This document shows positions 1 to 64,000 of a DNA stretch of 64,000 bases, in pieces (positions within the stretch are counted from its first letter, which is position 1; every line of letters begins with the position of its first letter). The DNA is taken from NCBI GenBank assembly GCA_010671905.1, contig JAAHII010000001.1, positions 5,332,001 to 5,396,000 on the forward strand. The letters run 5' to 3'. Source of the DNA: Leptolyngbya sp. SIOISBB. Its GTDB lineage: Bacteria; Cyanobacteriota; Cyanobacteriia; Phormidesmidales; Phormidesmidaceae. The notes under the pieces are model-generated. The model was not told the origin of the DNA. It searched no databases and saw only the letters and a program-made list of their open reading frames with translations. Made by a program: the position numbers and the translations under genes.

Positions 1-1
1 G

Positions 2-1867
2 CTCAATCGCCTTAATCAAGCAGTGCGCTCAGTCGCCCAAGGCGATCTGTTTCAAACTGTGCAAGCAGAGCATATTACCGAGGTGCGTGATCTGTCGGAT
101 TCATTTAATCAGATGGCCCGAACATTGCAGACCCTGTTTGGGCAACTCAGTTCTCTCAATCAGGAGCTAGTCCAGAGTGAAAGTCGACTAAAACAGTTTT
201 TAGAGGCATTACCCATTGGGGTCGTCGTACATGATGCTAAGGGGCAGTTGCAATATCTTAACCAGGTAGGGCGATCGCTCCTACCACGTCATCCCCTGCA
301 ACAACCGGTACAGCCGACTGCCGAAACCACCGAATCCGTAGTTGACTTAGAGGCTGCCTTATTTGATGCGTTACCCATCGGTCAAACATTAACGGGGGCG
401 ACAGTGCGTACCGATGATGTGGAAATTTTGGTCGATGGTCGCCTCATTAATCTAGACATTGTGGCGACACCGATTCTGAGTGATCAGGCTGAGGTGACTT
501 ATGTGATTACGGCTTTTCAAGACATTACGGCTCGTAAGCGGGCCGAACGCCAACTGCTGCACAATGCTCTGCACGATACCTTGACCGGGCTACCTAATCG
601 GGCCATGCTTAACCAGCGTTTGGATATGGCGCTACAGTCGGCTCAGCGGACAGAGGCCGTTTCCCTGGCACTGCTGTTTCTAGATTTAGATCGATTCAAA
701 ATCATCAACGATAGTCTGGGTCATTGGGTTGGGGATCAACTCCTCATCAAAATTGCTGAGATACTCGACGAAATTGTCCGGCCTAATGACATCGTGGCCA
801 GGTTAGGGGGAGACGAGTATGTCGTCTGGCTAGAGGCGATTGCGCATCCCCAGGAGGCCATTGCAGTGGCTGAGCGCATTTTAGATGCCCTACAAACACC
901 CCTAGTTTTGGATAACCACGCGGTGGTGATTACCGCTAGCATTGGCATGATTTTAGATACCTCTGGCTATCGGCATGCCTCGGAGCTTCTACGAGATGCC
1001 GATACTGCCATGTACCAAGCGAAGGCGAAGGGCAAGGCGCGTTACGAAATTTTTACCCCCGATATGCGATCAGCAGCGACTCAGCGGTTGCATCTCGAAA
1101 ATGACCTCCGCCACGCGATCGAGCGGGACGAATTGTACTTGGTTTATCAACCTATCGTGTCTTTAGAGACAGGACTCATTGTGGGCTGTGAGGGGTTAAT
1201 GCGCTGGCATCATCGCAATTTGGGCCATATTCTGCCGAGTGAGTTTATTCCGATTGCTGAAGACTCAGGGGTGATCGTGGCCTTATCAACCTGGGTGCTC
1301 CGGAAAGCTTGCCAACAACTGGCAGCATGGGCAATGGCCGTTGCGCCCCAATCTTTACCCAAACTCAGCATTAATTTGTCGGCTAACGACTTAACCGCGG
1401 TGTTGCCGATGACGCTGTCCGAAACCCTCGCTGAAACTGGCGCATCAGCTTCTAGTCTAAATTTAGAAATTACTGAAAGCGTGCTAATTTATCATGTCAC
1501 CGAGACTATTGCCGTGCTAGAGAACCTCCGAGAGTTAGGCGTTAGTCTCAGTATTGATGACTTTGGCACGGGGTATTCGTCTCTGAACTACTTGCATCGT
1601 TTGCCAGTGGATTCTCTCAAAATTGATCAGTCTTTTATTCAGGCGATGAATCTTCGGGGACAGAATTATCGCATTGTCGAAACCATCATTGCTCTGAGCA
1701 ATCAACTGCAGATTGAAGCGATCGCTGAAGGTATTGAAACCGTTGCTCAACTCAATGACCTCAAAGCCTTAGGCTGTGAACTCGGACAGGGATATTATTT
1801 TTCGCGTCCACTCACAGCCGCTAAATTCCTAGAGCTACTCACATCGGCAAAACAGCATCTGCCCTAG
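2..1867 (+). CDS. HAMP-PAS-GGDEF-EAL cyclic-di-GMP signalling protein (5' end outside window)
   Basis: The reading frame is open from base 2, so the true start lies upstream; the GTG at 23 is internal. The visible 621 residues begin in a HAMP linker (AVRSVAQGDL), followed by a coiled stretch, a PAS-like sensor (about 55-175), a GGDEF cyclase domain with RLGGDEYVVWL (near base 805), and an EAL phosphodiesterase domain with ITESVLI, DDFGTGYSSL and KIDQSFI. The HAMP start implies an upstream membrane sensor. The signature EAL triplet reads EGL (EGLMRW), a tolerated variant in some active enzymes, so both making and breaking c-di-GMP remain possible. It is followed by two short repeats, not by an operon partner. 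Domain calls are secure; enzymatic direction and ligand are not known. Confidence 0.93.
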   Translation, partial: LNRLNQAVRSVAQGDLFQTVQAEHITEVRDLSDSFNQMARTLQTLFGQLSSLNQELVQSESRLKQFLEALPIGVVVHDAKGQLQYLNQVGRSLLPRHPLQQPVQPTAETTESVVDLEAALFDALPIGQTLTGATVRTDDVEILVDGRLINLDIVATPILSDQAEVTYVITAFQDITARKRAERQLLHNALHDTLTGLPNRAMLNQRLDMALQSAQRTEAVSLALLFLDLDRFKIINDSLGHWVGDQLLIKIAEILDEIVRPNDIVARLGGDEYVVWLEAIAHPQEAIAVAERILDALQTPLVLDNHAVVITASIGMILDTSGYRHASELLRDADTAMYQAKAKGKARYEIFTPDMRSAATQRLHLENDLRHAIERDELYLVYQPIVSLETGLIVGCEGLMRWHHRNLGHILPSEFIPIAEDSGVIVALSTWVLRKACQQLAAWAMAVAPQSLPKLSINLSANDLTAVLPMTLSETLAETGASASSLNLEITESVLIYHVTETIAVLENLRELGVSLSIDDFGTGYSSLNYLHRLPVDSLKIDQSFIQAMNLRGQNYRIVETIIALSNQLQIEAIAEGIETVAQLNDLKALGCELGQGYYFSRPLTAAKFLELLTSAKQHLP

Positions 1868-1879
1868 TCGCGTGATATC

Positions 1880-1950
1880 GCCTGTAAATGTGTGCTTAGG
1901 ACATCAGAAGCAGTACTTTGGTGGGCACTGAGAGTTATCAAAGTGTCCTA
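1880..1950 (+). repeat. Dispersed repeat family C, copy 1
   Basis: About 70 bp that begin GCCTGTAAATGTGTGCT and end TCAAAGTGTCCTA. The segment at 39024-39100 is its inverted relative, with matching ends and several matching internal blocks. Both copies lie next to a family B repeat. There is no coding potential. Confidence 0.6.
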
Positions 1951-1969
1951 GCTACGGTTTCTGCTGGGA

Positions 1970-2067
1970 TATAGCAGAGTGCGGAATGCAGAGTTCGGAA
2001 ATGAAGGACCTCTCACGCAAGCGTTCTAGCCATCTAGAGTGTTCGAACCACACTGCGGCTTGCTATA
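1970..2067 (+). repeat. Dispersed repeat family B, copy 1
   Basis: Begins TATAGCAGAGTGCGGAATGC and ends CTGCGGCTTGCTATA. The ends form a short inverted repeat (TATAGCA/TGCTATA). The same layout recurs at 25616, 34000, 39216 (inverted) and 46417. It looks like a non-autonomous MITE or REP-like element, here between two convergent genes. Confidence 0.7.
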
Positions 2068-2107
2068 CCTATTGCGACTGGTCGATGTGGACAAACGACC
2101 TCACTGC

Positions 2108-3049
2108 CTATCGTCTGAGCATGTCTAAATGGGTGAGATACCAAGCATAAGTCTTCTCGATGCCCGTCTTCAGGTCGGTTTTCGCTTGCCAGCCTAAGTC
2201 TTTTAGTCGAGAAACATCCATGAGTTTGCGGGGGGTGCCGTCGGGCTTTGATGCATCAAACACCAATTCCCCCTCAAAACCAACAACTGCCTGCATCGTT
2301 AGCGCTAATTCCTTAATCGAAATTTCTTCGCCGGTACCGACGTTAATGAATTCGGGGCGATCGTAGTTTTCCATCAAAAAGAAAAGGGCGTCAGCCAAAT
2401 CATTGACGTATAAAAATTCCCTCAGCGGCTCACCCGTGCCCCACACTGTGACGGTTGGCGCTCCCGTAACCTTGGCCTCATGAAATTTACGCATCAGTGC
2501 TGGCAATACATGAGAATTGGCCAGGTCAAAGTTATCGTTGATGCCGTAGAGGTTGGTTGGCATCGCCGAAATAAAGTTTACTCCATACTGCCGTTGGTAG
2601 TTTTCACACAGTTTGAGCCCAGCAATTTTAGCGATCGCATAAGGTTCATTGGTCGGTTCTAAAAAGCCAGTGAGCAGCGCCTCTTCTGACATGGGCTGTG
2701 GGCATAATTTGGGGTAGATGCAGGAAGACCCCAAAAACAAAAGTTTCTGCACCTGATGAAGATAGGCACTGTGAATCACGTTGGCCTCAATCATCAAGTT
2801 GTCATAGAGAAATTCGCCCCGGTAAATATTGTTAGCCTGAATCCCTCCAACTTTGGCGGCCGCTAAGAACACATAATCTGGACGTTCAGTGGCAAAAAAG
2901 TTTTCGACTGCTGCTTGCTGGCGCAGATCTAGCTCTTTGCTAGATCGCGTTACTAGGTTGGTATAACCCCGTGCCTGCAACGTCCGGATAATGGCACTAC
3001 CGACGAGGCCGTTATGTCCAGCGACAAATATTTTTGCTTGTGTGTCCAT
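2108..3049 (-). CDS. fcl: GDP-L-fucose synthase
   Basis: A 313-residue short-chain dehydrogenase/epimerase that converts GDP-4-keto-6-deoxymannose to GDP-L-fucose with NADPH, feeding cell-surface polysaccharide. Seen: N-terminal Rossmann motif [16 protein letters not shown] holding the catalytic Ser, and [10 protein letters not shown] holding the Tyr-x3-Lys pair. Length fits the family. A TTG at 3055 is in frame, but ATG at 3049 (MDTQAKIF) gives the better family start. The usual partner, GDP-mannose 4,6-dehydratase, is not in the window and nothing is co-directional nearby. Confidence 0.93.
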
Positions 3050-3338
3050 ATTCAAGTTGTTTACCTAGATAAAGATTAGGGGATTCAATATAGGCAGCGG
3101 GCGATAGTCAGGGTGAGTCAGCAGTTTGTCCATCAGAGAGGGATCTGACCATCTCATGGGCTCATCGCTTTAGCCCATTTTCGGTAACGTTAGCCTCGGC
3201 AGGCTATCGTGCTTGATCCATTAGTGAGCGCTGTTGCCGAAAATCGATTGCCCCGACATTGACGCCTCGATAGGAGGCTGAAAGCATTCCCAATTCAGAA
3301 TGCCCGACTCTGGTCGTATTTATATCAGGCTGGGGCAA

Positions 3339-4580
3339 TCAAAAATGGGTGCTAAATGCGACTCCTGTTAATAGACCGACTAAGCCACCACTGAGCACCA
3401 ACTGCCAAGTCGGTACCTTAAAGCGAATCAGAGCCGCTAGCGAGAGTAGTGTGATAGTAGTCGCGATCGCTGCCAAGACAAGCGAAGATTGTCCGAAGAT
3501 TGCCGTTTGCATCAGGGGAATAGACGCCGCCGCGATCGCTCCCAGCACTCCAGGCCGCACGGCCTGGAGAAACGCCTGTATCCAGGGATTTTGACGAATG
3601 CGTAGTAACACCGGAGCGCCCGCCATGATGAATAAAAAGGAAGGCGTAAAGATCCCCACTGTAGCCACCAATGCCCCCAATACGCCTGCTACCTTGAAAC
3701 CGACGAAAGCGGAAGTCAGAACGACCGGACCAGGACTCAGTTGACCAATGGCAATGCCATTGATAAATTCGCTGCGAGTTAGCCAATGCAGCTGATCCAC
3801 CACTTCGAATTCCAACAGCGGAATGATGACTAGCCCTCCCCCAAAGGTAAACGTGCCCGTCTTAAAGAACAGTGTGAGCAGCGGCCCAAAAAAATCACCA
3901 ATGCGCTCCCATCCCCAAAAACTGGACAATGTCAGCACCTCAGCTGATGTGACAGCTAGCGGTAAACTTGTCATCAACCCCACAGGGAGCCATAAGGGCT
4001 GAATTGAGCTAGGCCGACGAGGACGATAGAGCACCAGCCCAACCAGTCCAGCCAGGATGAATGCCAGAAGGGGATTGAGATTGCCCCAACCGACAGCGAG
4101 ACCGACGGCGATCGCGATCACCATGCCCGCCCCATCGTGAATTGACTTTTTACCTAACTTCCAGCAAAAACCGATAATGATGGCAATCATCACCGGGGCA
4201 ATGCCAAAAAATAGAGCCCCTAGTTGGGGTAATGCCTGCCAGCGAAAATAGGCCCATGACAGTGTCACCACGATCAAAAAGGCAGGTGTAATGAAAGCCA
4301 GACCGGCAACAAGTGCCCCCAGTTGTCCGGCTCTGAGATAGCCGAGATAAATACCCATTTGAGTTGAGGCTGGCCCTGGCAGCATTTCACAAACCGCCAT
4401 GCCATCACTAAATTGCTCTTGTGTGAGCCACTGTCGCCGCACAACGGCTTCATCGTTTTGCATTGCGATGTGTGCTTGAGGTCCGCCAAAACCCAGACAA
4501 CCCAGGCGACTGAAGATTTGCACCAGCTCGCGCAGACGCTCACCTATGGATATCTGCGAAGTAGTCTGGGGGGAAGACAT
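3339..4580 (-). CDS. chrA: Chromate transporter, two-domain CHR family
   Basis: A 413-residue inner-membrane protein with two homologous CHR halves, each beginning with a FGGPQAH- or FGGG-type motif (LGFGGPQAHIAMQ near 32; FTFGGGLVIIPLLE near 245) and followed by LPGP (MLPGPASTQ) or SPGP (QLSPGPVVL). About 10-12 hydrophobic segments are visible. The family exports chromate by proton motive force; in other bacteria it sits with sulfate or chromate genes, but here it stands alone, divergent from a LysR gene across about 400 bp. That regulator could control it, which is inference. Confidence 0.92.
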   Translation of the reverse strand: MSSPQTTSQISIGERLRELVQIFSRLGCLGFGGPQAHIAMQNDEAVVRRQWLTQEQFSDGMAVCEMLPGPASTQMGIYLGYLRAGQLGALVAGLAFITPAFLIVVTLSWAYFRWQALPQLGALFFGIAPVMIAIIIGFCWKLGKKSIHDGAGMVIAIAVGLAVGWGNLNPLLAFILAGLVGLVLYRPRRPSSIQPLWLPVGLMTSLPLAVTSAEVLTLSSFWGWERIGDFFGPLLTLFFKTGTFTFGGGLVIIPLLEFEVVDQLHWLTRSEFINGIAIGQLSPGPVVLTSAFVGFKVAGVLGALVATVGIFTPSFLFIMAGAPVLLRIRQNPWIQAFLQAVRPGVLGAIAAASIPLMQTAIFGQSSLVLAAIATTITLLSLAALIRFKVPTWQLVLSGGLVGLLTGVAFSTHF

Positions 4581-4980
4581 TGGCGTAAATGTTTACAACA
4601 GAATGAAGGTGTTACGGATATTGAGGAGGGTTTTCCTCAGCCGATTATGTTTGATTGTCGGCGGTAATCGGAATTCCTCTAGGTTATGTAGAACACATTG
4701 AGCTGAGGAACTTATTGCCAGTTGAGATGCCGCGACTCGCCCCCAGTAACGCTCAGCGATCGCAACCCTCGGATGCCTAACGGTTAGAAGCTTAAAGAAA
4801 TCCATGAATAATTGAATAATCTAAAGTGATTAAATAGACTTAATACTATAGATCGACTTTCACAGCACTTGAAGTTAACCACCGGGCAGTGAATACCATA
4901 GATTTATGAAGGGAAAAAATGACAAGTCGATAGAATCTGGTCTATGATGACTTTGGCGCACAATTGGGAGACTTAATTCG
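4581..4980. promoter_or_regulatory. Divergent control region between chrA and the LysR gene, with a LysR-type box
   Basis: A 400-bp spacer between divergent genes. At 4829-4844 an inverted repeat ATTAA-N6-TTAAT fits the loose TTA-N7/8-TAA pattern used by CmpR/NdhR-type regulators. It is AT-rich, as expected for promoters. No RNA gene or repeat was seen. The box is a candidate only. Confidence 0.4.
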
Positions 4981-5961
4981 TTGTTTCACGCCACGCTACA
5001 TCAGCTTAAAGTTTTCGAAGCGACTGCTCGTCATGGGAGCTTCACTCGTGCAGCCGAGGAGCTTTATCTAACCCAACCGACCGTCTCAATTCAAGTGAAG
5101 CAGCTGACTAAGGCTGTCGGGTTACCCCTGTTTGAGCAGATTGGTAAGCGTCTTTACTTGACCCAGGCCGGGCAGCAACTGTTAGATACCTGTCAAAGGG
5201 TGTTTGAGGGGTTAGAGCAGTTTGAGATGGCGATCGCCGACATTAAAGGCATGAAGCAGGGCCAGCTCAAAATTGCGGTCATCACAACGGCTAAATATTT
5301 TGTGCCCAGGTTGTTGGGACCCTTTTGTCAGCGATTCCCGGGCATCGACATTTCCCTCAAGGTGACTAACCACCAACATATCCAAGAGCGGATGGCCAAC
5401 AACGAAGATGACCTCTACATCATCAGTCAGGCACCCGAACAGCCGGATCTTAAGATTCATCCTTTCCTCGAAAACCCCTTGGTGGTGATTGCTCCGAAGA
5501 ATCACCCCCTCGTAGGCAAGAAAAATATCCCGATTCAGGCGCTCAACGGTGAGCAGTTCATCATGCGGGAGCCGGGTTCCGGTACTCGTCAAGCCGTGCA
5601 ATCGCTGTTCGACGAGCATGAAGTGGATGTTAAGGTGCGCCTAGAATTGGGGAGTAACGAAGCCATTAAACAGGCGATCGCCGGTGGGCTCGGTATTTCT
5701 GTGCTTTCTGTGCATACCATCATTTCTGAAGGCACCACTGGTGAGTTTGCGATTCTAGATGTTGATCAATTCCCCATTGAGCGGCATTGGTATGTCGCTA
5801 ATCTCGCGGGTAAACAACTCTCCGTCGTCGCCGACACTTTCCTCAAGTATCTGTTGGAAGAGAGCCATCCGATGGCGAAAAAGCTGTTGCCTGATATTCA
5901 GTTGGCAACAGCCACTGCGATTGAAGACAACGGCACGGAACTGGCACTTTCTGGCAAGTAA
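4981..5961 (+). CDS. LysR-family regulator, CmpR/NdhR (CcmR)-like
   Basis: 326 residues. The N-terminal winged helix-turn-helix (2-62) contains ARHGSFTRAAEELYLTQPTV, very close to cyanobacterial CmpR/NdhR regulators of inorganic-carbon genes. The C-terminal effector domain (about 90-300) has the typical GISVLSVHTI segment. The TTG start is supported by GGGAG 10-14 bases upstream; no ATG lies nearby in frame. CmpR-type proteins sense 2-phosphoglycolate or RuBP, and NdhR senses 2-oxoglutarate or 2-phosphoglycolate; which applies here is unclear, because no cmp, sbt or ndh genes are adjacent. The neighbour is chrA. Confidence 0.88.
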   Translation: MFHATLHQLKVFEATARHGSFTRAAEELYLTQPTVSIQVKQLTKAVGLPLFEQIGKRLYLTQAGQQLLDTCQRVFEGLEQFEMAIADIKGMKQGQLKIAVITTAKYFVPRLLGPFCQRFPGIDISLKVTNHQHIQERMANNEDDLYIISQAPEQPDLKIHPFLENPLVVIAPKNHPLVGKKNIPIQALNGEQFIMREPGSGTRQAVQSLFDEHEVDVKVRLELGSNEAIKQAIAGGLGISVLSVHTIISEGTTGEFAILDVDQFPIERHWYVANLAGKQLSVVADTFLKYLLEESHPMAKKLLPDIQLATATAIEDNGTELALSGK

Positions 5962-6141
5962 TCAGCAGTCACATCACTGTTTCATTCTTGTCAAACAGCC
6001 TAGCTTCATTAGTTCTGTCATGGTGGTGCTTGAGGACATCAGGGTAGAGGCACCCAATCACTGGGCAAGTTTCAAGTCAGCGTGATCGCTAAACTTCGGT
6101 CACTAAGTCCTAGCCATATCTGGCTAGCAATGCCTCGTCCT

Positions 6142-6261
6142 TAGGGGGCGTTATCAGTTAATCTCAGCAACCTTTGGGGTAGATCGTTGCCGTACTTACC
6201 CAGCTAGGGCTGTCGTTCCTTCGTTGAAGGGATTTGACCGCGACCGGATGACAGACCCTAG
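6142..6261 (+). repeat. Dispersed repeat family A, copy 1
   Basis: About 120 bp between TAGGGGGCGTTATCAGTTAA and GGATGACAGACCCTAG, directly downstream of hoxH. It shares the layout of copies at 14152, 14270, 16667 and 28819: a left hairpin half rich in GGGCG/CGCCC (weakened here) and a right half ending GACCGCGACCGGATGACAG. It may double as a transcript end for hoxH. Confidence 0.75.
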
Positions 6262-6287
6262 TCATGGTTAATGCTTAATCTCGCTGC

Positions 6288-7715
6288 CTAATCGCGCACT
6301 AATTGGCGCAGTACCTCGCCGCTGGAATTCAGAATCTGAATATTCAACGGCATTTGGCCTGCTGCGTGGGTGGAACAAGAAAGGCATGGGTCATAGCAGC
6401 GGATGCCAGCTTCTACGCGGTTGAGAAATCCTTCTTGGATGTCTTCTCCGTGGATGTAGTGCTGAGCGATTTGCTTGACCGTTTTATTCATCGCTAGGTT
6501 GTTGTTGCCAGTCGCGATGATCAGGTTCACTTTCTCAAGCAGGCCATTTTCATCCACCTTATAGTGATGGAAGAGGGTGCCTCGGGGTGCTTCGCTGACG
6601 CCGATCGCCTCTAATTCATTCACTCCCGCATCGGCGCGACAGCGATCTGACATCAGATCGGGATCATCCATGTACTCTTGGATTTTCTCCAGGCAAGCCA
6701 GAATCTCGATCAGCCGCGCATAGTGGTAAAGGAACGAGGAGGTGGGGATGCCGCCCGCATAATCGCGGAATTCCTTCAGCTCGGCATCGGCTTTGGGGGT
6801 GCCGATATGGGTGCAATTGTTCAACCGCGCTAGGGGACCCACGCGATAGAGGCCATCAGGATAGCCCAAGGCTTTGTAATAGGGAAACTTCAGGTAAGAC
6901 CAGTCTTCTACTGCTTCGCCCACAAAGTCAGCATAATCGTCCTCGCTGAGATGATCCTGCACGATGTTGCCTTCGCTGTCGGTAAAGCGCAGGTGGCCGT
7001 CGTAGTGCTCCCACGCGCCGCCTTTGCCCACGAGACTCATAAACAGGGACGGAAACTCACCAAAGACTTTCACCTCTTCCTTCATTGGGCCATTGATCAA
7101 CCCTTTGAAGATGTCCAGCCCTTTTTGGATGGTGTCGAGGGATTCGGGTAGGCGATCAACAATCCAGGCTCGCCCTTCTTCCGAAAGGGGCGATCGCACC
7201 CCACCCGGTACCGTCCAAGCGGCGTGAATCTTGCGACCCCCGAGAATCTCAATTACTTTTTGACCAAACTGGCGAAGACGAATGCCTGCTCGGGCTAAAT
7301 CGGGATCAGCCGCAATCAGACCAAACACATTGCGTTTGGCAGGATCGCTGTCCCAGCCCAGAAGAAAATCGGGACTACTGAGGTGGAAAAACGACAGGGC
7401 ATGGGATTGGGTGATCTGTCCCAGGTTGAGCAGACGGCGTAGCTTATCCGCCGCCTTAGGGATTTTAACTGCCAGGATTTTGTCGCCGGTTTTTGCGGCG
7501 CAGATCAGGTGGCTAACGGGACAAATCCCACAGATGCGAGCGGTAATGCCGGCCATTTCGGTAAAAGGGCGACCTTCGCAGAACTTTTCAAAGCCACGAT
7601 ACTCTACCACGTGGAAGCGGGTATCGGCGACCTCGCCCGCGTCATCTAGGATGACGGAGATTTTGGCATGGCCTTCGATACGGGTGATGGGATCGATAAC
7701 AACTGTCTTAGACAT
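6288..7715 (-). CDS. hoxH: NiFe bidirectional hydrogenase large subunit
   Basis: 475 residues carrying the Ni-Fe active site of the NAD(P)-linked cyanobacterial hydrogenase. Both Cys pairs that bind Ni are visible: [10 protein letters not shown] (near 62) and [10 protein letters not shown] (near 446). The 20-odd residues after DPCxxCxxH form the C-terminal tail that the HoxW protease removes during maturation; it is present here ([15 protein letters not shown]...). HoxW and Hyp genes are not in the window. It is the last gene of the hoxE-F-U-Y-cp12-hoxH run, 81 bp after the cp12-like gene, with a hairpin in that gap. Confidence 0.97.
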
Positions 7716-7760
7716 GGATGGTGGCCTCCCTGCAACGGTGGGGGTAGGGGAAACATTGAT

Positions 7761-7788
7761 GCAGGGACACGATCGGCCGTGTCCCTGC
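7761..7788 (-). promoter_or_regulatory. Intra-operon hairpin between cp12-like gene and hoxH
   Basis: An 11-bp perfect stem (GCAGGGACACG with CGTGTCCCTGC) and a 6-base loop in the 81-bp spacer. No T-run follows in the hoxH direction, so it is unlikely to be a terminator. It may stabilise or process the transcript ahead of hoxH, which is inference. Confidence 0.5.
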
Positions 7789-7796
7789 GGCGAAAA

Positions 7797-8030
7797 TTAA
7801 TCTTCGTAAATGCGAGCCTCGGGGGCGTCAGGATTTTCCTCGACGTATTTATCGAAGCTGCTCTTTTCCGGGGCTTCATGCTGGTGGGAAACTTCCGCCT
7901 GCATTTCTTCGACGACGTCCCACGCAGCTGCGCACTCGGGAGATCCTTCTCCCTTATCGGCACAGACGGTGCGAGCATCCGCCCGAGCCTGCTCTAACTT
8001 TTCGTGGAACTCTTTGCTATCAACACTCAT
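7797..8030 (-). CDS. cp12: CP12-like protein lacking the C-terminal cysteine pair
   Basis: 77 residues. CP12 proteins tie GAPDH and phosphoribulokinase into an inactive complex in the dark. Seen: N-terminal Cys pair C23/C33 around DKGEGSPE, the AWDVVEEMQAE core (37-46), and the acidic tail ENPDAPEARIYED. In standard CP12 the tail reads YC...EC with two cysteines that form the GAPDH-binding loop; here they are Val63 and Ala72. So the PRK-side half looks intact and the GAPDH-side disulfide cannot form. It lies inside the hox operon between hoxY and hoxH (20 bp after hoxY), implying a role tied to hydrogenase or NAD(P)H status. CP12 variants are known in cyanobacteria; this one's partner is unknown. 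Confidence 0.9.
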   Translation of the reverse strand: MSVDSKEFHEKLEQARADARTVCADKGEGSPECAAAWDVVEEMQAEVSHQHEAPEKSSFDKYVEENPDAPEARIYED

Positions 8031-8050
8031 GGAATAAATTCCTCGCGGTA

Positions 8051-8605
8051 CTATCCGAACTTGATCATCTCACGACCGACCATTTCCGGTGTTTGCCCTT
8101 GCAACAGTGGTTCCAGAGTGGCGCGGATGCGGTCAGCCGAGGGGGGACACCCCGGCATAAAGATATCAATCGGAATGACCTCATGCACAGGGAGTACCCG
8201 GTCTAACAATTCTGGAACAATGCCGGGAGCGTTGGGAAAATGCGGATTTTCGTCGGCGAGTTCAATGTAGCCGCGTTCAAGCACGGGCTCAGCGGTTTTG
8301 TTCCCCATCATGTTACGCATGGCGGGCACGTTGGCCGTGACGGCGCAGTCACCAAAGGAAATCAGGGTCTTCGTTTTGCGGCGAATTTCGAGGGCGAGTT
8401 CCAGGTTTTCTTCGTTGGCGATCGCCCCTTCGACCAAACACACATCTACCCCATCAGGATACTCCTTGAGGTCGGTACCGACGGGGCTGAACACCACATC
8501 GACCAGACCCGCCAGATCAATCAAAAACTCGTCCAGATCCAAAAAGGACATGTGGCAGCCGGAGCAGCCTGCTAACCAGACCGTTGCAAACTTTATCTTG
8601 TCCAT
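8051..8605 (-). CDS. hoxY: NiFe bidirectional hydrogenase small subunit
   Basis: 184 residues; holds the proximal 4Fe-4S cluster that passes electrons between the HoxH active site and the diaphorase. Seen: CSGCHMSFLDLDE (14-26), GDCAVTANVPAMRN and PGCPPSADRI, together giving the expected Cys ligands. The start overlaps the end of hoxU by 13 bp in another frame, so the two are translationally coupled. Length is normal and there is no signal peptide, which fits a cytoplasmic enzyme. Confidence 0.97.
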   Translation of the reverse strand: MDKIKFATVWLAGCSGCHMSFLDLDEFLIDLAGLVDVVFSPVGTDLKEYPDGVDVCLVEGAIANEENLELALEIRRKTKTLISFGDCAVTANVPAMRNMMGNKTAEPVLERGYIELADENPHFPNAPGIVPELLDRVLPVHEVIPIDIFMPGCPPSADRIRATLEPLLQGQTPEMVGREMIKFG

Positions 8606-9309
8606 TCGTGCTTCTCCCGTGCAGTTGTGAGGAAGGCAAACTTATCGCGATCGCCTTGTTTTTCTCCGGTGGTTTCTCCCTGGTGGAAAATTGCGCCCGT
8701 GGGACAAGCATCGACACACTTGCCGCAGGAGGTACAGGCATCCACTTCGCCCCAGGGCTGATCGAGACCTGCCACGATAAAGCAATCGGCCCCGCGACTC
8801 CCCACATCCCAAACGTGGGCTCCTTCCACCTCGTCGCACACGCGAACACAGCGAGTACACATGATGCAGCGGTTGTGGTCAATGCCAAATTGGGTATGGG
8901 AGAGGTCCACACCGCGATCGGGGAAGCGGTAAGCAAACCGGGAATGATCCATCCCGACGTCTACCGCGACATCCTGCAATTCGCAGTTGCCGTTGGCCAC
9001 GCAGATGGAGCACACGTGGTTCCCTTCGGCAAAGATCAGCTCTACCGCCATGCGACGGTAGCTCTGTAGCTTCTCCGTCTGGGTATGAATCACCATGCCT
9101 TCCGCCGCTGCCGTGACACAAGCGGGTAAGAGCTTTGGCGTTCCTTCCGCTTCCACAATGCACAGGCGACAGGCCCCAACATCGTGAATCCCTGCCATGT
9201 GACACAACGTTGGAATGGGAATCCCCGCTTCCTGCGCTGCATCCAAAATGGTTTTGCCCGCCTCAATGGCGATTTCTTTGCCGTCAATTGTGAGGGTATT
9301 AACTGCCAT
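8593..9309 (-). CDS. hoxU: Bidirectional hydrogenase diaphorase subunit HoxU
   Basis: 238 residues, related to the N-terminal part of NuoG. It carries an N-terminal 2Fe-2S ferredoxin-like domain (CHMAGIHDVGACRLC, about 36-51) and two 4Fe-4S motifs, HNRCIMCTRCVRVC (near 143) and CTSCGKCVDACPTGAI (near 190). It links HoxF flavin chemistry with HoxY. Starts 23 bp after hoxF and overlaps hoxY. No missing ligands noticed. Confidence 0.97.
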   Translation of the reverse strand: MAVNTLTIDGKEIAIEAGKTILDAAQEAGIPIPTLCHMAGIHDVGACRLCIVEAEGTPKLLPACVTAAAEGMVIHTQTEKLQSYRRMAVELIFAEGNHVCSICVANGNCELQDVAVDVGMDHSRFAYRFPDRGVDLSHTQFGIDHNRCIMCTRCVRVCDEVEGAHVWDVGSRGADCFIVAGLDQPWGEVDACTSCGKCVDACPTGAIFHQGETTGEKQGDRDKFAFLTTAREKHEWTR

Positions 9310-9332
9310 GATTTACATCTCCATTGAGTCGG

Positions 9333-10970
9333 CTACACAGAAACAGGATTGGGCTCGGCGGCTTGCCCGTTGAGGTGTGCCGGTTGCACCAGCAGTGAGG
9401 TGTACTCCTCAGGGAAGTAGCGTAGGGTGCTGAGTACCGGGTTGGGCGCAGTCATCCCAAGGCCACACAAACTTGTTTCCTGCACCATGTAGGAAAGCTG
9501 CTTTAACTGCTCTAGGTCGGCTTCGGTCGCTTGCCCTTGGAGAAGTTTGGTTAGCAGAGCATAGAGCTGTACGGTGCCCGTGCGGCAAGGCACGCATTTA
9601 CCGCAAGTTTCTTCTCGGCAGAATTCCATGTAGAAGTGGGCAATTTCGACCATGCTGGTGTTTTGATCCATCACCACCATGCCGCCAGAGCCCATCATGG
9701 AACCGACTTTCTTGAGGGAGTCATAGTCCACCGGCGTGTCGAGCAGATCTTTGGGAATGCAGCCGCCGGAAGGGCCACCCGTTTGCACCGCTTTCACTTC
9801 GCCATTGGGGACGCCGCCGCCCATTTCCTCCACAATCGTTCTGAGGGTGATGCCCATGGGCACTTCGATGAGACCGTTGTTGCGGATGTTGCCTGTCAGG
9901 GCAAAGATCTTGGTGCCTTTGCTGGTTTCCGTGCCGATGCTGGCATACCATTCTGCCCCTTCACCAATAATGTGGGCGATGTTGGCGAAGGATTCCACAT
10001 TGTTAATCAGCGTCGGGCAGTTGTACAGTCCCTTCTGCGCGGGATAGGGCGGGCGCGGCACCGGATTACCACGGGCTCCCTCAATCGACTGAATCAACGC
10101 AGTCTCTTCACCACAGACGAAGGCCCCCGCCCCAATGCGAATATCCACTTTGAAATCGAAGGTGGAATCGAACACTTGGCTGCCCATCAAGCCGTACTTT
10201 TTCGCCTGCTTGATGGCCTTTTGTAAGCGGGAAATCGCCAGGGGATATTCGGCCCGCACGTAGATGTAGCCATGGTCAGCGCCGACGGCATAACCTGCGA
10301 TCGCCATCCCTTCCAGCACTAAATGAGGATCACTCTCCAGTACGCTGCGATCCATGAACGCGCCGGGATCCCCTTCATCGCCGTTGCAGATGATATATTT
10401 CTGGCCTGCTGGCATTTTGGCCACCGTGGCCCATTTCAATCCGGTGGGATAACCACCACCGCCCCGGCCCCGTAAGCCACTGTTCGAAATCTCCCTCACC
10501 ACGTCGCCAGGCGTCATGTCGTGCAAGACTTTGTAGAGCGATTCGTAGCCCCCAACCGCGATATATTCCTCAATACTTTCGGGGTCAATCTTGCCGCTGT
10601 TTTTGCGTACGACCGGTGTTTGATACGCAAAGAACGGCTGCTCGGGATCAAGCTGCTCAGCCGTAGCAGTGCCTGCTCCTAAGGTCGCGGCGACGATACT
10701 CTCAGCATTTTGGGGTTCGACTTGGCCATACAGTTGATTTTCGGGATCGATCTGTACGAGCGGCCCTTGCCCGCAAAAGCCCATGCAGCCGACACTGACC
10801 ACTTCTAGGCGATCACCACAATCATGTGCCTTTACCGCAGTCTTAAGATTGTCGTAAACCTCCGTGGCACTCGCCGCTCGACAGCCGGTTGAAGTACAGC
10901 AATGCAGTCGAACTGGCCGTTGGCGTGCTTTTTCTTTTTGGGCTACTTCCCGGAGTTCGGTTAAGTCCAT
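9333..10970 (-). CDS. hoxF: Bidirectional hydrogenase diaphorase subunit HoxF (NAD(P)H- and FMN-binding)
   Basis: 545 residues from the ATG at 10970. The frame extends to a TTG at 10988, but an AGGAG Shine-Dalgarno sits just before the ATG, which decides the start. Domains: N-terminal thioredoxin-like 2Fe-2S (CTSTGCRAAS ... CMGFCGQGP), NuoF-like nucleotide/FMN domain with GLRGRGGGGYPTGLKW, an SLBB-like segment, and the C-terminal 4Fe-4S motif CGKCVPCRTGT. It oxidises or reduces NAD(P) and passes electrons to HoxU. Second gene of the operon, 86 bp after hoxE. Confidence 0.96.
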   Translation of the reverse strand: MDLTELREVAQKEKARQRPVRLHCCTSTGCRAASATEVYDNLKTAVKAHDCGDRLEVVSVGCMGFCGQGPLVQIDPENQLYGQVEPQNAESIVAATLGAGTATAEQLDPEQPFFAYQTPVVRKNSGKIDPESIEEYIAVGGYESLYKVLHDMTPGDVVREISNSGLRGRGGGGYPTGLKWATVAKMPAGQKYIICNGDEGDPGAFMDRSVLESDPHLVLEGMAIAGYAVGADHGYIYVRAEYPLAISRLQKAIKQAKKYGLMGSQVFDSTFDFKVDIRIGAGAFVCGEETALIQSIEGARGNPVPRPPYPAQKGLYNCPTLINNVESFANIAHIIGEGAEWYASIGTETSKGTKIFALTGNIRNNGLIEVPMGITLRTIVEEMGGGVPNGEVKAVQTGGPSGGCIPKDLLDTPVDYDSLKKVGSMMGSGGMVVMDQNTSMVEIAHFYMEFCREETCGKCVPCRTGTVQLYALLTKLLQGQATEADLEQLKQLSYMVQETSLCGLGMTAPNPVLSTLRYFPEEYTSLLVQPAHLNGQAAEPNPVSV

Positions 10971-11056
10971 ATGCCCGTCTCCTCTCAAAAGTTTCGTGTG
11001 GGCGATAGTGTTGTTTGAGCGGTGTGAGATATTTCATCTACACAGCCGCATCAGTC

Positions 11057-11599
11057 CTAGGACCGTAATTCGTTGATTCTGGCGATCGCATCTGCCACCT
11101 GTTGTTTGCCGGCCACTTCACCGTCATAGACAATGGCTGGGGCAATGCCGCAGGCACCGATACACCGGGCGGCCATCAGCGAAACTTTGCCATCGGGGGT
11201 GGTTTCTCCCGTTTCGATCCCAAGTTCTGCTTGCAAGGCCTCCATGACCTTGCCTGCCCCTTTGACGTAACAAGCCGTGCCCGTACACACCACGCAGTTG
11301 TGCTCGCCATTTGGCTTCAGGCTGAAGAGGTGATAAAACGTGGCGACGCCATATACCCGACTCAGGGGTAATTTCAGCCCGTGAGCGACATGCACCAGGA
11401 CAGCTTCATCTAAGTACCCAAACGCTTCTTGAGCCGCATGGAGAACTTCGATCAGCGCATCGGGTTTGAACTGGTTGCGCTTCATCGTGACATCGAGGCG
11501 TTTGAAGCGGAGATCGCCTTTGTCCTTCTTCTTGTTCTTAGGTGCAACTCCTTCGGCTTGGGCGAGCGTTTCAGTCTTCGTTACAGCAGCAGTGGGCAT
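11057..11599 (-). CDS. hoxE: Bidirectional hydrogenase subunit HoxE (NuoE-like)
   Basis: 180 residues, thioredoxin-like 2Fe-2S subunit. The four cluster cysteines are visible in CTGTACYVKGAGK (near 120) and AARCIGACGIAP (near 160). About 30 N-terminal residues rich in Lys/Glu precede the conserved part. First gene of the operon, so the hox promoter should lie upstream of 11599. In cyanobacteria HoxE bridges the diaphorase to membrane or ferredoxin electron carriers. Confidence 0.95.
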   Translation of the reverse strand: MPTAAVTKTETLAQAEGVAPKNKKKDKGDLRFKRLDVTMKRNQFKPDALIEVLHAAQEAFGYLDEAVLVHVAHGLKLPLSRVYGVATFYHLFSLKPNGEHNCVVCTGTACYVKGAGKVMEALQAELGIETGETTPDGKVSLMAARCIGACGIAPAIVYDGEVAGKQQVADAIARINELRS

Positions 11600-11927
11600 A
11601 GCGAACCCTCACGTGAGTATCAGCCCGGTCGGCCCAACTCAAAGTGACCGACGCAGTTACTTAACTATTTATATGACCGAATTGGTCTCGCTCTAAACAC
11701 ACAGATATTTTTAACTTTCTCGCGTAGAAAAGTTACGCTTCTTAGAAAATATTTTGATTGGAGCCTAGGTTAAGTTTGAGGATCTGTTTTCTCATATTTT
11801 GACAAAAATTAGCTATCGAAAAAATCAACAGCTAGCCGCTTTGATTTCATGGAAAACCCCTTTCTGAAAGAGTTGCAGCTATTTTCCCCTAAGGGAATCA
11901 AACTACCGTTAGTAACACAAATGACAA
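11600..11927 (-). promoter_or_regulatory. hox operon upstream region
   Basis: 328 bp without a gene. Reading toward hoxE, a TATAAAT-like -10 lies at about 11664-11670, about 65-70 bp before the hoxE start. It partly overlaps an imperfect palindrome GACCGAATTGGTC at 11673-11685. Published cyanobacterial hox promoters bind LexA and AbrB; I could not identify a clear LexA box. The distal part is AT-rich with no feature seen. Confidence 0.35.
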
Positions 11928-11952
11928 TAAAAAAGAGGGGCGATCGCCCCTC
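11928..11952 (-). terminator. Intrinsic terminator, opposite end of spacer (desC upstream of it)
   Basis: Minus-strand hairpin GAGGGGCGATCGCCCCTC followed by TTTTTT, ending about 40 bp beyond the desC stop. The stem contains a HIP1 octamer. It is well placed to end the desC transcript before the hox promoter region. Confidence 0.85.
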
Positions 11953-11990
11953 TCGTAAATAGTGTTTTTAAAACCCTTTGAAATGATCGG

Positions 11991-12809
11991 TTACGAGTCA
12001 ACAAGTTTGACTTTACGGGCCAGTCCTAATGCTTGCAATAAGCGGATATGCATCCAGGTGAAATCAATTTCCCACCACTTAAGACCATGTCGAGCTGAAT
12101 GCTGGAACGCATGGTGATTGTTATGCCAACCTTCGCCATAGGTCACCAGCGCCACCCACCAGCAATTGGTTGAGGTGTCGTCAGTATCATAGGTGCGATA
12201 GCCAAACTTATGGGTAGCACTGTTGACAAACCAGGTGCAGTGATAAACCACTACCAAACGGACAAAGATCCCCCAGATGACAAAAGGCCAACCGCCTAGC
12301 GCATAGAGCAAAACTCCCAAGGGCACCTGCATGGACAAAAAGTATTTTTCAAAAAACTTGTAGACCGGATCGTCCGCAATGTCGCGGGTGAACTTGCCGA
12401 TCTCATCTTTGGCTGGGACTTCTCTTAGCAGCCAACCCATGTGACTCCACCAAAACCCTTTGCCAGCGTCATGGTGATCGTTCGGTTTGTCAGAATAACG
12501 ATGATGATGGCGGTGTAGACCAATCCAAACGATGGGTCCGTGCTGACAAGCCAAGGTACCGCAAACGACAAAGAAATATTCTAGCCACTTGGGGACTTCA
12601 AAACTTTTATGGGCAATGAGCCGGTGCCAGCCTAGGGTAATCCCCAAGCAACCCGTAATCCAGTGCAAAACGAGTGCGACCCCGACAGCCGCCCAAGTAG
12701 TATTGCCTGGAATAAAGGCGAGCAGCGCCAACCCATGAATGGCCACCATAAACAAGGTGGTTGGCCAATCAATCGCAGGTCTTTCTAAACTTCGTATAGC
12801 TGTTGTCAT
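11991..12809 (-). CDS. desC: Acyl-lipid delta-9 fatty acid desaturase
   Basis: 272 residues; introduces the first double bond into membrane-lipid acyl chains, using ferredoxin. The three His boxes are present: HRLIAH (near 63), HRHHH in GLHRHHHRYSD (near 99) and HNNHH in EGWHNNHHAFQHSA (near 230). Four hydrophobic segments surround them. The start is 80 bp from the divergent methionine gamma-lyase-like gene, so they share a compact promoter region. An intrinsic terminator follows. Confidence 0.94.
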   Translation of the reverse strand: MTTAIRSLERPAIDWPTTLFMVAIHGLALLAFIPGNTTWAAVGVALVLHWITGCLGITLGWHRLIAHKSFEVPKWLEYFFVVCGTLACQHGPIVWIGLHRHHHRYSDKPNDHHDAGKGFWWSHMGWLLREVPAKDEIGKFTRDIADDPVYKFFEKYFLSMQVPLGVLLYALGGWPFVIWGIFVRLVVVYHCTWFVNSATHKFGYRTYDTDDTSTNCWWVALVTYGEGWHNNHHAFQHSARHGLKWWEIDFTWMHIRLLQALGLARKVKLVDS

Positions 12810-12889
12810 TCGCAGTTTCTCAGCATTTGGACAGGGGTGTACAGACTCACGGGAGAATACACTCTACAACTGTAGATATTGACTTCCCG

Positions 12890-14119
12890 ATGAACTCCCC
12901 AGACAACCTTTTTGCTTCTGAGGCCACACACTCCCAAATTTTTTGGGAGATTGACCTGCAAGTCAAGGCCAACCTAGGCCGTGTACTGGCCGCTATGCGT
13001 CAGCACCGGGTAGGCAGTCACCATTTTGCCAGTGTGTCTGGGTATGGTCACGACGATCTAGGCCGTGACACACTCGATCGTGTCTTCGCCGATGTCATGC
13101 AGGCAGAAGCCGCCGCCGTGCGAGTACAACTTGTTTCCGGAACGCACGCGATCGCGTGTGCCTTGTATGGCGTTTTACGTCCTGGCGACGAACTGCTCGC
13201 CGTTGCCGGTTCACCTTATGACACTTTAGAAGAAGTCATTGGACTTCGCAGTAATCACCAAGGTTCCCTCAAAGAGTTTGGCATTACCTATCGAGAATTA
13301 TCCCTCACGATGGACGGCTCTGTGGACTGGGATCAATTGGGGGAATCCGTCCGTCCTAATACTCGGATGGTCTTAATTCAGCGATCTTGCGGCTACAGTT
13401 GGCGGCGGAGCCTGAGTATTCAGGCGATCGAGCGGATTGTTCACAGCGTTAAATCCCAGAATCCTAATACCATTTGTTTTGTGGATAACTGCTATGGGGA
13501 ATTTGTAGAAGATCGGGAACCCACCGCCGTCGGGGCGGATTTGATGGCCGGATCGCTGATCAAAAATCCTGGTGGCACGATCGCGACTACAGGCGGCTAC
13601 CTCGCTGGACGCCAGGACCTGGTCGAAAGGGCGCTTTGTCGTCTCACCGCTCCTGGCATCGGTGGCAGCGGCGGTTCCAGCCTCGATCAAAATCGTCTCT
13701 TATTTCAAGGACTGTTCCTCGCCCCGCAAATGGTCGGCGAAGCAATGAAAGGCAACGCTCTCATCGCTCACACCTTTGACCAACTCGGTTATCCCGTAAA
13801 TCCCCCCGCTGCTGACCGTCAACGCGACGTTATTCAGGCCATCAAGCTCGGCTCCCCGAAAAAACTGATCGCTTTCTGCAAGGCCATCCAGCAGCATTCT
13901 CCGGTCGATTCTTATGTCGAGCCCGTCCCCGCTGGGATGCCTGGTTACGAAAGTGAACTGGTGATGGCGGGTGGCACCTTCATCGATGGCAGCACCTCTG
14001 AACTCTCCGCCGACGGTCCCCTACGAGAGCCCTACGTAGCCTACTGCCAGGGCGGTACCCACTGGACTCACGTGGCGTTGGCTCTAGAAGCAGCCGTGGC
14101 CGCGATCTCGGCACTCTAA
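12890..14119 (+). CDS. Methionine gamma-lyase family PLP enzyme (aluminium-resistance-type)
   Basis: 409 residues, a fold-type I PLP enzyme of the Met_gamma_lyase (ALRP-like) family. Seen: GYGHDDLGRDTLDRVFADV near 50-68, the substrate/PLP region GTHAIACALYG, and SLIKNPGGTIATTGGYLAG near 220, which carries the PLP Lys. The open frame extends upstream to 12803, but ATG at 12890 gives the family length and avoids overlap with desC. The family name is historical; natural substrate is uncertain. It is followed by two head-to-tail family A repeats. Confidence 0.9.
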   Translation: MNSPDNLFASEATHSQIFWEIDLQVKANLGRVLAAMRQHRVGSHHFASVSGYGHDDLGRDTLDRVFADVMQAEAAAVRVQLVSGTHAIACALYGVLRPGDELLAVAGSPYDTLEEVIGLRSNHQGSLKEFGITYRELSLTMDGSVDWDQLGESVRPNTRMVLIQRSCGYSWRRSLSIQAIERIVHSVKSQNPNTICFVDNCYGEFVEDREPTAVGADLMAGSLIKNPGGTIATTGGYLAGRQDLVERALCRLTAPGIGGSGGSSLDQNRLLFQGLFLAPQMVGEAMKGNALIAHTFDQLGYPVNPPAADRQRDVIQAIKLGSPKKLIAFCKAIQQHSPVDSYVEPVPAGMPGYESELVMAGGTFIDGSTSELSADGPLREPYVAYCQGGTHWTHVALALEAAVAAISAL

Positions 14120-14151
14120 TTTCCGTGATGTTATTAAATTGCTAGGGTGCG

Positions 14152-14273
14152 TCATCACTTAATCTCAGAAACCTCGGGGGTTAAGCATTTCCGCGCCCGC
14201 ATTCATGTCATAGGCTAGGGTCTGTCGTTCCTTTGCTGAAAGGATGGGACCGCGACCGGATGACAGACCCTAG
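14152..14273 (+). repeat. Dispersed repeat family A, copy 2
   Basis: Right half is an almost complete palindrome with perfect 12-base arms, CTAGGGTCTGTC and GACAGACCCTAG, around GGGACCGCGACCGGAT. The left half starts CTAGGGTGCGTCATCACTTA. Shares its last CTAG with copy 3, so the two are abutted. Confidence 0.8.
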
Positions 14274-14401
14274 GGCGCGTCATCAATTAAATCTAGAACG
14301 CTTTGACGACGGACATTACCGCGCCCGCACCCAATCAACTAGCTAGGGGCTGATCGCTTGGCAGCAGAAGGATTCAGCCGCTAAATGATGACAGTCCCTA
14401 G
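14270..14401 (+). repeat. Dispersed repeat family A, copy 3 (tandem to copy 2)
   Basis: Left half CTAGGGCGCGTCATCAATTA with CGCGCCCGC as its complement; right half is diverged (GGCAGCAGAAGGATTCAGCC) but still closes with GACAGTCCCTAG. Abuts copy 2 and is the most diverged copy. Confidence 0.75.
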
Positions 14402-15228
14402 CAGAACCTCACCGAATAATTTGGGTGACTTTCGGTCTGCATGGATAACCGGTTGCAGAAGAGGGCTTCTTGCTTATATATCGTTGTGATGCTGAGAGAT
14501 TGCATGATGCCAAGTACAAGGAGGACGAATCTATGCCCGATTCAGTGATGAAACTGATGGCTGCTGACATGTATCCAAGAGACTGGGGCGTTGCTGATCT
14601 TCTGATTTGAGCGTGGCCACTCTGCAATCAGCTTACGCGTTTATCTGATGTGTCAAAAAGCCTGCTTGCACGTAGGAATAACTGTAGACATCTAACACCC
14701 CAACGGCTTCTCTATAGGTGTTTTCCCCATGGAGAATGACCTGCTATGAATGTGGAGCCATGTTCAATGTATCCTAGAAAACACGGCCTTTGTTGCGGAT
14801 GCTGACGACTAAGATGTAAGGCATCTGCTAAGTAATTCAGTCAAACTTTTAGCCTTGATGAAGATGCCGCCATAAGCTTGCCAGAATTTACGGCAGCAGC
14901 CAGATTAGGGGTGAAGGCCATCAGGGCTACTACTTACTAAATCTCAGCAATTTAGCTGAGAAACTCACTCTCGCTTAGCAAAATTATAATGGTTCGTTAA
15001 GCACACTTCGTATATGCGGATTTCAATGAAGTCCGCGATCGCTAGATGAAGTGATTGTTAGCTCGGTAACCGTTTGAGCGAACTGGTTTTCGGGGTGCAT
15101 CGATTTAAGTAAATCAGCAGTGCTGAGCTTACTGACCAGTGATGGGCAGGAGTTCAGTCTAGATTTGAAAAATAGGGAACGGTCTCTACAGGATTTCGTC
15201 GACTGCTCCATATGTGTTGAGGATAAGT
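14402..15228. other. Long spacer, possible gene fragment at 14447-14608
   Basis: 827 bp with no convincing gene. On the plus strand 14447-14608 stays open and reads like protein (FLLIYRCDAERLHDAKYKED, then MYPRDWGVADLLI) but has no start; it may be a remnant. The rest is AT-rich with only weak inverted repeats. The last 100 bp should hold the promoter of the PEP-CTERM gene. Confidence 0.3.
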
Positions 15229-16081
15229 ATGAAGGCTGCATGCCTCAGATATCTCTCAGGGTTGCTTGGTCTAGCGATCTCGGCTACCTGGTGTGGTACC
15301 GCAGACGCGGCGACCTTGATTTTGGGTGCTGGTGATCAGGCGATCTCCATTGGTGCCACGACGATGTCTCGCTATGACGAAGATAATCTAGAATTCAACG
15401 ACTTTATCCCCCCCCCCTGACTTAATCGATCCGATTGGGAACACCTTGACTGGGTTTCGAGATGGTGTTGAGAATCGCTCATACTTTGTTTTTAATATCA
15501 GTTCTCTTCAGGAACCGGTTTCTAGCGTCTCATTGAGACTCCTCAATAAGCGCTTTTACTCAACTGAGAGCACGGAAATTATCGATTTCTACGATGTTGA
15601 TGCTGGCAGCATTCGTGTTGATGACACCACTTCTTTGGTCACTGTCAGGGGTGATAATCCTTTTGAGGATTTAGGGACAGGGGTGCAGTATGGGTCAGCT
15701 GTCATTGTCGGCCCGCCGTCTCAAGATGATGATGACAATCTGGTTCTAGACGCCTTTGAGGTAGACCTTGATGCTGCTTTAGCAAGTCTCAATCAAGCGA
15801 TCGCTGAAGGCAGATCATATTTTGCGATTGGTGCACGCTTAAATCCCGCTAGCTCGGGCAGCCCCTATGAAATTGAGGGGCTGGACTCTCTACCAGTGGA
15901 AGGCGTGCTTTTTTCCGGCGGACCTAGAGATACTGAAGTGCCAGATCGTGATGTTCTGGACTTAGGGCCACTCAATCCCGGCTCCCCTGTAGCCGTGTCT
16001 GAGCCGCAGCAGATTCTGGGACTTCTAGCCTTGGGCATTGCTGGTGTAGTGGCCAACGCGAAACCGCGGCGTCCCCATTAA
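15229..16081 (+). pseudogene. PEP-CTERM-type exported protein, frame broken at a C10 tract
   Basis: Two frames join into one 283-residue protein if a run of ten C (15408-15417) had nine. First part: ATG at 15229 with GAGG Shine-Dalgarno, a signal peptide (MKAACLRYLSGLLGL...GTADAA), then a beta-rich start. Second part (from about 15419) continues with SYFVFNISSLQEPVSSVSLR and ends with a PEP-CTERM-like anchor: SEPQQILGLLALGIAGV then basic KPRRPH. As written the protein stops right after the C run. This could be slippage-based switching, a true pseudogene, or a homopolymer error. Function unknown; PEP-CTERM proteins are exported and sorted by exosortase. Confidence 0.75.
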
Positions 16082-16102
16082 AGCTCCTGATTCGAGCCGT
16101 TA

Positions 16103-16483
16103 TCAGCTCACCTGCGACATGTTGTAGGTGATAAATCGATTCAGAATACCTAGGGTTTCAATACGATATTCTGGCAGCATGGGAAAGTTGGGAAGGCCTA
16201 ATGATGTGCGATAAACACTCCCGATGGCAAAATTGAGGCGATGGGTACGTGCTCGAATTAAGTTGTCGAGTTCAGGCATCAACGACTGCACCATCTCATC
16301 ACATTGACTGCCCAGCAACTCGCCAATCCCGGCTGGCAACTCTGTACACACTTCGTCCGTGAGAAGGGTTTTAGCTTGCTCATGTACATAGCTAGCATAA
16401 GCGTCAGGACCAGGGTTAGTGACCACTAGTGCGGCAGTGGCGATCGCTAACACAATTGCGCCTAATAGGACAGATAGTTTCAT
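16103..16483 (-). CDS. DUF4359 family protein
   Basis: 126 residues with one N-terminal transmembrane or signal-anchor segment (LLGAIVLAIATAALVVT), then VTNPGPDAYASYVHEQAK and two cysteines (VCTELP, SQCDEM), ending TLGILNRFITYNM. This is the pattern of the small cyanobacterial DUF4359 family, function unknown. It is convergent with the PEP-CTERM gene, 21 bp apart. Confidence 0.82.
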   Translation of the reverse strand: MKLSVLLGAIVLAIATAALVVTNPGPDAYASYVHEQAKTLLTDEVCTELPAGIGELLGSQCDEMVQSLMPELDNLIRARTHRLNFAIGSVYRTSLGLPNFPMLPEYRIETLGILNRFITYNMSQVS

Positions 16484-16666
16484 AGTTCAACCAGATATGC
16501 CAACTTGATCGCCTGTAGATAGCAAGATGCTAAGCAGAATGTTGTCTGGTGAGTAGGCGAGCTGTGGATGTCCCTCCACATGAGACGTTTGAGGCTCATG
16601 CCAGTGCCGTTCCATTAGCTGTGCCTAAATCGGCAACCGAGATAACGAGGCACTTTGACAATGTTG

Positions 16667-16795
16667 CTAGGGCGCGTCATCAATTAATCCCAGAAGCCTT
16701 TGGGGCTAAGCATTATCGCGCCCGCATTTACTCAACAGGCTAGGGTCTGCCGTTCTTTTGCTGAAAGGATTTGACCGCGACCGGATGACAGACCC
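16667..16795 (+). repeat. Dispersed repeat family A, copy 4
   Basis: The best-preserved left half: CTAGGGCGCGTCATCAATTA pairing through GGGCGCG/CGCGCCC, then CTAGGGTCTGCCG and the right arm GGATGACAGACCC. The final CTAG has drifted to CGAG. Lies just upstream of tRNA-His. Confidence 0.8.
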
Positions 16796-16887
16796 GAGCA
16801 TCCAGATAAAACAACCAACACCGACTGAATTATTCTGCCTTACTTATTCACATAACGGGGAGAAATGCTATATTGAAAAACGCGCAT

Positions 16888-16961
16888 GGCGAGCGTAGCC
16901 AAGGGGTTAAGGCATCGGATTGTGGTTCCGACACTCGGGGGTTCGAATCCCCTCGTTCGCC
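16888..16961 (+). tRNA. tRNA-His (GTG)
   Basis: Cloverleaf folds by eye: acceptor GCGAGCG with CGTTCGC, anticodon stem TCGGA/TCCGA around loop TTGTGGT (anticodon GTG), T-arm GGGGGTTCGAATCCCC. The extra G at 16888 pairs with C73, the hallmark of tRNA-His. CCA is not encoded. Confidence 0.95.
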
Positions 16962-17332
16962 CTTATTACACTTAACTTTCTAATCAAAGCGTTCTCAAAT
17001 GTGCAGCCTGAAGCGTTGAAGGTGCTTCGCTCTGAGTCTTCTGCATGCGCTAGACCTCGTGGGTCTCTTGCTGACGGTTTGGTTTGTGCCTTAGCCTTGC
17101 AATCACTCTAGTGACAGCTCTAGACCTCCTCACTGGTGGGCTGTGGTGAGCAGGTGTATCTTCTTCTGACAACACGTGTGATCAATATGGTCCGAGAGAG
17201 ACTTTTGCAGTAAGTCAACGCTAGCAGTGCAAACCACTCCACCCAAAGCGATCTGGTAGAGCGAATCACTTTAATGATCTGACTTTACGACCTCTGTTAG
17301 CTTAGCAATAGTTCTCATGACAGCCAGGATTC

Positions 17333-18241
17333 ATGACTGAAATTTCTGCGGTAGTGTCTGATGCCCTGTGGCCATTAATCCAGCAGACGACTCGTCAAGC
17401 TCTGGCGAGTGGTGCTTTGCAGTCGATCGCGACCCAAACTCATATCCTAGAGGATGCCGAAATCCCCTTTGTCGTGCGGTTAGTCGATAGTCTTGCCCGC
17501 AAAGAAAAGTATCAACAAGCGCAGCGCGATCGCCCGCCAACCCAGCCAGACAACCCATTTTTGCCCTACGATGAGGCCTTATTTGTCGCCGACTTGTCAC
17601 CGACTCATGTCTGCTTACTCAATAAATTCAACGTGGTTGATCATCATCTGTTAGTCATCACGCGCGACTATGTTTCTCAGCAAACCTGGCTTACCTTTGA
17701 TGACTTTGTCGCCCTCGCTCGCTGCCTACAAGAAATTGAGGGCCTGGCTTTTTTCAACAGTGGGCCAGTGGCGGGGGCTAGCCAGCATCATAAGCATCTG
17801 CAACTCATTCCCTTTCAGCAGGGTGAGAGCGCCACGACTTTACCGATTGCACAGGTTATCTCTCAGCGACCCACGGCAGCCTCGCCACAAACTCTGCTGA
17901 ACTTGCCCTTTCAACACCGCATACAGTCCTTAGAGGACGCGTGGTCACAGGATTGCGACAGGCTTGGCAGCCAACTGCTCAAAACCTATCGCCGATTGCT
18001 AGGAGAACTGGGCGTTAATCTCGCTGCCCCACAACCCAATCACCCCTACAACTTGCTGGTGACCCATGACTGGATGATGGTGATTGGGCGATCGCAGGCC
18101 AGCTATGCTGAAATTAGTGTCAACAGTTTAGGTTATGCTGGCTGGCTACTCGTTAAGACCCCAGCGGAACTCGAAAAACTTGGCCGGATCGGGCCGCTCC
18201 ACTTGTTAGCCAAGGTAGGTTTGCCTTTAACGAAACATTAG
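17333..18241 (+). CDS. ATP adenylyltransferase / diadenosine tetraphosphate phosphorylase
   Basis: 302 residues, HIT-superfamily Apa1/2-like enzyme that splits Ap4A with phosphate. The histidine motif HHKHLQLIPF (HxHxQ) is at about 152-161. Nearby FNVVDHHLLVITRDY and FFNSGPVAGASQ are also characteristic, and the C-terminal part (NPYNLLVTHDWM-like) completes the two-domain layout. The ATG is preceded by AGGA. It stands alone; the downstream spacer encodes a candidate small RNA on the other strand. Confidence 0.92.
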   Translation: MTEISAVVSDALWPLIQQTTRQALASGALQSIATQTHILEDAEIPFVVRLVDSLARKEKYQQAQRDRPPTQPDNPFLPYDEALFVADLSPTHVCLLNKFNVVDHHLLVITRDYVSQQTWLTFDDFVALARCLQEIEGLAFFNSGPVAGASQHHKHLQLIPFQQGESATTLPIAQVISQRPTAASPQTLLNLPFQHRIQSLEDAWSQDCDRLGSQLLKTYRRLLGELGVNLAAPQPNHPYNLLVTHDWMMVIGRSQASYAEISVNSLGYAGWLLVKTPAELEKLGRIGPLHLLAKVGLPLTKH

Positions 18242-18335
18242 GCGATGGTGTGAATTTTGGGAACAAACTTTTTTGACGATTCCGTTGAAGCCACTTTGAC
18301 GATGTATCGTCATTAGACTGTCTGATACTGGAAAA

Positions 18336-18451
18336 ATAAAAAGCCGACTTCATTGAAGTCGGCCAAAAAAATAGTTGCTCTCTCAAGTGGGAGGAAACGA
18401 CGTCTCTCAAAACGTCCATGAAGCGGTGTTTCCCGATTCATCTCTCTCACC
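18336..18451 (-). ncRNA. Candidate structured small RNA with its own promoter and terminator
   Basis: On the minus strand, a TACAAT -10 (18463-18458) with an ATGACA -35-like element (18488-18483, 19-base spacer) predicts a start near 18451. The transcript would fold a stem between 18428-18433 (GGAAAC) and 18398-18393 (GTTTCC), with an inner GACGT/ACGTC hairpin. It then ends in a strong terminator, giving about 115 nt with no good ORF. It is not recognisable as Yfr1, 6S or another RNA I know. It could instead be the 3' end of a longer rqcH message, whose stop is 130 bp upstream. Confidence 0.5.
18343..18363 (-). terminator. Intrinsic terminator of the candidate small RNA (or rqcH)
   Basis: Near-perfect palindrome GCCGACTTCA-T-TGAAGTCGGC, followed on the minus strand by TTTTTATTTTT. 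It is also flanked by a poly-A on the other side, so it can work weakly in the plus direction for the Ap4A phosphorylase gene. Confidence 0.85.
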
Positions 18452-18594
18452 AGACGCATTGTATCAAGCCACACAGATTTTTTGTCATAAATCTTCAGAA
18501 CTTTCGGAGGATTGCCTTAGAGACTTGGCTGACAATCATGACTTTTGGGTGAATTTCTCTGATATGTGCTCATGAAACCCTGACACTCATCGCC

Positions 18595-20364
18595 TTATGA
18601 AGCGACTAAAGTGGGCGCTGAGGCCGTGGAGTCAGCTATCAAGTGAGCAGAGATTTTAGTGGGCTGGCCCCACAAAATGGTTTCATGCGTATAAGTCACC
18701 ATGCCAGGTAATGCCCCTTTGGGCTTAAAGACGTACTTGGGCTGAGTGAAGATGACTGGCACCTGATCAGCTTGTTGGGCGCGGCTAAAATAGGCTGCGA
18801 TGTCCGCCGTAAACTGTAAATCTTCGTCGGTGGGCACTTGTCCTGCATCCAGGCGCAGTAGCACATGACTGCCCGGAATCTCTTGAGTGTGAAACCATAG
18901 ATCGTAATCTGTGGCAGCTTTCGAAATTAGCAAATCATTCTGCCGATTATTACGGCCCACCCACACTTCTAAATAGCTGGGAGTCTGGAATTTCCGCACA
19001 TTTAGCGAATCTTTGCTGGTAGGAGGGCTGGGGCGATAGGTCGGATCTGCCAGATAAGCCTGTTGAATCAGTTCGTCACGAATTTCTTGCAGAGCCATCA
19101 AATCCACTGCAGCTTCGTAGTGCTCAAGCCGTTTTACCGCTTCGTCCACTTGATCCAAATAAGCAATTTCTGTCCGTACAGCCTGTAATAAAGGCATAAT
19201 CGCTTGCCGCGATCGCTTCAATTTTTGGTGTTTTTTATACAGTGATTGGGCATTTTGAATGGCGTTCCTTTCGGGATCCAGGGCGATGTTGACGGTCTCA
19301 CCAGTTTCAAAGTCGGCCAATGCCATTGATCTTAGGCCGGGTTGCCACTGATAGTTATAAGCCATGAGCAAATCAGCTTGCTGCCGATAGTCATCAGCCT
19401 GGTCAGCTTGCTTCAAGCGTTGAACAAAGGTGTCTTCCTTGTGGCGCAATTTCTTCAACAGAGTTTTAAGCCGTTGGGTGAGCTGATTCTTTAAACGGTC
19501 AAATTCTTGGCGATTGAGGGCGTTGGTGTAATAGTCTCGCAACAATGCCTGCACACTTTCTGCTGGAGTACTCGCCGCCACCAATACCGAATAGCCCACA
19601 GCTAAAAAGTGGGCTGAAAAGGTGCCCGTATCCAGGCGCTGCAGCCAGGTTTGCCATTGCTCAAATAATCGTTCCCAATCGGCAGGAGTCAGATCGTTAA
19701 CTGATTGCGCTAGCGACACGTTGGCTTGGGTCGCTAAATCACGTACTAAGGCAGAACTTAAACCGCTGTAAGCCTTAAACAGTGCATTTTTAAGGTTGGT
19801 TGGCAGGAGCGCTACTCGTTCTTGCCAACGCGTTCGGGGCTCGTCACGGGTGGGGAATGGACCAGGAATTTCTGGTGGCGGACTGTAGGGGGCACCCGTC
19901 GCGATCGGCCGCACGCTGGATTGCTTATCAGAAACTTGATGGGCTGCCGTCACAATTTGATTGCGGTCATTGACCAAAATGGCGTTGCTGTATTTGCCCA
20001 TGACCTCGATATACAAATGCCATTCAATGGGATCACCGGGGCGCTTGGCAAACCCCAAATCTAATGCTCGTTCCCACGGTGCAACAGGAGTGATGCCGAC
20101 TAACGCGTAGCCCCCAATTTGATGCTTGAGTTGCTGGCTAAAGGTAAACGTGTCAGGCACTCTTGGTGGCGGTGAGTCAATATGCAAACGAGCCGCCTGA
20201 GGATGCCAAGAGATCGTTAGCCAGCCCCGTTGATTGAGGGTTCTCAGGGCGATCGCTAGCGTGGTTGGATCGCGCTGAATCACCTGCTCGCACCGGGCCG
20301 GTAGCCAATCACGTCGCAGCTCAGCACAGACCGCCATCAAGGTTGTGAAATCCACAGGTTGCAT
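18595..20364 (-). CDS. rqcH: Rqc2/RqcH-type NFACT ribosome quality-control protein
   Basis: 589 residues. N-terminal NFACT-N domain (MQPVDFTTLMAVCAELRRDW...), central coiled-coil (about 270-400, LKTLLKKLRHKEDTFVQRLK) and the C-terminal NFACT-R domain with DLWFHTQEIPGSHVLLR. The family binds split 50S subunits carrying stalled peptides and adds alanine tails; older annotation calls it fibronectin-binding protein. Length and domain order are standard. Single gene; terminator-like hairpin 230 bp downstream. Confidence 0.93.
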   Translation of the reverse strand: MQPVDFTTLMAVCAELRRDWLPARCEQVIQRDPTTLAIALRTLNQRGWLTISWHPQAARLHIDSPPPRVPDTFTFSQQLKHQIGGYALVGITPVAPWERALDLGFAKRPGDPIEWHLYIEVMGKYSNAILVNDRNQIVTAAHQVSDKQSSVRPIATGAPYSPPPEIPGPFPTRDEPRTRWQERVALLPTNLKNALFKAYSGLSSALVRDLATQANVSLAQSVNDLTPADWERLFEQWQTWLQRLDTGTFSAHFLAVGYSVLVAASTPAESVQALLRDYYTNALNRQEFDRLKNQLTQRLKTLLKKLRHKEDTFVQRLKQADQADDYRQQADLLMAYNYQWQPGLRSMALADFETGETVNIALDPERNAIQNAQSLYKKHQKLKRSRQAIMPLLQAVRTEIAYLDQVDEAVKRLEHYEAAVDLMALQEIRDELIQQAYLADPTYRPSPPTSKDSLNVRKFQTPSYLEVWVGRNNRQNDLLISKAATDYDLWFHTQEIPGSHVLLRLDAGQVPTDEDLQFTADIAAYFSRAQQADQVPVIFTQPKYVFKPKGALPGMVTYTHETILWGQPTKISAHLIADSTASAPTLVAS

Positions 20365-20847
20365 GGCTAGGTTCTCCTACTTGCTGAAACGGTTGGTCAA
20401 GCTAAACAAGATAACCACGTCAGCTTGTACCGAAGGCTGAGTTACACAAGGGCGATGGCATCGCATCCAGATTAAGGCTTAACAAGCTCGTCAGCGATGC
20501 TCTGAACAGCCTGACAACAGTTTGTCAGCGCCGACGTGACTCGCTTTTACAGTCTGTGTAAATCATTTCTTAAATTAATTATGTTACAAATACCCGCTGA
20601 TTTTTTGCGGGGCTGATTATTCATTATTGGCAGCAGTTGGGGAAGTTCTTGTGGCTTGGATTTTTTGTAGCTAACATGAGACGCAAGCATGGCACTCAAA
20701 ATTTGCTTATTTGTCATCTGCAGGCGCCTGACTTTGCGCACGTGCTTTACTTGAGTCTACACCCGACAGCCGGTGCAGCTGAGGCTGTGCCGATTGAGAG
20801 GTAGGGGGATCGTAGGTTCCGCTTGCAGGCGTTCTCCAGGATATTTT
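20365..20847. other. 483-bp spacer between rqcH and remA
   Basis: Divergent genes, so promoters for both should lie here. I see no repeat, RNA gene or clear operator; the longest open frames here do not read like proteins. Confidence 0.5.
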
Positions 20848-21108
20848 ATGGACATCAAGCTGATCAATATTGGGTTTGGCAATATTGTCTCGGCTCACCG
20901 AGTCGTCGCCATCGTGAGTCCAGAATCAGCGCCGATTAAGCGGGTGATTGCTGACGCGCGAGATCGCGGACAGCTGGTTGATGCCACCTATGGGCGCCGC
21001 ACACGCGCCGTGCTGATTATGGATTCAGGGCACATCATCCTCTCGGCGATTCAGCCCGAGACGGTTGCCCAGCGTTTTGTCGCTCATAAAGATTCACCTA
21101 ATACCTAA
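20848..21108 (+). CDS. remA: RemA-family (DUF370) small regulatory protein
   Basis: 86 residues. [20 protein letters not shown] and the [20 protein letters not shown] region match the RemA/DUF370 family, known in Bacillus as a DNA-binding matrix activator and widespread in cyanobacteria. The frame is open upstream to 20773, but ATG 20848 is the family start. Followed by a DUF2236 gene 108 bp away on the same strand. Confidence 0.92.
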
Positions 21109-21216
21109 ACTTCTGAGCCGATTTGGGGATCTGGATAAAGCTTGATAAGTTCTCCGGAAGGAGCGATCGCCGCCACGCAATAAGGGTGAGAGTCTACTTT
21201 TTGCGATCGCTCACTT

Positions 21217-22119
21217 ATGAATGCCCTGAAGCAAACTTTGCGGATTGCTGCCTCCTCTTCCGCAATCGATCCAGTTGCAGTTTGTCATCGCCTCGCCGGA
21301 TATGATTTTCCTTGGGAGCTCAATCGTTCTCTTGAAATTGCCGTTTTAAAGACCTTTTGTGTCCCCCGAATTTCGAGTCTGTTGCACCAAACAGGAGAGT
21401 TTGAACACCGAACTCAAAAACGCTACGACGACACCGGTCTGATTTTGGGCAACATCTTGAAATGGGGCTACGACAGTCCTCAAGGGAGCGCCGCTATTAT
21501 GCAGATGAATCGCATTCATCAGCGTTTCCATATCCACAATGAAGATTTTCTCTATGTCTTGTCAACTCTGATTTATGAACCCATTCGTTGGAATCGGCAC
21601 TTTGGCTGGCGACCCTTTACATCGGATGAAAAACAGGCTCTCTTTCGGTTTTGGCGAGTCGTCGGAGAGCGGATGGAACTGTGCCAGATTCCGGAAACCT
21701 ATGAAGCTTTTCAGGACTTCAACCAGGCTTACGAAGCTGAGCACTTTCACTATCACCCCGATAATCGAGCCATTGGCGATGCCGTTGTGCGATTGATGCA
21801 GAGCTGGTTGCCAGCGATCGCAGCGCCTCTTGTACCTTTAGTGATTCGGGCAGTAGCCGATGAATCCATGCGCTTAGCGCTAGGTTGGCCAGCCCCACCC
21901 TTTCAACTACAGCAGGCCATGTTGCGAGGTTTGCAACTACGCCAGCAACTCATGCGTCGTTTGCCCCGGCACCAGCGGCCTCGATTTGGCGTTGATCAGA
22001 CCAACCGGACTTATCCCAACGGTTACCAACTGTCGCAGCTCGGTCCAGACTCGGCTCCCTCCTCTGGCTCTCGCTGTCCGTTTTTCAGAATGCGTTCCAT
22101 GCTCAAAGGCGAACTTTAA
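21217..22119 (+). CDS. DUF2236 (MpaB/latex-clearing-like) oxygenase family protein
   Basis: 300 residues. Mostly helical family that binds heme b in characterised members such as rubber oxygenase Lcp. Seen: YDDTGLILGNILKWG, MNRIHQRFHI, FLYVLSTLIYEPIRW and a C-terminal RMLALGWPAPP-like helix (MRLALGWPAPPFQLQQA). His-rich AEHFHYHP may matter for metal or heme. Substrate unknown in cyanobacteria. The C-terminus from about 265 looks disordered. Confidence 0.85.
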   Translation: MNALKQTLRIAASSSAIDPVAVCHRLAGYDFPWELNRSLEIAVLKTFCVPRISSLLHQTGEFEHRTQKRYDDTGLILGNILKWGYDSPQGSAAIMQMNRIHQRFHIHNEDFLYVLSTLIYEPIRWNRHFGWRPFTSDEKQALFRFWRVVGERMELCQIPETYEAFQDFNQAYEAEHFHYHPDNRAIGDAVVRLMQSWLPAIAAPLVPLVIRAVADESMRLALGWPAPPFQLQQAMLRGLQLRQQLMRRLPRHQRPRFGVDQTNRTYPNGYQLSQLGPDSAPSSGSRCPFFRMRSMLKGEL

Positions 22120-22188
22120 GCAAATCTCTCTTTACAATGGGAAAAGCCGTTGAATGGCTATCTGTTGTTTGTGGCGATCGCTCTTCCC

Positions 22189-22623
22189 ATGTCTGCATCC
22201 TCTTCCGTTCGTCCCGCCTCCATTGAAAAACTGGTTCAGCGATTTCAAAAAGTGGCTGATCCGAAGCGTCGTTATGAGCAACTGCTCTGGCTCGCTAAAA
22301 AGTTAGAAGACTTTCCTGCCGAGGCCAAGACAGAAGATAACAAAGTCAAGGGCTGCGTTTCGCAGGTCTATGTGATTGCTTCTTTAGAGAACGGCAAAAT
22401 CCATTATTTGGGGGAATCTGACGCTCAGATCACGAAAGGACTGGTGGCGTTTCTGATTCGCGGCATGAATGGCCTCACGCCCCAGGAAGTGGTTGCTCTG
22501 TCGCCCGATTTCATCCAAGAAACTCAACTTGATGTCAGCTTGACCCCCTCACGGGCCAATGGGTTCTACAACATCTTTAAAATGATGCAGGCAAAAGCTG
22601 CTGACTTGACTGCTGGCGCTTGA
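22189..22623 (+). CDS. sufE: SufE family sulfur acceptor protein
   Basis: 144 residues from the ATG at 22189; a TTG-started version from 22150 would add an unlikely 13-residue tail. SufE takes sulfur from cysteine desulfurase SufS for Fe-S assembly. The acceptor Cys lies in KVKGCVSQVYV (near 64). Other hallmarks: DPKRRYEQLLWLAKKL and the C-terminal RANGFYNIFKMMQAKA. Convergent with the MATE gene, 41 bp apart. Confidence 0.94.
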   Translation: MSASSSVRPASIEKLVQRFQKVADPKRRYEQLLWLAKKLEDFPAEAKTEDNKVKGCVSQVYVIASLENGKIHYLGESDAQITKGLVAFLIRGMNGLTPQEVVALSPDFIQETQLDVSLTPSRANGFYNIFKMMQAKAADLTAGA

Positions 22624-22664
22624 GTCAATGTTCTCCCGATCCCCGACCTGACTAACCTTCGGCC

Positions 22665-24008
22665 TCAAAGGGTAGCGGGATCGGGGAGGACGATTTGATC
22701 GTGAGCCGATCGCAAACTGCGAGGAATTTGGCTCGCCAGAGTCATGGCCCGAATTGCCATAAAACTGGCCAGGGCCAACCACAACAACGCTGGACTACTG
22801 AGGTGACGAGCCAGTAAGCCCAAGGGCAAGAAGCCGATGCCCGTTGCTAACAGGGTTGAGTTACGCAGTAATTGCCCTTGCGTCAGACCTAAAAAATAGC
22901 CATCGAGCAAAAAGGCGATCGCGCCGACCCCCAGGGTTGGCAGTAACCACCAAACCTGGGCTTGCACCTGGTCAATGACCGACTGATGCTGGGTCATCAG
23001 TTCGAACAGTTGTTGTGACCAAAGGCTGAAGAGGCTGGCGATCGCAACTCCAAGCAAGACGCTGCTACTGAGACCCCAAATAAGGAGCGTTTTGAGCTGC
23101 CGTACTTCTCCCATACTGTAGAACTGACCGGCAAAACTCTCGGTTGCAAACGCGAGCCCGTCAATAAAATACGAGGTCAGGGTCACAACCTGTAGCAGTA
23201 AGGCATTGGCGGCCAAAATTTCACTCCCCATGGCAGAACTCCAATTAGTGAAGAGAGTAAAACTTAGGAGCAACGCAAATGTCCGCACCATCAGGTCACG
23301 GTTTAGTTGCAGCATGGCTGTTAGAGCCGTTTTATCCCAGAGATTTGCCCGTAACTGCCATAACTCAGCGATCGCTACTTCCCGCAATAAAAAGCTCAAC
23401 CCGACGGCTAACATCATTCCCTGGCTTAGTGCGGTTGCGGCCCCAGCGCCAGCACTCTCCCAGCCCAACTCGCGAATAAACCAGTAATCCAGCAAGATGT
23501 TGCTGCCATTACCCACAAATGACAGCAGGATCACGCGGCGACCCTGTCCACACCCTAAAAACCGACCAAACAGCACATAATTTGCGAGAACTGCCGGGGC
23601 TCCCCAGATGCGCGCGTTAAAAAAGGCCTCGCCCGACAAGCGCACATTGGGTTCAGCGTTGAGCAGCCAAAACCCGAGTTCGCGAATGGGTGTCTGTAGC
23701 GCTAAAATTCCTACCCCTAGCACCACTGCCAGTAAGCCATTACGTAACAACAGCAGGTTCATCGTGTGGGTGTCACGGCGACCTAAGGCTTGAGCTGTGA
23801 GCCCAGTGGTGCCCATGCGTAAAAAGCCAAAGCTCCAATACACCAGGTTGAAAATCACCGAAGCGATCGCCACGCCTCCCAAATGATGCACGTTAGCAAG
23901 GTGCCCTAAAAAAGCTGTATCGATAATGCCGGCTAACGGCACCATTAAGTTAGACACAATATTGGCGATTACCAGTCGGCCAAAGCGCTGCAAAAAAGGA
24001 GTCATCAC
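22665..24008 (-). CDS. MATE family efflux transporter, DinF-like
   Basis: 447 residues, about 12 transmembrane segments. Starts FLQRFGRLVIANIVSNLMVP followed by GIIDTAFLGHL, typical of the DinF branch. Such proteins export cationic drugs or metabolites using Na+ or H+ gradients. Substrate unknown. Monocistronic. Confidence 0.92.
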   Translation of the reverse strand: MMTPFLQRFGRLVIANIVSNLMVPLAGIIDTAFLGHLANVHHLGGVAIASVIFNLVYWSFGFLRMGTTGLTAQALGRRDTHTMNLLLLRNGLLAVVLGVGILALQTPIRELGFWLLNAEPNVRLSGEAFFNARIWGAPAVLANYVLFGRFLGCGQGRRVILLSFVGNGSNILLDYWFIRELGWESAGAGAATALSQGMMLAVGLSFLLREVAIAELWQLRANLWDKTALTAMLQLNRDLMVRTFALLLSFTLFTNWSSAMGSEILAANALLLQVVTLTSYFIDGLAFATESFAGQFYSMGEVRQLKTLLIWGLSSSVLLGVAIASLFSLWSQQLFELMTQHQSVIDQVQAQVWWLLPTLGVGAIAFLLDGYFLGLTQGQLLRNSTLLATGIGFLPLGLLARHLSSPALLWLALASFMAIRAMTLASQIPRSLRSAHDQIVLPDPATL

Positions 24009-24241
24009 CCAAACTTACCTGGTCACAAACAGAGGCAAGGCACAAGGTTTTATCCTAGTCGTTTGCGATCGCTGCTGGAGATCTGTGATCAGCTTCCTGT
24101 CGATAGCGGTTAAATTCCAAGCTACTGAGCCATTTCCTCATGGTTAGCCCCCTCACTAGTTATCTAGCAAGGGGGCTAAGGTTTCTGATGGGAGTAACTT
24201 CACCAGCGAAAACCGTACGATTTTCAGGTTTACTTGTCCTT

Positions 24242-25124
24242 CTAAGCTGTCTGAGACGGTTGCTTACGACGCAGCCCTAAGCCAGCGACGGTGAGCAAAC
24301 CGAGAATGGCAGCGGGCTCAGGAATGGTGGGTGGAGCCTGATTCTCCTCCCAGCGGAGGGCCGCGATCGCCCCACTACCAGGATAAATAACGCTCAATCT
24401 GCTCACACCCGTGGCATCAAAATTGAAACGATACAACGAGTTATCACCATCGCTTTTGCTAAGCTGAACTGCCGAGTTCTCATCAAAGTCCCAGGTGCCT
24501 ATTTCACTACCGTCTTCACCAAACGCTTGGAATGTGACGAGTTTATTCTTCTTGAATTCATCGATATCTAAGAGATCAATTGAGCTGAGACTAACCAGTT
24601 CTTCAAAGTCGAAAGAAATCGTTCCGCCCTTAGCGCGATCGTCAGGCTGGTAGTATTTATTGTCTTCTTGGATAATGAGAACATTACCCAAGTTGCTCGA
24701 GCCACCATCATAGTCAGTTTTATATTCCAAGTATTCGCCGGTCAAAAGATCATTATCAAAATCTTTCAACCAGCCGCTGCCATCTCTAGCATTGCTATCG
24801 TAAGCCGCGCTATCTGGCGCATAGTAATTGGGATCGGTATTAAAAAGTACGATACCTTTATTTTTGTTGGTGCTGATGGTGACCCCAAAATCTTCCAACC
24901 ATTGATCTGAGACCTTATAGTCATTTTTTGTCGTAGTCATCTGGTTTATCGGCACTCCAATCACCAACTAAGAGATCAAAGTTATTGAAATCAATGACAT
25001 TACCCTTAGCGTCATGATCAAAATCGAGAGTGTAAGCAGCAGCCTGAGCTAACCCTGGAGTCAAGGGAATGATCCCGAGGCTACCAATGGCCGCTAATGC
25101 TGTAATTGTTTGCTTGGATAACAT
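24242..25124 (-). pseudogene. PEP-CTERM exported protein, frame broken at an A6 tract
   Basis: Two frames join into one 293-residue protein if the A6 run (T6 on the plus strand, 24924-24929) had five. First part (ATG at 25124): signal peptide ALAAIGSLGIIPLTPGLAQA then YTLDFDHDAKGN. Second part: KVSDQWLEDFGVTISTNKNKG, an acidic beta-rich domain, and the classic sorting tail IPEPAAILGLLTVAGLGLRRKQ. So signal and sorting tail are now in different frames. Same type of lesion as the gene at 15229. Function unknown; related proteins are exported. Slippage, decay and homopolymer error cannot be separated here. Confidence 0.78.
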
Positions 25125-25615
25125 GACTTTCTAGCCTAACGTTGCATGGACTTGTAAGATGCACTGGCTCTCAAAGAAATAAGGAACACACAAAATTGCC
25201 TGTTTTGATAACTACAGAGTAAAAACAAGTGCCTCAAGACTACATCCGTAATATTGTTGTTTTCTTAAAATAATTCATGGCTAATTAATGAGTCGCTTAA
25301 GCGCCTCAGTCTTCTGGCGAGAAGATCTGTGAATTTACCGATGATTTGAAAATATTTCTTTTTATCTAACTAGTTTTGAAGGGATTTTTTGAGGGTGATT
25401 ACTGTTTTTTTAGGGGTTTTTTCATTGATTCAGTGACTTTACTTATTCCATCAGACTCCTATATTTGGAATCTTATAAATGTAAGAAAATACACGATCGT
25501 AGTTTTACGGAAACAAGAATGAAATCTGATTGGCTAAAGGAGTCAGGGCCGACCAGCCATTCAGAGAGCGCTATTGTGGGCAGCCCTTTTGAATCATGAG
25601 TTCTGCTGGGGCTGG
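25125..25615. other. Spacer upstream of the second PEP-CTERM gene
   Basis: Very AT-rich to about 25500 with T-runs; no gene seen. Promoter of the PEP-CTERM gene should be near 25150-25250. From 25720 to 25869 the sequence is more GC-rich, with a loose inverted pair of ...CCGTCC/GGACGG type near 25797 and 25835; no gene there either. Confidence 0.4.
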
Positions 25616-25720
25616 TATAGCAGAATTCGGAATGCTGAAGTCGGAAGTCGGAATTAAAAGGCCTGCCAGATGGCGATTCCAGTGATCTAGAGTGACCTAA
25701 CCAAACTACGGCTTGCTATA
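25616..25720 (+). repeat. Dispersed repeat family B, copy 2
   Basis: TATAGCAGAATTCGGAATGC at the left and CTACGGCTTGCTATA at the right, 105 bp. Preceded, like copy 1, by TTCTGCTGGG within 15 bp, so the repeated unit may be slightly longer than the inverted ends. Confidence 0.75.
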
Positions 25721-25869
25721 AATGACCATTCGGCTCTAGGCTATTTCGTTCACGGTGTGGAATGTGCCACTGTTTAAGCATTCACTGGTTTTTTGCCGTC
25801 CCAAGTCGAGGCGAGTCCGGCCATAGCATCGACTTCGGACGGCTTAGGATGGCAAAACCCAGACCCAAA

Positions 25870-26547
25870 TTAGTTTTTGAGGCGATGCGGCTTGGCAAAA
25901 CTTAGGAACTCGCATCCTACTCGGGCCAGACTGCTGAGAAAAATCACGCTGCTCACCGCATAGAGACCATGGTAATAACGGGGACCAGGGACGTAAGGCA
26001 AGGCATTGCGTAAGTCTACGATGCGGACGTAGATAACATTGATGCTAAACAGACCGACTAAAACCGGTACGAGCAGTATGCAGCCGCCAGCAATCAAGTC
26101 AATTAAGGCTCTCTGAGGCTCTAGCAAAATTGGTGCAATCAGAGTGACATCGATGGCTGGGCCGTAGTTCGTAGCCTGCTGCTGAATCGCTTTACGCAAT
26201 CGCATCAGATTGACCAACTGTGAAGACACCAATAGAAAGCCCAATGCTAGCAGCCCTGGAAACAGTACGACAATTTCCGACGTAGAGACGGGAATGTTGC
26301 CCCAGGTCGTGGTGAATTCAGTAAAGCGACTATCCAAAATGGAGGTTTCTAGCTCAGTGCACAATGCCTGTTTGGCCAAGCAGTCGGCGCGGTTGCCCAA
26401 CAGCGTCAAATAGGGAAAGAAGATCAGAAAAAAGAACGCGATCGCCCCAACCAGTAACAGAGATAAAGTCCACCGAAAGCGCTTACGCTTTTCGTCGTAT
26501 AGCGCCAGTAATTTTTGCAAATAGGGCGAAAAGTCTTCTGTGGTCAT
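25870..26547 (-). CDS. Hypothetical four-helix membrane protein
   Basis: 225 residues, not recognised. Short charged N-terminus, then four hydrophobic segments (about 27-48, 90-112, 145-170, 192-212). A soluble loop after helix 1 holds two cysteines (NRADCLAKQALC) that could form an exported disulfide. The reading frame is clean with an ATG start. Monocistronic. Confidence 0.75.
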   Translation of the reverse strand: MTTEDFSPYLQKLLALYDEKRKRFRWTLSLLLVGAIAFFFLIFFPYLTLLGNRADCLAKQALCTELETSILDSRFTEFTTTWGNIPVSTSEIVVLFPGLLALGFLLVSSQLVNLMRLRKAIQQQATNYGPAIDVTLIAPILLEPQRALIDLIAGGCILLVPVLVGLFSINVIYVRIVDLRNALPYVPGPRYYHGLYAVSSVIFLSSLARVGCEFLSFAKPHRLKN

Positions 26548-26613
26548 GGCTCCGTTAGTTTCCTAATCAGCGACAACCCAAGCGCCCTTATCATAAGTCC
26601 TAAGATGCGGCTG

Positions 26614-27234
26614 TCAGCCCTTTTTCGACACCGCTGGACAATCAGCTAGATACCATCGCCAGGGAATGTCTGCCCCCTGAGTTAGGCCGATACGAGTCGT
26701 TTGTACCAGTTGATGTTGGCCAGTGGTGATTAACTGCTCAAACTGCGGCGATCGCGGTTCAAGCCACAGTGGAGCTTTGCTAATAAAGGTAATGCCGTTG
26801 AGGGTGCGATCAATTTTCAGAGCCCGACACAGTTTGCCCGGGCCAGCGGCTACTCGATGCGGTTGACGGCGCTGTTTCTCGTCTAGCCAGGGGGGCAGGG
26901 TGTCCAGTTCTAAAGCGCGAATGAGGACGGCACTGGGTACCGTATCCAGATCAGTGACGACATTGATGCAGTGATACATGCCATAGATTAAATACACATA
27001 GCAGCTGCCGGGGGAGGCAAACATCACCTCGTTGCGGGCGGTGCGGCGACGATAGGCATGGCAGGCGGGGTCATCGGGGGCATAGGCTTCCGTTTCGACA
27101 ATGAGGCCTCGATACTGGCTACCGTCGGGAAATTGGCGGACTAGGGTGCAGCCAATTAAGTCAGGGGCAACGTCTGGAGAGGGACGGCCTAGCCAAGAAG
27201 CGGGAATGGGAGAAACCATCGGTGATCGCGTCAT
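26614..27234 (-). CDS. DNA-3-methyladenine glycosylase (AAG/MPG type)
   Basis: 206 residues. Excises alkylated bases from DNA. Family motifs: IVETEAYAPDDPACHAYRRR, YVYLIYGMYHCINVV and a VAAGPGKLCRALKI segment; the Glu in VETEAY is the catalytic residue in the family. Start at 27234, with a second ATG six codons in equally plausible. Monocistronic. Confidence 0.93.
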   Translation of the reverse strand: MTRSPMVSPIPASWLGRPSPDVAPDLIGCTLVRQFPDGSQYRGLIVETEAYAPDDPACHAYRRRTARNEVMFASPGSCYVYLIYGMYHCINVVTDLDTVPSAVLIRALELDTLPPWLDEKQRRQPHRVAAGPGKLCRALKIDRTLNGITFISKAPLWLEPRSPQFEQLITTGQHQLVQTTRIGLTQGADIPWRWYLADCPAVSKKG

Positions 27235-27401
27235 AGTGTTGGTATAGCGAGATCTGTGGCCAACAGCAAGGCGAACCGATCAGTTTCACTCTGCCACGAT
27301 AGCGGTTTGACTCTGTGGGCTAGTCAATGCTGCACTAGAGCTATGGCAACCTAGTTGCCGTCGTTGCTGTCCATCGTCTAGCTACCCGCCGATTTCGCCC
27401 T

Positions 27402-28262
27402 ATGTGGAACATCATTGCCCAAGATATTGCTCGCGCGACCGGACAACCGTTTGATATTCAAGACCGGCGTAGTATTGGTGGGGGCAGCATTAATCAAGCG
27501 TTCCGCATTTCCGATGGCGATCGCGACTATTTTCTCAAGCTAAATCAAGCGGCCCAGTACGCCATGTTTGAGGCTGAAGCCCTGGGTCTACGGGCAATGG
27601 CTGATACGAATACGATTCGGGTGCCCAAGCCAGTTTGCTGGGGTACGGCCAATGGCTCCTGCTACATCGTGATGGAGTATTTGCCCTTGGGTAACAGCAA
27701 CCGCGACTCGTGGTATCAGATGGGACAGGATCTGGCGGCGATGCATCGGGTAACCAGCGATCGCGGATTCGGCTGGCAACGAGACAACACCATCGGCGAC
27801 ACGCCGCAAAAAAATCCCTGGACGGCAGACTGGGTAGAATTTTATGTTGAATATCGCTTGCGCTATCAGTTTCAATTGGCCCATCGTCGGGGTAACTTTC
27901 GGCGGCAGGACGAGTTAATGGCCGCTGTCCCCTCCTTGCTCGCGGGTCACACGCCAGAGCCGTCCCTCGTGCATGGTGATCTCTGGTCGGGCAATGCGTC
28001 CGTCACTGCTGATGGCACCCCAGTCATTTTGGACCCAGCGACCTACTACGGCGATCGCGAAGTCGATATCGCTATGTCTGAATTGTTGGGCCGTTTTCCT
28101 CAGCCGTTTTACGACGGCTACAACGATGCCTATGCTTTAGAGCCAGGCTATGAAACTCGAAAAATTCTCTATAACCTCTATCACATCATCAATCACTTCA
28201 ATCTGTTTGGTGGGGGATACGGCTCCCAAGCTCAGCGCATGATCGAGCACCTATTGCAGTGA
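27402..28262 (+). CDS. Fructosamine kinase family protein
   Basis: 286 residues, kinase fold of the FN3K/aminoglycoside phosphotransferase group; repairs glycated proteins or free ketosamines. Seen: RRSIGGGSINQAFRI (nucleotide loop), MVMEYLPLG-like hinge (VMEYLPLGNSN), catalytic HGDLWSGNASV near 193 and metal-binding ILDPATYYGDREVDIAM near 210. Normal length. Stands alone. Confidence 0.93.
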   Translation: MWNIIAQDIARATGQPFDIQDRRSIGGGSINQAFRISDGDRDYFLKLNQAAQYAMFEAEALGLRAMADTNTIRVPKPVCWGTANGSCYIVMEYLPLGNSNRDSWYQMGQDLAAMHRVTSDRGFGWQRDNTIGDTPQKNPWTADWVEFYVEYRLRYQFQLAHRRGNFRRQDELMAAVPSLLAGHTPEPSLVHGDLWSGNASVTADGTPVILDPATYYGDREVDIAMSELLGRFPQPFYDGYNDAYALEPGYETRKILYNLYHIINHFNLFGGGYGSQAQRMIEHLLQ

Positions 28263-28363
28263 GATCCATCTCTAGAAGCTGGTTGTCTGCCCTGACTAAT
28301 AAACGATGAAGCGACTGGACTCTTGCAGAGTCCCGGTTCAGTTTGCTCACTCTTAATGAGTGC

Positions 28364-28492
28364 CTAGAGCACCGGTACAGTATTCATGCTCACCATTTTT
28401 CTCTGAAAGGATGATATCTGAAGTACCTGATTTCTCGTTGAGTCTTGGTAGTTCGCCTGAACTGTTTTCGGTATTCTGTACCGGTGCTCTAG
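28364..28492. repeat. 129-bp MITE-like element with perfect 17-bp terminal inverted repeats
   Basis: Ends CTAGAGCACCGGTACAG and CTGTACCGGTGCTCTAG are exact reverse complements. The 95-bp core has no ORF. No clear target duplication. Only copy in this window, in the spacer between the fructosamine kinase gene and a small zinc-ribbon gene. Confidence 0.75.
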
Positions 28493-28606
28493 CGCGTCAG
28501 CTTGGGGACAACTGCTGTCGCCTCAAGGGTACGAAATTACTCACTTTTTACGAAATCACCCACTTCTTGAGATGATAGGGGCAAGCGATTTCTAACAGAT
28601 AGACTC

Positions 28607-28822
28607 ATGGAAACTCAAACCTGCCCAGTCTGTGGCGTTAAAATCATGGTCGGTATTGTCGGAGGCGATCGCGTCCAGTTTTCCTCTGGCCCAACGGGTA
28701 ACCGCGCCCGCTTGTGGGCTAGAGTCTGTAAATACGTCGATAAACCTGGTTGCATCAATCCTGAGGGCGGTACACAGACCCCCGCCAAAGACGACTATTA
28801 CAAACCAGATGTGCCGTCCTAA
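28607..28822 (+). CDS. Small conserved zinc-ribbon-like protein
   Basis: 71 residues. CPVCGVKI at the start and VCKYVDKPGCIN later supply a possible four-Cys zinc site. The stop codon lies inside the left end of a family A repeat, so the repeat may have altered the original C-terminus. Function unknown. Confidence 0.7.
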   Translation: METQTCPVCGVKIMVGIVGGDRVQFSSGPTGNRARLWARVCKYVDKPGCINPEGGTQTPAKDDYYKPDVPS

Positions 28823-28951
28823 GGCGCGTCATCAATTAACCCCAAAAACCTTTAGGAATCAGCATTATCGCGCCTGCATTCACTCAATCGGCTAGGGGCT
28901 GTTGCCCTCTCACTGTCAGGGGTTTGACCGCGATCGGATGACAGCGCCTAG
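28819..28951 (+). repeat. Dispersed repeat family A, copy 5
   Basis: CTAAGGCGCGTCATCAATTA, ATCGCGCCTGC, then CTAGGGGCTG and a right end GGATGACAGCGCCTAG. The right hairpin arms have changed together (GGGGCTGTTGC against ACAGCGCCTAG), partly keeping pairing. Provides the stop codon of the upstream gene. Confidence 0.78.
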
Positions 28952-29045
28952 AGTCAGGCAAATGTGATCACCTTGTAGCGTTTGGCTGCATCCTCACAAA
29001 GCTGGGCCATAATGACAGACGAAAATCTTGTCTAAAAAGAAATCT

Positions 29046-29498
29046 ATGAAGTTATCTCGCTCTGCAGGTTCATTGGTATGGATGCCCCTTGCGGTAGCTT
29101 GCACGCTCAGTCTGGCTGCGGTTAAAGCACAGGCTCAAAGTGCGGTCTATACGCCAATTTCTATGCCCGACAGCCGGGAAATTACGGATACGCTCTCTGA
29201 AAGTGACATTCCTACCGGGGTGGGTGGTTTTGCCCGCGACTACACGGTTCGTCTAGAAGATGGTGACCAGGTCGCGATCGATCTAATTTCTGAAGAGTTT
29301 GATACGCTCGTGACCCTGCTTGGCCCCGATGGTACTACCGTTGGCGAAAATGATGATGGGCCAGACGGCACCACTAACTCTCTCTTGTTTGCCCGGATTA
29401 CTCAAACTGGTGTCTATACCGTGCGGGTACGCTCCTACGCGGGACAGGGGGATGGCGAGTTCTTGCTGAAGGTAGCCCGGTTGCGCCCAGTGGATTAA
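29046..29498 (+). CDS. Secreted PPC-domain protein
   Basis: 150 residues from ATG 29046 (TTG 29028 is also in frame). Signal peptide MKLSRSAGSLVWMPLAVACT...KAQA, then one bacterial pre-peptidase C-terminal (PPC) beta-sandwich: FARDYTVRLEDGDQVAIDLI, FDTLVTLLGPDGTTVGENDD, LLFARITQTGVYTVRVRSY. PPC domains are usually found beside proteases; here it stands alone. Role unknown. Confidence 0.85.
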   Translation: MKLSRSAGSLVWMPLAVACTLSLAAVKAQAQSAVYTPISMPDSREITDTLSESDIPTGVGGFARDYTVRLEDGDQVAIDLISEEFDTLVTLLGPDGTTVGENDDGPDGTTNSLLFARITQTGVYTVRVRSYAGQGDGEFLLKVARLRPVD

Positions 29499-29621
29499 CC
29501 AGACGACAACAGGCATAAACTGAGGGAACTCAGCAAGCGCATCGCCATATTTTTTGGAAAACGCTTGCTGTTGGTTCAATTGGTCTGTTATCTTAATCAA
29601 GCGCTTTGATTTTGCGCTTAA

Positions 29622-29694
29622 GCCGGGATAGCTCAGCTGGTAGAGCAGAGGACTGAAAATCCTCGTGTCGGCGGTTCAAGCCCGCCTCCTGGCA
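29622..29694 (+). tRNA. tRNA-Phe (GAA)
   Basis: 73 nt; acceptor GCCGGGA with TCCTGGC, D-arm GCTC/GAGC, anticodon loop CTGAAAA (anticodon GAA), T-arm GGCGG TTCAAGC CCGCC. CCA not encoded. A degenerate copy of its 3' part follows immediately. Confidence 0.95.
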
Positions 29695-29730
29695 TCATTT
29701 CAGACATCGCTAGCGAGGCTGTTCTAAAGG

Positions 29731-29810
29731 AACGGACAATCTTTGTGTCGACAGCTTAAGCTTTTTTCCTTGCATCCTTTTGGACATTGCAAGCTACTTT
29801 GTTCTACTGC
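29731..29810 (+). pseudogene. Decayed tandem copy of the tRNA-Phe 3' half and its flank
   Basis: Aligned without gaps at an offset of exactly 80 bases to 29651-29730, I count 53 of 80 matches, including GTGTCG, TTGCATC/TGGCATC and GACAT. Most differences are C-to-T or G-to-A relative to the functional tRNA. It keeps no base-paired T-arm, so it is not a working tRNA. Confidence 0.65.
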
Positions 29811-29844
29811 TTTTACCTGGTGGAGCTTTTGTATTTAGAGGTAT

Positions 29845-30060
29845 ATGGCTTATCACCCCCAAACGCTTAAAGAGATCGCTCAGCTCGGCGGCAATATTGA
29901 CCTGTCAGAAATTAACTATTCTCCTGAAACGGTCAAAGAGTTGCTGTTGATAGCCAAGGAATCCGGTGCCCACGTCACGGTTTCCAGTTCTTACTCATCA
30001 ATCATCGTCCAGGAGTTCGTTGAGCTGGCGGGCAATCAGTTGACGGTGAAGGTGAATTAA
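29845..30060 (+). CDS. Small hypothetical protein
   Basis: 71 residues: MAYHPQTLKEIAQLGGNIDL ... VKELLLIAKESGAHVTVSSS ... FVELAGNQLTVKVN. Looks like an alpha/beta small domain, with GAGGT 5 bp before the ATG. Not recognised. Neighbour of a GNAT gene on the same strand, 38 bp away. Confidence 0.65.
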   Translation: MAYHPQTLKEIAQLGGNIDLSEINYSPETVKELLLIAKESGAHVTVSSSYSSIIVQEFVELAGNQLTVKVN

Positions 30061-30098
30061 TCAACGAGTAGCCGCACAGCGGGCATCCGAGACACAGC

Positions 30099-30593
30099 AT
30101 GATGCAACTACAGCCAATCGATCCACACGATGCGAGCCCCCTCATTGAAGAGCTTGATGCCTACCAGTCAGTGCTATACCCAGATGAAAGCAATCACCTC
30201 GACTCCATAGATGTGCTTAGGGCGGACAACGTGCACATGCTGGGTGCCTATGACGATGACGAGCTGGCTGGAATCGGTGCGATCAAACTCTTTCAGGAAT
30301 ATGGTGAGATCAAGCGAGTCTTCGTCCCTCCGGCGCATCGGGGCAAGGGGTATGCGAAAAGTCTCATGGCGGGCCTTGAGCAGGTCGCTGCTGCACATGG
30401 ACTGGCAGTGGTCCGTCTAGAGACGGGAATCCATCAACAGCAGGCAATTGGCCTCTATCGGAAGCTTGGCTATGCTGAATGCGATGCTTTCGGTGACTAC
30501 GTTGCCGATCCGCTCAGTGTCTTCATGCAGAAAGCCCTGAGGCCCAACAAGGCACTTCAGCGGACGCCGCTTCGCGATGCCGCCGAGCTTTGA
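30099..30593 (+). CDS. GNAT family N-acetyltransferase
   Basis: 164 residues. Acetyl-CoA binding motif A reads VPPAHRGKGYAKSLM (near 76-90), preceded by IKRVF and followed by GLYRKLGY. The last 15 residues (NKALQRTPLRDAAEL) are the translation of an attC-like sequence, a tail seen on many integron-cassette proteins, so the natural C-terminus ends near ALRP. Substrate unknown. Cassette-borne GNAT genes are common, which supports acquisition as a cassette. Confidence 0.88.
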   Translation: MMQLQPIDPHDASPLIEELDAYQSVLYPDESNHLDSIDVLRADNVHMLGAYDDDELAGIGAIKLFQEYGEIKRVFVPPAHRGKGYAKSLMAGLEQVAAAHGLAVVRLETGIHQQQAIGLYRKLGYAECDAFGDYVADPLSVFMQKALRPNKALQRTPLRDAAEL

Positions 30594-30601
30594 CGTTACT
30601 C
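30542..30601 (+). other. attC-like (integron recombination site) sequence
   Basis: 60 bp from GCCCAACAAGGC to GACGTTACTC. The left end fits R''-L'' of attC (RYYYAAC, then an AAGGCxCTTCAGCGGACG block) and the right end contains GTTAC at the R' position; the middle, GCCGCTTCGCGATGCCGCC, is a possible central loop. The R' heptamer departs from GTTRRRY, so it may be a relic. No integrase or second site is seen. Confidence 0.5.
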
Positions 30602-30780
30602 ATGTTAGTCTCTGTAGTTATTTTGTTCTATCGAGGTCATCAGTCTTTTAACTATCATCAAAAAAGCTCCCCCACCACATTCAGGCATTTTTGATGTGGT
30701 GAATTCTCATGATGTGAATGGGCGTTGATGGTTTGCCAAAGAACCCATTCAGCGTTTTTCTCCTTGATTGTTTGCGAAGG

Positions 30781-30923
30781 GACGCAAATACTCGGGTTGT
30801 ACATCCCAGGCAATCGCTCCGCAGAGTGTTCTATTCGAAACAGTTTCAATCCCTCAATGGGGGGTACGGTCACTCCTTCAGAAATGGCATTTTGATCGAT
30901 GAGCTCGATAATGTATTGTTCAT
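30781..30923 (-). pseudogene. Truncated AraC-family regulator (N-terminal piece)
   Basis: Codes for IIELIDQNAISEGVTVPPIE ... ERLPGMYNPSICV, the same as the first 50 residues of the intact regulator at 32099-32983, then runs into unrelated sequence. The ancestral ATG (30923) is separated from the rest by a 7-base deletion. Sits upstream of the hydrolase at 31056 in the same divergent arrangement as the intact pair. Confidence 0.8.
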
Positions 30924-30964
30924 GATTCAAGAATGACCTATGCCTATTCTCCTTATTTAGGGTT

Positions 30965-31007
30965 GATACAAACAGACAAAAATTTGAGATCAATTGGGCT
31001 GATTTAG
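30965..31007. promoter_or_regulatory. Conserved operator-like block, module 1
   Basis: GATACAAACAGACAAAAA ... GGGCTGATTTAG. The same block with identical 32-base spacing is at 33025-33067 in module 2, between the regulator and the hydrolase. Conservation of spacer blocks while flanking genes decay suggests the AraC binding and promoter site. Confidence 0.55.
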
Positions 31008-31055
31008 CGTTAGCGAAGGAATTACAATGCCAGTCAACCCGAAAGGACAAAGAAA

Positions 31056-32000
31056 ATGGCAAACCCAACTTTCACTGCTGGCGACAACAAAGTAACTTTC
31101 AAATCCTTTGGAGTGGATTTAGTCGGCAATCTTTACCTTCCCGAAGGCTTTGATAAAAACAAGAAGTACAAAGCCATAGTAAGTGCAAGCCCATTCCCGC
31201 AGGTAAAAGATCAGATCCCGGCAACTTACGGACCGGAAATGGCCAAAAAAGGATTCGTCTTCTTGGGGTTCGATTACTTGGGGATGGGCGATTCTCCAGC
31301 ACTTCCAGGAGAGTTCAAACAATCAAGGTACATGTTTAGACTGATTGAAAATACCTGGGATGCCGTTTCATACTTGGGAATGCTTCCATTCGTCGATGAA
31401 ATCTACGGTTTGGGCGTGTGTCAAGGTGGCTCAATTATCGCATCAGCAGCAGTGACAGATCATAGAATCAAAAAGATTGCTATGGTTTCAGGCATGATGG
31501 CAGCGGATGAATTTCAATGGGCTAACAAAGAAGTAGTAAATCAACAAATTGCTGCATCAAATGCCTCGATGCAAAAGATGTATGAAACAGGAGAACCGGA
31601 TTATGTTCCTCTTAATGGACTTACAGATGATCAATCAAGAGAAGAGTATATTGCGTTAAACGTTAATCCAATGGCGGCTGAAACGTATGACTACTATGGA
31701 AGAGATGGTTTTAGAGGACCGAAGGCAGTTAAAAACTATACCAACATGCATATCGCTGACCAGGGCATGCAGTCTCTCATCTCTATAGGAGCAGCCTACG
31801 CAGACAAAATTGTTCAGCCTTCTCTGGTCATATATAGCAAGTCGGCCTGGACAGCTATTTGCTCAACTCAGTTTGTCGAAAAGCTAACAAATGAGCATGA
31901 AGTCCTGACTTTTGACGAGTTTGGTCATGTTGATTTCTACTACAAGCCAGACGCCGTAAAAGCGTCAACCGATGCTGTGGCTGAGTTCTTCAATAAGTAA
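31056..32000 (+). CDS. Alpha/beta hydrolase with Cys in the nucleophile elbow
   Basis: 314 residues. Begins FTAGDNKVTFKSFGVDLVGN; the nucleophile elbow reads YGLGVCQGGS (Cys122), as in dienelactone hydrolases rather than the usual Ser. The catalytic His is probably in FDEFGHVDFY near 289. AT-richer and Lys-richer than the neighbours, suggesting transfer. Preceded by AAAGGA. Divergent from a truncated AraC gene; ends in a hairpin at 32001. Such AraC-linked hydrolases often respond to small aromatic or aldehyde stress, which is inference. Confidence 0.85.
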   Translation: MANPTFTAGDNKVTFKSFGVDLVGNLYLPEGFDKNKKYKAIVSASPFPQVKDQIPATYGPEMAKKGFVFLGFDYLGMGDSPALPGEFKQSRYMFRLIENTWDAVSYLGMLPFVDEIYGLGVCQGGSIIASAAVTDHRIKKIAMVSGMMAADEFQWANKEVVNQQIAASNASMQKMYETGEPDYVPLNGLTDDQSREEYIALNVNPMAAETYDYYGRDGFRGPKAVKNYTNMHIADQGMQSLISIGAAYADKIVQPSLVIYSKSAWTAICSTQFVEKLTNEHEVLTFDEFGHVDFYYKPDAVKASTDAVAEFFNK

Positions 32001-32043
32001 TTAGAGCAAGTGGAATTCATAGTATGAACTCCACTTGCTCTAA
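32001..32043 (+). terminator. Strong hairpin after the hydrolase
   Basis: Arms TTAGAGCAAGTGGAATTCAT and ATGAACTCCACTTGCTCTAA pair over 20 bases with one mismatch, loop AGT, starting on the base after the stop codon. No long T-run, but it lies between convergent genes and can end both transcripts. Confidence 0.75.
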
Positions 32044-32098
32044 TTACTCAATGAGATGGCCGCTCGCCCCGATCCACACGAACCCTTTTACTTTATAT

Positions 32099-32983
32099 CT
32101 ATTGTTCAGACCGTTGCTCAAGTCCCCACTGGTAAGGAGATTTGCCAAAATACCGTCGGAAATCGCGACTAAATTGAGATTGGCTAGAGTAGCCCACACG
32201 ATTTGCAGCATCACCCGCAGTAGAGCCATTCACAATCAGCCTTGATGCTTCATTGAGACGATGCAGCTTAATAAACTGAATCGGGGAATAAGTGGTGACT
32301 TCCTTAAATTTGCGGTGAAATACTGCGCGACTCATCCCTGCCTCTTTAGCCAACTCATCAATCGAGAGCACTTCATGAAGATTGGCTTTCAGGAAAGTTA
32401 ATGCCCGCGATATCTGCTGCATTCCTCCCCCAAATGCATGGAAAAATGCGCCTCCAGCCTGACCCCGAAGAACTGCAAACATCAATTCCTTAAGCCTGCC
32501 ACTGCCGAGAATATCGAGTGCAACAGGATCATCCAGCAATGCCAGAAGGCGTTGAAGCCCCGTGGCAAAGTCCTCATCCCACTTAGCCACAGTCAGCCCA
32601 GGCAAAACTTTGGCTTTGGAGGCACTGCCACGATCCAGAGCCGCCATCTCAAGCACCGTCTCAAACATGGATCGAGTTTCAAGGCTCAGCAAAAGACCGA
32701 GTAGGGGTTTTGCTGATGATGCCTTGAACACCTCTGCCTCTACAGGAATAGGCAGAGTACTGCACAAATACTGACCCCTATCGTAGATATGGGTTTTGCC
32801 GTTTAAATACGCCCGCTTCTGTCCCTGCACAATCACGCAAATACTCGGGTTATACACCCCAGGCAATCGCTCCACAAGATGGCTCTGCCGAAACAACTGC
32901 AATCCCTCAATGGGAGTTTCTGTCACGCCCTCGGAAATAGCGTGTCGATCAATGAGCTCGATAATTTTGCCTACATTACTCAT
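32099..32983 (-). CDS. AraC-family transcriptional regulator
   Basis: 294 residues from ATG 32983; the open frame continues 50 codons upstream without family resemblance. N-terminal AraC_N-type cupin (GVTETPIEGLQLFRQSHLVE) and C-terminal double helix-turn-helix (LSIDELAKEAGMSRAVFHRK; ANRVGYSSQSQFSRDFRRYF). Divergent from a truncated hydrolase (33205-33375); convergent with the intact hydrolase. Likely represses or activates the divergent gene via the block at 33025-33067. Confidence 0.92.
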   Translation of the reverse strand: MSNVGKIIELIDRHAISEGVTETPIEGLQLFRQSHLVERLPGVYNPSICVIVQGQKRAYLNGKTHIYDRGQYLCSTLPIPVEAEVFKASSAKPLLGLLLSLETRSMFETVLEMAALDRGSASKAKVLPGLTVAKWDEDFATGLQRLLALLDDPVALDILGSGRLKELMFAVLRGQAGGAFFHAFGGGMQQISRALTFLKANLHEVLSIDELAKEAGMSRAVFHRKFKEVTTYSPIQFIKLHRLNEASRLIVNGSTAGDAANRVGYSSQSQFSRDFRRYFGKSPYQWGLEQRSEQ

Positions 32984-33024
32984 GGTTCCAGGATGACTTG
33001 CTCCTGATGTATTTTCCCGATTTC

Positions 33025-33067
33025 GATACAAATAGGCAAAAAAGCAAGATAAACATGGCTGATTTAG
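33025..33067. promoter_or_regulatory. Conserved operator-like block, module 2
   Basis: GATACAAATAGGCAAAAA ... TGGCTGATTTAG, 42 bp upstream of the AraC start. Matches the module 1 block at 30965 in sequence and spacing. Confidence 0.55.
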
Positions 33068-33204
33068 GAGTATGCCAGAAATTAATATGCGAATACAAAT
33101 AGAGAGCTCACGGGCACAGTCCAAGATCATCAATACTCTCTGAGAGACCTTGAGGACTGTGTTGAAGACCCCTATCAGTCAAAACCTATCGGTAAGAATC
33201 AAGC

Positions 33205-33375
33205 ATGTTAGAGCTGAACCTCAAGTCCGGAAGAAACGAGATTTCCTTCAAGAGCCAGGGATATAAACTAGCCGCTCATCTATACGCTCCTGAAGGCTTC
33301 AATGCGGACGGCACCGAGTTCGCCGTCGTCGCCCAGGTGGTTGCTCAGAACCACCATCACCGATTGTTTGCTTGA
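33205..33375 (+). pseudogene. Truncated alpha/beta hydrolase (N-terminal 50 residues)
   Basis: A 56-codon frame starting MLELNLKSGRNEISFKSQGY and continuing LAAHLYAPEGFNADGTEFAV, colinear with the first 45 residues of the intact hydrolase (NKVTFKSFGVDLVGNLYLPE). It then ends in an unrelated tail (VVAQNHHHRLFA). No catalytic residues remain. Confidence 0.75.
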
Positions 33376-33543
33376 TGTCGCAACCACTCTGTTTTGATAT
33401 CGGCAACTGGCACATAGTAGAATCTGAAAAAAAATCAAGGGTTCTACGAGCGATTGCGGTCACTGCTGTCACACTGAGCAGTTAACGAGAGAAGGCGGGT
33501 CCCAGACTTGTAGTATTTGTCGCCAAAGTCCAGATTTAGTCCA

Positions 33544-33915
33544 TCACAGTCGAGACCAGGTGATGATGATACCTGAGAAGGGCATCCGAGGTTCAAAGAA
33601 CCGAATAAATTCATCTAGAGGGTCTTCGGTGAACCCGTCTGCTTCAGCCAGTGCCTCCATTTCGTCAAAGCTCAATTCTTGGCCGTTCTCCCAGACATGA
33701 AGGCCGTCATCATCAATGCTCATCTCAATGGGAGAGACCGTCGTACAGATGGCGTCGGCAAGCTTTTCACAGGACTTGGTTCTCATGCCGGTGTAGAGCT
33801 GTATCTTGCCCCCCGGTTGGACGTGTTTGCGCCGTCCTGTGGCCCTGATAGTTTGGCATTTGTCCCCTGACCGGATTGAGTCAACGAACTGTTTTTTGAA
33901 GTTGTAAGCGACCAT
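33544..33915 (-). CDS. ASCH/PUA-like domain protein
   Basis: 123 residues from MVAYNFKKQFVDSIRSGDKC; the frame extends 20 codons further to 33975, where MCDISKLKPYE does not look conserved. RSGDKCQTIRATGRRKHVQPGGKIQLYTGMRT is typical of ASCH domains, which bind RNA or modified nucleotides, often in phage and defence settings. C-terminal part is acidic and ends FSGIIITWSRL. Isolated in a repeat-rich stretch; likely acquired. Confidence 0.75.
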   Translation of the reverse strand: MVAYNFKKQFVDSIRSGDKCQTIRATGRRKHVQPGGKIQLYTGMRTKSCEKLADAICTTVSPIEMSIDDDGLHVWENGQELSFDEMEALAEADGFTEDPLDEFIRFFEPRMPFSGIIITWSRL

Positions 33916-33999
33916 TTCATATGGTTTTAGTTTTGAAATGTCACACATGGGATACCAGCCCATCGCAGCATCCAAACAAGGCGGAGCACGGGTGACAGC

Positions 34000-34127
34000 T
34001 ATAGCAGAATTCGGAATGCTGAGGTCGGAATACCCTTCGGGAAGGGCAATCCCTACGGAATTGAAAGTTTTGTCAGACGGAGATTACAGCGATCTGGAGT
34101 AATCTAACCAAACTGCGGATCGCTATA
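34000..34127 (+). repeat. Dispersed repeat family B, copy 3
   Basis: TATAGCAGAATTCGGAATGC ... CTGCGGATCGCTATA, 128 bp. Longer than copies 1, 2 and 5 by an insert GGAATACCCTTCGGGAAGGG that is shared with the inverted copy at 39216. From 34128 to 34309 nothing else is recognisable. Confidence 0.75.
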
Positions 34128-34309
34128 TCAGGAACATTGCAAAAACAAATTTGTATGAGAATTCCAAAACCAAATGAGTATGGTTGGCGGTTCAGGAGAA
34201 GGCATCAGAGCTTGTCGCAGCTTGTTAAAGCTTAAGCATTTCCCATTGAGGCTGATCGTTAACCCATTAAGGCTTAACCAGTTCAACGTACCTGAAAAAC
34301 CAACAGCAT

Positions 34310-35839
34310 TTATGGCTGAGCTGATCTCAATTCCGCACTCCGGCCAGTTATCCACAGACTTTCATCTTCATCCCAGGTGCGGTATCGAACCACCGTACCG
34401 TGATCAGAAACGACCTCTGTTTGAAATCCGTCATCCTGCCCTGTTTTTCGGAAAACCTTATTTCCTAGTAAGACTAGCGTCCGGACATGAGGAGCCAAAG
34501 GCATCGGCTGATCAGATGCGCGTATAGAAAGCTGAGGTTCTTGATAATCCGGAAAATAGATATCAGTTAGACGCCGGTAATAAGGATGCGTTAAAACCGC
34601 TGTTGTTTCGGGCAAAAATGTTTCTCGAATATATTCAATACTCGATCCATAATCGATATCGTAGTTCCGTAACTCGCGCGCGGTGGGCAAGTTGTCTGGT
34701 CCGAGCACAAAAAATAAGCCATTCAACCCGACTGCAATGCCAATGACCCATCCCAAAGCGTAGCGATATCGACTTTGCAATCTCTCACCTAGTGCCACCA
34801 AGCTACAGCTTGCGAGCAAAATGAATCCTGGCATGATGGTGAACGCCTGATCCTTTCGGCGCAAATGGACGAGCAGAAAATACAGTCCCCCTGGCAGAAT
34901 CGAGAGCATTATTGATTGAGCGGACCATTGCCGCGGCCACAGGCGTTTAATCCAGTGCGAACGCGGCCGCAAGGCCATCCACAGCATCGGTAAAATAGCA
35001 ATGCCAACCACTCGAAAGAGCGCTTTGAACAGCAGAAAAAAGTTGTCCAAAATTTTTACCAGAGAATCTGCATCCTGGCGCTCGGTATGGAGTGGCAACC
35101 AAGCCTGAATCATCGCCCAGTAAGTTGGCCACCCACCTGCCGATTGAATCAGCGGAATAAACCAAATAGCAACTCCCAAAAGCCCGATCAGAACCGCTAC
35201 TACCACGTCTTGAACTTTGTACCCTTTTGTCCTCAATCCACGAAAAGTGGCAAAGAGGGCGAAGGGCAGTAGAAAAAAAGGCGTACTTGGCCGAATGCCT
35301 CCAGCTAATCCCATCAAGAGTCCCAGCAGCATCAGATATCGCCGCTGTCCCAAGCCAGTTTTGTAGGCGGTAAAATCGATCAAGACAATCCAGCTGAACT
35401 CAGTAACATGACTGAGTGCAACTTCAGAACGGTGCCAAAAGGCAGGACTCGTCAAGGTAAGCAAGCTTGCCGTCCATCCCACTTTGGCGTTGAACCACTC
35501 CCGCCCGATGAGGAAGAGGCCCACCACGGCAACCCCGGACGCGAAGATGTTGACGGCGACGAGACTGGCATGGGGGTCCTGAAGAAATAGATTGAAGCCT
35601 CTCGCGAAAAAAATGAAGAGGATGAACATGCCCGGCATTTGGGGCTGTTCGAGCCGAATATCGAAGTGCTCCACAGCAAGGGTGAAGTTGCCACTGTCTC
35701 CCGGTCGGACGATCTCACCAGCAAAGATAATCCGAGTCGCAACGGTAATCGCAAATAGTGCAATTAATGGCAAAACCAATTGTTGCCAAGGCTGTTTCTT
35801 TAATTGATCGGATGGCAATAACGGAGCGCGTTGGAACAT
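34310..35839 (-). CDS. GT39-like membrane glycosyltransferase / polyprenyl-phosphate sugar transferase
   Basis: 509 residues with 10 or more hydrophobic segments. N-terminal periplasmic loop after helix 1 has RPGDSGNFTLAVEHFDI; an acidic residue in this loop is catalytic in GT39/ArnT enzymes. GGIRPSTPFFLLPFALF and a periplasmic C-terminal domain (ETTAVLTHPYYRRLTDIYFP) follow. It should transfer a sugar from a lipid donor to protein or glycan. The acceptor is unknown and no surface-polysaccharide genes are adjacent. Confidence 0.82.
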   Translation of the reverse strand: MFQRAPLLPSDQLKKQPWQQLVLPLIALFAITVATRIIFAGEIVRPGDSGNFTLAVEHFDIRLEQPQMPGMFILFIFFARGFNLFLQDPHASLVAVNIFASGVAVVGLFLIGREWFNAKVGWTASLLTLTSPAFWHRSEVALSHVTEFSWIVLIDFTAYKTGLGQRRYLMLLGLLMGLAGGIRPSTPFFLLPFALFATFRGLRTKGYKVQDVVVAVLIGLLGVAIWFIPLIQSAGGWPTYWAMIQAWLPLHTERQDADSLVKILDNFFLLFKALFRVVGIAILPMLWMALRPRSHWIKRLWPRQWSAQSIMLSILPGGLYFLLVHLRRKDQAFTIMPGFILLASCSLVALGERLQSRYRYALGWVIGIAVGLNGLFFVLGPDNLPTARELRNYDIDYGSSIEYIRETFLPETTAVLTHPYYRRLTDIYFPDYQEPQLSIRASDQPMPLAPHVRTLVLLGNKVFRKTGQDDGFQTEVVSDHGTVVRYRTWDEDESLWITGRSAELRSAQP

Positions 35840-35889
35840 AGGATATATGGAGGAGAACGTATTGATGGAATAGTATCCTCTGAGGGATG

Positions 35890-36141
35890 CTATTGATGAA
35901 GAACGATCGCTCCCGATTTTGACACGATTTTAGTTTTGAAATGTCCCAGATTTGCATCTGATAAGGTTTTGGTTTTGAGCCGCTTTTTTAGATCCATCTG
36001 AGAGCGGTCATAGCGACAGTGGCAAGGGGCACACAGCACTTTCAAATTGGCGCGATCGCAGTTCTCAGACCGGTGATCGAGATGTGCGACTGTGAGCACC
36101 CAGCGCGTGGAGTGGCCTTGAATGTGCAACGATTGCGCCAC
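35890..36141 (-). pseudogene. HNH nuclease-like fragment, N-terminus missing
   Basis: 83 codons from a GTG. WVLTVAHLDHRSENCDRANL and KVLCAPCHCRYD give the HNH His and the second Cys pair, but the first CxxC pair expected about 40 residues upstream is absent, and an in-frame stop lies 16 codons before. Probably a 5'-truncated remnant. The spacer to 36449 shows an open minus frame without recognisable features. Confidence 0.6.
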
Positions 36142-36449
36142 AACTGGGTGCGACTGATTCGTATCAGTTCAACTGATGAATAGGCTGTTGAGTTTAATGA
36201 AGGCTCATTGTGTTACTGGATATCGTTAAATCAGCATGAGACTCTCCGGGAATTCCTTCGTTTCTGATGACTTTTACTGCCAAATAAGCAATATCTGACT
36301 TGTCAATGCCCGTTAGATAATTGGGAAGGAACGGTAGGATTGTGAACACTATGCCCCCAGACCAAGTTCCAAAGGTGAAAGGCGATTTTCTCGATGAATG
36401 CTGAAGGCGATCGCTCCCATTACAGCCAAGACTCCCTCGTGAGGTAGCC

Positions 36450-38111
36450 ATGCGCGATATTCAAGGACACTGGGCACAGGCGTGCATCGAATATTTAGTA
36501 GAGCAGGAAGTCTTTGCGGGCTATCCTGACGGCACCTTTCAGCCAGAAAAAGCGATTACCCGCGCTGAGTTTGCGGTTATTGCCAGTCGTGCCTTTGAGT
36601 TGTCTGCCAAGCGTCCCAGTAAGCAATTTGCGGATGTGCCTGATGATTACTGGGCCAAAGAGGTGATCGACCAGGTGTATCGGGCTGCGTGGCTGTCGGG
36701 CTATACCAATGGCACCTTTGGGCCGGGTCAGTTGATGCCGCGAGTGCAGGTGCTGGTCGCCTTGGCCTCTGGTCTGGACCTCGTCCCCATTCATCCCGCC
36801 GCTGAGGTGGTGAAGGCTTCCTTGACTGACGCGGCGACGATTCCCCAGTACGCAATTTCGGGAGTGGCGGCGGCAGTCGAACATCGTCTTGTTGTCAATG
36901 TGCCCCATCAGAATCGTCTGCGGCCCTTAGATCCGGCTACCCGTGCAGAAGCGGCGGCCTTCCTCTACCAAGCATTGATTATGCGCCGCGGTTTGCCTCA
37001 GCTTTTTGCCGCAGACATGATTGCCACCTTTGAACCAGATCGACCTGCCGAACTGCGGGGCGTATGGATGACCAATGTTGATAGTGAGGTGCTGTTTTCA
37101 CGGCAAAATCTCGTAGAGGGGATTGATCGCCTGGTCGATTGCGGTTTCAATACGCTCTATCCCACTGTCTGGAATGGTGGATTTACGCTATTTCCTTCGG
37201 CGATCGCCGAGTCCGTTCTCGGTGAAAAGCAGCGTTTACATCCTGGATTGACGCGATCGTCTAGAGAAGCGGCCCAAGATAATCGCGATATGCTCGCCGA
37301 ATGCTTGGAAATAGCCCACGCCAAAAATTTGCGCGTGATTCCTTGGTTTGAGTATGGCTTCTTTGCCCGGCGCGGCAATTCTCTCCGGTCTCGGCAACCG
37401 CTATGGTTCACTCACCAGCGCGATGGCACTCAAACCGACAAGCACAGTATGGAGTGGCTCAATCCCTTTCGACCAGAGGTACAGGAGTTTTACTTGGCGC
37501 TCATTGCCGATTTGATGGCTCGCTACCCAGTTGATGGCTTTCAGGTTGATGACCACTTTGGTCTGCCAGTAGAGTTCGGTTATGACGCTTACACGACCCA
37601 GTTGTACCGGTCTGAAACGGGTCAATCCCCCCCTAGGGACTCTGGCGAAGAGCACTGGATGCGCTGGCGAGCTGACAAGCTGACTGACTTTGTAGCTCAA
37701 GTGAGCCAAACGGTCAAACAATATCGTCCGCAAGCAACGTTTTCTGTTTCTCCGAATCCCCCCGGTTTTTCCTACCGCAATTTTTTGCAAGACTGGCCCC
37801 GTTGGCTGACGACTGCCTCAGTGGATGAAATTATTATCCAAACCTATCGGTGGAACTTGAGCAGTTTTGTCAACGAGCTGCAGAAATCGTCTGTACAGTC
37901 TTTAAAAACGCAAGTACCGATCAGCATTGGGGTTTTGGCGGGGTTGCGCAATCGTCCGATGCCGCTGCCCATTCTCAAACAACAAGGTCAAGCTGTCCGC
38001 GCCAATGGTTATGCTGGGATGGCCTTCTTCTTTTACGAGACGCTCTGGCAACCGGCTGACGAATCGGCGAGTTTACGCCGTGATACGCTCAAGGCTTTAT
38101 TAAAGGCTTGA
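36450..38111 (+). CDS. SLH-domain family 10-like glycoside hydrolase (GHL10)
   Basis: 553 residues. Three SLH repeats at about 1-47 (DIQGHWAQACIEYLVEQEVF), 60-108 (FADVPDDYWAKEVIDQVYRA) and 118-172 (degenerate). Then a GHL10 barrel from about 198: ELRGVWMTNVDSEVL, FNTLYPTVWNGG, IPWFEYGFFARRG and VDGFQVDDHFGLP, with acidic catalytic candidates in WFEYG and QVDDHFG. SLH domains bind cell-wall polymers, so the protein should be exported, yet the frame starts directly in SLH1 with no signal peptide. An upstream start was sought; none fits. Homologs in cyanobacteria share this layout as far as I recall. Confidence 0.86.
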   Translation: MRDIQGHWAQACIEYLVEQEVFAGYPDGTFQPEKAITRAEFAVIASRAFELSAKRPSKQFADVPDDYWAKEVIDQVYRAAWLSGYTNGTFGPGQLMPRVQVLVALASGLDLVPIHPAAEVVKASLTDAATIPQYAISGVAAAVEHRLVVNVPHQNRLRPLDPATRAEAAAFLYQALIMRRGLPQLFAADMIATFEPDRPAELRGVWMTNVDSEVLFSRQNLVEGIDRLVDCGFNTLYPTVWNGGFTLFPSAIAESVLGEKQRLHPGLTRSSREAAQDNRDMLAECLEIAHAKNLRVIPWFEYGFFARRGNSLRSRQPLWFTHQRDGTQTDKHSMEWLNPFRPEVQEFYLALIADLMARYPVDGFQVDDHFGLPVEFGYDAYTTQLYRSETGQSPPRDSGEEHWMRWRADKLTDFVAQVSQTVKQYRPQATFSVSPNPPGFSYRNFLQDWPRWLTTASVDEIIIQTYRWNLSSFVNELQKSSVQSLKTQVPISIGVLAGLRNRPMPLPILKQQGQAVRANGYAGMAFFFYETLWQPADESASLRRDTLKALLKA

Positions 38112-38373
38112 TGAAGTAGAGTGGCGATCTTTTTCCCTCCTCTTCACCCTTGATGAGTGGACACTGACGAGGCTCTATCCGCCTAGCTGCCTGATGTCTT
38201 GCCACGGCGGCTCATCCTCTCCAAAGAACTGATGCCTGAATGGACTCCGTGTTTTCCCTGACGAGAAAACACATTTACATGAAGGAAGTTCGAACCTTGT
38301 CTCGAGATCGTTGATTTTCCTTCAAATATGTGAACAATCAAATAGCAACCTTGAACAGAGATGGGGCGTCACT

Positions 38374-38823
38374 ATGGCTCTTGGCGATTTGATTAGAGAC
38401 TCTGCAGTGCAAGCTAGCATTGTTGAAGACTGTGACCAATTGATCAACTCGCAGGTCTCCCAAAAGGGAGGCGTTTCAGGTATGGCTCTCAAAACGGCCT
38501 ATCGGGTGGTCAAAGGCATTGGTCCCACTTACATTAAAGGCGCGCTTGGTCGCATGTTGCCGCCGACGCTAGAGGCACTAGATCCGATCTGGCAAGAAGG
38601 TATGCAATCAGGTGAGCCAGTCGCGTATCTTGAACAGCATCGCTCTCGTACGGCCGATCTCATTCTGAGTGTGACTGATCACCGTATCCAGTACACCTCT
38701 GGCCCGATTCTGGGTGTATATAAGAAATTGCGCAAGTCAGTGAAAAGCGATGTTGAAGCGGCTGTACCCGAATTAGCCCTCATCCTTGATCGCCACTTTA
38801 ATCAGGTGCTCCAAAGTGCCTAG
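38374..38823 (+). CDS. DUF6918-like conserved protein
   Basis: 149 residues from ATG 38374; the frame is open back to 38311. LIRDSAVQASIVEDCDQLIN, KGGVSGMALKTAYRVVKGIG, LPPTLEALDPIW and VKSDVEAAVPELALILDRHF fit a helical family shared with actinobacteria (DUF6918 as I recall it). Function unknown. No partner nearby. Confidence 0.72.
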   Translation: MALGDLIRDSAVQASIVEDCDQLINSQVSQKGGVSGMALKTAYRVVKGIGPTYIKGALGRMLPPTLEALDPIWQEGMQSGEPVAYLEQHRSRTADLILSVTDHRIQYTSGPILGVYKKLRKSVKSDVEAAVPELALILDRHFNQVLQSA

Positions 38824-39023
38824 CGACGACTGGAAATTTGGGGTGTGATTGCTGCGGAATTAGACCCACCATATTAAATTTTCGGAAGGCCCATGTCAGA
38901 GCTCTGGCATGAGGCCTTTGGCCTTTCTTACACCTCTGACTGAGGAACGTTTGACTGACCAGAGTTGCCGTGAATTGTTCAGCAAACCGCAGTTTGCTGA
39001 GATATGGTAGCGGCAGATTTAAT

Positions 39024-39100
39024 TAGGACACTTTGAATTGATGCTCACTGCTAATCAAAGTGTTTCAGCTGCGGATTGTCCTGAGCAAACATTCACAGGC
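39024..39100 (-). repeat. Dispersed repeat family C, copy 2
   Basis: TAGGACACTTTGA ... AATCAAAGTGT ... CATTCACAGGC, the reverse complement pattern of 1880-1950. Internally palindromic (AGGACACTTTGA with TCAAAGTGT...GTCCT). The remaining 38824-39215 spacer shows no gene. Confidence 0.6.
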
Positions 39101-39215
39101 AATACATCCCTTGTTTGTAGGAAGAGTGCTTCTTGACGAATGTCGCCTATTGTTGGCTTGCTGCTGACTTGGCAGGATCGTGACTGATCTTGACGCCTCC
39201 CAACAGAATTTGGTA

Positions 39216-39341
39216 CTGCAAGCCACGGTTGAATCAGATCATCCCAGATGTCTGGAATCGTTATCTGATGAGCTTTTTAACTCTGTCGGGCTTGCCTTTC
39301 CCGAAGGGTATTCCGAACTCTAAATTCCGAATTCTGCTATA
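39216..39341 (-). repeat. Dispersed repeat family B, copy 4 (inverted)
   Basis: Right end CCGAATTCTGCTATA is the reverse complement of the family B start, and CCCGAAGGGTATTCCG is the insert shared with copy 3. The left end (CTGCAAGCCACGG) has lost TATAG. Confidence 0.68.
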
Positions 39342-39363
39342 TGCACTGTAGCCATGATCAAGA

Positions 39364-39397
39364 AAAAAGCCGTTGCAGTCATGACTGCAACGGCTTA
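39364..39397 (-). terminator. Intrinsic terminator of chlP
   Basis: Minus-strand hairpin AGCCGTTGCAGT-CATG-ACTGCAACGGCT followed by TTTTTT, 30 bp after the chlP stop. Confidence 0.92.
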
Positions 39398-39426
39398 GGG
39401 GAGTGTGTCAAGGAGAAAGGCAGAGG

Positions 39427-40662
39427 TTACCAGGTTCGAGTGGGCGCTAGCGCACTGCCCCGAAGCAAACTACCGACCGTCTTAGCGGTGATTTTGAGTT
39501 GCGTTAGCGGGTTCGCAGGCACAACTGTTTTATACAGATAGCTGTCAAAGGTCAGCTTCTGCACATCCATGTCAGCGCACATTTCCACAAAGGCTTCCCG
39601 TGACGCATCGGTGCGATAGAAGACGCGTTGTAACAGATCCAAAACGAGATAAGTGATGCCGTACTCTTTATCCCAGCGTTTGATATAGGTCTTGAGGTCA
39701 GCTTCGGTGGGAATGCGCTGGCCCGCTTGGGAGAGCTCAACAATGGTTTCTGCACACATCCGAGCGGACTTAGCGGCAAAGTAGATCCCTTCGCCAGAAG
39801 ACTTGGTCACGGTACCTGCTGCATCACCAACGAGGGCTACGCGACCCACAACCCGGCGAGGACGAGGGTGTTCAGGAATGGGGTGGGCTTCGACCTTGAT
39901 GATCTCGCCACCTTCGATGCGCTTGGCAGCCCGCTTGCGAATGCCAGCCTGCAGAGACTTGATCTTGGCTTGATTCACGCGCATGGTACCGGTCCCTACT
40001 GCCACGTGGTCGTACTTAGGGAAGACCCAGGCATAAAAGTCCGGGGAGACATCGTTCCCAACGTACATTTCGGCTAACTCTTCGTAGTAAGCCATCTTGT
40101 CATCGGGGATGCGGATCCGCTCTTGGAAGGCGATCGCATAGTTGTAATCACCTGCATCAATGGCTTTGGCAACACGAGAGTTAGCGCCGTCTGCGCCAAT
40201 CACCAGATCTACCTGCAAGGTCTTGCTGTCGCCGATTAAGCCGTCAGGACGATGCTCAGTGTAATGGAGTGTGTAGGGCTCGCTGTCGGTCTGAGGCAGC
40301 TCTAGCTTATGCATGGTGCCATTAATCAGCTTGGCACCCAATTTGGCAGCGCGATCGCGCAAGAAGCCGTCTAGAACCTCACGACGGCACATCCCAATAT
40401 ATTCATCAGGCTTCAGCGTGCTGCCAATATTGACCTCAATATTAGAAGGAGAGATCATCTTCATCTTGCGCACCCGCCGATCAATGATTTCGGGGGGTAG
40501 GTCAAATTCATCAACCATACAGAGCGGAATCGCACCACCACAAGGCTTGGCGTTATCGAGCTTACGCTCAAGCAAATAAGTTTCAATTCCAGCTTTGGCT
40601 AGGGTTTCAGCAGCAGAGGAACCCGCTGGCCCGCCTCCGACAACGGCAACTCTCAGGGTCAA
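39427..40662 (-). CDS. chlP: Geranylgeranyl diphosphate/chlorophyll reductase
   Basis: 411 residues. Reduces the geranylgeranyl chain to phytyl for chlorophyll a and tocopherol, using NADPH and FAD. Seen: N-terminal FAD motif VVGGGPAGSSAAETLAKAG, ERKLDNAKPCGGAIP, DLVIGADGANSRVAKA and VALVGDAAGTVTKSSGEGIY. Length is as expected. Monocistronic, with a strong terminator and a 575-bp divergent spacer upstream. Confidence 0.97.
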   Translation of the reverse strand: MTLRVAVVGGGPAGSSAAETLAKAGIETYLLERKLDNAKPCGGAIPLCMVDEFDLPPEIIDRRVRKMKMISPSNIEVNIGSTLKPDEYIGMCRREVLDGFLRDRAAKLGAKLINGTMHKLELPQTDSEPYTLHYTEHRPDGLIGDSKTLQVDLVIGADGANSRVAKAIDAGDYNYAIAFQERIRIPDDKMAYYEELAEMYVGNDVSPDFYAWVFPKYDHVAVGTGTMRVNQAKIKSLQAGIRKRAAKRIEGGEIIKVEAHPIPEHPRPRRVVGRVALVGDAAGTVTKSSGEGIYFAAKSARMCAETIVELSQAGQRIPTEADLKTYIKRWDKEYGITYLVLDLLQRVFYRTDASREAFVEMCADMDVQKLTFDSYLYKTVVPANPLTQLKITAKTVGSLLRGSALAPTRTW

Positions 40663-41221
40663 GAGCTTGTCTCCAGATTGTGCAAATCTACGAAACGCAT
40701 CGTATCACGGGCTTTCGCCTCCTTCTGGTAGTTTTCGTAAGGTTGTAACCGTAATGCAACAGTCGTTTACAATTGGATACCAAAACGATGGCTTTTTTAT
40801 GGTCTAGATGCCTGTAGATCAATGTCTTGAATATATAATCTGGTCTGTTACTGATGTCGCAAATGTTTCACGTTGACTAATGGCGTTTGTTTACACAAAG
40901 GTTCCTTCGGTAATGCGATCAGTTGATGTCCGGTTGCATCAATATCCTCATATCACGGTCACTTCGCTGAAGACGATTCCATCCGATAGGGATAAAATTG
41001 AACTGTACCTGGGCATTCTAAAAACAGATCACTAAGGGTAGTAGCACGTTTAGCTGTTTGATTTGCTGCTCTTGCAACTCCAAAATGCCAGGGTTGATTG
41101 AGTTGATCGGTTTCTCATAGAGCTTTCTCTTGTAGAAAATCTGGCATCTGCGTGAGTTGCTCTTGATTCAACTAAACGTCTGTTAGATTGACTCCATGAT
41201 GGTGCATTTTAAGGTGGAGGT
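40663..41221. other. Divergent spacer between chlP and the STAS gene
   Basis: About 560 bp, AT-rich in the middle; promoters of both genes expected. I see no repeat family member, RNA gene or convincing operator. Confidence 0.45.
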
Positions 41222-41263
41222 ATGTCATTAAAAGGTTATGGATCAGAAAACGCACACCGCTGA
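41222..41263 (+). CDS. Possible 13-codon leader ORF overlapping the STAS start
   Basis: The only good Shine-Dalgarno (GGTGGAGG, ending at 41220) sits against ATG 41222, which reads MSLKGYGSENAHR and stops at 41261-41263, overlapping the first 26 bases of the STAS gene in another frame. The STAS ATG at 41238 has only AAAGG two bases before it. Translation coupling is plausible; the peptide itself may have no function. Confidence 0.4.
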   Translation: MSLKGYGSENAHR

Positions 41264-41597
41264 TGATGGCCGACAAGTTATTGTGATTACTCCAGCAGGG
41301 CGTTTGGATATCACAACTGCTTGGCAGTTTCGTCTCAACCTCCAGGACTGCATTTCTAGGGTGAGCCCCCACATTGTGATCAACCTTAGTCAGGTTAACT
41401 TTATTGATAGCTCTGGCCTCACCTCATTAGTGGCAGGCATGCGAGATGCCGATAAGGTGCAGGGCAGCTTCCGCATCTGTAATGTCCATCCTGAGGCTAA
41501 GCTGGTGTTCGAAGTCACCATGATGGACTCTGTCTTCGAGCTTTACGAAACTGAAGAAGAAGCCTTGCAGAACAGCCCTAAGCAAGTGGCTAGTTAA
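41238..41597 (+). CDS. STAS-domain anti-sigma factor antagonist
   Basis: 119 residues, SpoIIAA/RsbV-like. The phosphorylatable Ser lies in NFIDSSGLTSLVAGM (near 58). VIVITPAGRLDITTAWQFR is the usual first strand-helix. Partner-switching proteins of this type control sigma factors or other regulators by a kinase/phosphatase cycle. No kinase or phosphatase gene is adjacent. Its end overlaps by 8 bp the converging decayed gene. Confidence 0.9.
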   Translation: MDQKTHTADDGRQVIVITPAGRLDITTAWQFRLNLQDCISRVSPHIVINLSQVNFIDSSGLTSLVAGMRDADKVQGSFRICNVHPEAKLVFEVTMMDSVFELYETEEEALQNSPKQVAS

Positions 41598-42001
41598 TCC
41601 GACTGGCAAGTGCGTCACTTAAATCGTGCGTTTTCACGAGTTTAAAGGGGCCGTGGATTGCTCCCCAAGTTGGCTTGTTGGTCTTTGCCTCAATCCCTTT
41701 GTCATACATCCAAAAGGCAGGGTGAGTGAGGCTGCCTGGTTGAGGGGCGATCGCGTCAAACGCTAGGTCCACTAGTTTTAGTTTCACCATTCACCGTAAA
41801 TTGACAGCGCTCGCCCAGTAACTGTCGCACTGCAAACCGCTTACTATCTGCCCCTGGTATGGTCGTTGCCGACAATCGACTGTTGACTAAAATCTGTAAA
41901 TCATCTGTTCACAGGGCTGGTAATTGGTGGGGTTCTTGAGTGGTTCCTTGCCATCCCTGAGGATTTTGCAGGGCATAATATTCAACGGTTGGTATGTTCA
42001 T
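41590..42001 (-). pseudogene. Decayed hypothetical gene (one stop, one frameshift)
   Basis: From ATG 42001: MNIPTVEYYALQNPQGWQGT ... LPAL, in-frame TGA at 41909-41911, then the same frame continues ILVNSRLSATTIPGADSKRF to VNGETK. A one-base shift near 41785 leads into LVDLAFDAIAPQPGSLTHPA and the end at 41590. The three pieces read as one protein of about 136 residues. Family not recognised. The last piece alone (41590-41790) has its own ATG and could still be made. Confidence 0.5.
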
Positions 42002-42149
42002 CTTTCAACCGAATGCGCAGCAACCTTTGTCGATCAGGTGCCTGTTCAGAAGCTGCGCTAGCCTGCTCAATAAATTGCTCAATAAATAAAGTATTGCTAT
42101 CTTCGGCAAATAACTGAGTGGGGTAGTTCCAGAGCCGTAAATGGAAGTA
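41982..42149 (-). pseudogene. C-terminal remnant of a second decayed gene
   Basis: Open frame YFHLRLWNYPTQLFAEDSNT ... DRQRLLRIRLKDEHTNR ending at 41982, overlapping the next start by an ATGA-type junction that suggests a former operon. A TGA lies directly upstream and no start is visible. Beyond it, about 170 bp separate it from the IS element. Confidence 0.4.
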
Positions 42150-42321
42150 TCAGACTGAATTCGCTAATGTCCGGCGCGATTCTGAAAGGTGCCTGCTAAA
42201 GTCGACTTAATTGCTCAAATGCAGCCCCTGAAGTCATTGCCATCCCCACAAGCGAAATTTTTACTGTACTTTTTCGCACAACATGCCCGCAATTGCTATT
42301 GCCATAACTCAGGTACCGGTG

Positions 42322-43479
42322 CAGGGTTGATTCATTGTAGGAGACGAAAAATCCTCTCAACCTGGTTGGCGAGCTCTCGTAGAGCGGAAGTAACCGACTT
42401 AAACCCATTCAGTCGGAGCAAATTGATAGTAATGGAACGAAACAGAGAGGCATTGAGCAAAGCGTTCGGGTTTCGGCCATACGTTTCATCTTCATGAAGG
42501 ACGACATCTTTCGGCCAATGCAATTGATTTTCAATGCTCCAATGCCCTCGCACCATATTGTTCCAGAGTCTTGCCGTGGTCGCTAGAGAGCTGAGATAGT
42601 AGGCTCGATGAATGGAACATTTGTCTGGCGTACAGCGCCGTCGTTCAACACAGAGGATGGTTTTCGTCCCCTGCCAGCGTTGAGGGTCAATCCCTTGGGC
42701 AGAATACACGCTGACCCGCCGCTGTTCTTGACGGCCATGGTGGCATTCGAAGGGGGTTGAAGCGGTTTGTCGCGGTTGGCGATAACGAATGATCGTCTCG
42801 ATCTGACGATACAGCTTCCCCTGATTCTCTTTAACCGCCACCACATAGTCATTGCCCCCCCTCAACAATGAGCGACAGTGTTTTTTTGCGCGTGAAGCGC
42901 ATCCAGGCTGAAAGCCACTCCGCTCAAGTGGAGTTTCTCTAACAGATACTGCACAACCTTCAACTCGCTATTGTCGGTGGGGGGTCAGCGCGGCTAAATC
43001 GACGGTGATCCCTTGGGCTTGAGCAAAGACACTGACGAGTCCGACAAAGCGCGTTTTGCCGTCATCGTCGGTGATGGGTTGTCGAATCCGCTTCCCGTCA
43101 ATGGCATATACATCCTCGTCTACCGTGAGATACTGGCGCATCCATTGAACAAAGGCGTCGCTGAGCGCGGCAAAGTCAAGCCCGATATGGGCTCGCCGGA
43201 AGGTCGAAAAGGACGGTACCGCGTCAAGGTCAATCTGCAATAAGTCAGCTACCTCGGAACCGTAGCGTTGCGCAAACTCCTCTAGGGGGCGATTCCCTCG
43301 ATAACCCGCTAAATTTCCCATCACAATGAACACCAAAATGATCCACAGCGGATGGCGTTTCCCACGAGCATGACGATAGTCAGGGACGGTCTGTAGGGCT
43401 TCTATAAGGTTCATCGCAACATCAACGATACGGGTGCCTTACAGCTTAATTTTTATCTCATCACATTGAATCAGCCCTG
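42322..43479 (-). mobile_element. ISAs1-family insertion sequence with 10-bp target duplication
   Basis: 1158 bp. Terminal inverted repeats CAGGGTTGATTCATTGT (left) and CAGGGCTGATTCAATGT (right, reverse strand) match at 15 of 17. The 10-bp sequence GGTACCGGTG directly flanks both ends (42312-42321 and 43480-43489), a clean target-site duplication of the size this family makes. The transposase inside is broken. Confidence 0.93.
42332..43414 (-). pseudogene. ISAs1-family transposase, two frameshifts
   Basis: N-terminal part (43414-42986): MNLIEALQTVPDYRHARGKR, then the DDE-associated domain and VYAIDGKRIRQ. The frame is lost at a G6 run on the plus strand (42979-42984). A short middle part reads SELKVVQYLLEKLHLSGVAF ... 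LDALHAQK and is lost at T7 (42881-42887). The C-terminal part reads GNDYVVAVKENQGKLYRQIE ... GHWSIENQLHWPKDVVLHED. Catalytic DDE-type residues are all encoded if the frames are joined. The perfect target duplication implies recent insertion, so both lesions are young or are homopolymer errors. Confidence 0.88.
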
Positions 43480-43681
43480 GGTACCGGTGGTGATTCCGAC
43501 CTTTGCCAATGGCAGGTGAGCGGCATCGCGTGGTGGTAATCGACGAAGCAAGTTGGGTTCTTTTGCAGATCCCGCTTGGTAGACCCGCTTGACTCCCAGC
43601 TGTTATCCCCGAGTTGGCTGCGATGACCAGTCCACTTGGCGTTAAAGTGAGAGGAATAAGGAACCGGCAAAGGGCTGAGCG

Positions 43682-44389
43682 ATGAGCGAAGAAATCACAG
43701 GGAAAGTGTTACTGGTAGATGATGAAGCTGGGCTTCGAGAAGCTGTACAGGCCTATCTGGAAGATAGTGGTTTCACCGTTGAGGTCGCTAGCAATGCGTC
43801 TGAAGGTTGGGACAAGCTACAACTGGCTACCCCAGATGTGTTGATTTCTGACATTATGATGCCTCAGGTTGATGGCTATCAATTTCTGGAACAGGTGCGC
43901 GATGACCCCCGCTACAAGTCGTTGCCGGTGATCTTCTTGACCGCACGCGGCATGACTAGCGATCGCATTCAAGGCTACAGTGCAGGGGTTGATGCCTATT
44001 TACCCAAGCCCTTTGACCCGGAAGAGTTAGTCGCGATTGTCACTAATTTAATTGAGCGACAAGAAGCTCGTACTCCAGAAGGGGGGAACCTGCCGGATAT
44101 TGCCGCAATGGCCAAGCAAATTGAAGAGATCAAAGCGTTGCTAACGCAGAAAGGCAATATTAATAAGACGCCGTCTCCCATTCGCATCGACTTCACCCCT
44201 CGCGAACAAGATGTGTTGAACCGTGTGGCAGAGGGGCTAATGAATAAGGAAATTGCCAGTCGGCTTGATACCAGTGTTCGTAATGTCGAGAAGTATGTGA
44301 GCCGCCTGTTCAGCAAAACTGGTACAAATAGCCGTACCGAACTAGTGCGTTATGCGCTAGAGCACGGCTTAGTAACTGATGATGAGTAA
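43682..44389 (+). CDS. NarL-type response regulator, Rre1/Ycf29-like
   Basis: 235 residues. Receiver domain with VLLVDDEAGLREAVQAYLED, phospho-acceptor Asp in VLISDIMMPQVDGYQFL, and LPKPFDPEEL; linker 130-165; C-terminal LuxR helix-turn-helix (FTPREQDVLNRVAEGLMNKE). Close in pattern to the cyanobacterial Rre1/Ycf29 group, which works with histidine kinase Hik2 in stress and redox responses. No kinase gene nearby. Preceded by the IS right flank. Confidence 0.9.
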   Translation: MSEEITGKVLLVDDEAGLREAVQAYLEDSGFTVEVASNASEGWDKLQLATPDVLISDIMMPQVDGYQFLEQVRDDPRYKSLPVIFLTARGMTSDRIQGYSAGVDAYLPKPFDPEELVAIVTNLIERQEARTPEGGNLPDIAAMAKQIEEIKALLTQKGNINKTPSPIRIDFTPREQDVLNRVAEGLMNKEIASRLDTSVRNVEKYVSRLFSKTGTNSRTELVRYALEHGLVTDDE

Positions 44390-44590
44390 GCATCTAGCTG
44401 TCGGAACAAGCTTCTTGTCATTCCAAGCGGCTCAACAAGTCAATACTTGCTTGAGAAAATGCTAGGATTTAAGGCCGACTGATAGCGATAACAAGCGCTA
44501 GAGAAATTAGCCGTTGGTTGAAACTATCAACTTTGAATGGCTAGCGCCTCGCGTAAACATGAAGTTTTTACGAAAGCAAAACTTCGCGAT

Positions 44591-44619
44591 TTGTTACATA
44601 ACGTTAAATGCGCTACTAT
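44591..44619 (+). promoter_or_regulatory. Promoter of the DEAD-box helicase gene
   Basis: TTGTTA - 17 bases - TACTAT, predicting a start near 44626 and a leader of about 125 nt. The leader holds a stem AGGTGCA/TGCACCT (44631-44652). The rest of the 44390-44751 spacer shows no other feature. Confidence 0.6.
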
Positions 44620-44751
44620 TGGGTTTCACCAGGTGCATTCTGGTCTGCACCTACAATTCCCTTGTCTACTAGGGAGCTTTCAGCAACACACCGCCTAGAC
44701 TGGACCCAAGTTTATGTTTTGGGGTAGGCGCTTACCGGAATTACACATTGT

Positions 44752-46104
44752 ATGTCTTTTGAATCTCTTGGCTTGTGTAGCAAGCTGTTGCGGGCGATCG
44801 CGGATGAAGGTTACGAATCGCCGACCCCCATTCAAGCAGAAGCGATCCCTGCAGTTTTGGCAGGCCATGATTTGCTTGCCAGTGCGCAAACAGGCACTGG
44901 CAAAACGGCGAGTTTTACATTGCCTATCCTGCAACGATTGAGCCAGGTTAATACTGCCCGCGATCGTCGCATTCGGGCATTGGTTCTCACGCCCACTCGA
45001 GAACTGGCAGCTCAGGTCGAAGCCAGCATTAAAACCTACGGCAAGTATATGCCGCTGCGGATTGCTTCAATCTACGGCGGGACACGCATGGGTCCCCAGA
45101 TTGCAAGACTACGCAAGGGCGTTGACGTCCTAGTCGCTACTCCGGGCCGCTTGCTTGATCACTTGGGTCAAGGCACGGCTGACCTCTCTTCGGTGGACAC
45201 ACTGGTCCTGGATGAAGCTGACCGCATGTTGGATATGGGCTTTATCCACGACATTCGCAAAATTATTGAGCATACGTCGAGCGATCGCCAAACGCTGCTT
45301 TTCTCCGCTACGTTTTCACGCCAAATTCGCAAGCTGGCTGACGACCTGCTGGATTCCCCGAAGGTGATTGAAGTTGCCCGTACTAACACCGTGGCTGAAA
45401 ATGTGACTCAGGTTGTGCATCCTGTTGATCGCCACCGCAAGCGAGAGCTGCTATCTCACATGATCGGCTCCAAAAATTGGGGTCGAGTCCTGGTGTTTAC
45501 GCGCACCAAGCATGGAGCTAACCGCCTCGCCGAGCAGCTACAAAGCGATGGCCTCAGCTCTGACACGATTCACGGCAACAAGAGCCAGGGGGCTCGTGCC
45601 CGTGCCTTAGATTCATTTAAGCGAGGTAAGGTGCGCGTTCTCGTTGCAACCGATGTGGCTGCACGAGGTTTGGATATTGACGAGTTGCCTCACGTGGTCA
45701 ACTTTGACTTGCCGAACGTCGCTGAAGATTACGTTCACCGGATTGGTCGTACGGGGCGTGCGGGGAATGAGGGCGACGCGGTTTCGCTGGTATGTGTGGA
45801 TGAGCATTATCTGCTGCGCAACATTGAGCGATTGCTTAAGCGCAACATCCCATCGACTGTGATTCCTGGATATGAACCTGATCCCAACGCTGAGCCGCAG
45901 CCCATTCCTGGCGCTAAGCGACCTTCTAACCGTCGGGGCGGCGCTAGTAGAAGCTATTCTCGGGGCGGTCAAAACAGACGCTCGGGTGGCCGTAACCAGG
46001 GACGCTCATCGGGTGGGCCGCGCAACGGTAAATCTTTCACAGCTCCCGTGGTGAAGAAAGGCGCCGGTTCTAGTGCGGCCAAGCCCAGTCGCAAACGCGC
46101 TTAA
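44752..46104 (+). CDS. DEAD-box RNA helicase, RhlE/CrhR-like
   Basis: 450 residues. Motifs in order: [10 protein letters not shown] (Q motif), [11 protein letters not shown] (I), PTRELAAQ (Ia), [20 protein letters not shown] (II), SAT (III), [25 protein letters not shown] and [10 protein letters not shown] (VI). The last 70 residues are rich in Gly, Arg and Ser ([20 protein letters not shown]), an RNA-binding tail. Unwinds RNA; in cyanobacteria CrhR is induced by cold and reduced electron transport. The long leader fits post-transcriptional control. Hairpin terminator at 46141. Confidence 0.95.
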
Positions 46105-46140
46105 GCGATAGCGATTAAGTTCGTTGACTCGACCATAAAG

Positions 46141-46184
46141 TCCTCCCCTGAAATTCTTGTCTGCTTAAGAATTTCAGGGGAGGA
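46141..46184 (+). terminator. Helicase gene terminator hairpin
   Basis: Perfect 18-bp stem TCCTCCCCTGAAATTCTT / AAGAATTTCAGGGGAGGA with an 8-base loop, 37 bp after the stop. Followed by TTGTGCTTTTG, a weak T-tract. Confidence 0.8.
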
Positions 46185-46236
46185 TTGTGCTTTTGCAGAT
46201 CCTGATATGGGAAAGAGTAAAGCGTAGAATGCCGGC

Positions 46237-46284
46237 ATGAAGGTTTTACTGGCTGAGGATCATCGCGATCTGACTGGTTGCTAA
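46237..46284 (+). pseudogene. Response-regulator N-terminal remnant
   Basis: Reads MKVLLAEDHRDLTGC then stop. The first 12 residues are the typical first strand and acidic pocket of a receiver domain. Nothing of the rest survives downstream. The surrounding 46185-46538 spacer otherwise holds only a family B repeat. Confidence 0.45.
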
Positions 46285-46416
46285 TTATTCCCGCTTCGCC
46301 ACTTTGCCTCAATTTTGTCTCGTATTACACCTTCTTGCTATTCAGTGAAGCGCAGTCGAACTCTAACTCCTTATTACATAAGGTCTTAGTGGGGAATATT
46401 TGACCCGGATAGGGGT

Positions 46417-46521
46417 TATAGCAGAATGCGGAATGCGGAGGTCGGAATGCGGAATTGAAATGCTTTCCAGAAAGTGGTTTCAATCATCCAGGGTGACCTA
46501 ATCAAACTGCGGCTTGCTATA
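46417..46521 (+). repeat. Dispersed repeat family B, copy 5
   Basis: TATAGCAGAATGCGGAATGC ... CTGCGGCTTGCTATA, 105 bp, 17 bp beyond the methyltransferase stop. Confidence 0.75.
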
Positions 46522-46538
46522 TCTATGTGCCTGAATCG

Positions 46539-47483
46539 TTAGCAACTGCCAGTTTTTATGGATTTTTGATCAGGTACTCGATGCAGTGGTACCTGGAATT
46601 TTAAAACTTCCTCGATACTGATGAGTCGCGACTGAGGCGCGGGGCAGGAGGCATCTTTGATAATTAGAAATACGAGTTGGCGCTGCGTTTTAAATGTGTT
46701 CGTTAGCCAATGATCGATCTGGATAAGGGCTTTCAGAGCCTCTTCGTTCAAGACTTTGCCCAAAGCCGTGATGATGGGATTCAGCAACCTGAGCAGGAAT
46801 TGCTGCCCTGGGCTGCGCGATTCCAGATTAAGGGGCTGACCTTCGATTAAGCGGTAAGGTAATCGCAGCCAAGAGCTATATAGACCTTGTGCTTTCAGCG
46901 TATAAGCGTCTGGCACCAAGTCTTGAAAACTCGCTAAGTTAAACGCATGAATATGGGCATGAGGGATTTGCTGGCGAATGTTTTCTGCAACTTCGTGAGG
47001 GGGATCTTGAGGCACGGTGACGATTACCGCTTTGCGGGCGACTCGCAGCAGCTCATCAAAAGCGTCTTGGTAATTGGGGATATGTTCTAGAGTTTCACTA
47101 CTAAGCACGACATCAAAGGCTTCATCTTCATAGGGAAGCGCGATCGCATCGACGGGTTCAGCTGGTACCTGAAAAATTTCACGCGCTCGGGCACAGGCTT
47201 CTTCAGAAAGATCGGTACCTTGGACTTGAACGTCAAAAAACTGGCGAATGGCCGCGATCATATATCCTTCTGCACAGCCCACATCCAGTAGTGACTCAAA
47301 CTGCAGCTGCTCCAACGTTTGCAGGATGTTGTAGAAGATGACGTAGCGTAAGACGATGCCAGGCTCGGCGTAGGGCGATTTAAAACCATAGATATTTTGA
47401 TGGGCATAAAAGTAGCCATCCGCTGTGGTGGCGCGAAACCGCTCGTTGAGCCACTGTTTGACGTCTTGGGTATACTCATCCAT
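46539..47483 (-). CDS. Class I SAM-dependent methyltransferase
   Basis: 314 residues. Motif I LLDVGCAEGYMIAAI (near 62-76), then VQGTDLSEEACARARE, and VVLSSETLEHIPNYQDAFDE. An N-terminal 60-residue region and a C-terminal helical part of 120 residues flank the core. Substrate unknown; surface-glycan or lipid modification would be a guess. 249 bp beyond speB, same strand. Confidence 0.82.
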   Translation of the reverse strand: MDEYTQDVKQWLNERFRATTADGYFYAHQNIYGFKSPYAEPGIVLRYVIFYNILQTLEQLQFESLLDVGCAEGYMIAAIRQFFDVQVQGTDLSEEACARAREIFQVPAEPVDAIALPYEDEAFDVVLSSETLEHIPNYQDAFDELLRVARKAVIVTVPQDPPHEVAENIRQQIPHAHIHAFNLASFQDLVPDAYTLKAQGLYSSWLRLPYRLIEGQPLNLESRSPGQQFLLRLLNPIITALGKVLNEEALKALIQIDHWLTNTFKTQRQLVFLIIKDASCPAPQSRLISIEEVLKFQVPLHRVPDQKSIKTGSC

Positions 47484-47731
47484 TGAACTAACTCGTCCTC
47501 ACCGGGGCTTGCCCACGATGGTGTGGTCATCAACTGTGTTCTACATATTGCCATGCATTTTGCCATCGAACCTGTCAGGCAAAGTGCATGCACTAACGGC
47601 AAAGAGCAAAACCATGACTCGGAGCTGCGACTGCAAGGGCGCTTGGGGCTAGCCTCGAGTTTGACGGTAAACAAAACAGCCCCAATGAGCAGATTGCTAG
47701 CTTCCCCTCATGGGCAATACTCGAAGGGGCA

Positions 47732-48784
47732 TTAAGGTGGGGCTTGCGATCGCCCCAGCAGGTTACAGAGTTTATAAACGATCCGTGCTCCCACATTGCC
47801 ATCCCATTCACCATTACCGACTTCAGAAACATCAAAGCCAATAATCTGGCGATCGCTCCTGACAACTTCCCGCAGGAGGGCAAAGGCTTCTTCCAACTCC
47901 AAGCCGCCCGGGACTGGAGTCCCTGTATGGGGACAGAGTTTGGGGTCAAGGCCGTCCACGTCAAAGCTAATGTAAACCTGTTGGGGTAACGGTTCAATGA
48001 TTTGGTGACAGAGGTCACGCCAGGGGATACCGGCGAAGCGCTGTTCCTTCAACCGAGAATCGTAGTGAGTCTGAATCCGCCCTGCCGATTGTTGAATGGT
48101 AGTGACCTCGCCGTGGGAAATATCACGAATTCCCACTTGTACGAGTCGGGTCATTTGAGGCAGGGCGATGACCTGATTCATGATGGACGCGTGGGAATAA
48201 GGAAAGCCCTGGTAGGCTTGGCGGAGATCCGCATGGGCATCGATATGGAGGATGCCAAAGCCGTTGTGGTGCTCAGCTAAGGCTCGAATCAGTCCGAGGG
48301 GAACGCTGTGGTCGCCACCGATCGCTCCCACCTGCTTACCGTCTGTGATCGCTTGTTGGACGGTAGCGTACAGCCATTGGTTCACTCGCTCACACCCTTC
48401 GTTCACCCGCTCGAGTTGAGCCGTCAAGTGGGTGTCGGCCATCAGGTCAAGGCCCTGTTCGGTGGCGTCGATAATTTGGGTGGCGACGGGACGCAACTCG
48501 TCGTTTAGAGATTGAATCCAGGCTGGCGGTGGCGGCATGTAGAGGCCCTGCTGCCAACCGTCCGGGTAGTCTAAATCATATAAATCCAGCTGGGGAGAAG
48601 CTTTTCGTACCGCTTCTGGGCCAGCTGCGGTGCCAGCATGGTAAGACACCGTCACTTCCCAAGGGACTCCCAATAGAATGATGCCAGCGGTGTCGTAGTC
48701 AAAGGGCAAACCACAAAAGTTGCCGTTGTCTAAACCGACGCCGCTGGGATCAAAACTTTGAATGATGTCAGCGCGACTAGCCAT
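47732..48784 (-). CDS. speB: Agmatinase-family ureohydrolase
   Basis: 350 residues, arginase fold with two-metal site: GGDHSVPLG (near 155), [12 protein letters not shown] (near 176-187) and [13 protein letters not shown] (near 275). Releases urea from agmatine to give putrescine, or from N1-aminopropylagmatine to give spermidine. Its start overlaps the end of the speD-speE gene by 8 bp, so substrate channelling in spermidine synthesis is likely. Some cyanobacterial relatives hydrolyse guanidine instead; the operon context argues against that here. Confidence 0.9.
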
Positions 48785-50102
48785 TCAGCATCGTATCGAT
48801 AGCGGTGGGCAAACAGAACGCCGCTTGGTGAATGCCGACGTTGTAGTACTGCAGGTTGTGGGCTTTGGCAAAGTGAGCCGCGCGATCGCCATCCAGATCC
48901 TTAACCGGATGCCGGTTCCCTTTAGCACAAAAGGAGAAGCCCCACATGCCAGTCGGATAGGTCGGGATAAACGCTAGATAGCAATGCACGGACTCCACGC
49001 CAAAAGTCTTTTTGAGACAGTGATTGAGATCGACAAAGGCCCGCTGATTAAATCGAGGTGACTCACTCTGGGCGGTCATGATGCCACCCGAACGCAAGCA
49101 ACGATAGACATCCTGATAGAACGCATGACTAAATAAGCCTTCTGATGGACCGACTGGATCGGAGGAATCCACTACGATTAGATCATAGGATTCAGCGGGA
49201 GCCTGACGTACGAACTCAATGCCGTCGTCAATGATCAATTCCAGCTTGGGATCATTCAGTGCCGTCGAAAGTGTGGGCAAATATTCCCGTGAGGCCCGCA
49301 CGACCGCTTCATCAATTTCGACCATCGTGACCGACTCTACCTGTTCGTGTTTGAGAATCTCACGCACACTGCCCCCGTCACCGCCGCCGATCACGAGGAC
49401 GTTACGCACGCTGGGCTGTACCAGCATCGGCACGTGGATAATCATCTCGTGGTAGGCTTTTTCATCCTTTTCTGAACACATCACCATCTTGTCGACGGTG
49501 AGCATCTTGCCGTATTCAAACGTGTCGAATATTTCCACCGTTTGGTAGGGTGACTTTTCATGAAAAATGCGATCGCCCTTATGGCGAATTGACAGCGCGA
49601 TATTTTCGTTGCGATCCGTAAACCAAACGCTGCGGCTATAGCGGGGGGTCGTTAGTTTTTGCGTCGCGTTATCGCGCAGTTCGCCCAAGTCGATATCAGT
49701 CTTTTCCAACAGTTCGAGCTGACCGCGATTTAACTCAACGGCAGAGCCGTGATGCGCTTCAAACTCTGACTTAAGAATTTCATACGATATCCATGGATTG
49801 ACTGAGTAACCGCAGGTAAAGAGATCAACTGCAGCGTAGCGATACTCTGGCCAAGTGTGAATCGCTAAGTGACTTTCTTGGATGACGACGACGCCCGAGA
49901 CGCCAAAAGGCGAAAAATGATGAAAGGTTGAACTAATAATGGTGGCCCCAGATTCTTGAGCGGCCTTCAACATACTGGCCTCGATATGGGGCACATCGTT
50001 CAAAATTTCGCTGGAACAGCCGTGAAACTCAACGAGAATGTGACGTCCAAGAGAGTTCATGATTAGGTAGTGCCCCCGAAGAAGTGGTGTCAAGGCGTTC
50101 AC
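48777..50102 (-). CDS. SpeD-SpeE fusion: AdoMet decarboxylase + spermidine synthase
   Basis: 441 residues. N-terminal SpeD (about 1-130): self-cleaving site [12 protein letters not shown] with pyruvoyl-forming Ser77, and AVDLFTCG with catalytic Cys97; both intact. C-terminal SpeE (about 155-441): [19 protein letters not shown] near the active site, [12 protein letters not shown] (239-250) for dcAdoMet, VDSSDPVGP (311-319) with catalytic Asp, and [11 protein letters not shown]. One chain thus makes decarboxylated AdoMet and transfers its aminopropyl group. No internal stop or start at the junction. Overlaps speB, forming a two-gene polyamine operon. Confidence 0.95.
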
Positions 50103-50236
50103 GATAATAGACCGCGATCATCCTTGCGTCGATGTGGCCTGAATGCAGTTTAGATAAACCGCCTTGTAGCTTACAGTCTAAAGCGGCTTTGTGGGTGGAC
50201 TGGGATTCTTCGCCGATTGAGGCGAATGAAGAGCCT

Positions 50237-51604
50237 CTAGAGGATATCAGTACGAGCTTGAAGTCTACGGTGTAAGAGGAATTGCACGCGATAGCCTAGC
50301 AGTAGTGCGGCGACTAATTGGCCAAGCGCGAGGCCCCACCACAATCCTAAGCCCTGCCCCTGCCAGGTCTGTCCGAGTAGATAGCCGCCACCAATACCGA
50401 TCACCCAATGTGCGCCAAAGTCAACGATGGCTAGCCAATGAGTGTCATGCAGCCCCTGTAACGTGCCCAAACTGATGAGGCGAAATCCCTGAAAGATCTG
50501 GAAAACGATGCCAACTTTGAATAAAGAAATGGCGCTTTGCAAGATCGCTTGGTTATCGACCAGGCGAGTATTCACATAGAAACCCGTAATGGTTTCTGGC
50601 AGCAGCCATAGGGGCATTGCCAATATACCCACAACGACGCCATTGAGTAGCAAACTCATCCCCATTAGTCGCTGCGCCGTATCGGGGCGGTCTGCCCCGA
50701 GTTGGTGGGCTGTACACATGGCGGTGGCGTAAGACAGCCCCCAAGAAAACATCAATAGGACTTCGGTGGTCGTCATCACAATACGATGGGCGGCTAACCA
50801 GTCTGCCCCCCACCAACCCATCATCAGAGCGGCGACGGTCAACGCTCCAAACTCTGTCCCGTAATCTACACACAGAGGCCAACCCAGATGCACGATTTGG
50901 CGCAACACGGATGGATATAGATGGCCAATCGAGCGAAACAGCGCCCACTTTTGGAGGTCTGAACGCAATCGTAGACGGAGCGCGATCGCCCCAAACATAC
51001 CCCAAAAAATTAGAACACTACTCCAGCCAATGCCCGCCAGGCCGAGCTGAGGTAAACCCCATTTCCCATACATCAGGCCATGATTCAAGACAATATTGAC
51101 TGGGATGCTACCGACCATTAATACGGTCAATAGACGGGGTTGCATCAACGCAGTTGTGATTTCTTTCAAGACAAATAGCCCTAGAGCGGCAGGCAGTCCC
51201 CACAGGATAGCCCTTAGATAGGCCATCGTTGCTGCCACAATCTGCGGACTTTGCCCGAGGGCCAATAACCCCGTGTCCAGATGCCAACAGACAATCATTG
51301 TTGGAATTGCCACCACCAGACTCAGGAGTAGCGCTTGCGAAGTAATGACGCCAACGTGGGAGTCTTGACCGGCACCATACGCTTCTGCCGCCAGCGCTCC
51401 GGTCATCTCCAACAGGCCTGAAAAGAGCGATAGAAAGGTCCAAAAAATGACTGCTCCTAAGCCCCCGCCAGCAAGGGCAACGGTGCCCAACTGCCCCATC
51501 ATGAGGGTGTCGACGACATTGACCATGCCCTCGGCCACTTGTACGAAAGTGAGCGGAATTGCTAGGCGCAGCAAAGTCCGGATTTCAAAGGGCACGTTCA
51601 TCAC
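50237..51604 (-). CDS. MATE family efflux transporter, NorM-like
   Basis: 455 residues, 12 hydrophobic segments. IPLTFVQVAEGMVNVVDTLM, MGQLGTVALAGGGLG and LEMTGALAAEAYGAGQ match the NorM branch of Na+/H+-drug antiporters. A second ATG one codon in is equally good. Different branch from the MATE gene at 22665. Substrate unknown. Confidence 0.92.
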   Translation of the reverse strand: MMNVPFEIRTLLRLAIPLTFVQVAEGMVNVVDTLMMGQLGTVALAGGGLGAVIFWTFLSLFSGLLEMTGALAAEAYGAGQDSHVGVITSQALLLSLVVAIPTMIVCWHLDTGLLALGQSPQIVAATMAYLRAILWGLPAALGLFVLKEITTALMQPRLLTVLMVGSIPVNIVLNHGLMYGKWGLPQLGLAGIGWSSVLIFWGMFGAIALRLRLRSDLQKWALFRSIGHLYPSVLRQIVHLGWPLCVDYGTEFGALTVAALMMGWWGADWLAAHRIVMTTTEVLLMFSWGLSYATAMCTAHQLGADRPDTAQRLMGMSLLLNGVVVGILAMPLWLLPETITGFYVNTRLVDNQAILQSAISLFKVGIVFQIFQGFRLISLGTLQGLHDTHWLAIVDFGAHWVIGIGGGYLLGQTWQGQGLGLWWGLALGQLVAALLLGYRVQFLLHRRLQARTDIL

Positions 51605-51922
51605 ACGGGTAAGAGATGGCTCGGCGTTTGCCGAAGTCTGGGACTAAGACTATTATCTGGCAGCCTGCCTGAAAGCCAAAACCGTCAGAGGAAGGCGTTG
51701 GGCACTTATTTTCACTGAATCGACGCGACGACTAGTGCCTAGCGCTTTTGCACTTTGACGAGGTCGCTGGATAAGCATGGCTACACAGTCAGGGAATCTT
51801 GATGAGTCTGGCTGACAGGCAGCAGATAACACTCGATCCTGGAACAAATTGCTGGGATGTCCTGCGATCTCTGGAATCATCAGCCCATGCTGTTTGAGTG
51901 GTGTGGCTGCACAAGCAAAAGA

Positions 51923-51954
51923 TTGGGGAGATAACCGGCTGGTTATCTCCCCAA
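51923..51954 (-). terminator. Hairpin terminator of the small zinc-ribbon gene
   Basis: Perfect 14-bp stem TTGGGGAGATAACC / GGTTATCTCCCCAA, loop of four, followed on the minus strand by TCTTTTGC. 45 bp after the stop at 51999. Confidence 0.8.
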
Positions 51955-51998
51955 CTTGCCAATTAAAAATTTGCCATTAGAGACTGCGATCGCTGATA

Positions 51999-52187
51999 TT
52001 AGCGAACGGTTACTGCCATGAGCCCTGGCGCATAAGCTTCAACAACGTTGCCAGTGTTACTACACGTAATCATCAGATAATCGCAATGAGGACACTGAGT
52101 GCGGATTAACTCATCTTTCTCTAAAAAATGACGAGAGGCATGGCCACCGCAATTGGGACAATTAACAATGTGATGTGCGTTATTCAT
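51999..52187 (-). CDS. Small zinc-ribbon protein
   Basis: 62 residues with CPNCGG (10-15) and CPHCDY (32-37), a two-knuckle zinc ribbon, then a hydrophobic tail. A small cyanobacterial family often mislabelled as PriA helicase; no helicase domain is present. Own terminator; function unknown. Confidence 0.8.
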   Translation of the reverse strand: MNNAHHIVNCPNCGGHASRHFLEKDELIRTQCPHCDYLMITCSNTGNVVEAYAPGLMAVTVR

Positions 52188-52791
52188 AAACTTAGGCTCA
52201 GGCGTCAGGAAAATTAGGAGGATCGACTAGGGCGCTAGTCAGCCAAGAGAGGCGACCAGTGCATTTGTCTAAAACATTGCGGGGATCAAAAGAGATTTAA
52301 TATTCAACAATATCCTTTGACATATATAAATGGTATTTCAAATAACAATGAATGTGCAACTAGAAAAACAAAAAATACTCTAAAAGATATACGGATATAT
52401 GATCCCAGCGATCTTTAAAAAACTCAACTTTCAATCTGTCCATAAACCAAGCTTGAAAAATGTAAGAATGAACACATGAAATATAAATTAATTCTTAAAT
52501 TCTGTTTTCTGAGCTGTTTCTTTTATGGAGAAATGTTGTGACTCGTGCTTGTTTTTGTTAAGTGCGGCACAGCGTTTAAGCGCATGCGGTTGCCGAGCTT
52601 AAGGATGGTCGCTACTCATGCCTCGATTGCCGCCATTTTGGACTGCGGCTAATGCTCAGGATCAGCTCCCAGAGGTGAGAGATGCCCCAGTAGCAGATGT
52701 CATTCTGGAAGCGCATATCCTGGCAAGCATCTTGACCCATATAATCCCCTCGGAGGCCTTCCCAACCTCTAAGTTTGGCTCTGCGGGAACC
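52188..52791. other. AT-rich spacer
   Basis: About 600 bp. 52290-52520 is strongly AT-rich with several A-runs and no ORF. An open frame at 52618-52845 lacks any family look and overlaps a perfect inverted repeat, so it is not called. Confidence 0.4.
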
Positions 52792-52832
52792 AGCACTGAA
52801 GATGACACTCCAGTGCTGTCATCTTCAGTGCT
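52792..52832. repeat. Perfect 16-bp inverted repeat
   Basis: AGCACTGAAGATGACA and TGTCATCTTCAGTGCT separated by 9 bases. It overlaps the last codons of the interrupted membrane-protein gene and could act as a terminator, though no T-run follows. Confidence 0.75.
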
Positions 52833-53643
52833 CGCCAGATTCTAGATGGCAAGATGATTCATTTACGTGGCATCTTATGTTCTCAAAGTTTGATTTGACC
52901 TCTCTGAGAGCCGATAAATCAGCGTCTAAAAAAGAGTCGTCGCGGTATTGAAACGGATTGTCGAGATCGCGAATTAGGCGGAGTAGGTAGGCCAACGCGA
53001 CAAATAATAGGGTGGAGACCACAAGATTTTGTTCAAATCGGTTGCTGCTGACCAGTAGTAGCGTGATCACGGCACCAATCAGAAAGATTTCGAGCAGGGC
53101 ATAAGCTGGGCGCAAAAAGTCAGTATCGCGAATCAGGCGAATGCGACGAATGAGTAAGCGCAGTTTGGCTTGTTCTCCTTAAATCCTGCTGATGACGGGA
53201 ATATCACCAAAAACCAATACGTTGGCAAAGTGGATATTGAGTTGTGCCAGCGATGTATCAATGGGTGCGATCGCCTTTTGGTGTTCCAGCCAATCTAAAA
53301 GATGTTGCGTCAGATTCGTCAGTTCGGTGCTCAACGGGACTGGATCGTAGTCGGGATGAGCTTCAGTCGCCAGTTGGTTAGCGTCGGCGATCGTTTCAAT
53401 GGCGTTGGCTAATTCAATCGGCATGTAAATGCTGGCATGGTAGTCCCGCAGGGTGCCGCTCAACATAAATGCCAGAATAAAGCTAGCAGCAGCAAACAAC
53501 GTGCCCGTAAGGGAGTCAAAGGTCCACGCCTCCCACTGCAGTTGGTGAATCCCTACTTTGGCCCCCATGAATAGCAGCGCCCAAGGCAGCAGTTTGAATA
53601 ACAGTCGCCACTTTGGTGGGAGAGCGTGGAGGGGGCTGGCCAT
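52825..53643 (-). pseudogene. Membrane protein interrupted by an in-frame TAA
   Basis: Upstream part (53643-53179, 154 residues): LLFKLLPWALLFMGAKVGIH and LTGTLFAAASFILAFMLSGT helices, then a soluble segment ending IPVISRI. TAA at 53179-53181 is in the same frame as the continuation GEQAKLRLLIRRIRLIRDTD, which leads to a second helix pair (LLEIFLIGAVITLLLVSSNR) and ends at 52825. Replacing TAA by CAA restores a 272-residue protein. It resembles bestrophin- or DUF4239-like membrane proteins, but I am not sure. Either a nonsense mutation or two proteins; the second part has no good start. Confidence 0.6.
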
Positions 53644-53850
53644 CGATTACCTAGAGGAACATTGCGCTGACTGCGATCGCTGGTTTGACGCAGGCACGAA
53701 CGATCTCAGGTCCCGCATCGCTTGCCAAAACGCCTCCGAATTATAGAGGTCATCGTGCCGCTACCCGCAACGACTTTGTAGAACAATGAAACTGGAAGCA
53801 GAGTGGTGGCCTTGCTAAGCTAAGGCCATGTCATATTTCAAGTGAGCTTG

Positions 53851-54180
53851 ATGTCAACGGTGCTCTCTAATACCTCTGTCGAAATGATCACTATCTTTAA
53901 AGCGCTGTCGGAGCCTTTGCGGGTCGAAGTGATTGAACTGTTGCGTGAGCAAGAGATGTGTGTTTGCGATTTGTGCGATCGCCTCAATGTCGCTCAGTCG
54001 AAGCTTTCTTTTCATCTCAAAGCTTTGAAAAATGCCGGTTTGGTGCGATCACATCAGGAAGGCCGCTGGATTTATTATCGACTCAACTTATCGAGACTCA
54101 TCGCGCTAGAAGAGTATCTTTCGGACTTTCGTCGTTATAGCCCACGTTTGCCAGCTCGGACTTGCTTGCCTGAAGATTGA
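53851..54180 (+). CDS. arsR: ArsR-family arsenite-responsive repressor (type with CVCDLC)
   Basis: 109 residues from ATG 53851; GTG 53842 is an alternative. Winged helix with EMCVCDLCDRLNVAQSKLSF: the CVCDLC triad is the arsenite/antimonite sensor of E. coli-type ArsR. Controls the downstream acr3 gene, probably through TTGAAATGA sites at 54358 and 54455; a half site ATTTCAAG lies before its own start (53835-53842). Confidence 0.93.
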   Translation: MSTVLSNTSVEMITIFKALSEPLRVEVIELLREQEMCVCDLCDRLNVAQSKLSFHLKALKNAGLVRSHQEGRWIYYRLNLSRLIALEEYLSDFRRYSPRLPARTCLPED

Positions 54181-54339
54181 CAACAATTCAGATTGAATTA
54201 ATTGAATATATGACAGCTGGCTGATGCTTGATCTGGAAGTTTTTAAAGTTGCTATATGTGGCTGTAAGCCTTTTAAGATAAAGCTTTTGCTCTTTTAGCA
54301 TAAGAGCAAATAGAGCATGTGTTGTGTAATACCTAGGGC

Positions 54340-54366
54340 TTGACAATTCTATTAGATTTGAAATGA
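54340..54366 (+). promoter_or_regulatory. acr3 upstream promoter with ArsR half site
   Basis: TTGACA at 54340-54345 as -35, with TTGAAATGA (54358-54366) falling at the expected -10 region. The half site is identical to the right arm of the palindrome at 54455. A bound repressor would block RNA polymerase. Confidence 0.5.
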
Positions 54367-54454
54367 TGGATTTATCTGGCCAGTTATCGGTCTATATCTA
54401 TGAGCCGATCGGTCTGAAGTGTCAAGGGCATTGTGTCCTGTCTTAATTGGCATA

Positions 54455-54478
54455 TCATTTCAAGTCATATTGAAATGA
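54455..54478 (+). promoter_or_regulatory. ArsR operator palindrome before acr3
   Basis: TCATTTCAA - GTCATA - TTGAAATGA: perfect 9-bp arms around a 6-base centre, about 100 bp before the acr3 start. The frame of acr3 is open across it, but coding there is not family-like, which supports the downstream ATG. Confidence 0.7.
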
Positions 54479-54576
54479 TGTTGCTTGTAATATTGCTGGT
54501 CAGACATCGTCAATGTGCTGATCGCGATCGCCTCTTTCCTGACGGAACATTCGTTTATTGGACCCCTTCGCCTCCC

Positions 54577-55728
54577 ATGTCTACTAGCTCAGAAACGAAT
54601 TCCCCAGCTTTTCAAGCGGGCGGGCAACTCAGCTTTTTCGAACGCTACCTGACGGTCTGGGTCGCCCTCTGCATCGTGGCCGGCATCCTGTTGGGGCGAG
54701 TGTTTCCAGGGATTGCCGTCACCCTCGATGCCATGAGCATTTATCAGGTGTCGATTCCCATTGCGATCTGTCTGTTTTTCATGATGTATCCCATCATGGT
54801 GAAGATCGATTTTTCCCAGGCGAAGCGAGCCGCGCAGGCCCCTAAGCCGGTCGTGCTGACCTTAGTCGTGAACTGGCTGATCAAACCGTTCACGATGGTG
54901 GTGTTTGCTCAATTCTTTCTGGGTTGGCTCTTTCGTCCCTTGCTCAGTGGTACAGAAATGATTCGCGGCGCTGAGGTGGCGCTGGCGGACTCTTATATTG
55001 CTGGTTGCATTCTGCTCGGTATTGCGCCCTGTACGGCGATGGTGCTGATGTGGGGATATCTTTCCTTTAGCAATCAGGGCCACACGTTGGTGATGGTGGC
55101 GATTAACTCCCTGGCGATGCTGTTTTTGTATGCGCCGTTGGGACGGTGGCTTTTGGCTGCTAACAATTTGACCGTCCCCTGGGAAACAATTGTGATATCA
55201 GTGCTGGTTTATGTGGGGTTGCCATTGTTGGCAGGGGCGATGTCCCGCACATGGATTTTGCGCCACAAGGGTCGTGCTTGGTTTAATGACGTGTTTTTGA
55301 AGTATCTCAGCCCTATTTCGGTGATTGCTCTGTTAACGACTTTGGTGCTGCTGTTTGCGTTCAAAGGCGATCTGATTGTGCGCAATCCGCTGCACATTGT
55401 GTTGATTGCGGTGCCTCTACTTCTCCAGACCAACTTCATTTTTCTGATTACCTATGTCGCTGCTCAAAAGCTGGGGATGTTTTATGAGGATGCGGCTCCG
55501 GCAGCGCTGATTGGGGCGAGCAATCACTTTGAAGTCGCGATCGCCACGGCAGTTACTCTGTTTGGCCTCAACTCTGGTGCCGCTTTAGCAACGGTTGTCG
55601 GCGTGCTTATTGAGGTGCCCGTCATGCTCCTGCTGGTAGAAGTTTGTAAAAAAACGGCTTTCTGGTTTCCCCGCGAACCCGAAAAGGCCACGCTGCATGA
55701 TCCCCGCTGTGCACGGCCATTGGGGTAA
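54577..55728 (+). CDS. acr3: ACR3-family arsenite efflux permease
   Basis: 383 residues from ATG 54577; the frame runs to 54433 but crosses the operator. Ten hydrophobic segments; the essential Cys is in [17 protein letters not shown] (near 152). [20 protein letters not shown] is the typical first helix, and [18 protein letters not shown] a late conserved motif. Exports arsenite driven by proton gradient. Heart of the arsenic island. Confidence 0.96.
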
Positions 55729-55756
55729 GCGCAATGCTCGTGAGCAGAGTTGTCAA

Positions 55757-55794
55757 TTTAAGGGAAAAGACAGGGTTTAAGGGAAAAGACAGGG
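55757..55794 (+). repeat. Two tandem 19-bp repeats
   Basis: TTTAAGGGAAAAGACAGGG occurs twice without a gap in the 124-bp acr3-methyltransferase spacer, followed by GAGCAAGG-like purine repeats. Copy-number-variable sequence; no known role. Confidence 0.75.
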
Positions 55795-55852
55795 GAGCAA
55801 GGGAGCAAGAGGGCGGGATGTGTGGTGGCAATTGAGGGGATCAGGGTAAGTC

Positions 55853-56491
55853 ATGGAAACCTTAGTGCAGCAGCAATACGATCGCCTCGCCAGTATTTAT
55901 GACCAGCGCTGGCAGTTTTACATTACGCGTACGCTGTCCTTTTTAGTGGAATGGGCACGCATTTCCCCTGATAAAACCGTGCTCGATGTAGCCTGTGGTA
56001 CTGGCGAGTTGGAGCGCTTGCTGGTTGAACAACACTCAGAGCAAACCATTACGGGGGTGGATTTTTCAGAACCGATGCTGGCGATCGCTCGCCAGAAACT
56101 AGAAGCTCGCCCCTCGGTTACCTTTCAGCAGGCATCGGCAGCGGCTTTGCCAGGGCCGCCATCTGACTTTGATGTCGTGATCTGTGCCAATGCTTTTCAC
56201 TATTTCAACGAACCGGAGCAGGTTCTTTCAGAAATGCAGCGGGTGCTGCGACCGACTGGGCGGGTCGTGATTTTGGATTGGTGCCGCGATTTCCTGGTTT
56301 GTCGGTTCTGTGACTGGGTATTGAGTCGATTCGATCCGGGGCATCAGAATTGCTATACCGAGGCCGAACTTCACGAATTATTGACCAGGGCAGGATATCG
56401 AATACAGCGATCGCAGCGGCACCGATTTGGCTTCATTTGGGGCTTGATGGCGGTTGAAGCTGTTCCCCTTGATAAGCAATTGAACCCTTAA
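55853..56491 (+). CDS. UbiE-like SAM-dependent methyltransferase in the arsenic island
   Basis: 212 residues. Motif I VLDVACGTGELERLL (near 43-57), TGVDFSEPMLAIARQK, FDVVICANAFHYFNEP and VLRPTGRVVILDWCRD. It has a Cys-rich patch DWCRDFLVCRFCDW (141-155) but lacks the ArsM sequence pattern I would expect. Between acr3 and arsC, same strand, 13 bp before arsC. A thiol-metalloid substrate is suggested by place and cysteines only. Confidence 0.82.
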   Translation: METLVQQQYDRLASIYDQRWQFYITRTLSFLVEWARISPDKTVLDVACGTGELERLLVEQHSEQTITGVDFSEPMLAIARQKLEARPSVTFQQASAAALPGPPSDFDVVICANAFHYFNEPEQVLSEMQRVLRPTGRVVILDWCRDFLVCRFCDWVLSRFDPGHQNCYTEAELHELLTRAGYRIQRSQRHRFGFIWGLMAVEAVPLDKQLNP

Positions 56492-56504
56492 CAGGAGACA
56501 AACG

Positions 56505-56915
56505 ATGAAACGAGTCATGTTTGTGTGCAAAAAGAATTCCTCGCGCTCTCAAATGGCTGAGGGCTTTGCGAAAACCTTGGGGGCGGGCAAAATCACCGTC
56601 ACCAGTTCCGGTTTGGAGGCCAGTTCGGTCAGACCAGAGGCGATCGCCACTATGCAAAATATTGGCATCGACATTAGCGACCAAACCTCCAACGCCCTCA
56701 GTGAATTTAAACCGGAAGACTTTGATGCGGTGATTTCTCTCTGTGGCTGCGGCGTCAATCTGCCCCCAGAGTGGCTCGCCCGCGAGTACTTTGATGACTG
56801 GCAACTGGACGACCCGGCAGAGCAACCAGAAATCTTTCCCCGCGTCCGCGATGAAGTCCAAGAACGAGTGGAAGCGCTCATTGCCAAACTGAATTCCGAA
56901 GCCGTTGCTTCTTAG
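56505..56915 (+). CDS. arsC: Arsenate reductase, LMW-phosphatase fold, glutaredoxin-linked type
   Basis: 136 residues. P-loop FVCKKNSSRSQMAEGFAKTL with nucleophile Cys8, and SLCGCGVNLPPEW with the Cys pair near 80/82, the layout of Synechocystis-type ArsC that uses glutathione/glutaredoxin. The P-loop has Ser13 where I recall Cys in Synechocystis. AGGAG 8 bp upstream of the ATG. Reduces arsenate so that Acr3 can export arsenite. Confidence 0.94.
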   Translation: MKRVMFVCKKNSSRSQMAEGFAKTLGAGKITVTSSGLEASSVRPEAIATMQNIGIDISDQTSNALSEFKPEDFDAVISLCGCGVNLPPEWLAREYFDDWQLDDPAEQPEIFPRVRDEVQERVEALIAKLNSEAVAS

Positions 56916-56976
56916 AGTTATCTTTTGGGGGCCAGGCCTTGATTTGAAAGCGTTGGGTGACTCAATAACGAAAATT

Positions 56977-57023
56977 CAACCTGTGAAAGGTTGACATAAA
57001 TCAGTATTTCGATGATTATCGAA
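56977..57023 (+). promoter_or_regulatory. arsR2 promoter overlapped by a palindromic operator
   Basis: TTGACA (56991-56996), 17-base spacer, GATTAT (57014-57019). TTCGAT-GATT-ATCGAA (57008-57023) is a perfect 6-bp-arm palindrome over the -10; CAACCT-GTGAA-AGGTTG (56977-56993) is a second over the -35. The ATG at 57026 is 6 bp after the -10, so the mRNA would be leaderless or start at the ATG. Confidence 0.65.
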
Positions 57024-57025
57024 TC

Positions 57026-57406
57026 ATGGGAATACAGCCGACATCTGAAGGCTCTTTAGAGCACATTGCAGCAGCGTTTGCGGCCCTGGGTCAGCCATCG
57101 CGATTGAGAATTGTGCGGCTACTGCTATCTGCGTACCCTCAGGGCTTGCCCGCCGGAGAAATTCAGAAAGAATTGGAAGTATCGGCTCCAACGCTTTCTC
57201 ATCATCTTGACAAGCTGCGACAAGTTGGTATTGTTACGGCTCAAAAAGACCGGCAGTGGATTTGGTATAGCGTGCAGTCAGAATCGCTGAGATATCTGAT
57301 CGATTTCTTGTTTGAAGAATGCTGTACCCGTAACCAGGTGGTGGCGATGGAAGATCTAGAACTCGCGGAAGTGAGTTCTAGATCTGGAAACGAGTGTTGT
57401 GATTGA
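57026..57406 (+). CDS. arsR2: Second ArsR/SmtB-family repressor with C-terminal Cys pairs
   Basis: 126 residues. Winged helix with FAALGQPSRLRIVRLLLSAY and LEVSAPTLSHHLDKLRQVGI. It lacks CVCDLC; instead ECC (near 101) and a terminal ECCD supply cysteines, a layout like other ArsR subtypes that sense trivalent or organic arsenicals. Promoter and operator directly in front suggest autoregulation of arsR2-arsP-58521-arsH. Confidence 0.9.
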   Translation: MGIQPTSEGSLEHIAAAFAALGQPSRLRIVRLLLSAYPQGLPAGEIQKELEVSAPTLSHHLDKLRQVGIVTAQKDRQWIWYSVQSESLRYLIDFLFEECCTRNQVVAMEDLELAEVSSRSGNECCD

Positions 57407-57466
57407 GCGCAAAAAATTTTGGTTTTTATTTCGATGTTTGCCTAAATATCAAAGGATGTATTTGCA

Positions 57467-58507
57467 ATGGCATCTAGTGTACTGACACGACTTAACCGGA
57501 GTGTACGGCAGTTTGATGGGGTCGCTTTGGCGATCTCCGTCATCTTCCTTGTCCTGATCTTTCTCGCTCCGGCACAGGCCTCTGGCAGTCTTAGCTTTAC
57601 CCTTGAAAACCTGTGGAATGTTGCCCCCTTCTTGCTCCTCTCCATTGGTATCGCCGCCTACGCCGCCGCTAGTGGCGCTGACAATCTGATTGCTAAGGCC
57701 TTCCAGGGCAAGCTGATGGTGATGATTCCCATAGCGGCGCTGTTTGGGGCCTTTTCCCCATTCTGTTCCTGTGGGGTGATTCCCCTGATTGCGGCGCTGC
57801 TGTCGATGGGGGTGCCTGTCGCTGCTGTGATGGCCTTTTGGTTGTCTTCGCCTTTAATGGATCCTTCCATGTTTGTGCTGACAGTGGGGACCTTGGGGCT
57901 GCAGTTTGCGATCGCTAAAACCTTGGCAACTGTGGCGATCGGACTGTTGGGTGGTTTCGGTACCTTAGCGCTTATGCGTTCCGGTTGGTCGTCCGCTGCT
58001 TTTGAAAACCCCCTGCATGAAGGTGTCGGTAATGGCGGCTGTGGTGGGAGCCGCGTCCGCAATCCCAAGCCCATTGCTTGGCAGTTTTGGAGCGAGGCAG
58101 AGCGCCAGCAAAAATTCTGGAAAGGCGCTAGCAAGAATGCTTGGTTCCTCGGCAAGTGGTTAACCCTCGCCTTTGTGCTCGAAAGTTTGATGATTGTGTA
58201 TGTGCCCAATGAATGGATTCAGGCGATCGCAGGTGACGGCGGTTTATTCTCTATCGGCTTAGCGGCGTTGGTCGGCATCCCGGCTTACCTCAATGGTTAC
58301 GCGGCATTGCCTCTGGTCGAGGGCCTGATTCAGCAGGGGATGTCTCCTGGGGCTGGCATGACGTTTTTACTAGCCGGTGGGGCAACGAGCATTCCAGCTA
58401 TGATTGCGGTTTTTGCCCTAGCCCGTCGTCCAGTTTTTGTCGCTTATCTAGCGTTTGCATTTATCGGATCCGTGATTGCCGGTTTAGTCTATACAGTCGT
58501 CATTTGA
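57467..58507 (+). CDS. arsP: ArsP-like permease (DUF318, organoarsenical efflux)
   Basis: 346 residues, eight or more hydrophobic segments. FGAFSPFCSCGVIPLIAALL (near 95-114) is the hallmark; a second Cys/Gly-rich loop GNGGCGGSRVRNP lies in the middle. ArsP members export trivalent methylated or aromatic arsenicals. The AAAGGATG leader sits before the ATG; 60 bp after arsR2. Confidence 0.9.
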   Translation: MASSVLTRLNRSVRQFDGVALAISVIFLVLIFLAPAQASGSLSFTLENLWNVAPFLLLSIGIAAYAAASGADNLIAKAFQGKLMVMIPIAALFGAFSPFCSCGVIPLIAALLSMGVPVAAVMAFWLSSPLMDPSMFVLTVGTLGLQFAIAKTLATVAIGLLGGFGTLALMRSGWSSAAFENPLHEGVGNGGCGGSRVRNPKPIAWQFWSEAERQQKFWKGASKNAWFLGKWLTLAFVLESLMIVYVPNEWIQAIAGDGGLFSIGLAALVGIPAYLNGYAALPLVEGLIQQGMSPGAGMTFLLAGGATSIPAMIAVFALARRPVFVAYLAFAFIGSVIAGLVYTVVI

Positions 58508-58520
58508 GTGAGATTAAGTT

Positions 58521-59144
58521 ATGCATCCTATCAATGTGCTGCCCAATGTCACGTTGCACGCTCACGGCGTTGTCTCTGAAAAGTTTCTGCAGCGAGGACT
58601 CAAGACCTTCCACGATGCTTGTTGTTGGACGAGGGATTTGCCGTACGGAGCCAACTCTAACAGTGAAGATTCGCTCATTTTGTTTGAGGAAGGCTGTGGA
58701 ACGTGTACGACGAAGCACGGGGTGATCGCTCGTCTAGCTCAAGAACACGATCTGCCAATTCACAAAAACCTAGGTTTCTATCGTCTCAACGATGACATTG
58801 TGACGGGAGTGAATCCGATTCTGGCGTCCTACGACCTTGACTTTATCCCCCAAATCCACTGCTTTTTGGTTTACGAAAACTGCCGAGTGGATCTGACGGA
58901 TGGTAATTGCAACGGCAAAAACAAAACGATTGAGGACTACGATTATGTCGTTCAGGTCGAGCCAGATCTGTCTGAAGCAAAGCACCAAGCCTGTTATCTG
59001 GAATATCTGCAACGGTATGCTGACAGCTTTCCGAAACTGGCAGCGCTGGGCGAAACGACGGTGATGGAAGTCCTGACTGCATGCGATCGCCAGTTGAAAT
59101 TTCAGTGCTCGATCTTCGTTCAAGAACTGGCTACGGCCACATAG
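58521..59144 (+). CDS. Unrecognised Cys-rich protein, transglutaminase-like motif, in the arsenic island
   Basis: 207 residues, 13 bp after arsP and so likely co-transcribed. No known name. Seen: CCW at 34-36, EEGCGTCTTKHGVIARLAQE (57-76) in which Cys62 would start a helix as in transglutaminase-like or papain-type folds, PQIHCFLVYENCRVDLTDGN (110-129) giving a His113 and Asp124, in the Cys-His-Asp order and spacing of that superfamily. Ten Cys in all. No signal peptide or membrane helix. It may act on glutathione, phytochelatin-like peptides or As-thiols; this is inference from place and motif. Confidence 0.7.
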   Translation: MHPINVLPNVTLHAHGVVSEKFLQRGLKTFHDACCWTRDLPYGANSNSEDSLILFEEGCGTCTTKHGVIARLAQEHDLPIHKNLGFYRLNDDIVTGVNPILASYDLDFIPQIHCFLVYENCRVDLTDGNCNGKNKTIEDYDYVVQVEPDLSEAKHQACYLEYLQRYADSFPKLAALGETTVMEVLTACDRQLKFQCSIFVQELATAT

Positions 59145-59298
59145 AGGACTGTGGTTTGCCCAGTTGCCGACACCGTTCCCTGTTTGAGATCCCTCCACTC
59201 GCTCAGAACTGCCGGAATTCCTTGCTAGTCTGGCCTGACCAAAAGGCGGTGAGGCTGGTGATCATTCAGACTCCTGTTGTTGCTCTATCAAAATTGCT

Positions 59299-59943
59299 AT
59301 GAGTTTTGACCACAAACCGCGCATCTTGTTTTTGTATGGCTCCTTACGCGAGCGCTCCTACAGTCGGTTAGCAGCTGAAGAAGCCGCCCGCATCATTACC
59401 GACTTTGGCGCTGAAGTGAAATTCTTTGACCCGCGCGGTTTACCGCTGCACGGAGCCGAACCCGACACTCACCCCAAAGTGCAGGAACTCCGGGAACTGT
59501 CGCTATGGTCGGAAGGGCAGGTGTGGTCGAGTCCCGAGATGCATGGCAACATTTCTGGATTGATGAAAACGCAGATTGACTGGATTCCTCTCAGTATGGG
59601 CGCAATTCGGCCCACTCAAGGACGAACGCTAGCGGTGATGCAAGTCTCGGGCGGCTCGCAATCTTTTAACGCGGTGAATACGATGCGGCTGTTGGGGCGC
59701 TGGATGCGGATGTTCACGATTCCCAATCAGTCGTCGGTGGCCAAGGCCTATCAGGAGTTCCATGAAGACGGCACGATGAAAGAGTCGGCTTACCGCGATC
59801 GCATCGTCGACGTGATGGAAGAACTCTACCGCTTTACCCTATTGCTGCGGGATAAAACGGACGAACTGACTGATCGCTATAGTGAACGCAAGGCGGCGGC
59901 AGCAAAACAGATTGAAGAAACGGCGAAAAAAGCAGTGCAATAA
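59299..59943 (+). CDS. arsH: ArsH NADPH-dependent FMN oxidoreductase
   Basis: 214 residues, flavodoxin-like. [20 protein letters not shown] holds the FMN phosphate loop; [20 protein letters not shown] and [20 protein letters not shown] are typical ArsH. Oxidises trivalent organoarsenicals to less toxic pentavalent forms and reduces quinones or metals. Last gene of the island; 154 bp after the unrecognised gene. Confidence 0.95.
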
Positions 59944-60042
59944 GGTCTCAGCCGTGCCTCAGATGATATGGCCGAACGCGGAATGTGGAGGTCGGAATGC
60001 TTGTTATACAAATTCTCTAAAATTGGACTACACATCTGCCAA

Positions 60043-60304
60043 ATGGAAAGATCCCCCTCAATCCCCCTAAAGGCCTCCGGGCATGGCTGCGCTAGAAAAA
60101 GGGGGAAACCCTGAGAGTAGCCCCTTTTCTAAGCAGGGCTGTTTCATGGTAGCTAGAGGATATTCCAGACTGTCGATATTTCGTAAGGGCGCACGGCTGT
60201 GCGCCCTTACCAGCAACGTGAAAACGCCTTTACAGAATTTTCTTTACTGGTATGAAACCACCCTACCTTTTCTAAGGGGGCGGCGACAGCGGGGGATCTT
60301 CCAT
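60043..60304. repeat. About 260-bp MITE-like element with internal hairpin
   Basis: Ends ATGGAAAGATCCCCC and GGGGGATCTTCCAT are imperfect inverted repeats (one base inserted). Inside: AATCCCCCTAAA and CTAAGGGGGC, the common cyanobacterial CCCCCTAAAT motif, and a perfect 12-bp hairpin GTAAGGGCGCAC/GTGCGCCCTTAC (60183-60210). A broken family B end (CGCGGAATGTGGAGGTCGGA) lies just before at 59976. No gene in 59944-60430. Confidence 0.6.
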
Positions 60305-60430
60305 CTGTAGCGCTATTTTGCAGAATTGATATTAGATACTGATTTCAACAATCTGAGATGTTGTTGAACTCGTTGAGGTTCAACAACATCCCGGTTTATC
60401 TCAGGACGTTCCCGGCTTCAGCCGCTGTTT

Positions 60431-62053
60431 TTAGACGCCATATTGATCAATTTGCTCTTTGAGATATTCATCGGGTTGGGCGGGGTCAAAATCACCAAAT
60501 TTCAGGTTTTCGACTCGGGTCAACTCTTCGGGCGCGTCTGCCCCCAGTTCTTCAGCCAATTCACGAGCCAAATCCGTCAAAAAGATCTGCTCGCCAATTT
60601 CGTCATAGTTGGCGTCTTCTGTCGGCATATATCCCCAGCGCACCAGTTGGGTCGAGATCCAACTGGCAAAGCTCTTCCAAGGGTAAGGATCAAAGTAAAT
60701 GCGATCGGGCACTTCTAGGGTATTGCCCTGACCATCTTCAAAGTTGCCGGTCATCACGGCTTCCAGGACTTCGACTGGTTGGTTGAGATATTCTCGTGGG
60801 GCGATCGCCGCCGCAATTTCTTTGCGGTTAGCCGGTTCATTGGCATAGGTGGCACCGTCAATGATGGCCTTGTTGAGGGCGCGGAAGGTGTTGGGATTTT
60901 CGTCGATCCAATCTTGAGCGGCGACAAACGCACAGCAGGGATGCCCCGGCCACAAATCCTTCGTCAGCAGATGGATGAAGCCGATATCGTTAAACACCAC
61001 CCGCTGGGTAAAGTTGTCGGGCAGGATAAAGGCGTCAATTTGACCGGTAGACATTTGGGCGATCGCATCGGGAGGCGGCAGAATGAGCAGCTTCACATCT
61101 TGATCTGGGTCTAACCCGCCAGAAGCCAAGTAGTACCGCAAAATCAGATTGTGATTGGAATAGTCGTAGGGAATGCCAATGGTCATCCCCTTAAAGTCAG
61201 CCGGGCCATTCACTTTGCCCAGGTGCTTTTTAGCGACGGCAATCCCTTGGCCGTTGTTGTTTTCAATGCTCGCCAGCTTCACTGAGAAGGCCGATGAACC
61301 CAATCCCAGTGACATCGCGATCGGCATCGGGGCCAGCATGTGATAAGCATCCAGTTCACCTGCGATCGCCGCATCGCGCACCACTGACCAACTGGCGTAT
61401 TTCATCAATTCCACATTGAGGCCGTGCTTGTCATAAAAGCCCAGCGGGTCAGACATAATGATGGGCGATGCACAGGTGATAGGCAAAAACGCGATCTTCA
61501 GATCATTTTTTTCTAAATCACCCGTGGTCGGAGGCGTGGGGGTTTCCCCTTCCGGCGTTGCTTCGTCGGTGGGCTGCTGAGCACAATTTGCCAGGGTCAC
61601 CAGGGCCGAACCCACAGCAATATTTTTCAAAAATTTGCGGCGCGTAAACTGGCTAGTGCGCTGGGCATCGGTAAAAAACTGACCCGCTTTAGGGCCAAAG
61701 GCAGCGGCAAACGCCTCATCCAAGCCGCCTGCCAGCTTAATCAAGTCCAGCACTAACTTTTCGCGCTTTGGTTGACCTTTACCAGCCATCTTGACAAACA
61801 GTGAAGTGCGGAGCTCTGCTTGACTGATGGCATCAGCAACCGCGAGGGCTTCTGGCTGATACAGGCGCATTTTGACTAAATCATCAATCAAATTAGCCGG
61901 CTCGTGGGGCATATCGGCCATAAATTTCCAGTGATCTTCGGTGGAATGGACGCTGCCACAAATCAAACACCGCACGGCAATGTCACCAACGTTCCCCTGC
62001 TGACACGACAGACTATTCCATCTTTGGCTGGGGGTTGATACAGAGTTAATCAT
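60431..62053 (-). CDS. CmpA/NrtA-family ABC substrate-binding protein with extra N-terminal domain
   Basis: 540 residues. Residues about 165-540 are the periplasmic binding domain (IAFLPITCASPIIMSDPLGF, LRYYLASGGLDPDQDVKLLI), like CmpA/NrtA that bind bicarbonate or nitrate. A twin-arginine lipoprotein signal, FTRRKFLKNIAVGS...LANC (RR 138-139, Cys157), lies in the middle rather than at the N-terminus. The preceding 135 residues include CLICGSVHSTEDHWKF, a possible metal site, and two amphipathic helices. The frame is uninterrupted from ATG 62053. No permease or ATPase gene is adjacent in the window. Ligand unknown. Confidence 0.85.
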   Translation of the reverse strand: MINSVSTPSQRWNSLSCQQGNVGDIAVRCLICGSVHSTEDHWKFMADMPHEPANLIDDLVKMRLYQPEALAVADAISQAELRTSLFVKMAGKGQPKREKLVLDLIKLAGGLDEAFAAAFGPKAGQFFTDAQRTSQFTRRKFLKNIAVGSALVTLANCAQQPTDEATPEGETPTPPTTGDLEKNDLKIAFLPITCASPIIMSDPLGFYDKHGLNVELMKYASWSVVRDAAIAGELDAYHMLAPMPIAMSLGLGSSAFSVKLASIENNNGQGIAVAKKHLGKVNGPADFKGMTIGIPYDYSNHNLILRYYLASGGLDPDQDVKLLILPPPDAIAQMSTGQIDAFILPDNFTQRVVFNDIGFIHLLTKDLWPGHPCCAFVAAQDWIDENPNTFRALNKAIIDGATYANEPANRKEIAAAIAPREYLNQPVEVLEAVMTGNFEDGQGNTLEVPDRIYFDPYPWKSFASWISTQLVRWGYMPTEDANYDEIGEQIFLTDLARELAEELGADAPEELTRVENLKFGDFDPAQPDEYLKEQIDQYGV

Positions 62054-62569
62054 CAGAAACTGCTCTCACTAAAAATGAAGCCCTTGCAACAAACACTCTG
62101 GCCCACGGGCGTATGGAGCTGAGCTAACTATTTGTGCTGATAGGTGGCATTAATGCTACCAAGCAAACACCTCAATAACTCACACCTCAGAAACAAATAG
62201 TATAGATTTCATTCCAACGCGGCTATTGTGAACACTGTGACTGCTAAAAAACATCGCGAGATGGCCCATTTAAGACGTTTAAAGTCTCTGGCTGTGTCAT
62301 TTTGCCATTATCAAAAAACTTCTAGATGCTCTTTATTAGAAAGGGTCTTAAAAAATATTTTTGTAATCGAAAATACGGTATTAAAAGATTCTAAGGGACC
62401 GATCTTCTCTGACTTTAACCTATCGAGATTAGGTGATGAAAAGTTGCCAATAGATGCTGTTATGACGGCTTTTGGAATAGCCCCTTGCTGGTCGGATAAA
62501 TTGATTTTTTAAGCGCTAATGAAAAGCTCATCCTTGTGAATAGAAGATCCAGAGCCGAATTTTTTATCT
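62054..62569. other. Spacer between the binding-protein and acyl-CoA dehydrogenase genes
   Basis: About 515 bp, AT-rich. An open plus-strand frame 62228-62512 from a GTG has low-complexity look and no Shine-Dalgarno, and is not called. No repeats of families A-C. Confidence 0.45.
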
Positions 62570-62609
62570 AAAAAAAGACCTGACTGATTTTGCTCATATC
62601 AGCCAGGTC
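62570..62609 (-). terminator. Intrinsic terminator of the acyl-CoA dehydrogenase gene
   Basis: Minus-strand stem GACCTGGCTGAT / ATCAGTCAGGTC (one mismatch), loop of nine, followed by TTTTTTTAGA. 55 bp beyond the stop. Confidence 0.88.
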
Positions 62610-62663
62610 AAACGGAGCGATTTGACGCCAAAATATTCGTCAATCAGCGTTGAAAAAAAAAAC

Positions 62664-63824
62664 TTAAGAAGCAGTAGTTAAAGCTTCTTCTGGCAGTGCA
62701 AATAGCATCTTCTTCAGATGCTTAAGGGCGGGAGTGACGATCGCCACAAAATAGGCCTCGCGCAACTTCCGCTCTGGAGCACTGCCATGGACATAAGCTC
62801 GCGCTCCAGCATGCAACATCGTCGCTTGAGCAGCTCTCAAGGAGAGTTCTGAGCCGACAATACGAGCTTGCACGACTTCCCGCAGCAGTTGGTCATCAAT
62901 CATGCCCTCGCTGGCATCCAGCCGATCTGCTAGTGCGTAGGTGCGATCGCGGGCCATTAACAAATCAGCTTCAATATCCTCAGTCTGATCATCCAAGAAG
63001 CGATTTACATGCCCCAATCGCTTATTAGACCGCTTCATCAACTCTACACAGCTATCCACCAAGCCCAAACCCATGCCCACTTGGGTCAAGATAAATCCAG
63101 GGCGGATGCGCAGAACGTATTCTTCACAGGGAGCCGCTAACACCCTGGTATCGGGCACAAACACATCGCGAAAGACGCAGCTATAGGTACCGGTGCCTTC
63201 AAGGGCGATGAAATGCGCGTTGCAGCGTAGCGTCATGCCCGCCATCTCGTCAGAAACGACGGCCATCATGTAGTCTTCACTATCGGCAATTTTGGCAGCG
63301 ATGCCGAACCAATGTCCTGGTCCTAAATTGGAGACCCAAGGTAACATCCCATTCACCCGAAAGCCTCCTTCTACAGGCTCAGCGGTCAAGGCAATTTTTT
63401 CAATCTCAACGAAATGCTTCATCGGGTTCGAGAGGCCGGTGCCTGCCAGTTGCTTGCCTGCGGCAATATCGGGCAACAATTCACTCGCCAAGGCTTGATT
63501 ATCCGTATTTTGCAAGTACCAAGTACAGGCCACTTGACACCAGGCCATAAACCCAGTGGACATGCATTCCTTAGAGATTTCTTCGATACTTTGAATGGCT
63601 GCCTTGAGGCCGAGACCAGTGCCACCCAGTTCGGGGACGACGGCATGGGCAAAAGCGCCTGCATTGCCCAGCTGATGTAAGATTTCGCTAGGATACTCAC
63701 CCTCTAAATCAATGTCTGCAACTTTGGGTGCTAAGGACTTTTGAACGACGTCTCTGACAGCTTCGGCAGCAGCTTGGAAATCGTGATTAGCACTTTTACT
63801 AGAAATTGTTTGAAGGATCTGCAT
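62664..63824 (-). CDS. Acyl-CoA dehydrogenase-like flavoprotein
   Basis: 386 residues. N-terminal helical domain (AGAFAHAVVPELGGTGLGLK), middle beta domain (GGFRVNGMLPWVSNLGPGHW) and C-terminal helical domain (RIVGSELSLRAAQATMLHAG) in normal order. The family oxidises acyl-CoAs or, in the DszC/SfnC branch, hydroxylates small S- or N-compounds with FMNH2. I could not confirm the catalytic Glu by eye. Same strand as the binding-protein gene, 600 bp apart with a terminator between, so separately transcribed. Sequence from 63825 to the window end shows no gene. Confidence 0.85.
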   Translation of the reverse strand: MQILQTISSKSANHDFQAAAEAVRDVVQKSLAPKVADIDLEGEYPSEILHQLGNAGAFAHAVVPELGGTGLGLKAAIQSIEEISKECMSTGFMAWCQVACTWYLQNTDNQALASELLPDIAAGKQLAGTGLSNPMKHFVEIEKIALTAEPVEGGFRVNGMLPWVSNLGPGHWFGIAAKIADSEDYMMAVVSDEMAGMTLRCNAHFIALEGTGTYSCVFRDVFVPDTRVLAAPCEEYVLRIRPGFILTQVGMGLGLVDSCVELMKRSNKRLGHVNRFLDDQTEDIEADLLMARDRTYALADRLDASEGMIDDQLLREVVQARIVGSELSLRAAQATMLHAGARAYVHGSAPERKLREAYFVAIVTPALKHLKKMLFALPEEALTTAS

Positions 63825-64000
63825 TGTGAGTTTATTTCAGTTTTGAGGATGTGACAGCCAGGAGAGTCAACCTGAATTGACCAGTAATGAAGAATCGCTT
63901 TTAAGCTATCAAGTTTCAACCATAAAAGCTATGAACTGAGCATGCGACTAATCAGTTGGTCGAACCCGTTGGTCTGAAAAGTCGCGATCGCCGACATAGA

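Follow-up and report, generated by a model that had tools for sequence, protein, structure and literature searches.

A predicted transglutaminase-like protein of cyanobacterial ars and phn clusters and its possible place between phosphonate and organoarsenical metabolism

Introduction

What does the 207-residue protein encoded between arsP and arsH in a cyanobacterial arsenic cluster do, and why is it kept there? We studied this gene, here called TGL, in a window (the whole stretch of DNA that was analysed) of 64,000 nucleotides from the 8.34 Mb genome of Leptolyngbya sp. SIOISBB. An earlier sequence-only reading of the window had proposed a cysteine-rich, transglutaminase-like enzyme of arsenic detoxification, perhaps acting on As–glutathione or As–phytochelatin.

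The functions of the neighbouring genes are summarised in the accessible part of one source (PMC6205960): ArsP is an exporter of trivalent organoarsenicals, MAs(III), which ArsH oxidises and whose C–As bond ArsI cleaves. Phosphonate genes have been met beside arsenic genes before; the available text of PMC3834237 describes phnCDE operons beside aio arsenic islands in arsenite oxidisers, and the question of the role of Phn proteins beside arsenic genes in these organisms is raised in the accessible part of a review (PMC7533571). Cyanobacterial breakdown of methylphosphonate leads to methane in oxic water, as stated in the available part of PMC5955973. Among the titles and opening lines of abstracts listed from the open-access literature, none reports ars or phn clusters with a transglutaminase-like protein, or a link between C–P lyase, organoarsenicals and TGL; one review in these lists, PMC12857756, contains 'transglutaminase' and arsenic terms once each.

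Results

The TGL gene and its ars cluster

The features of the cluster, with the codons of the putative catalytic residues, are as follows (coordinates are those of the window):

53842..54180, + strand: ArsR/SmtB-type repressor, first gene of the cluster (Pfam and NCBIfam scans)
54433..55728, + strand: ACR3 arsenite efflux transporter (TIGR00832, above cut-off)
55853-56491, + strand: UbiE-like methyltransferase in the interval between acr3 and arsC (family scans)
56505..56915, + strand: arsenate reductase (arsC) of the glutathione/glutaredoxin type (TIGR02689, above cut-off)
57026..57406, + strand: second ArsR/SmtB-type repressor, 5' of arsP (Pfam and NCBIfam scans)
57467..58507, + strand: ArsP-type permease (PF03773, ArsP_1, 138 bits, cut-off 32.3)
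58521..59144, + strand: TGL, 207-residue transglutaminase-like protein with the putative triad C62–H113–D124 (ATG start)
58704..58706, + strand: codon of Cys62, putative nucleophile (first residue of predicted helix 62–75)
58857..58859, + strand: codon of His113 (within predicted strand 109–118)
58890..58892, + strand: codon of Asp124 (after predicted strand 121–123)
59299..59943, + strand: ArsH (TIGR02690, 383 bits, cut-off 292)

All genes of the cluster (53842-59943) lie on the + strand in the order arsR–acr3–UbiE-like methyltransferase–arsC–arsR–arsP–TGL–arsH. The open reading frame of TGL and its motifs GCGTCTTKH, IHCFLVYENC and RVDLTDG are present as the sequence-only reading had described them, and so is the 13-nt spacing from arsP, which ends at 58507, to TGL, which starts at 58521; a further 154 nt separate the end of TGL from the start of arsH. 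The name of the permease rests on Pfam and position, since it passes PF03773 without an NCBIfam equivalog (its NCBIfam matches, to SO_0444/SaoE transporters, are all below cut-off). For the UbiE-like methyltransferase, the arsenite-methyltransferase models score far under their cut-offs (e.g. 49 vs 263 bits). On the 3' side of the cluster, the reverse strand encodes an NMT1-like substrate-binding protein (60431-62053) and an acyl-CoA-dehydrogenase-like protein (62664-63824). The scan for promoters and terminators gives no reading, as its 3 and 5 sites are close to the 2.7 and 3.8 found in shuffled sequences.

On the reverse strand of the TGL stretch, two stops interrupt the translated frame and a 142-residue open reading frame (58770-59198) overlaps TGL. 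The reading frame of TGL is kept by its cyanobacterial homologs at 54–73% identity, and dN/dS is 0.04–0.13 in six of eight homolog pairs (with dS saturated for some of the six and undefined for the other two). TGL is therefore a genuine gene, and a chance open reading frame is ruled out; its product is small and probably soluble.

Predicted fold and putative catalytic triad

The AlphaFold2 model of TGL, built with 15 sequences, has a pLDDT of 90.8 and a pTM of 0.88, and the predicted secondary structure agrees with the placement of the triad. Foldseek returned nothing at E <= 0.001 (best E 0.095); its top rows hold a putative cysteine protease, CPR-C4, vasohibin, PeiP, a TGase, LapG and an arylamine N-acetyltransferase, together with menin and other chains. 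The top VIA-align rows are mostly transglutaminase/papain-like and all have Z < 8, a range that may reflect merely a common arrangement and in which Z alone does not prove kinship: PeiW (Z 7.7, rmsd 3.4, 123 aligned), PeiP (Z 6.9, rmsd 3.7, 122 aligned), CPR-C4 (Z 6.7, rmsd 5.5, 147 aligned), arylamine N-acetyltransferase (Z 6.6, rmsd 4.1, 149 aligned) and LapG (Z 5.3, rmsd 4.1, 114 aligned). The pseudomurein endoisopeptidases PeiW and PeiP, LapG and CPR-C4 are thus among the best structural matches (Z 5.3–7.7), but TGL shares just 5–11% identity with them, and their partners and substrates are different.

Concerning sequence families, an hhalign comparison of a 26-homolog TGL profile with five Transglut_core domains encoded in the window's genome gave a probability of 80.6% and an E of 1.3e-5, the latter being the value for one single comparison. 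The register puts C62 on the Transglut_core cysteine, which is kept by four of the five domains; it is unchanged against one of these domains alone, though with a probability of just 13.5%. The match spans 49 columns around the cysteine and ends before the His and Asp. TGL resembles Transglut_core (PF01841) in the order of these residues, with a Cys at the start of a helix and then a His and an Asp located on strands or after them; it stays below the gathering cut-off of that family. TGL itself has no PF01841 match at E <= 10, and hmmscan gave weak matches in 3 of 18 and 2 of 12 homologs (best E 0.0064), also below the gathering cut-off. NCBIfam holds no match to TGL at E <= 1, and among 12 homologs its matches include neither an ars nor a phn family; none of the matches listed in the Pfam and NCBIfam scans of TGL and its homologs is above cut-off. 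A search of PDB sequences with TGL gave one match (E 0.83) and the profile search zero.

The residues C62, H113 and D124 are identical in all 30 complete homologs compared (21/21 cyanobacterial and 9/9 from the Bacteroidota side), a count that leaves out L021, where the contig edge ends the sequence inside TGL. Besides the triad, Y42, N45, K65, H66, A73, P110, L116 and T126 are invariant in these sequences. Based on the confident model, the profile match at C62 and the invariance of the triad, the predicted transglutaminase-like fold with a Cys62–His113–Asp124 triad is well supported and very probably correct. The order of these residues, read earlier as that of transglutaminase-like and papain-like folds, is thereby supported by conservation and model and, at C62, by hhalign. 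The profile comparison and structure prediction that had been suggested as a check came out well at C62 and in model confidence, whereas no individual fold match stands out as strong.

The chains of arylamine N-acetyltransferases (NATs) align with TGL from residues 12–17 to 207 (Z 5.2–6.6, rmsd 4.0–4.6), and a GNAT resembling PhnO, below cut-off, is found in several phn clusters; an N-acyltransferase of the NAT kind, acylating amino-organoarsenicals or aminophosphonates, would suit both observations. However, the NAT chains listed are longer (252–340 residues against 207 in TGL), and the low Z is level with that of the hydrolases, so we regard such an activity as highly improbable. Phytochelatin synthase and its bacterial half-enzymes are papain-like Cys–His–Asp enzymes that act on glutathione, and are a possible functional parallel to TGL; they do not appear among the sequence and fold matches listed, an absence that excludes nothing.

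Conservation of the cysteines

TGL has ten cysteines, as had been counted earlier. C35, C59, C121 and C158 vary among homologs, and six (C34, C62, C114, C130, C188 and C196) are conserved in the cyanobacterial clade. C62 and C188 are common to the cyanobacterial and Bacteroidota-side sequences. The other four differ between the two sets: C34 (21/21 vs 1/9), C130 (21/21 vs 0/9), C114 (21/21 vs 6/9) and C196 (20/21 vs 0/9, the exception being L065, which ends early). The motif N129-C-N-G-K-N134 is fixed in the cyanobacterial clade. As just six of the ten are conserved, a metallothionein-like signature is rejected. The suggestion that the cysteines suit metalloid or thiol chemistry is not supported as a metalloid signature either, as the putative catalytic Cys also occurs in Bacteroidota-side homologs in the inspected flanks of which ars genes were not seen.

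A non-hydrolytic role, in which C62 together with C34, C114, C130 and C196 would bind or reduce methylarsenicals (as a chaperone or a thiol-based MAs(V) reductase), draws on the near confinement of C34, C130 and C196 to the cyanobacterial clade and on the presence of C114 in 21/21 of its sequences. Against it, homologs without C34, C130 and C196 still retain H113 and D124; the ancestral chemistry therefore looks catalytic, and we find binding or reduction decidedly unlikely.

Relatives beyond cyanobacteria

A scan of GTDB genomes with the single TGL sequence returned zero relatives and the profile 15 loci; since the patterns of the profile are partly cyanobacteria-specific, relatives in other phyla may escape it. 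In the phylum of Taibaiella, 7 of 395 genomes carry a TGL homolog. The searches of IMG/VR viral contigs and of phages turned up no relative, and the plasmid search found a sole one, on an Aureibacter plasmid, where a heavy-metal P-type ATPase lies ~3 kb away and no ars or phn genes are annotated in 6 kb. Also, neither ars nor phn neighbours were seen in the flanks of Bacteroidota-side homologs inspected by eye or annotation.

Gene neighbourhoods in cyanobacteria

We compared 22 distinct cyanobacterial loci: the window, L005–L021 and L062–L065. Repeats of other loci (L001–L004, L023–L026, L041–L061) and a second, shortened TGL copy in genome G1002 (L066/L072) were left out of the locus counts. 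Neighbours took their names from family scans of a choice of members, from searches of the genomes for PF03773, ArsH, PhnJ and ArsI and from the published Nodularia spumigena table, otherwise from BLAST clusters.

All 22 loci have organoarsenical (arsP, arsI) or phn genes a few genes from TGL. In 11, arsP lies directly 5' of TGL on the same strand with gaps of 8–157 nt, so that the order arsR–arsP–gene–(arsH), for which a survey had been proposed, does recur. In seven others (L007, L011, L016, L017, L018, L020 and L065) arsI is within three genes, and in the remaining four (L005, L006, L009 and L021) phn genes are nearest, at most three genes off; in L021, whose contig stops within TGL, one gene separates TGL from phn. 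The fetched stretch contains several phn genes in nine loci (L005, L006, L008, L009, L018, L021 and L062–L064), an arsR–arsP–TGL unit lying among or beside them in L062, L063 and L064; L065 has a single phnE-like gene, and several other loci are short contigs. TGL directly follows phnM in L006, where 15 kb of fetched sequence has no ars gene among its ORFs, and phnM plus Phn-HD in L005. A gene tree of 22 rows implies at least seven changes among arsP, arsI and phn contexts, with coarse labels. The recurring partner genes rule out TGL as a random passenger.

Some further arrangements were observed in these genomes. A DSP-type phosphatase gene adjoins TGL in L017 (146-622) and L065 (6457-6918) and lies two genes from it in L011 (11318-11842); all three loci are of the arsI type. 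In L067 (5442-17399, genome G837), arsR–arsI–arsP stands between phnF/phnG and phnE–phnD–phnC without TGL, so organoarsenical genes also enter phn clusters on their own. The phn cluster of the window's genome (L068 5192-10130, near 2.678 Mb) reads phnG–H–GNAT–I–J with phnF on the opposite strand; phnK, phnL and phnM were not seen in 8.9 kb of fetched sequence 3' of phnJ. The second TGL copy of G1002 (L066 5057-5479 / L072 58-480) stops early after GNCNG, 2.9 kb from phnJ. Cyanobacterial C–P lyase clusters can also contain a gene for a FosA-type fosfomycin glutathione transferase (NF000496, above cut-off; L069 6560-6985, L070 7276-7716).

Concerning expression, the TGL homolog of N. spumigena CCY9414 should be nsp7500 by its position after phnM; this gene is labelled 'hypothetical protein in phn cluster' in the accessible part of PMC3610870. 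In the available data of PMC9846622 it shares an operon number with phnG–M and is little changed under phosphate limitation (log2 0.99, 0.49 and 0.52). In N. spumigena UHCC 0039, two further phn-cluster genes were significantly upregulated on methylphosphonate, according to the accessible text of PMC5955973; based on the matching count of 14 genes, we infer that the TGL homolog is one of them.

Co-occurrence with phnJ and organoarsenical genes

The search for TGL, PF03773, ArsH, PhnJ and ArsI covered 63 genomes of the window's order; 45 of them are >=90% complete and <=5% contaminated, and those of low completeness were retained. The arsP count comprises 17 genomes with PF03773 at 119–143 bits over most of the profile, including G792, whose match covers positions 102-293 only. 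Fragments (such as those in G800, G807, G820, G830, G832, G835, G839 and G843) and a widespread, higher-scoring PF03773 class were dropped, the split by bits being a judgement. ArsH and ArsI matches below the curated cut-off were not counted. A second order was searched for TGL and phnJ only.

phnJ is present in all 13 TGL carriers of the window's order and in 11 of the 50 non-carriers, with a fragment among these 11 (Fisher test, 2.4e-7). Species kinship was addressed, for this order only, by permuting labels within genera: 13 was reached in 0 of 100,000 permutations. The second order repeats the pattern, with phnJ in 7/7 carriers and 36/381 non-carriers (1.3e-7), the 36 including two fragments and one below-cut-off match. 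TGL and phnJ are at most 35 kb apart on one contig in 11 of the 20 carriers (in G1002 via the shortened copy); in the other nine they are on different contigs or more than 2.5 Mb apart (2.7 Mb in the window's genome, 5.4 Mb in G797 and 4.0 Mb in G338), so physical linkage alone cannot explain the co-occurrence. The phnJ side of the pattern is robust, and shared ecology may lie behind part of it.

Sorted by both traits, the genomes of the window's order carry TGL in 13/18 cases with phnJ and an organoarsenical gene, 0/6 with phnJ only, 0/24 with organoarsenical genes only and 0/15 with neither. An organoarsenical gene is present in 13/13 carriers, a figure which depends on the cut-offs. Among phnJ genomes the need for an organoarsenical gene (13/18 vs 0/6) has a P of 0.003; this side of the co-occurrence is fragile, as three of the six (G819, G838 and G839) hold partial, uncounted matches to ArsH, ArsI or ArsP and the search of the second order covered TGL and phnJ only. 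Looking at each gene separately, arsH is found in 12/13 carriers vs 20/50 non-carriers and the same-class ArsP in 9/13 vs 8/50, while arsI is not commoner in carriers (3/13 vs 15/50, P 0.74). In non-carriers the presence of arsH, arsP or arsI shows no relation to that of phnJ (P 1.0, 0.35 and 0.71), and we rejected them on this test as what phnJ tracks. The tie of TGL to C–P lyase is stricter than that to any single ars gene. TGL is not essential to either pathway, given the G837 cluster and the 47 of 67 phnJ genomes without it (11/24 in the window's order, 36/43 in the second).

These counts bear on two simpler explanations. As an ordinary ars gene, TGL would be an arsenic–thiol hydrolase of the kind suggested by the sequence-only reading, cleaving peptide bonds of (methyl)arsenic–glutathione complexes, and C–P lyase would be incidental; the predicted fold and conserved triad, the adjacency to arsP or proximity to arsI (within three genes) in 18/22 loci and the glutathione/glutaredoxin type of the window's arsenate reductase are consistent with this. 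The absence of TGL from all 24 organoarsenical-only genomes, against 13/18 of those also with phnJ, argues otherwise, as does L006 with its TGL among phn genes and no ars genes in 15 kb, and we consider such a hydrolase quite unlikely. Conversely, TGL could be an accessory enzyme of C–P lyase which releases phosphonates bound in N-acyl or peptide form, or which processes a Phn protein, with the ars genes hitch-hiking in mobile islands. The presence of phnJ in 20/20 carriers of two orders, the position of TGL after phnM (L006) or phnM plus Phn-HD (L005) and the methylphosphonate response of two extra phn-cluster genes in the accessible text of PMC5955973 point in this direction. The arsP and arsI neighbours of those same 18/22 loci speak against it, as does the lack of TGL in the six phnJ genomes for which no organoarsenical gene was counted, three of which have partial matches; we judge an accessory role on the unlikely side.

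Discussion

The statistical coupling suggests that TGL is functionally tied to phosphonate together with organoarsenical metabolism, which we regard as somewhat probable. If this tie is granted, cysteine-dependent amide-bond chemistry has, in our judgement, about an even chance. Our preferred reading combines the two: TGL may be a cysteine-dependent amide-bond enzyme at the point where phosphonate catabolism meets organoarsenical defence, a proposal put forward tentatively, with slightly less than even confidence.

Methylarsonate resembles methylphosphonate and could for that reason be imported or mis-processed by a cell that has phosphonate uptake and C–P lyase. A cell of this kind would take up arsonates as phosphonate mimics, and a small organoarsenical or phosphonate adduct would arise from them. 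C62 of TGL would then attack an amide bond of the adduct, either hydrolysing it or transferring its acyl group. TGL would thus act with ArsP (export), ArsI (C–As cleavage) and ArsH (oxidation) in protecting phosphonate use from organoarsenicals. The likeliest single reaction would be one in which TGL trims the adduct's glutathione peptide. Fosfomycin, the known substrate of FosA, is a phosphonate, and a FosA-type glutathione transferase was seen in the phn clusters of just two TGL carriers (L069 and L070); a glutathione adduct is for this reason the first guess at the substrate, though as a specific assignment it is unlikely.

TGL differs from the proteins with which it is found: it shares operons with ArsP, ArsI and ArsH and matches none of their families. 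The phnCDE/aio islands, as described in the available text of PMC3834237, likewise have phosphonate genes adjoining arsenic genes; there a transporter accompanies aio/ars, whereas the TGL loci join C–P lyase with organoarsenical genes in cyanobacteria.

Natural waters contain arsenic species that mimic phosphorus compounds. The restriction of TGL to C–P lyase genomes in two orders, mostly beside organoarsenical genes, suggests a specific arsenic–phosphonate problem. In its strongest form, the proposal is that cells living on methylphosphonate via C–P lyase would import or make organoarsenical analogues, and that TGL would be the dedicated enzyme of a hitherto undescribed 'arsonate-proofing' step, converting an arsenical adduct beyond the reach of ArsP, ArsI and ArsH alone. 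We think this rather unlikely as it stands; if true, TGL would belong to a new class of enzymes acting on organoarsenicals and would link the phosphonate and arsenic cycles directly at the level of biochemistry. The analysis singles out one protein for testing, and a conserved, unannotated family gains a testable role.
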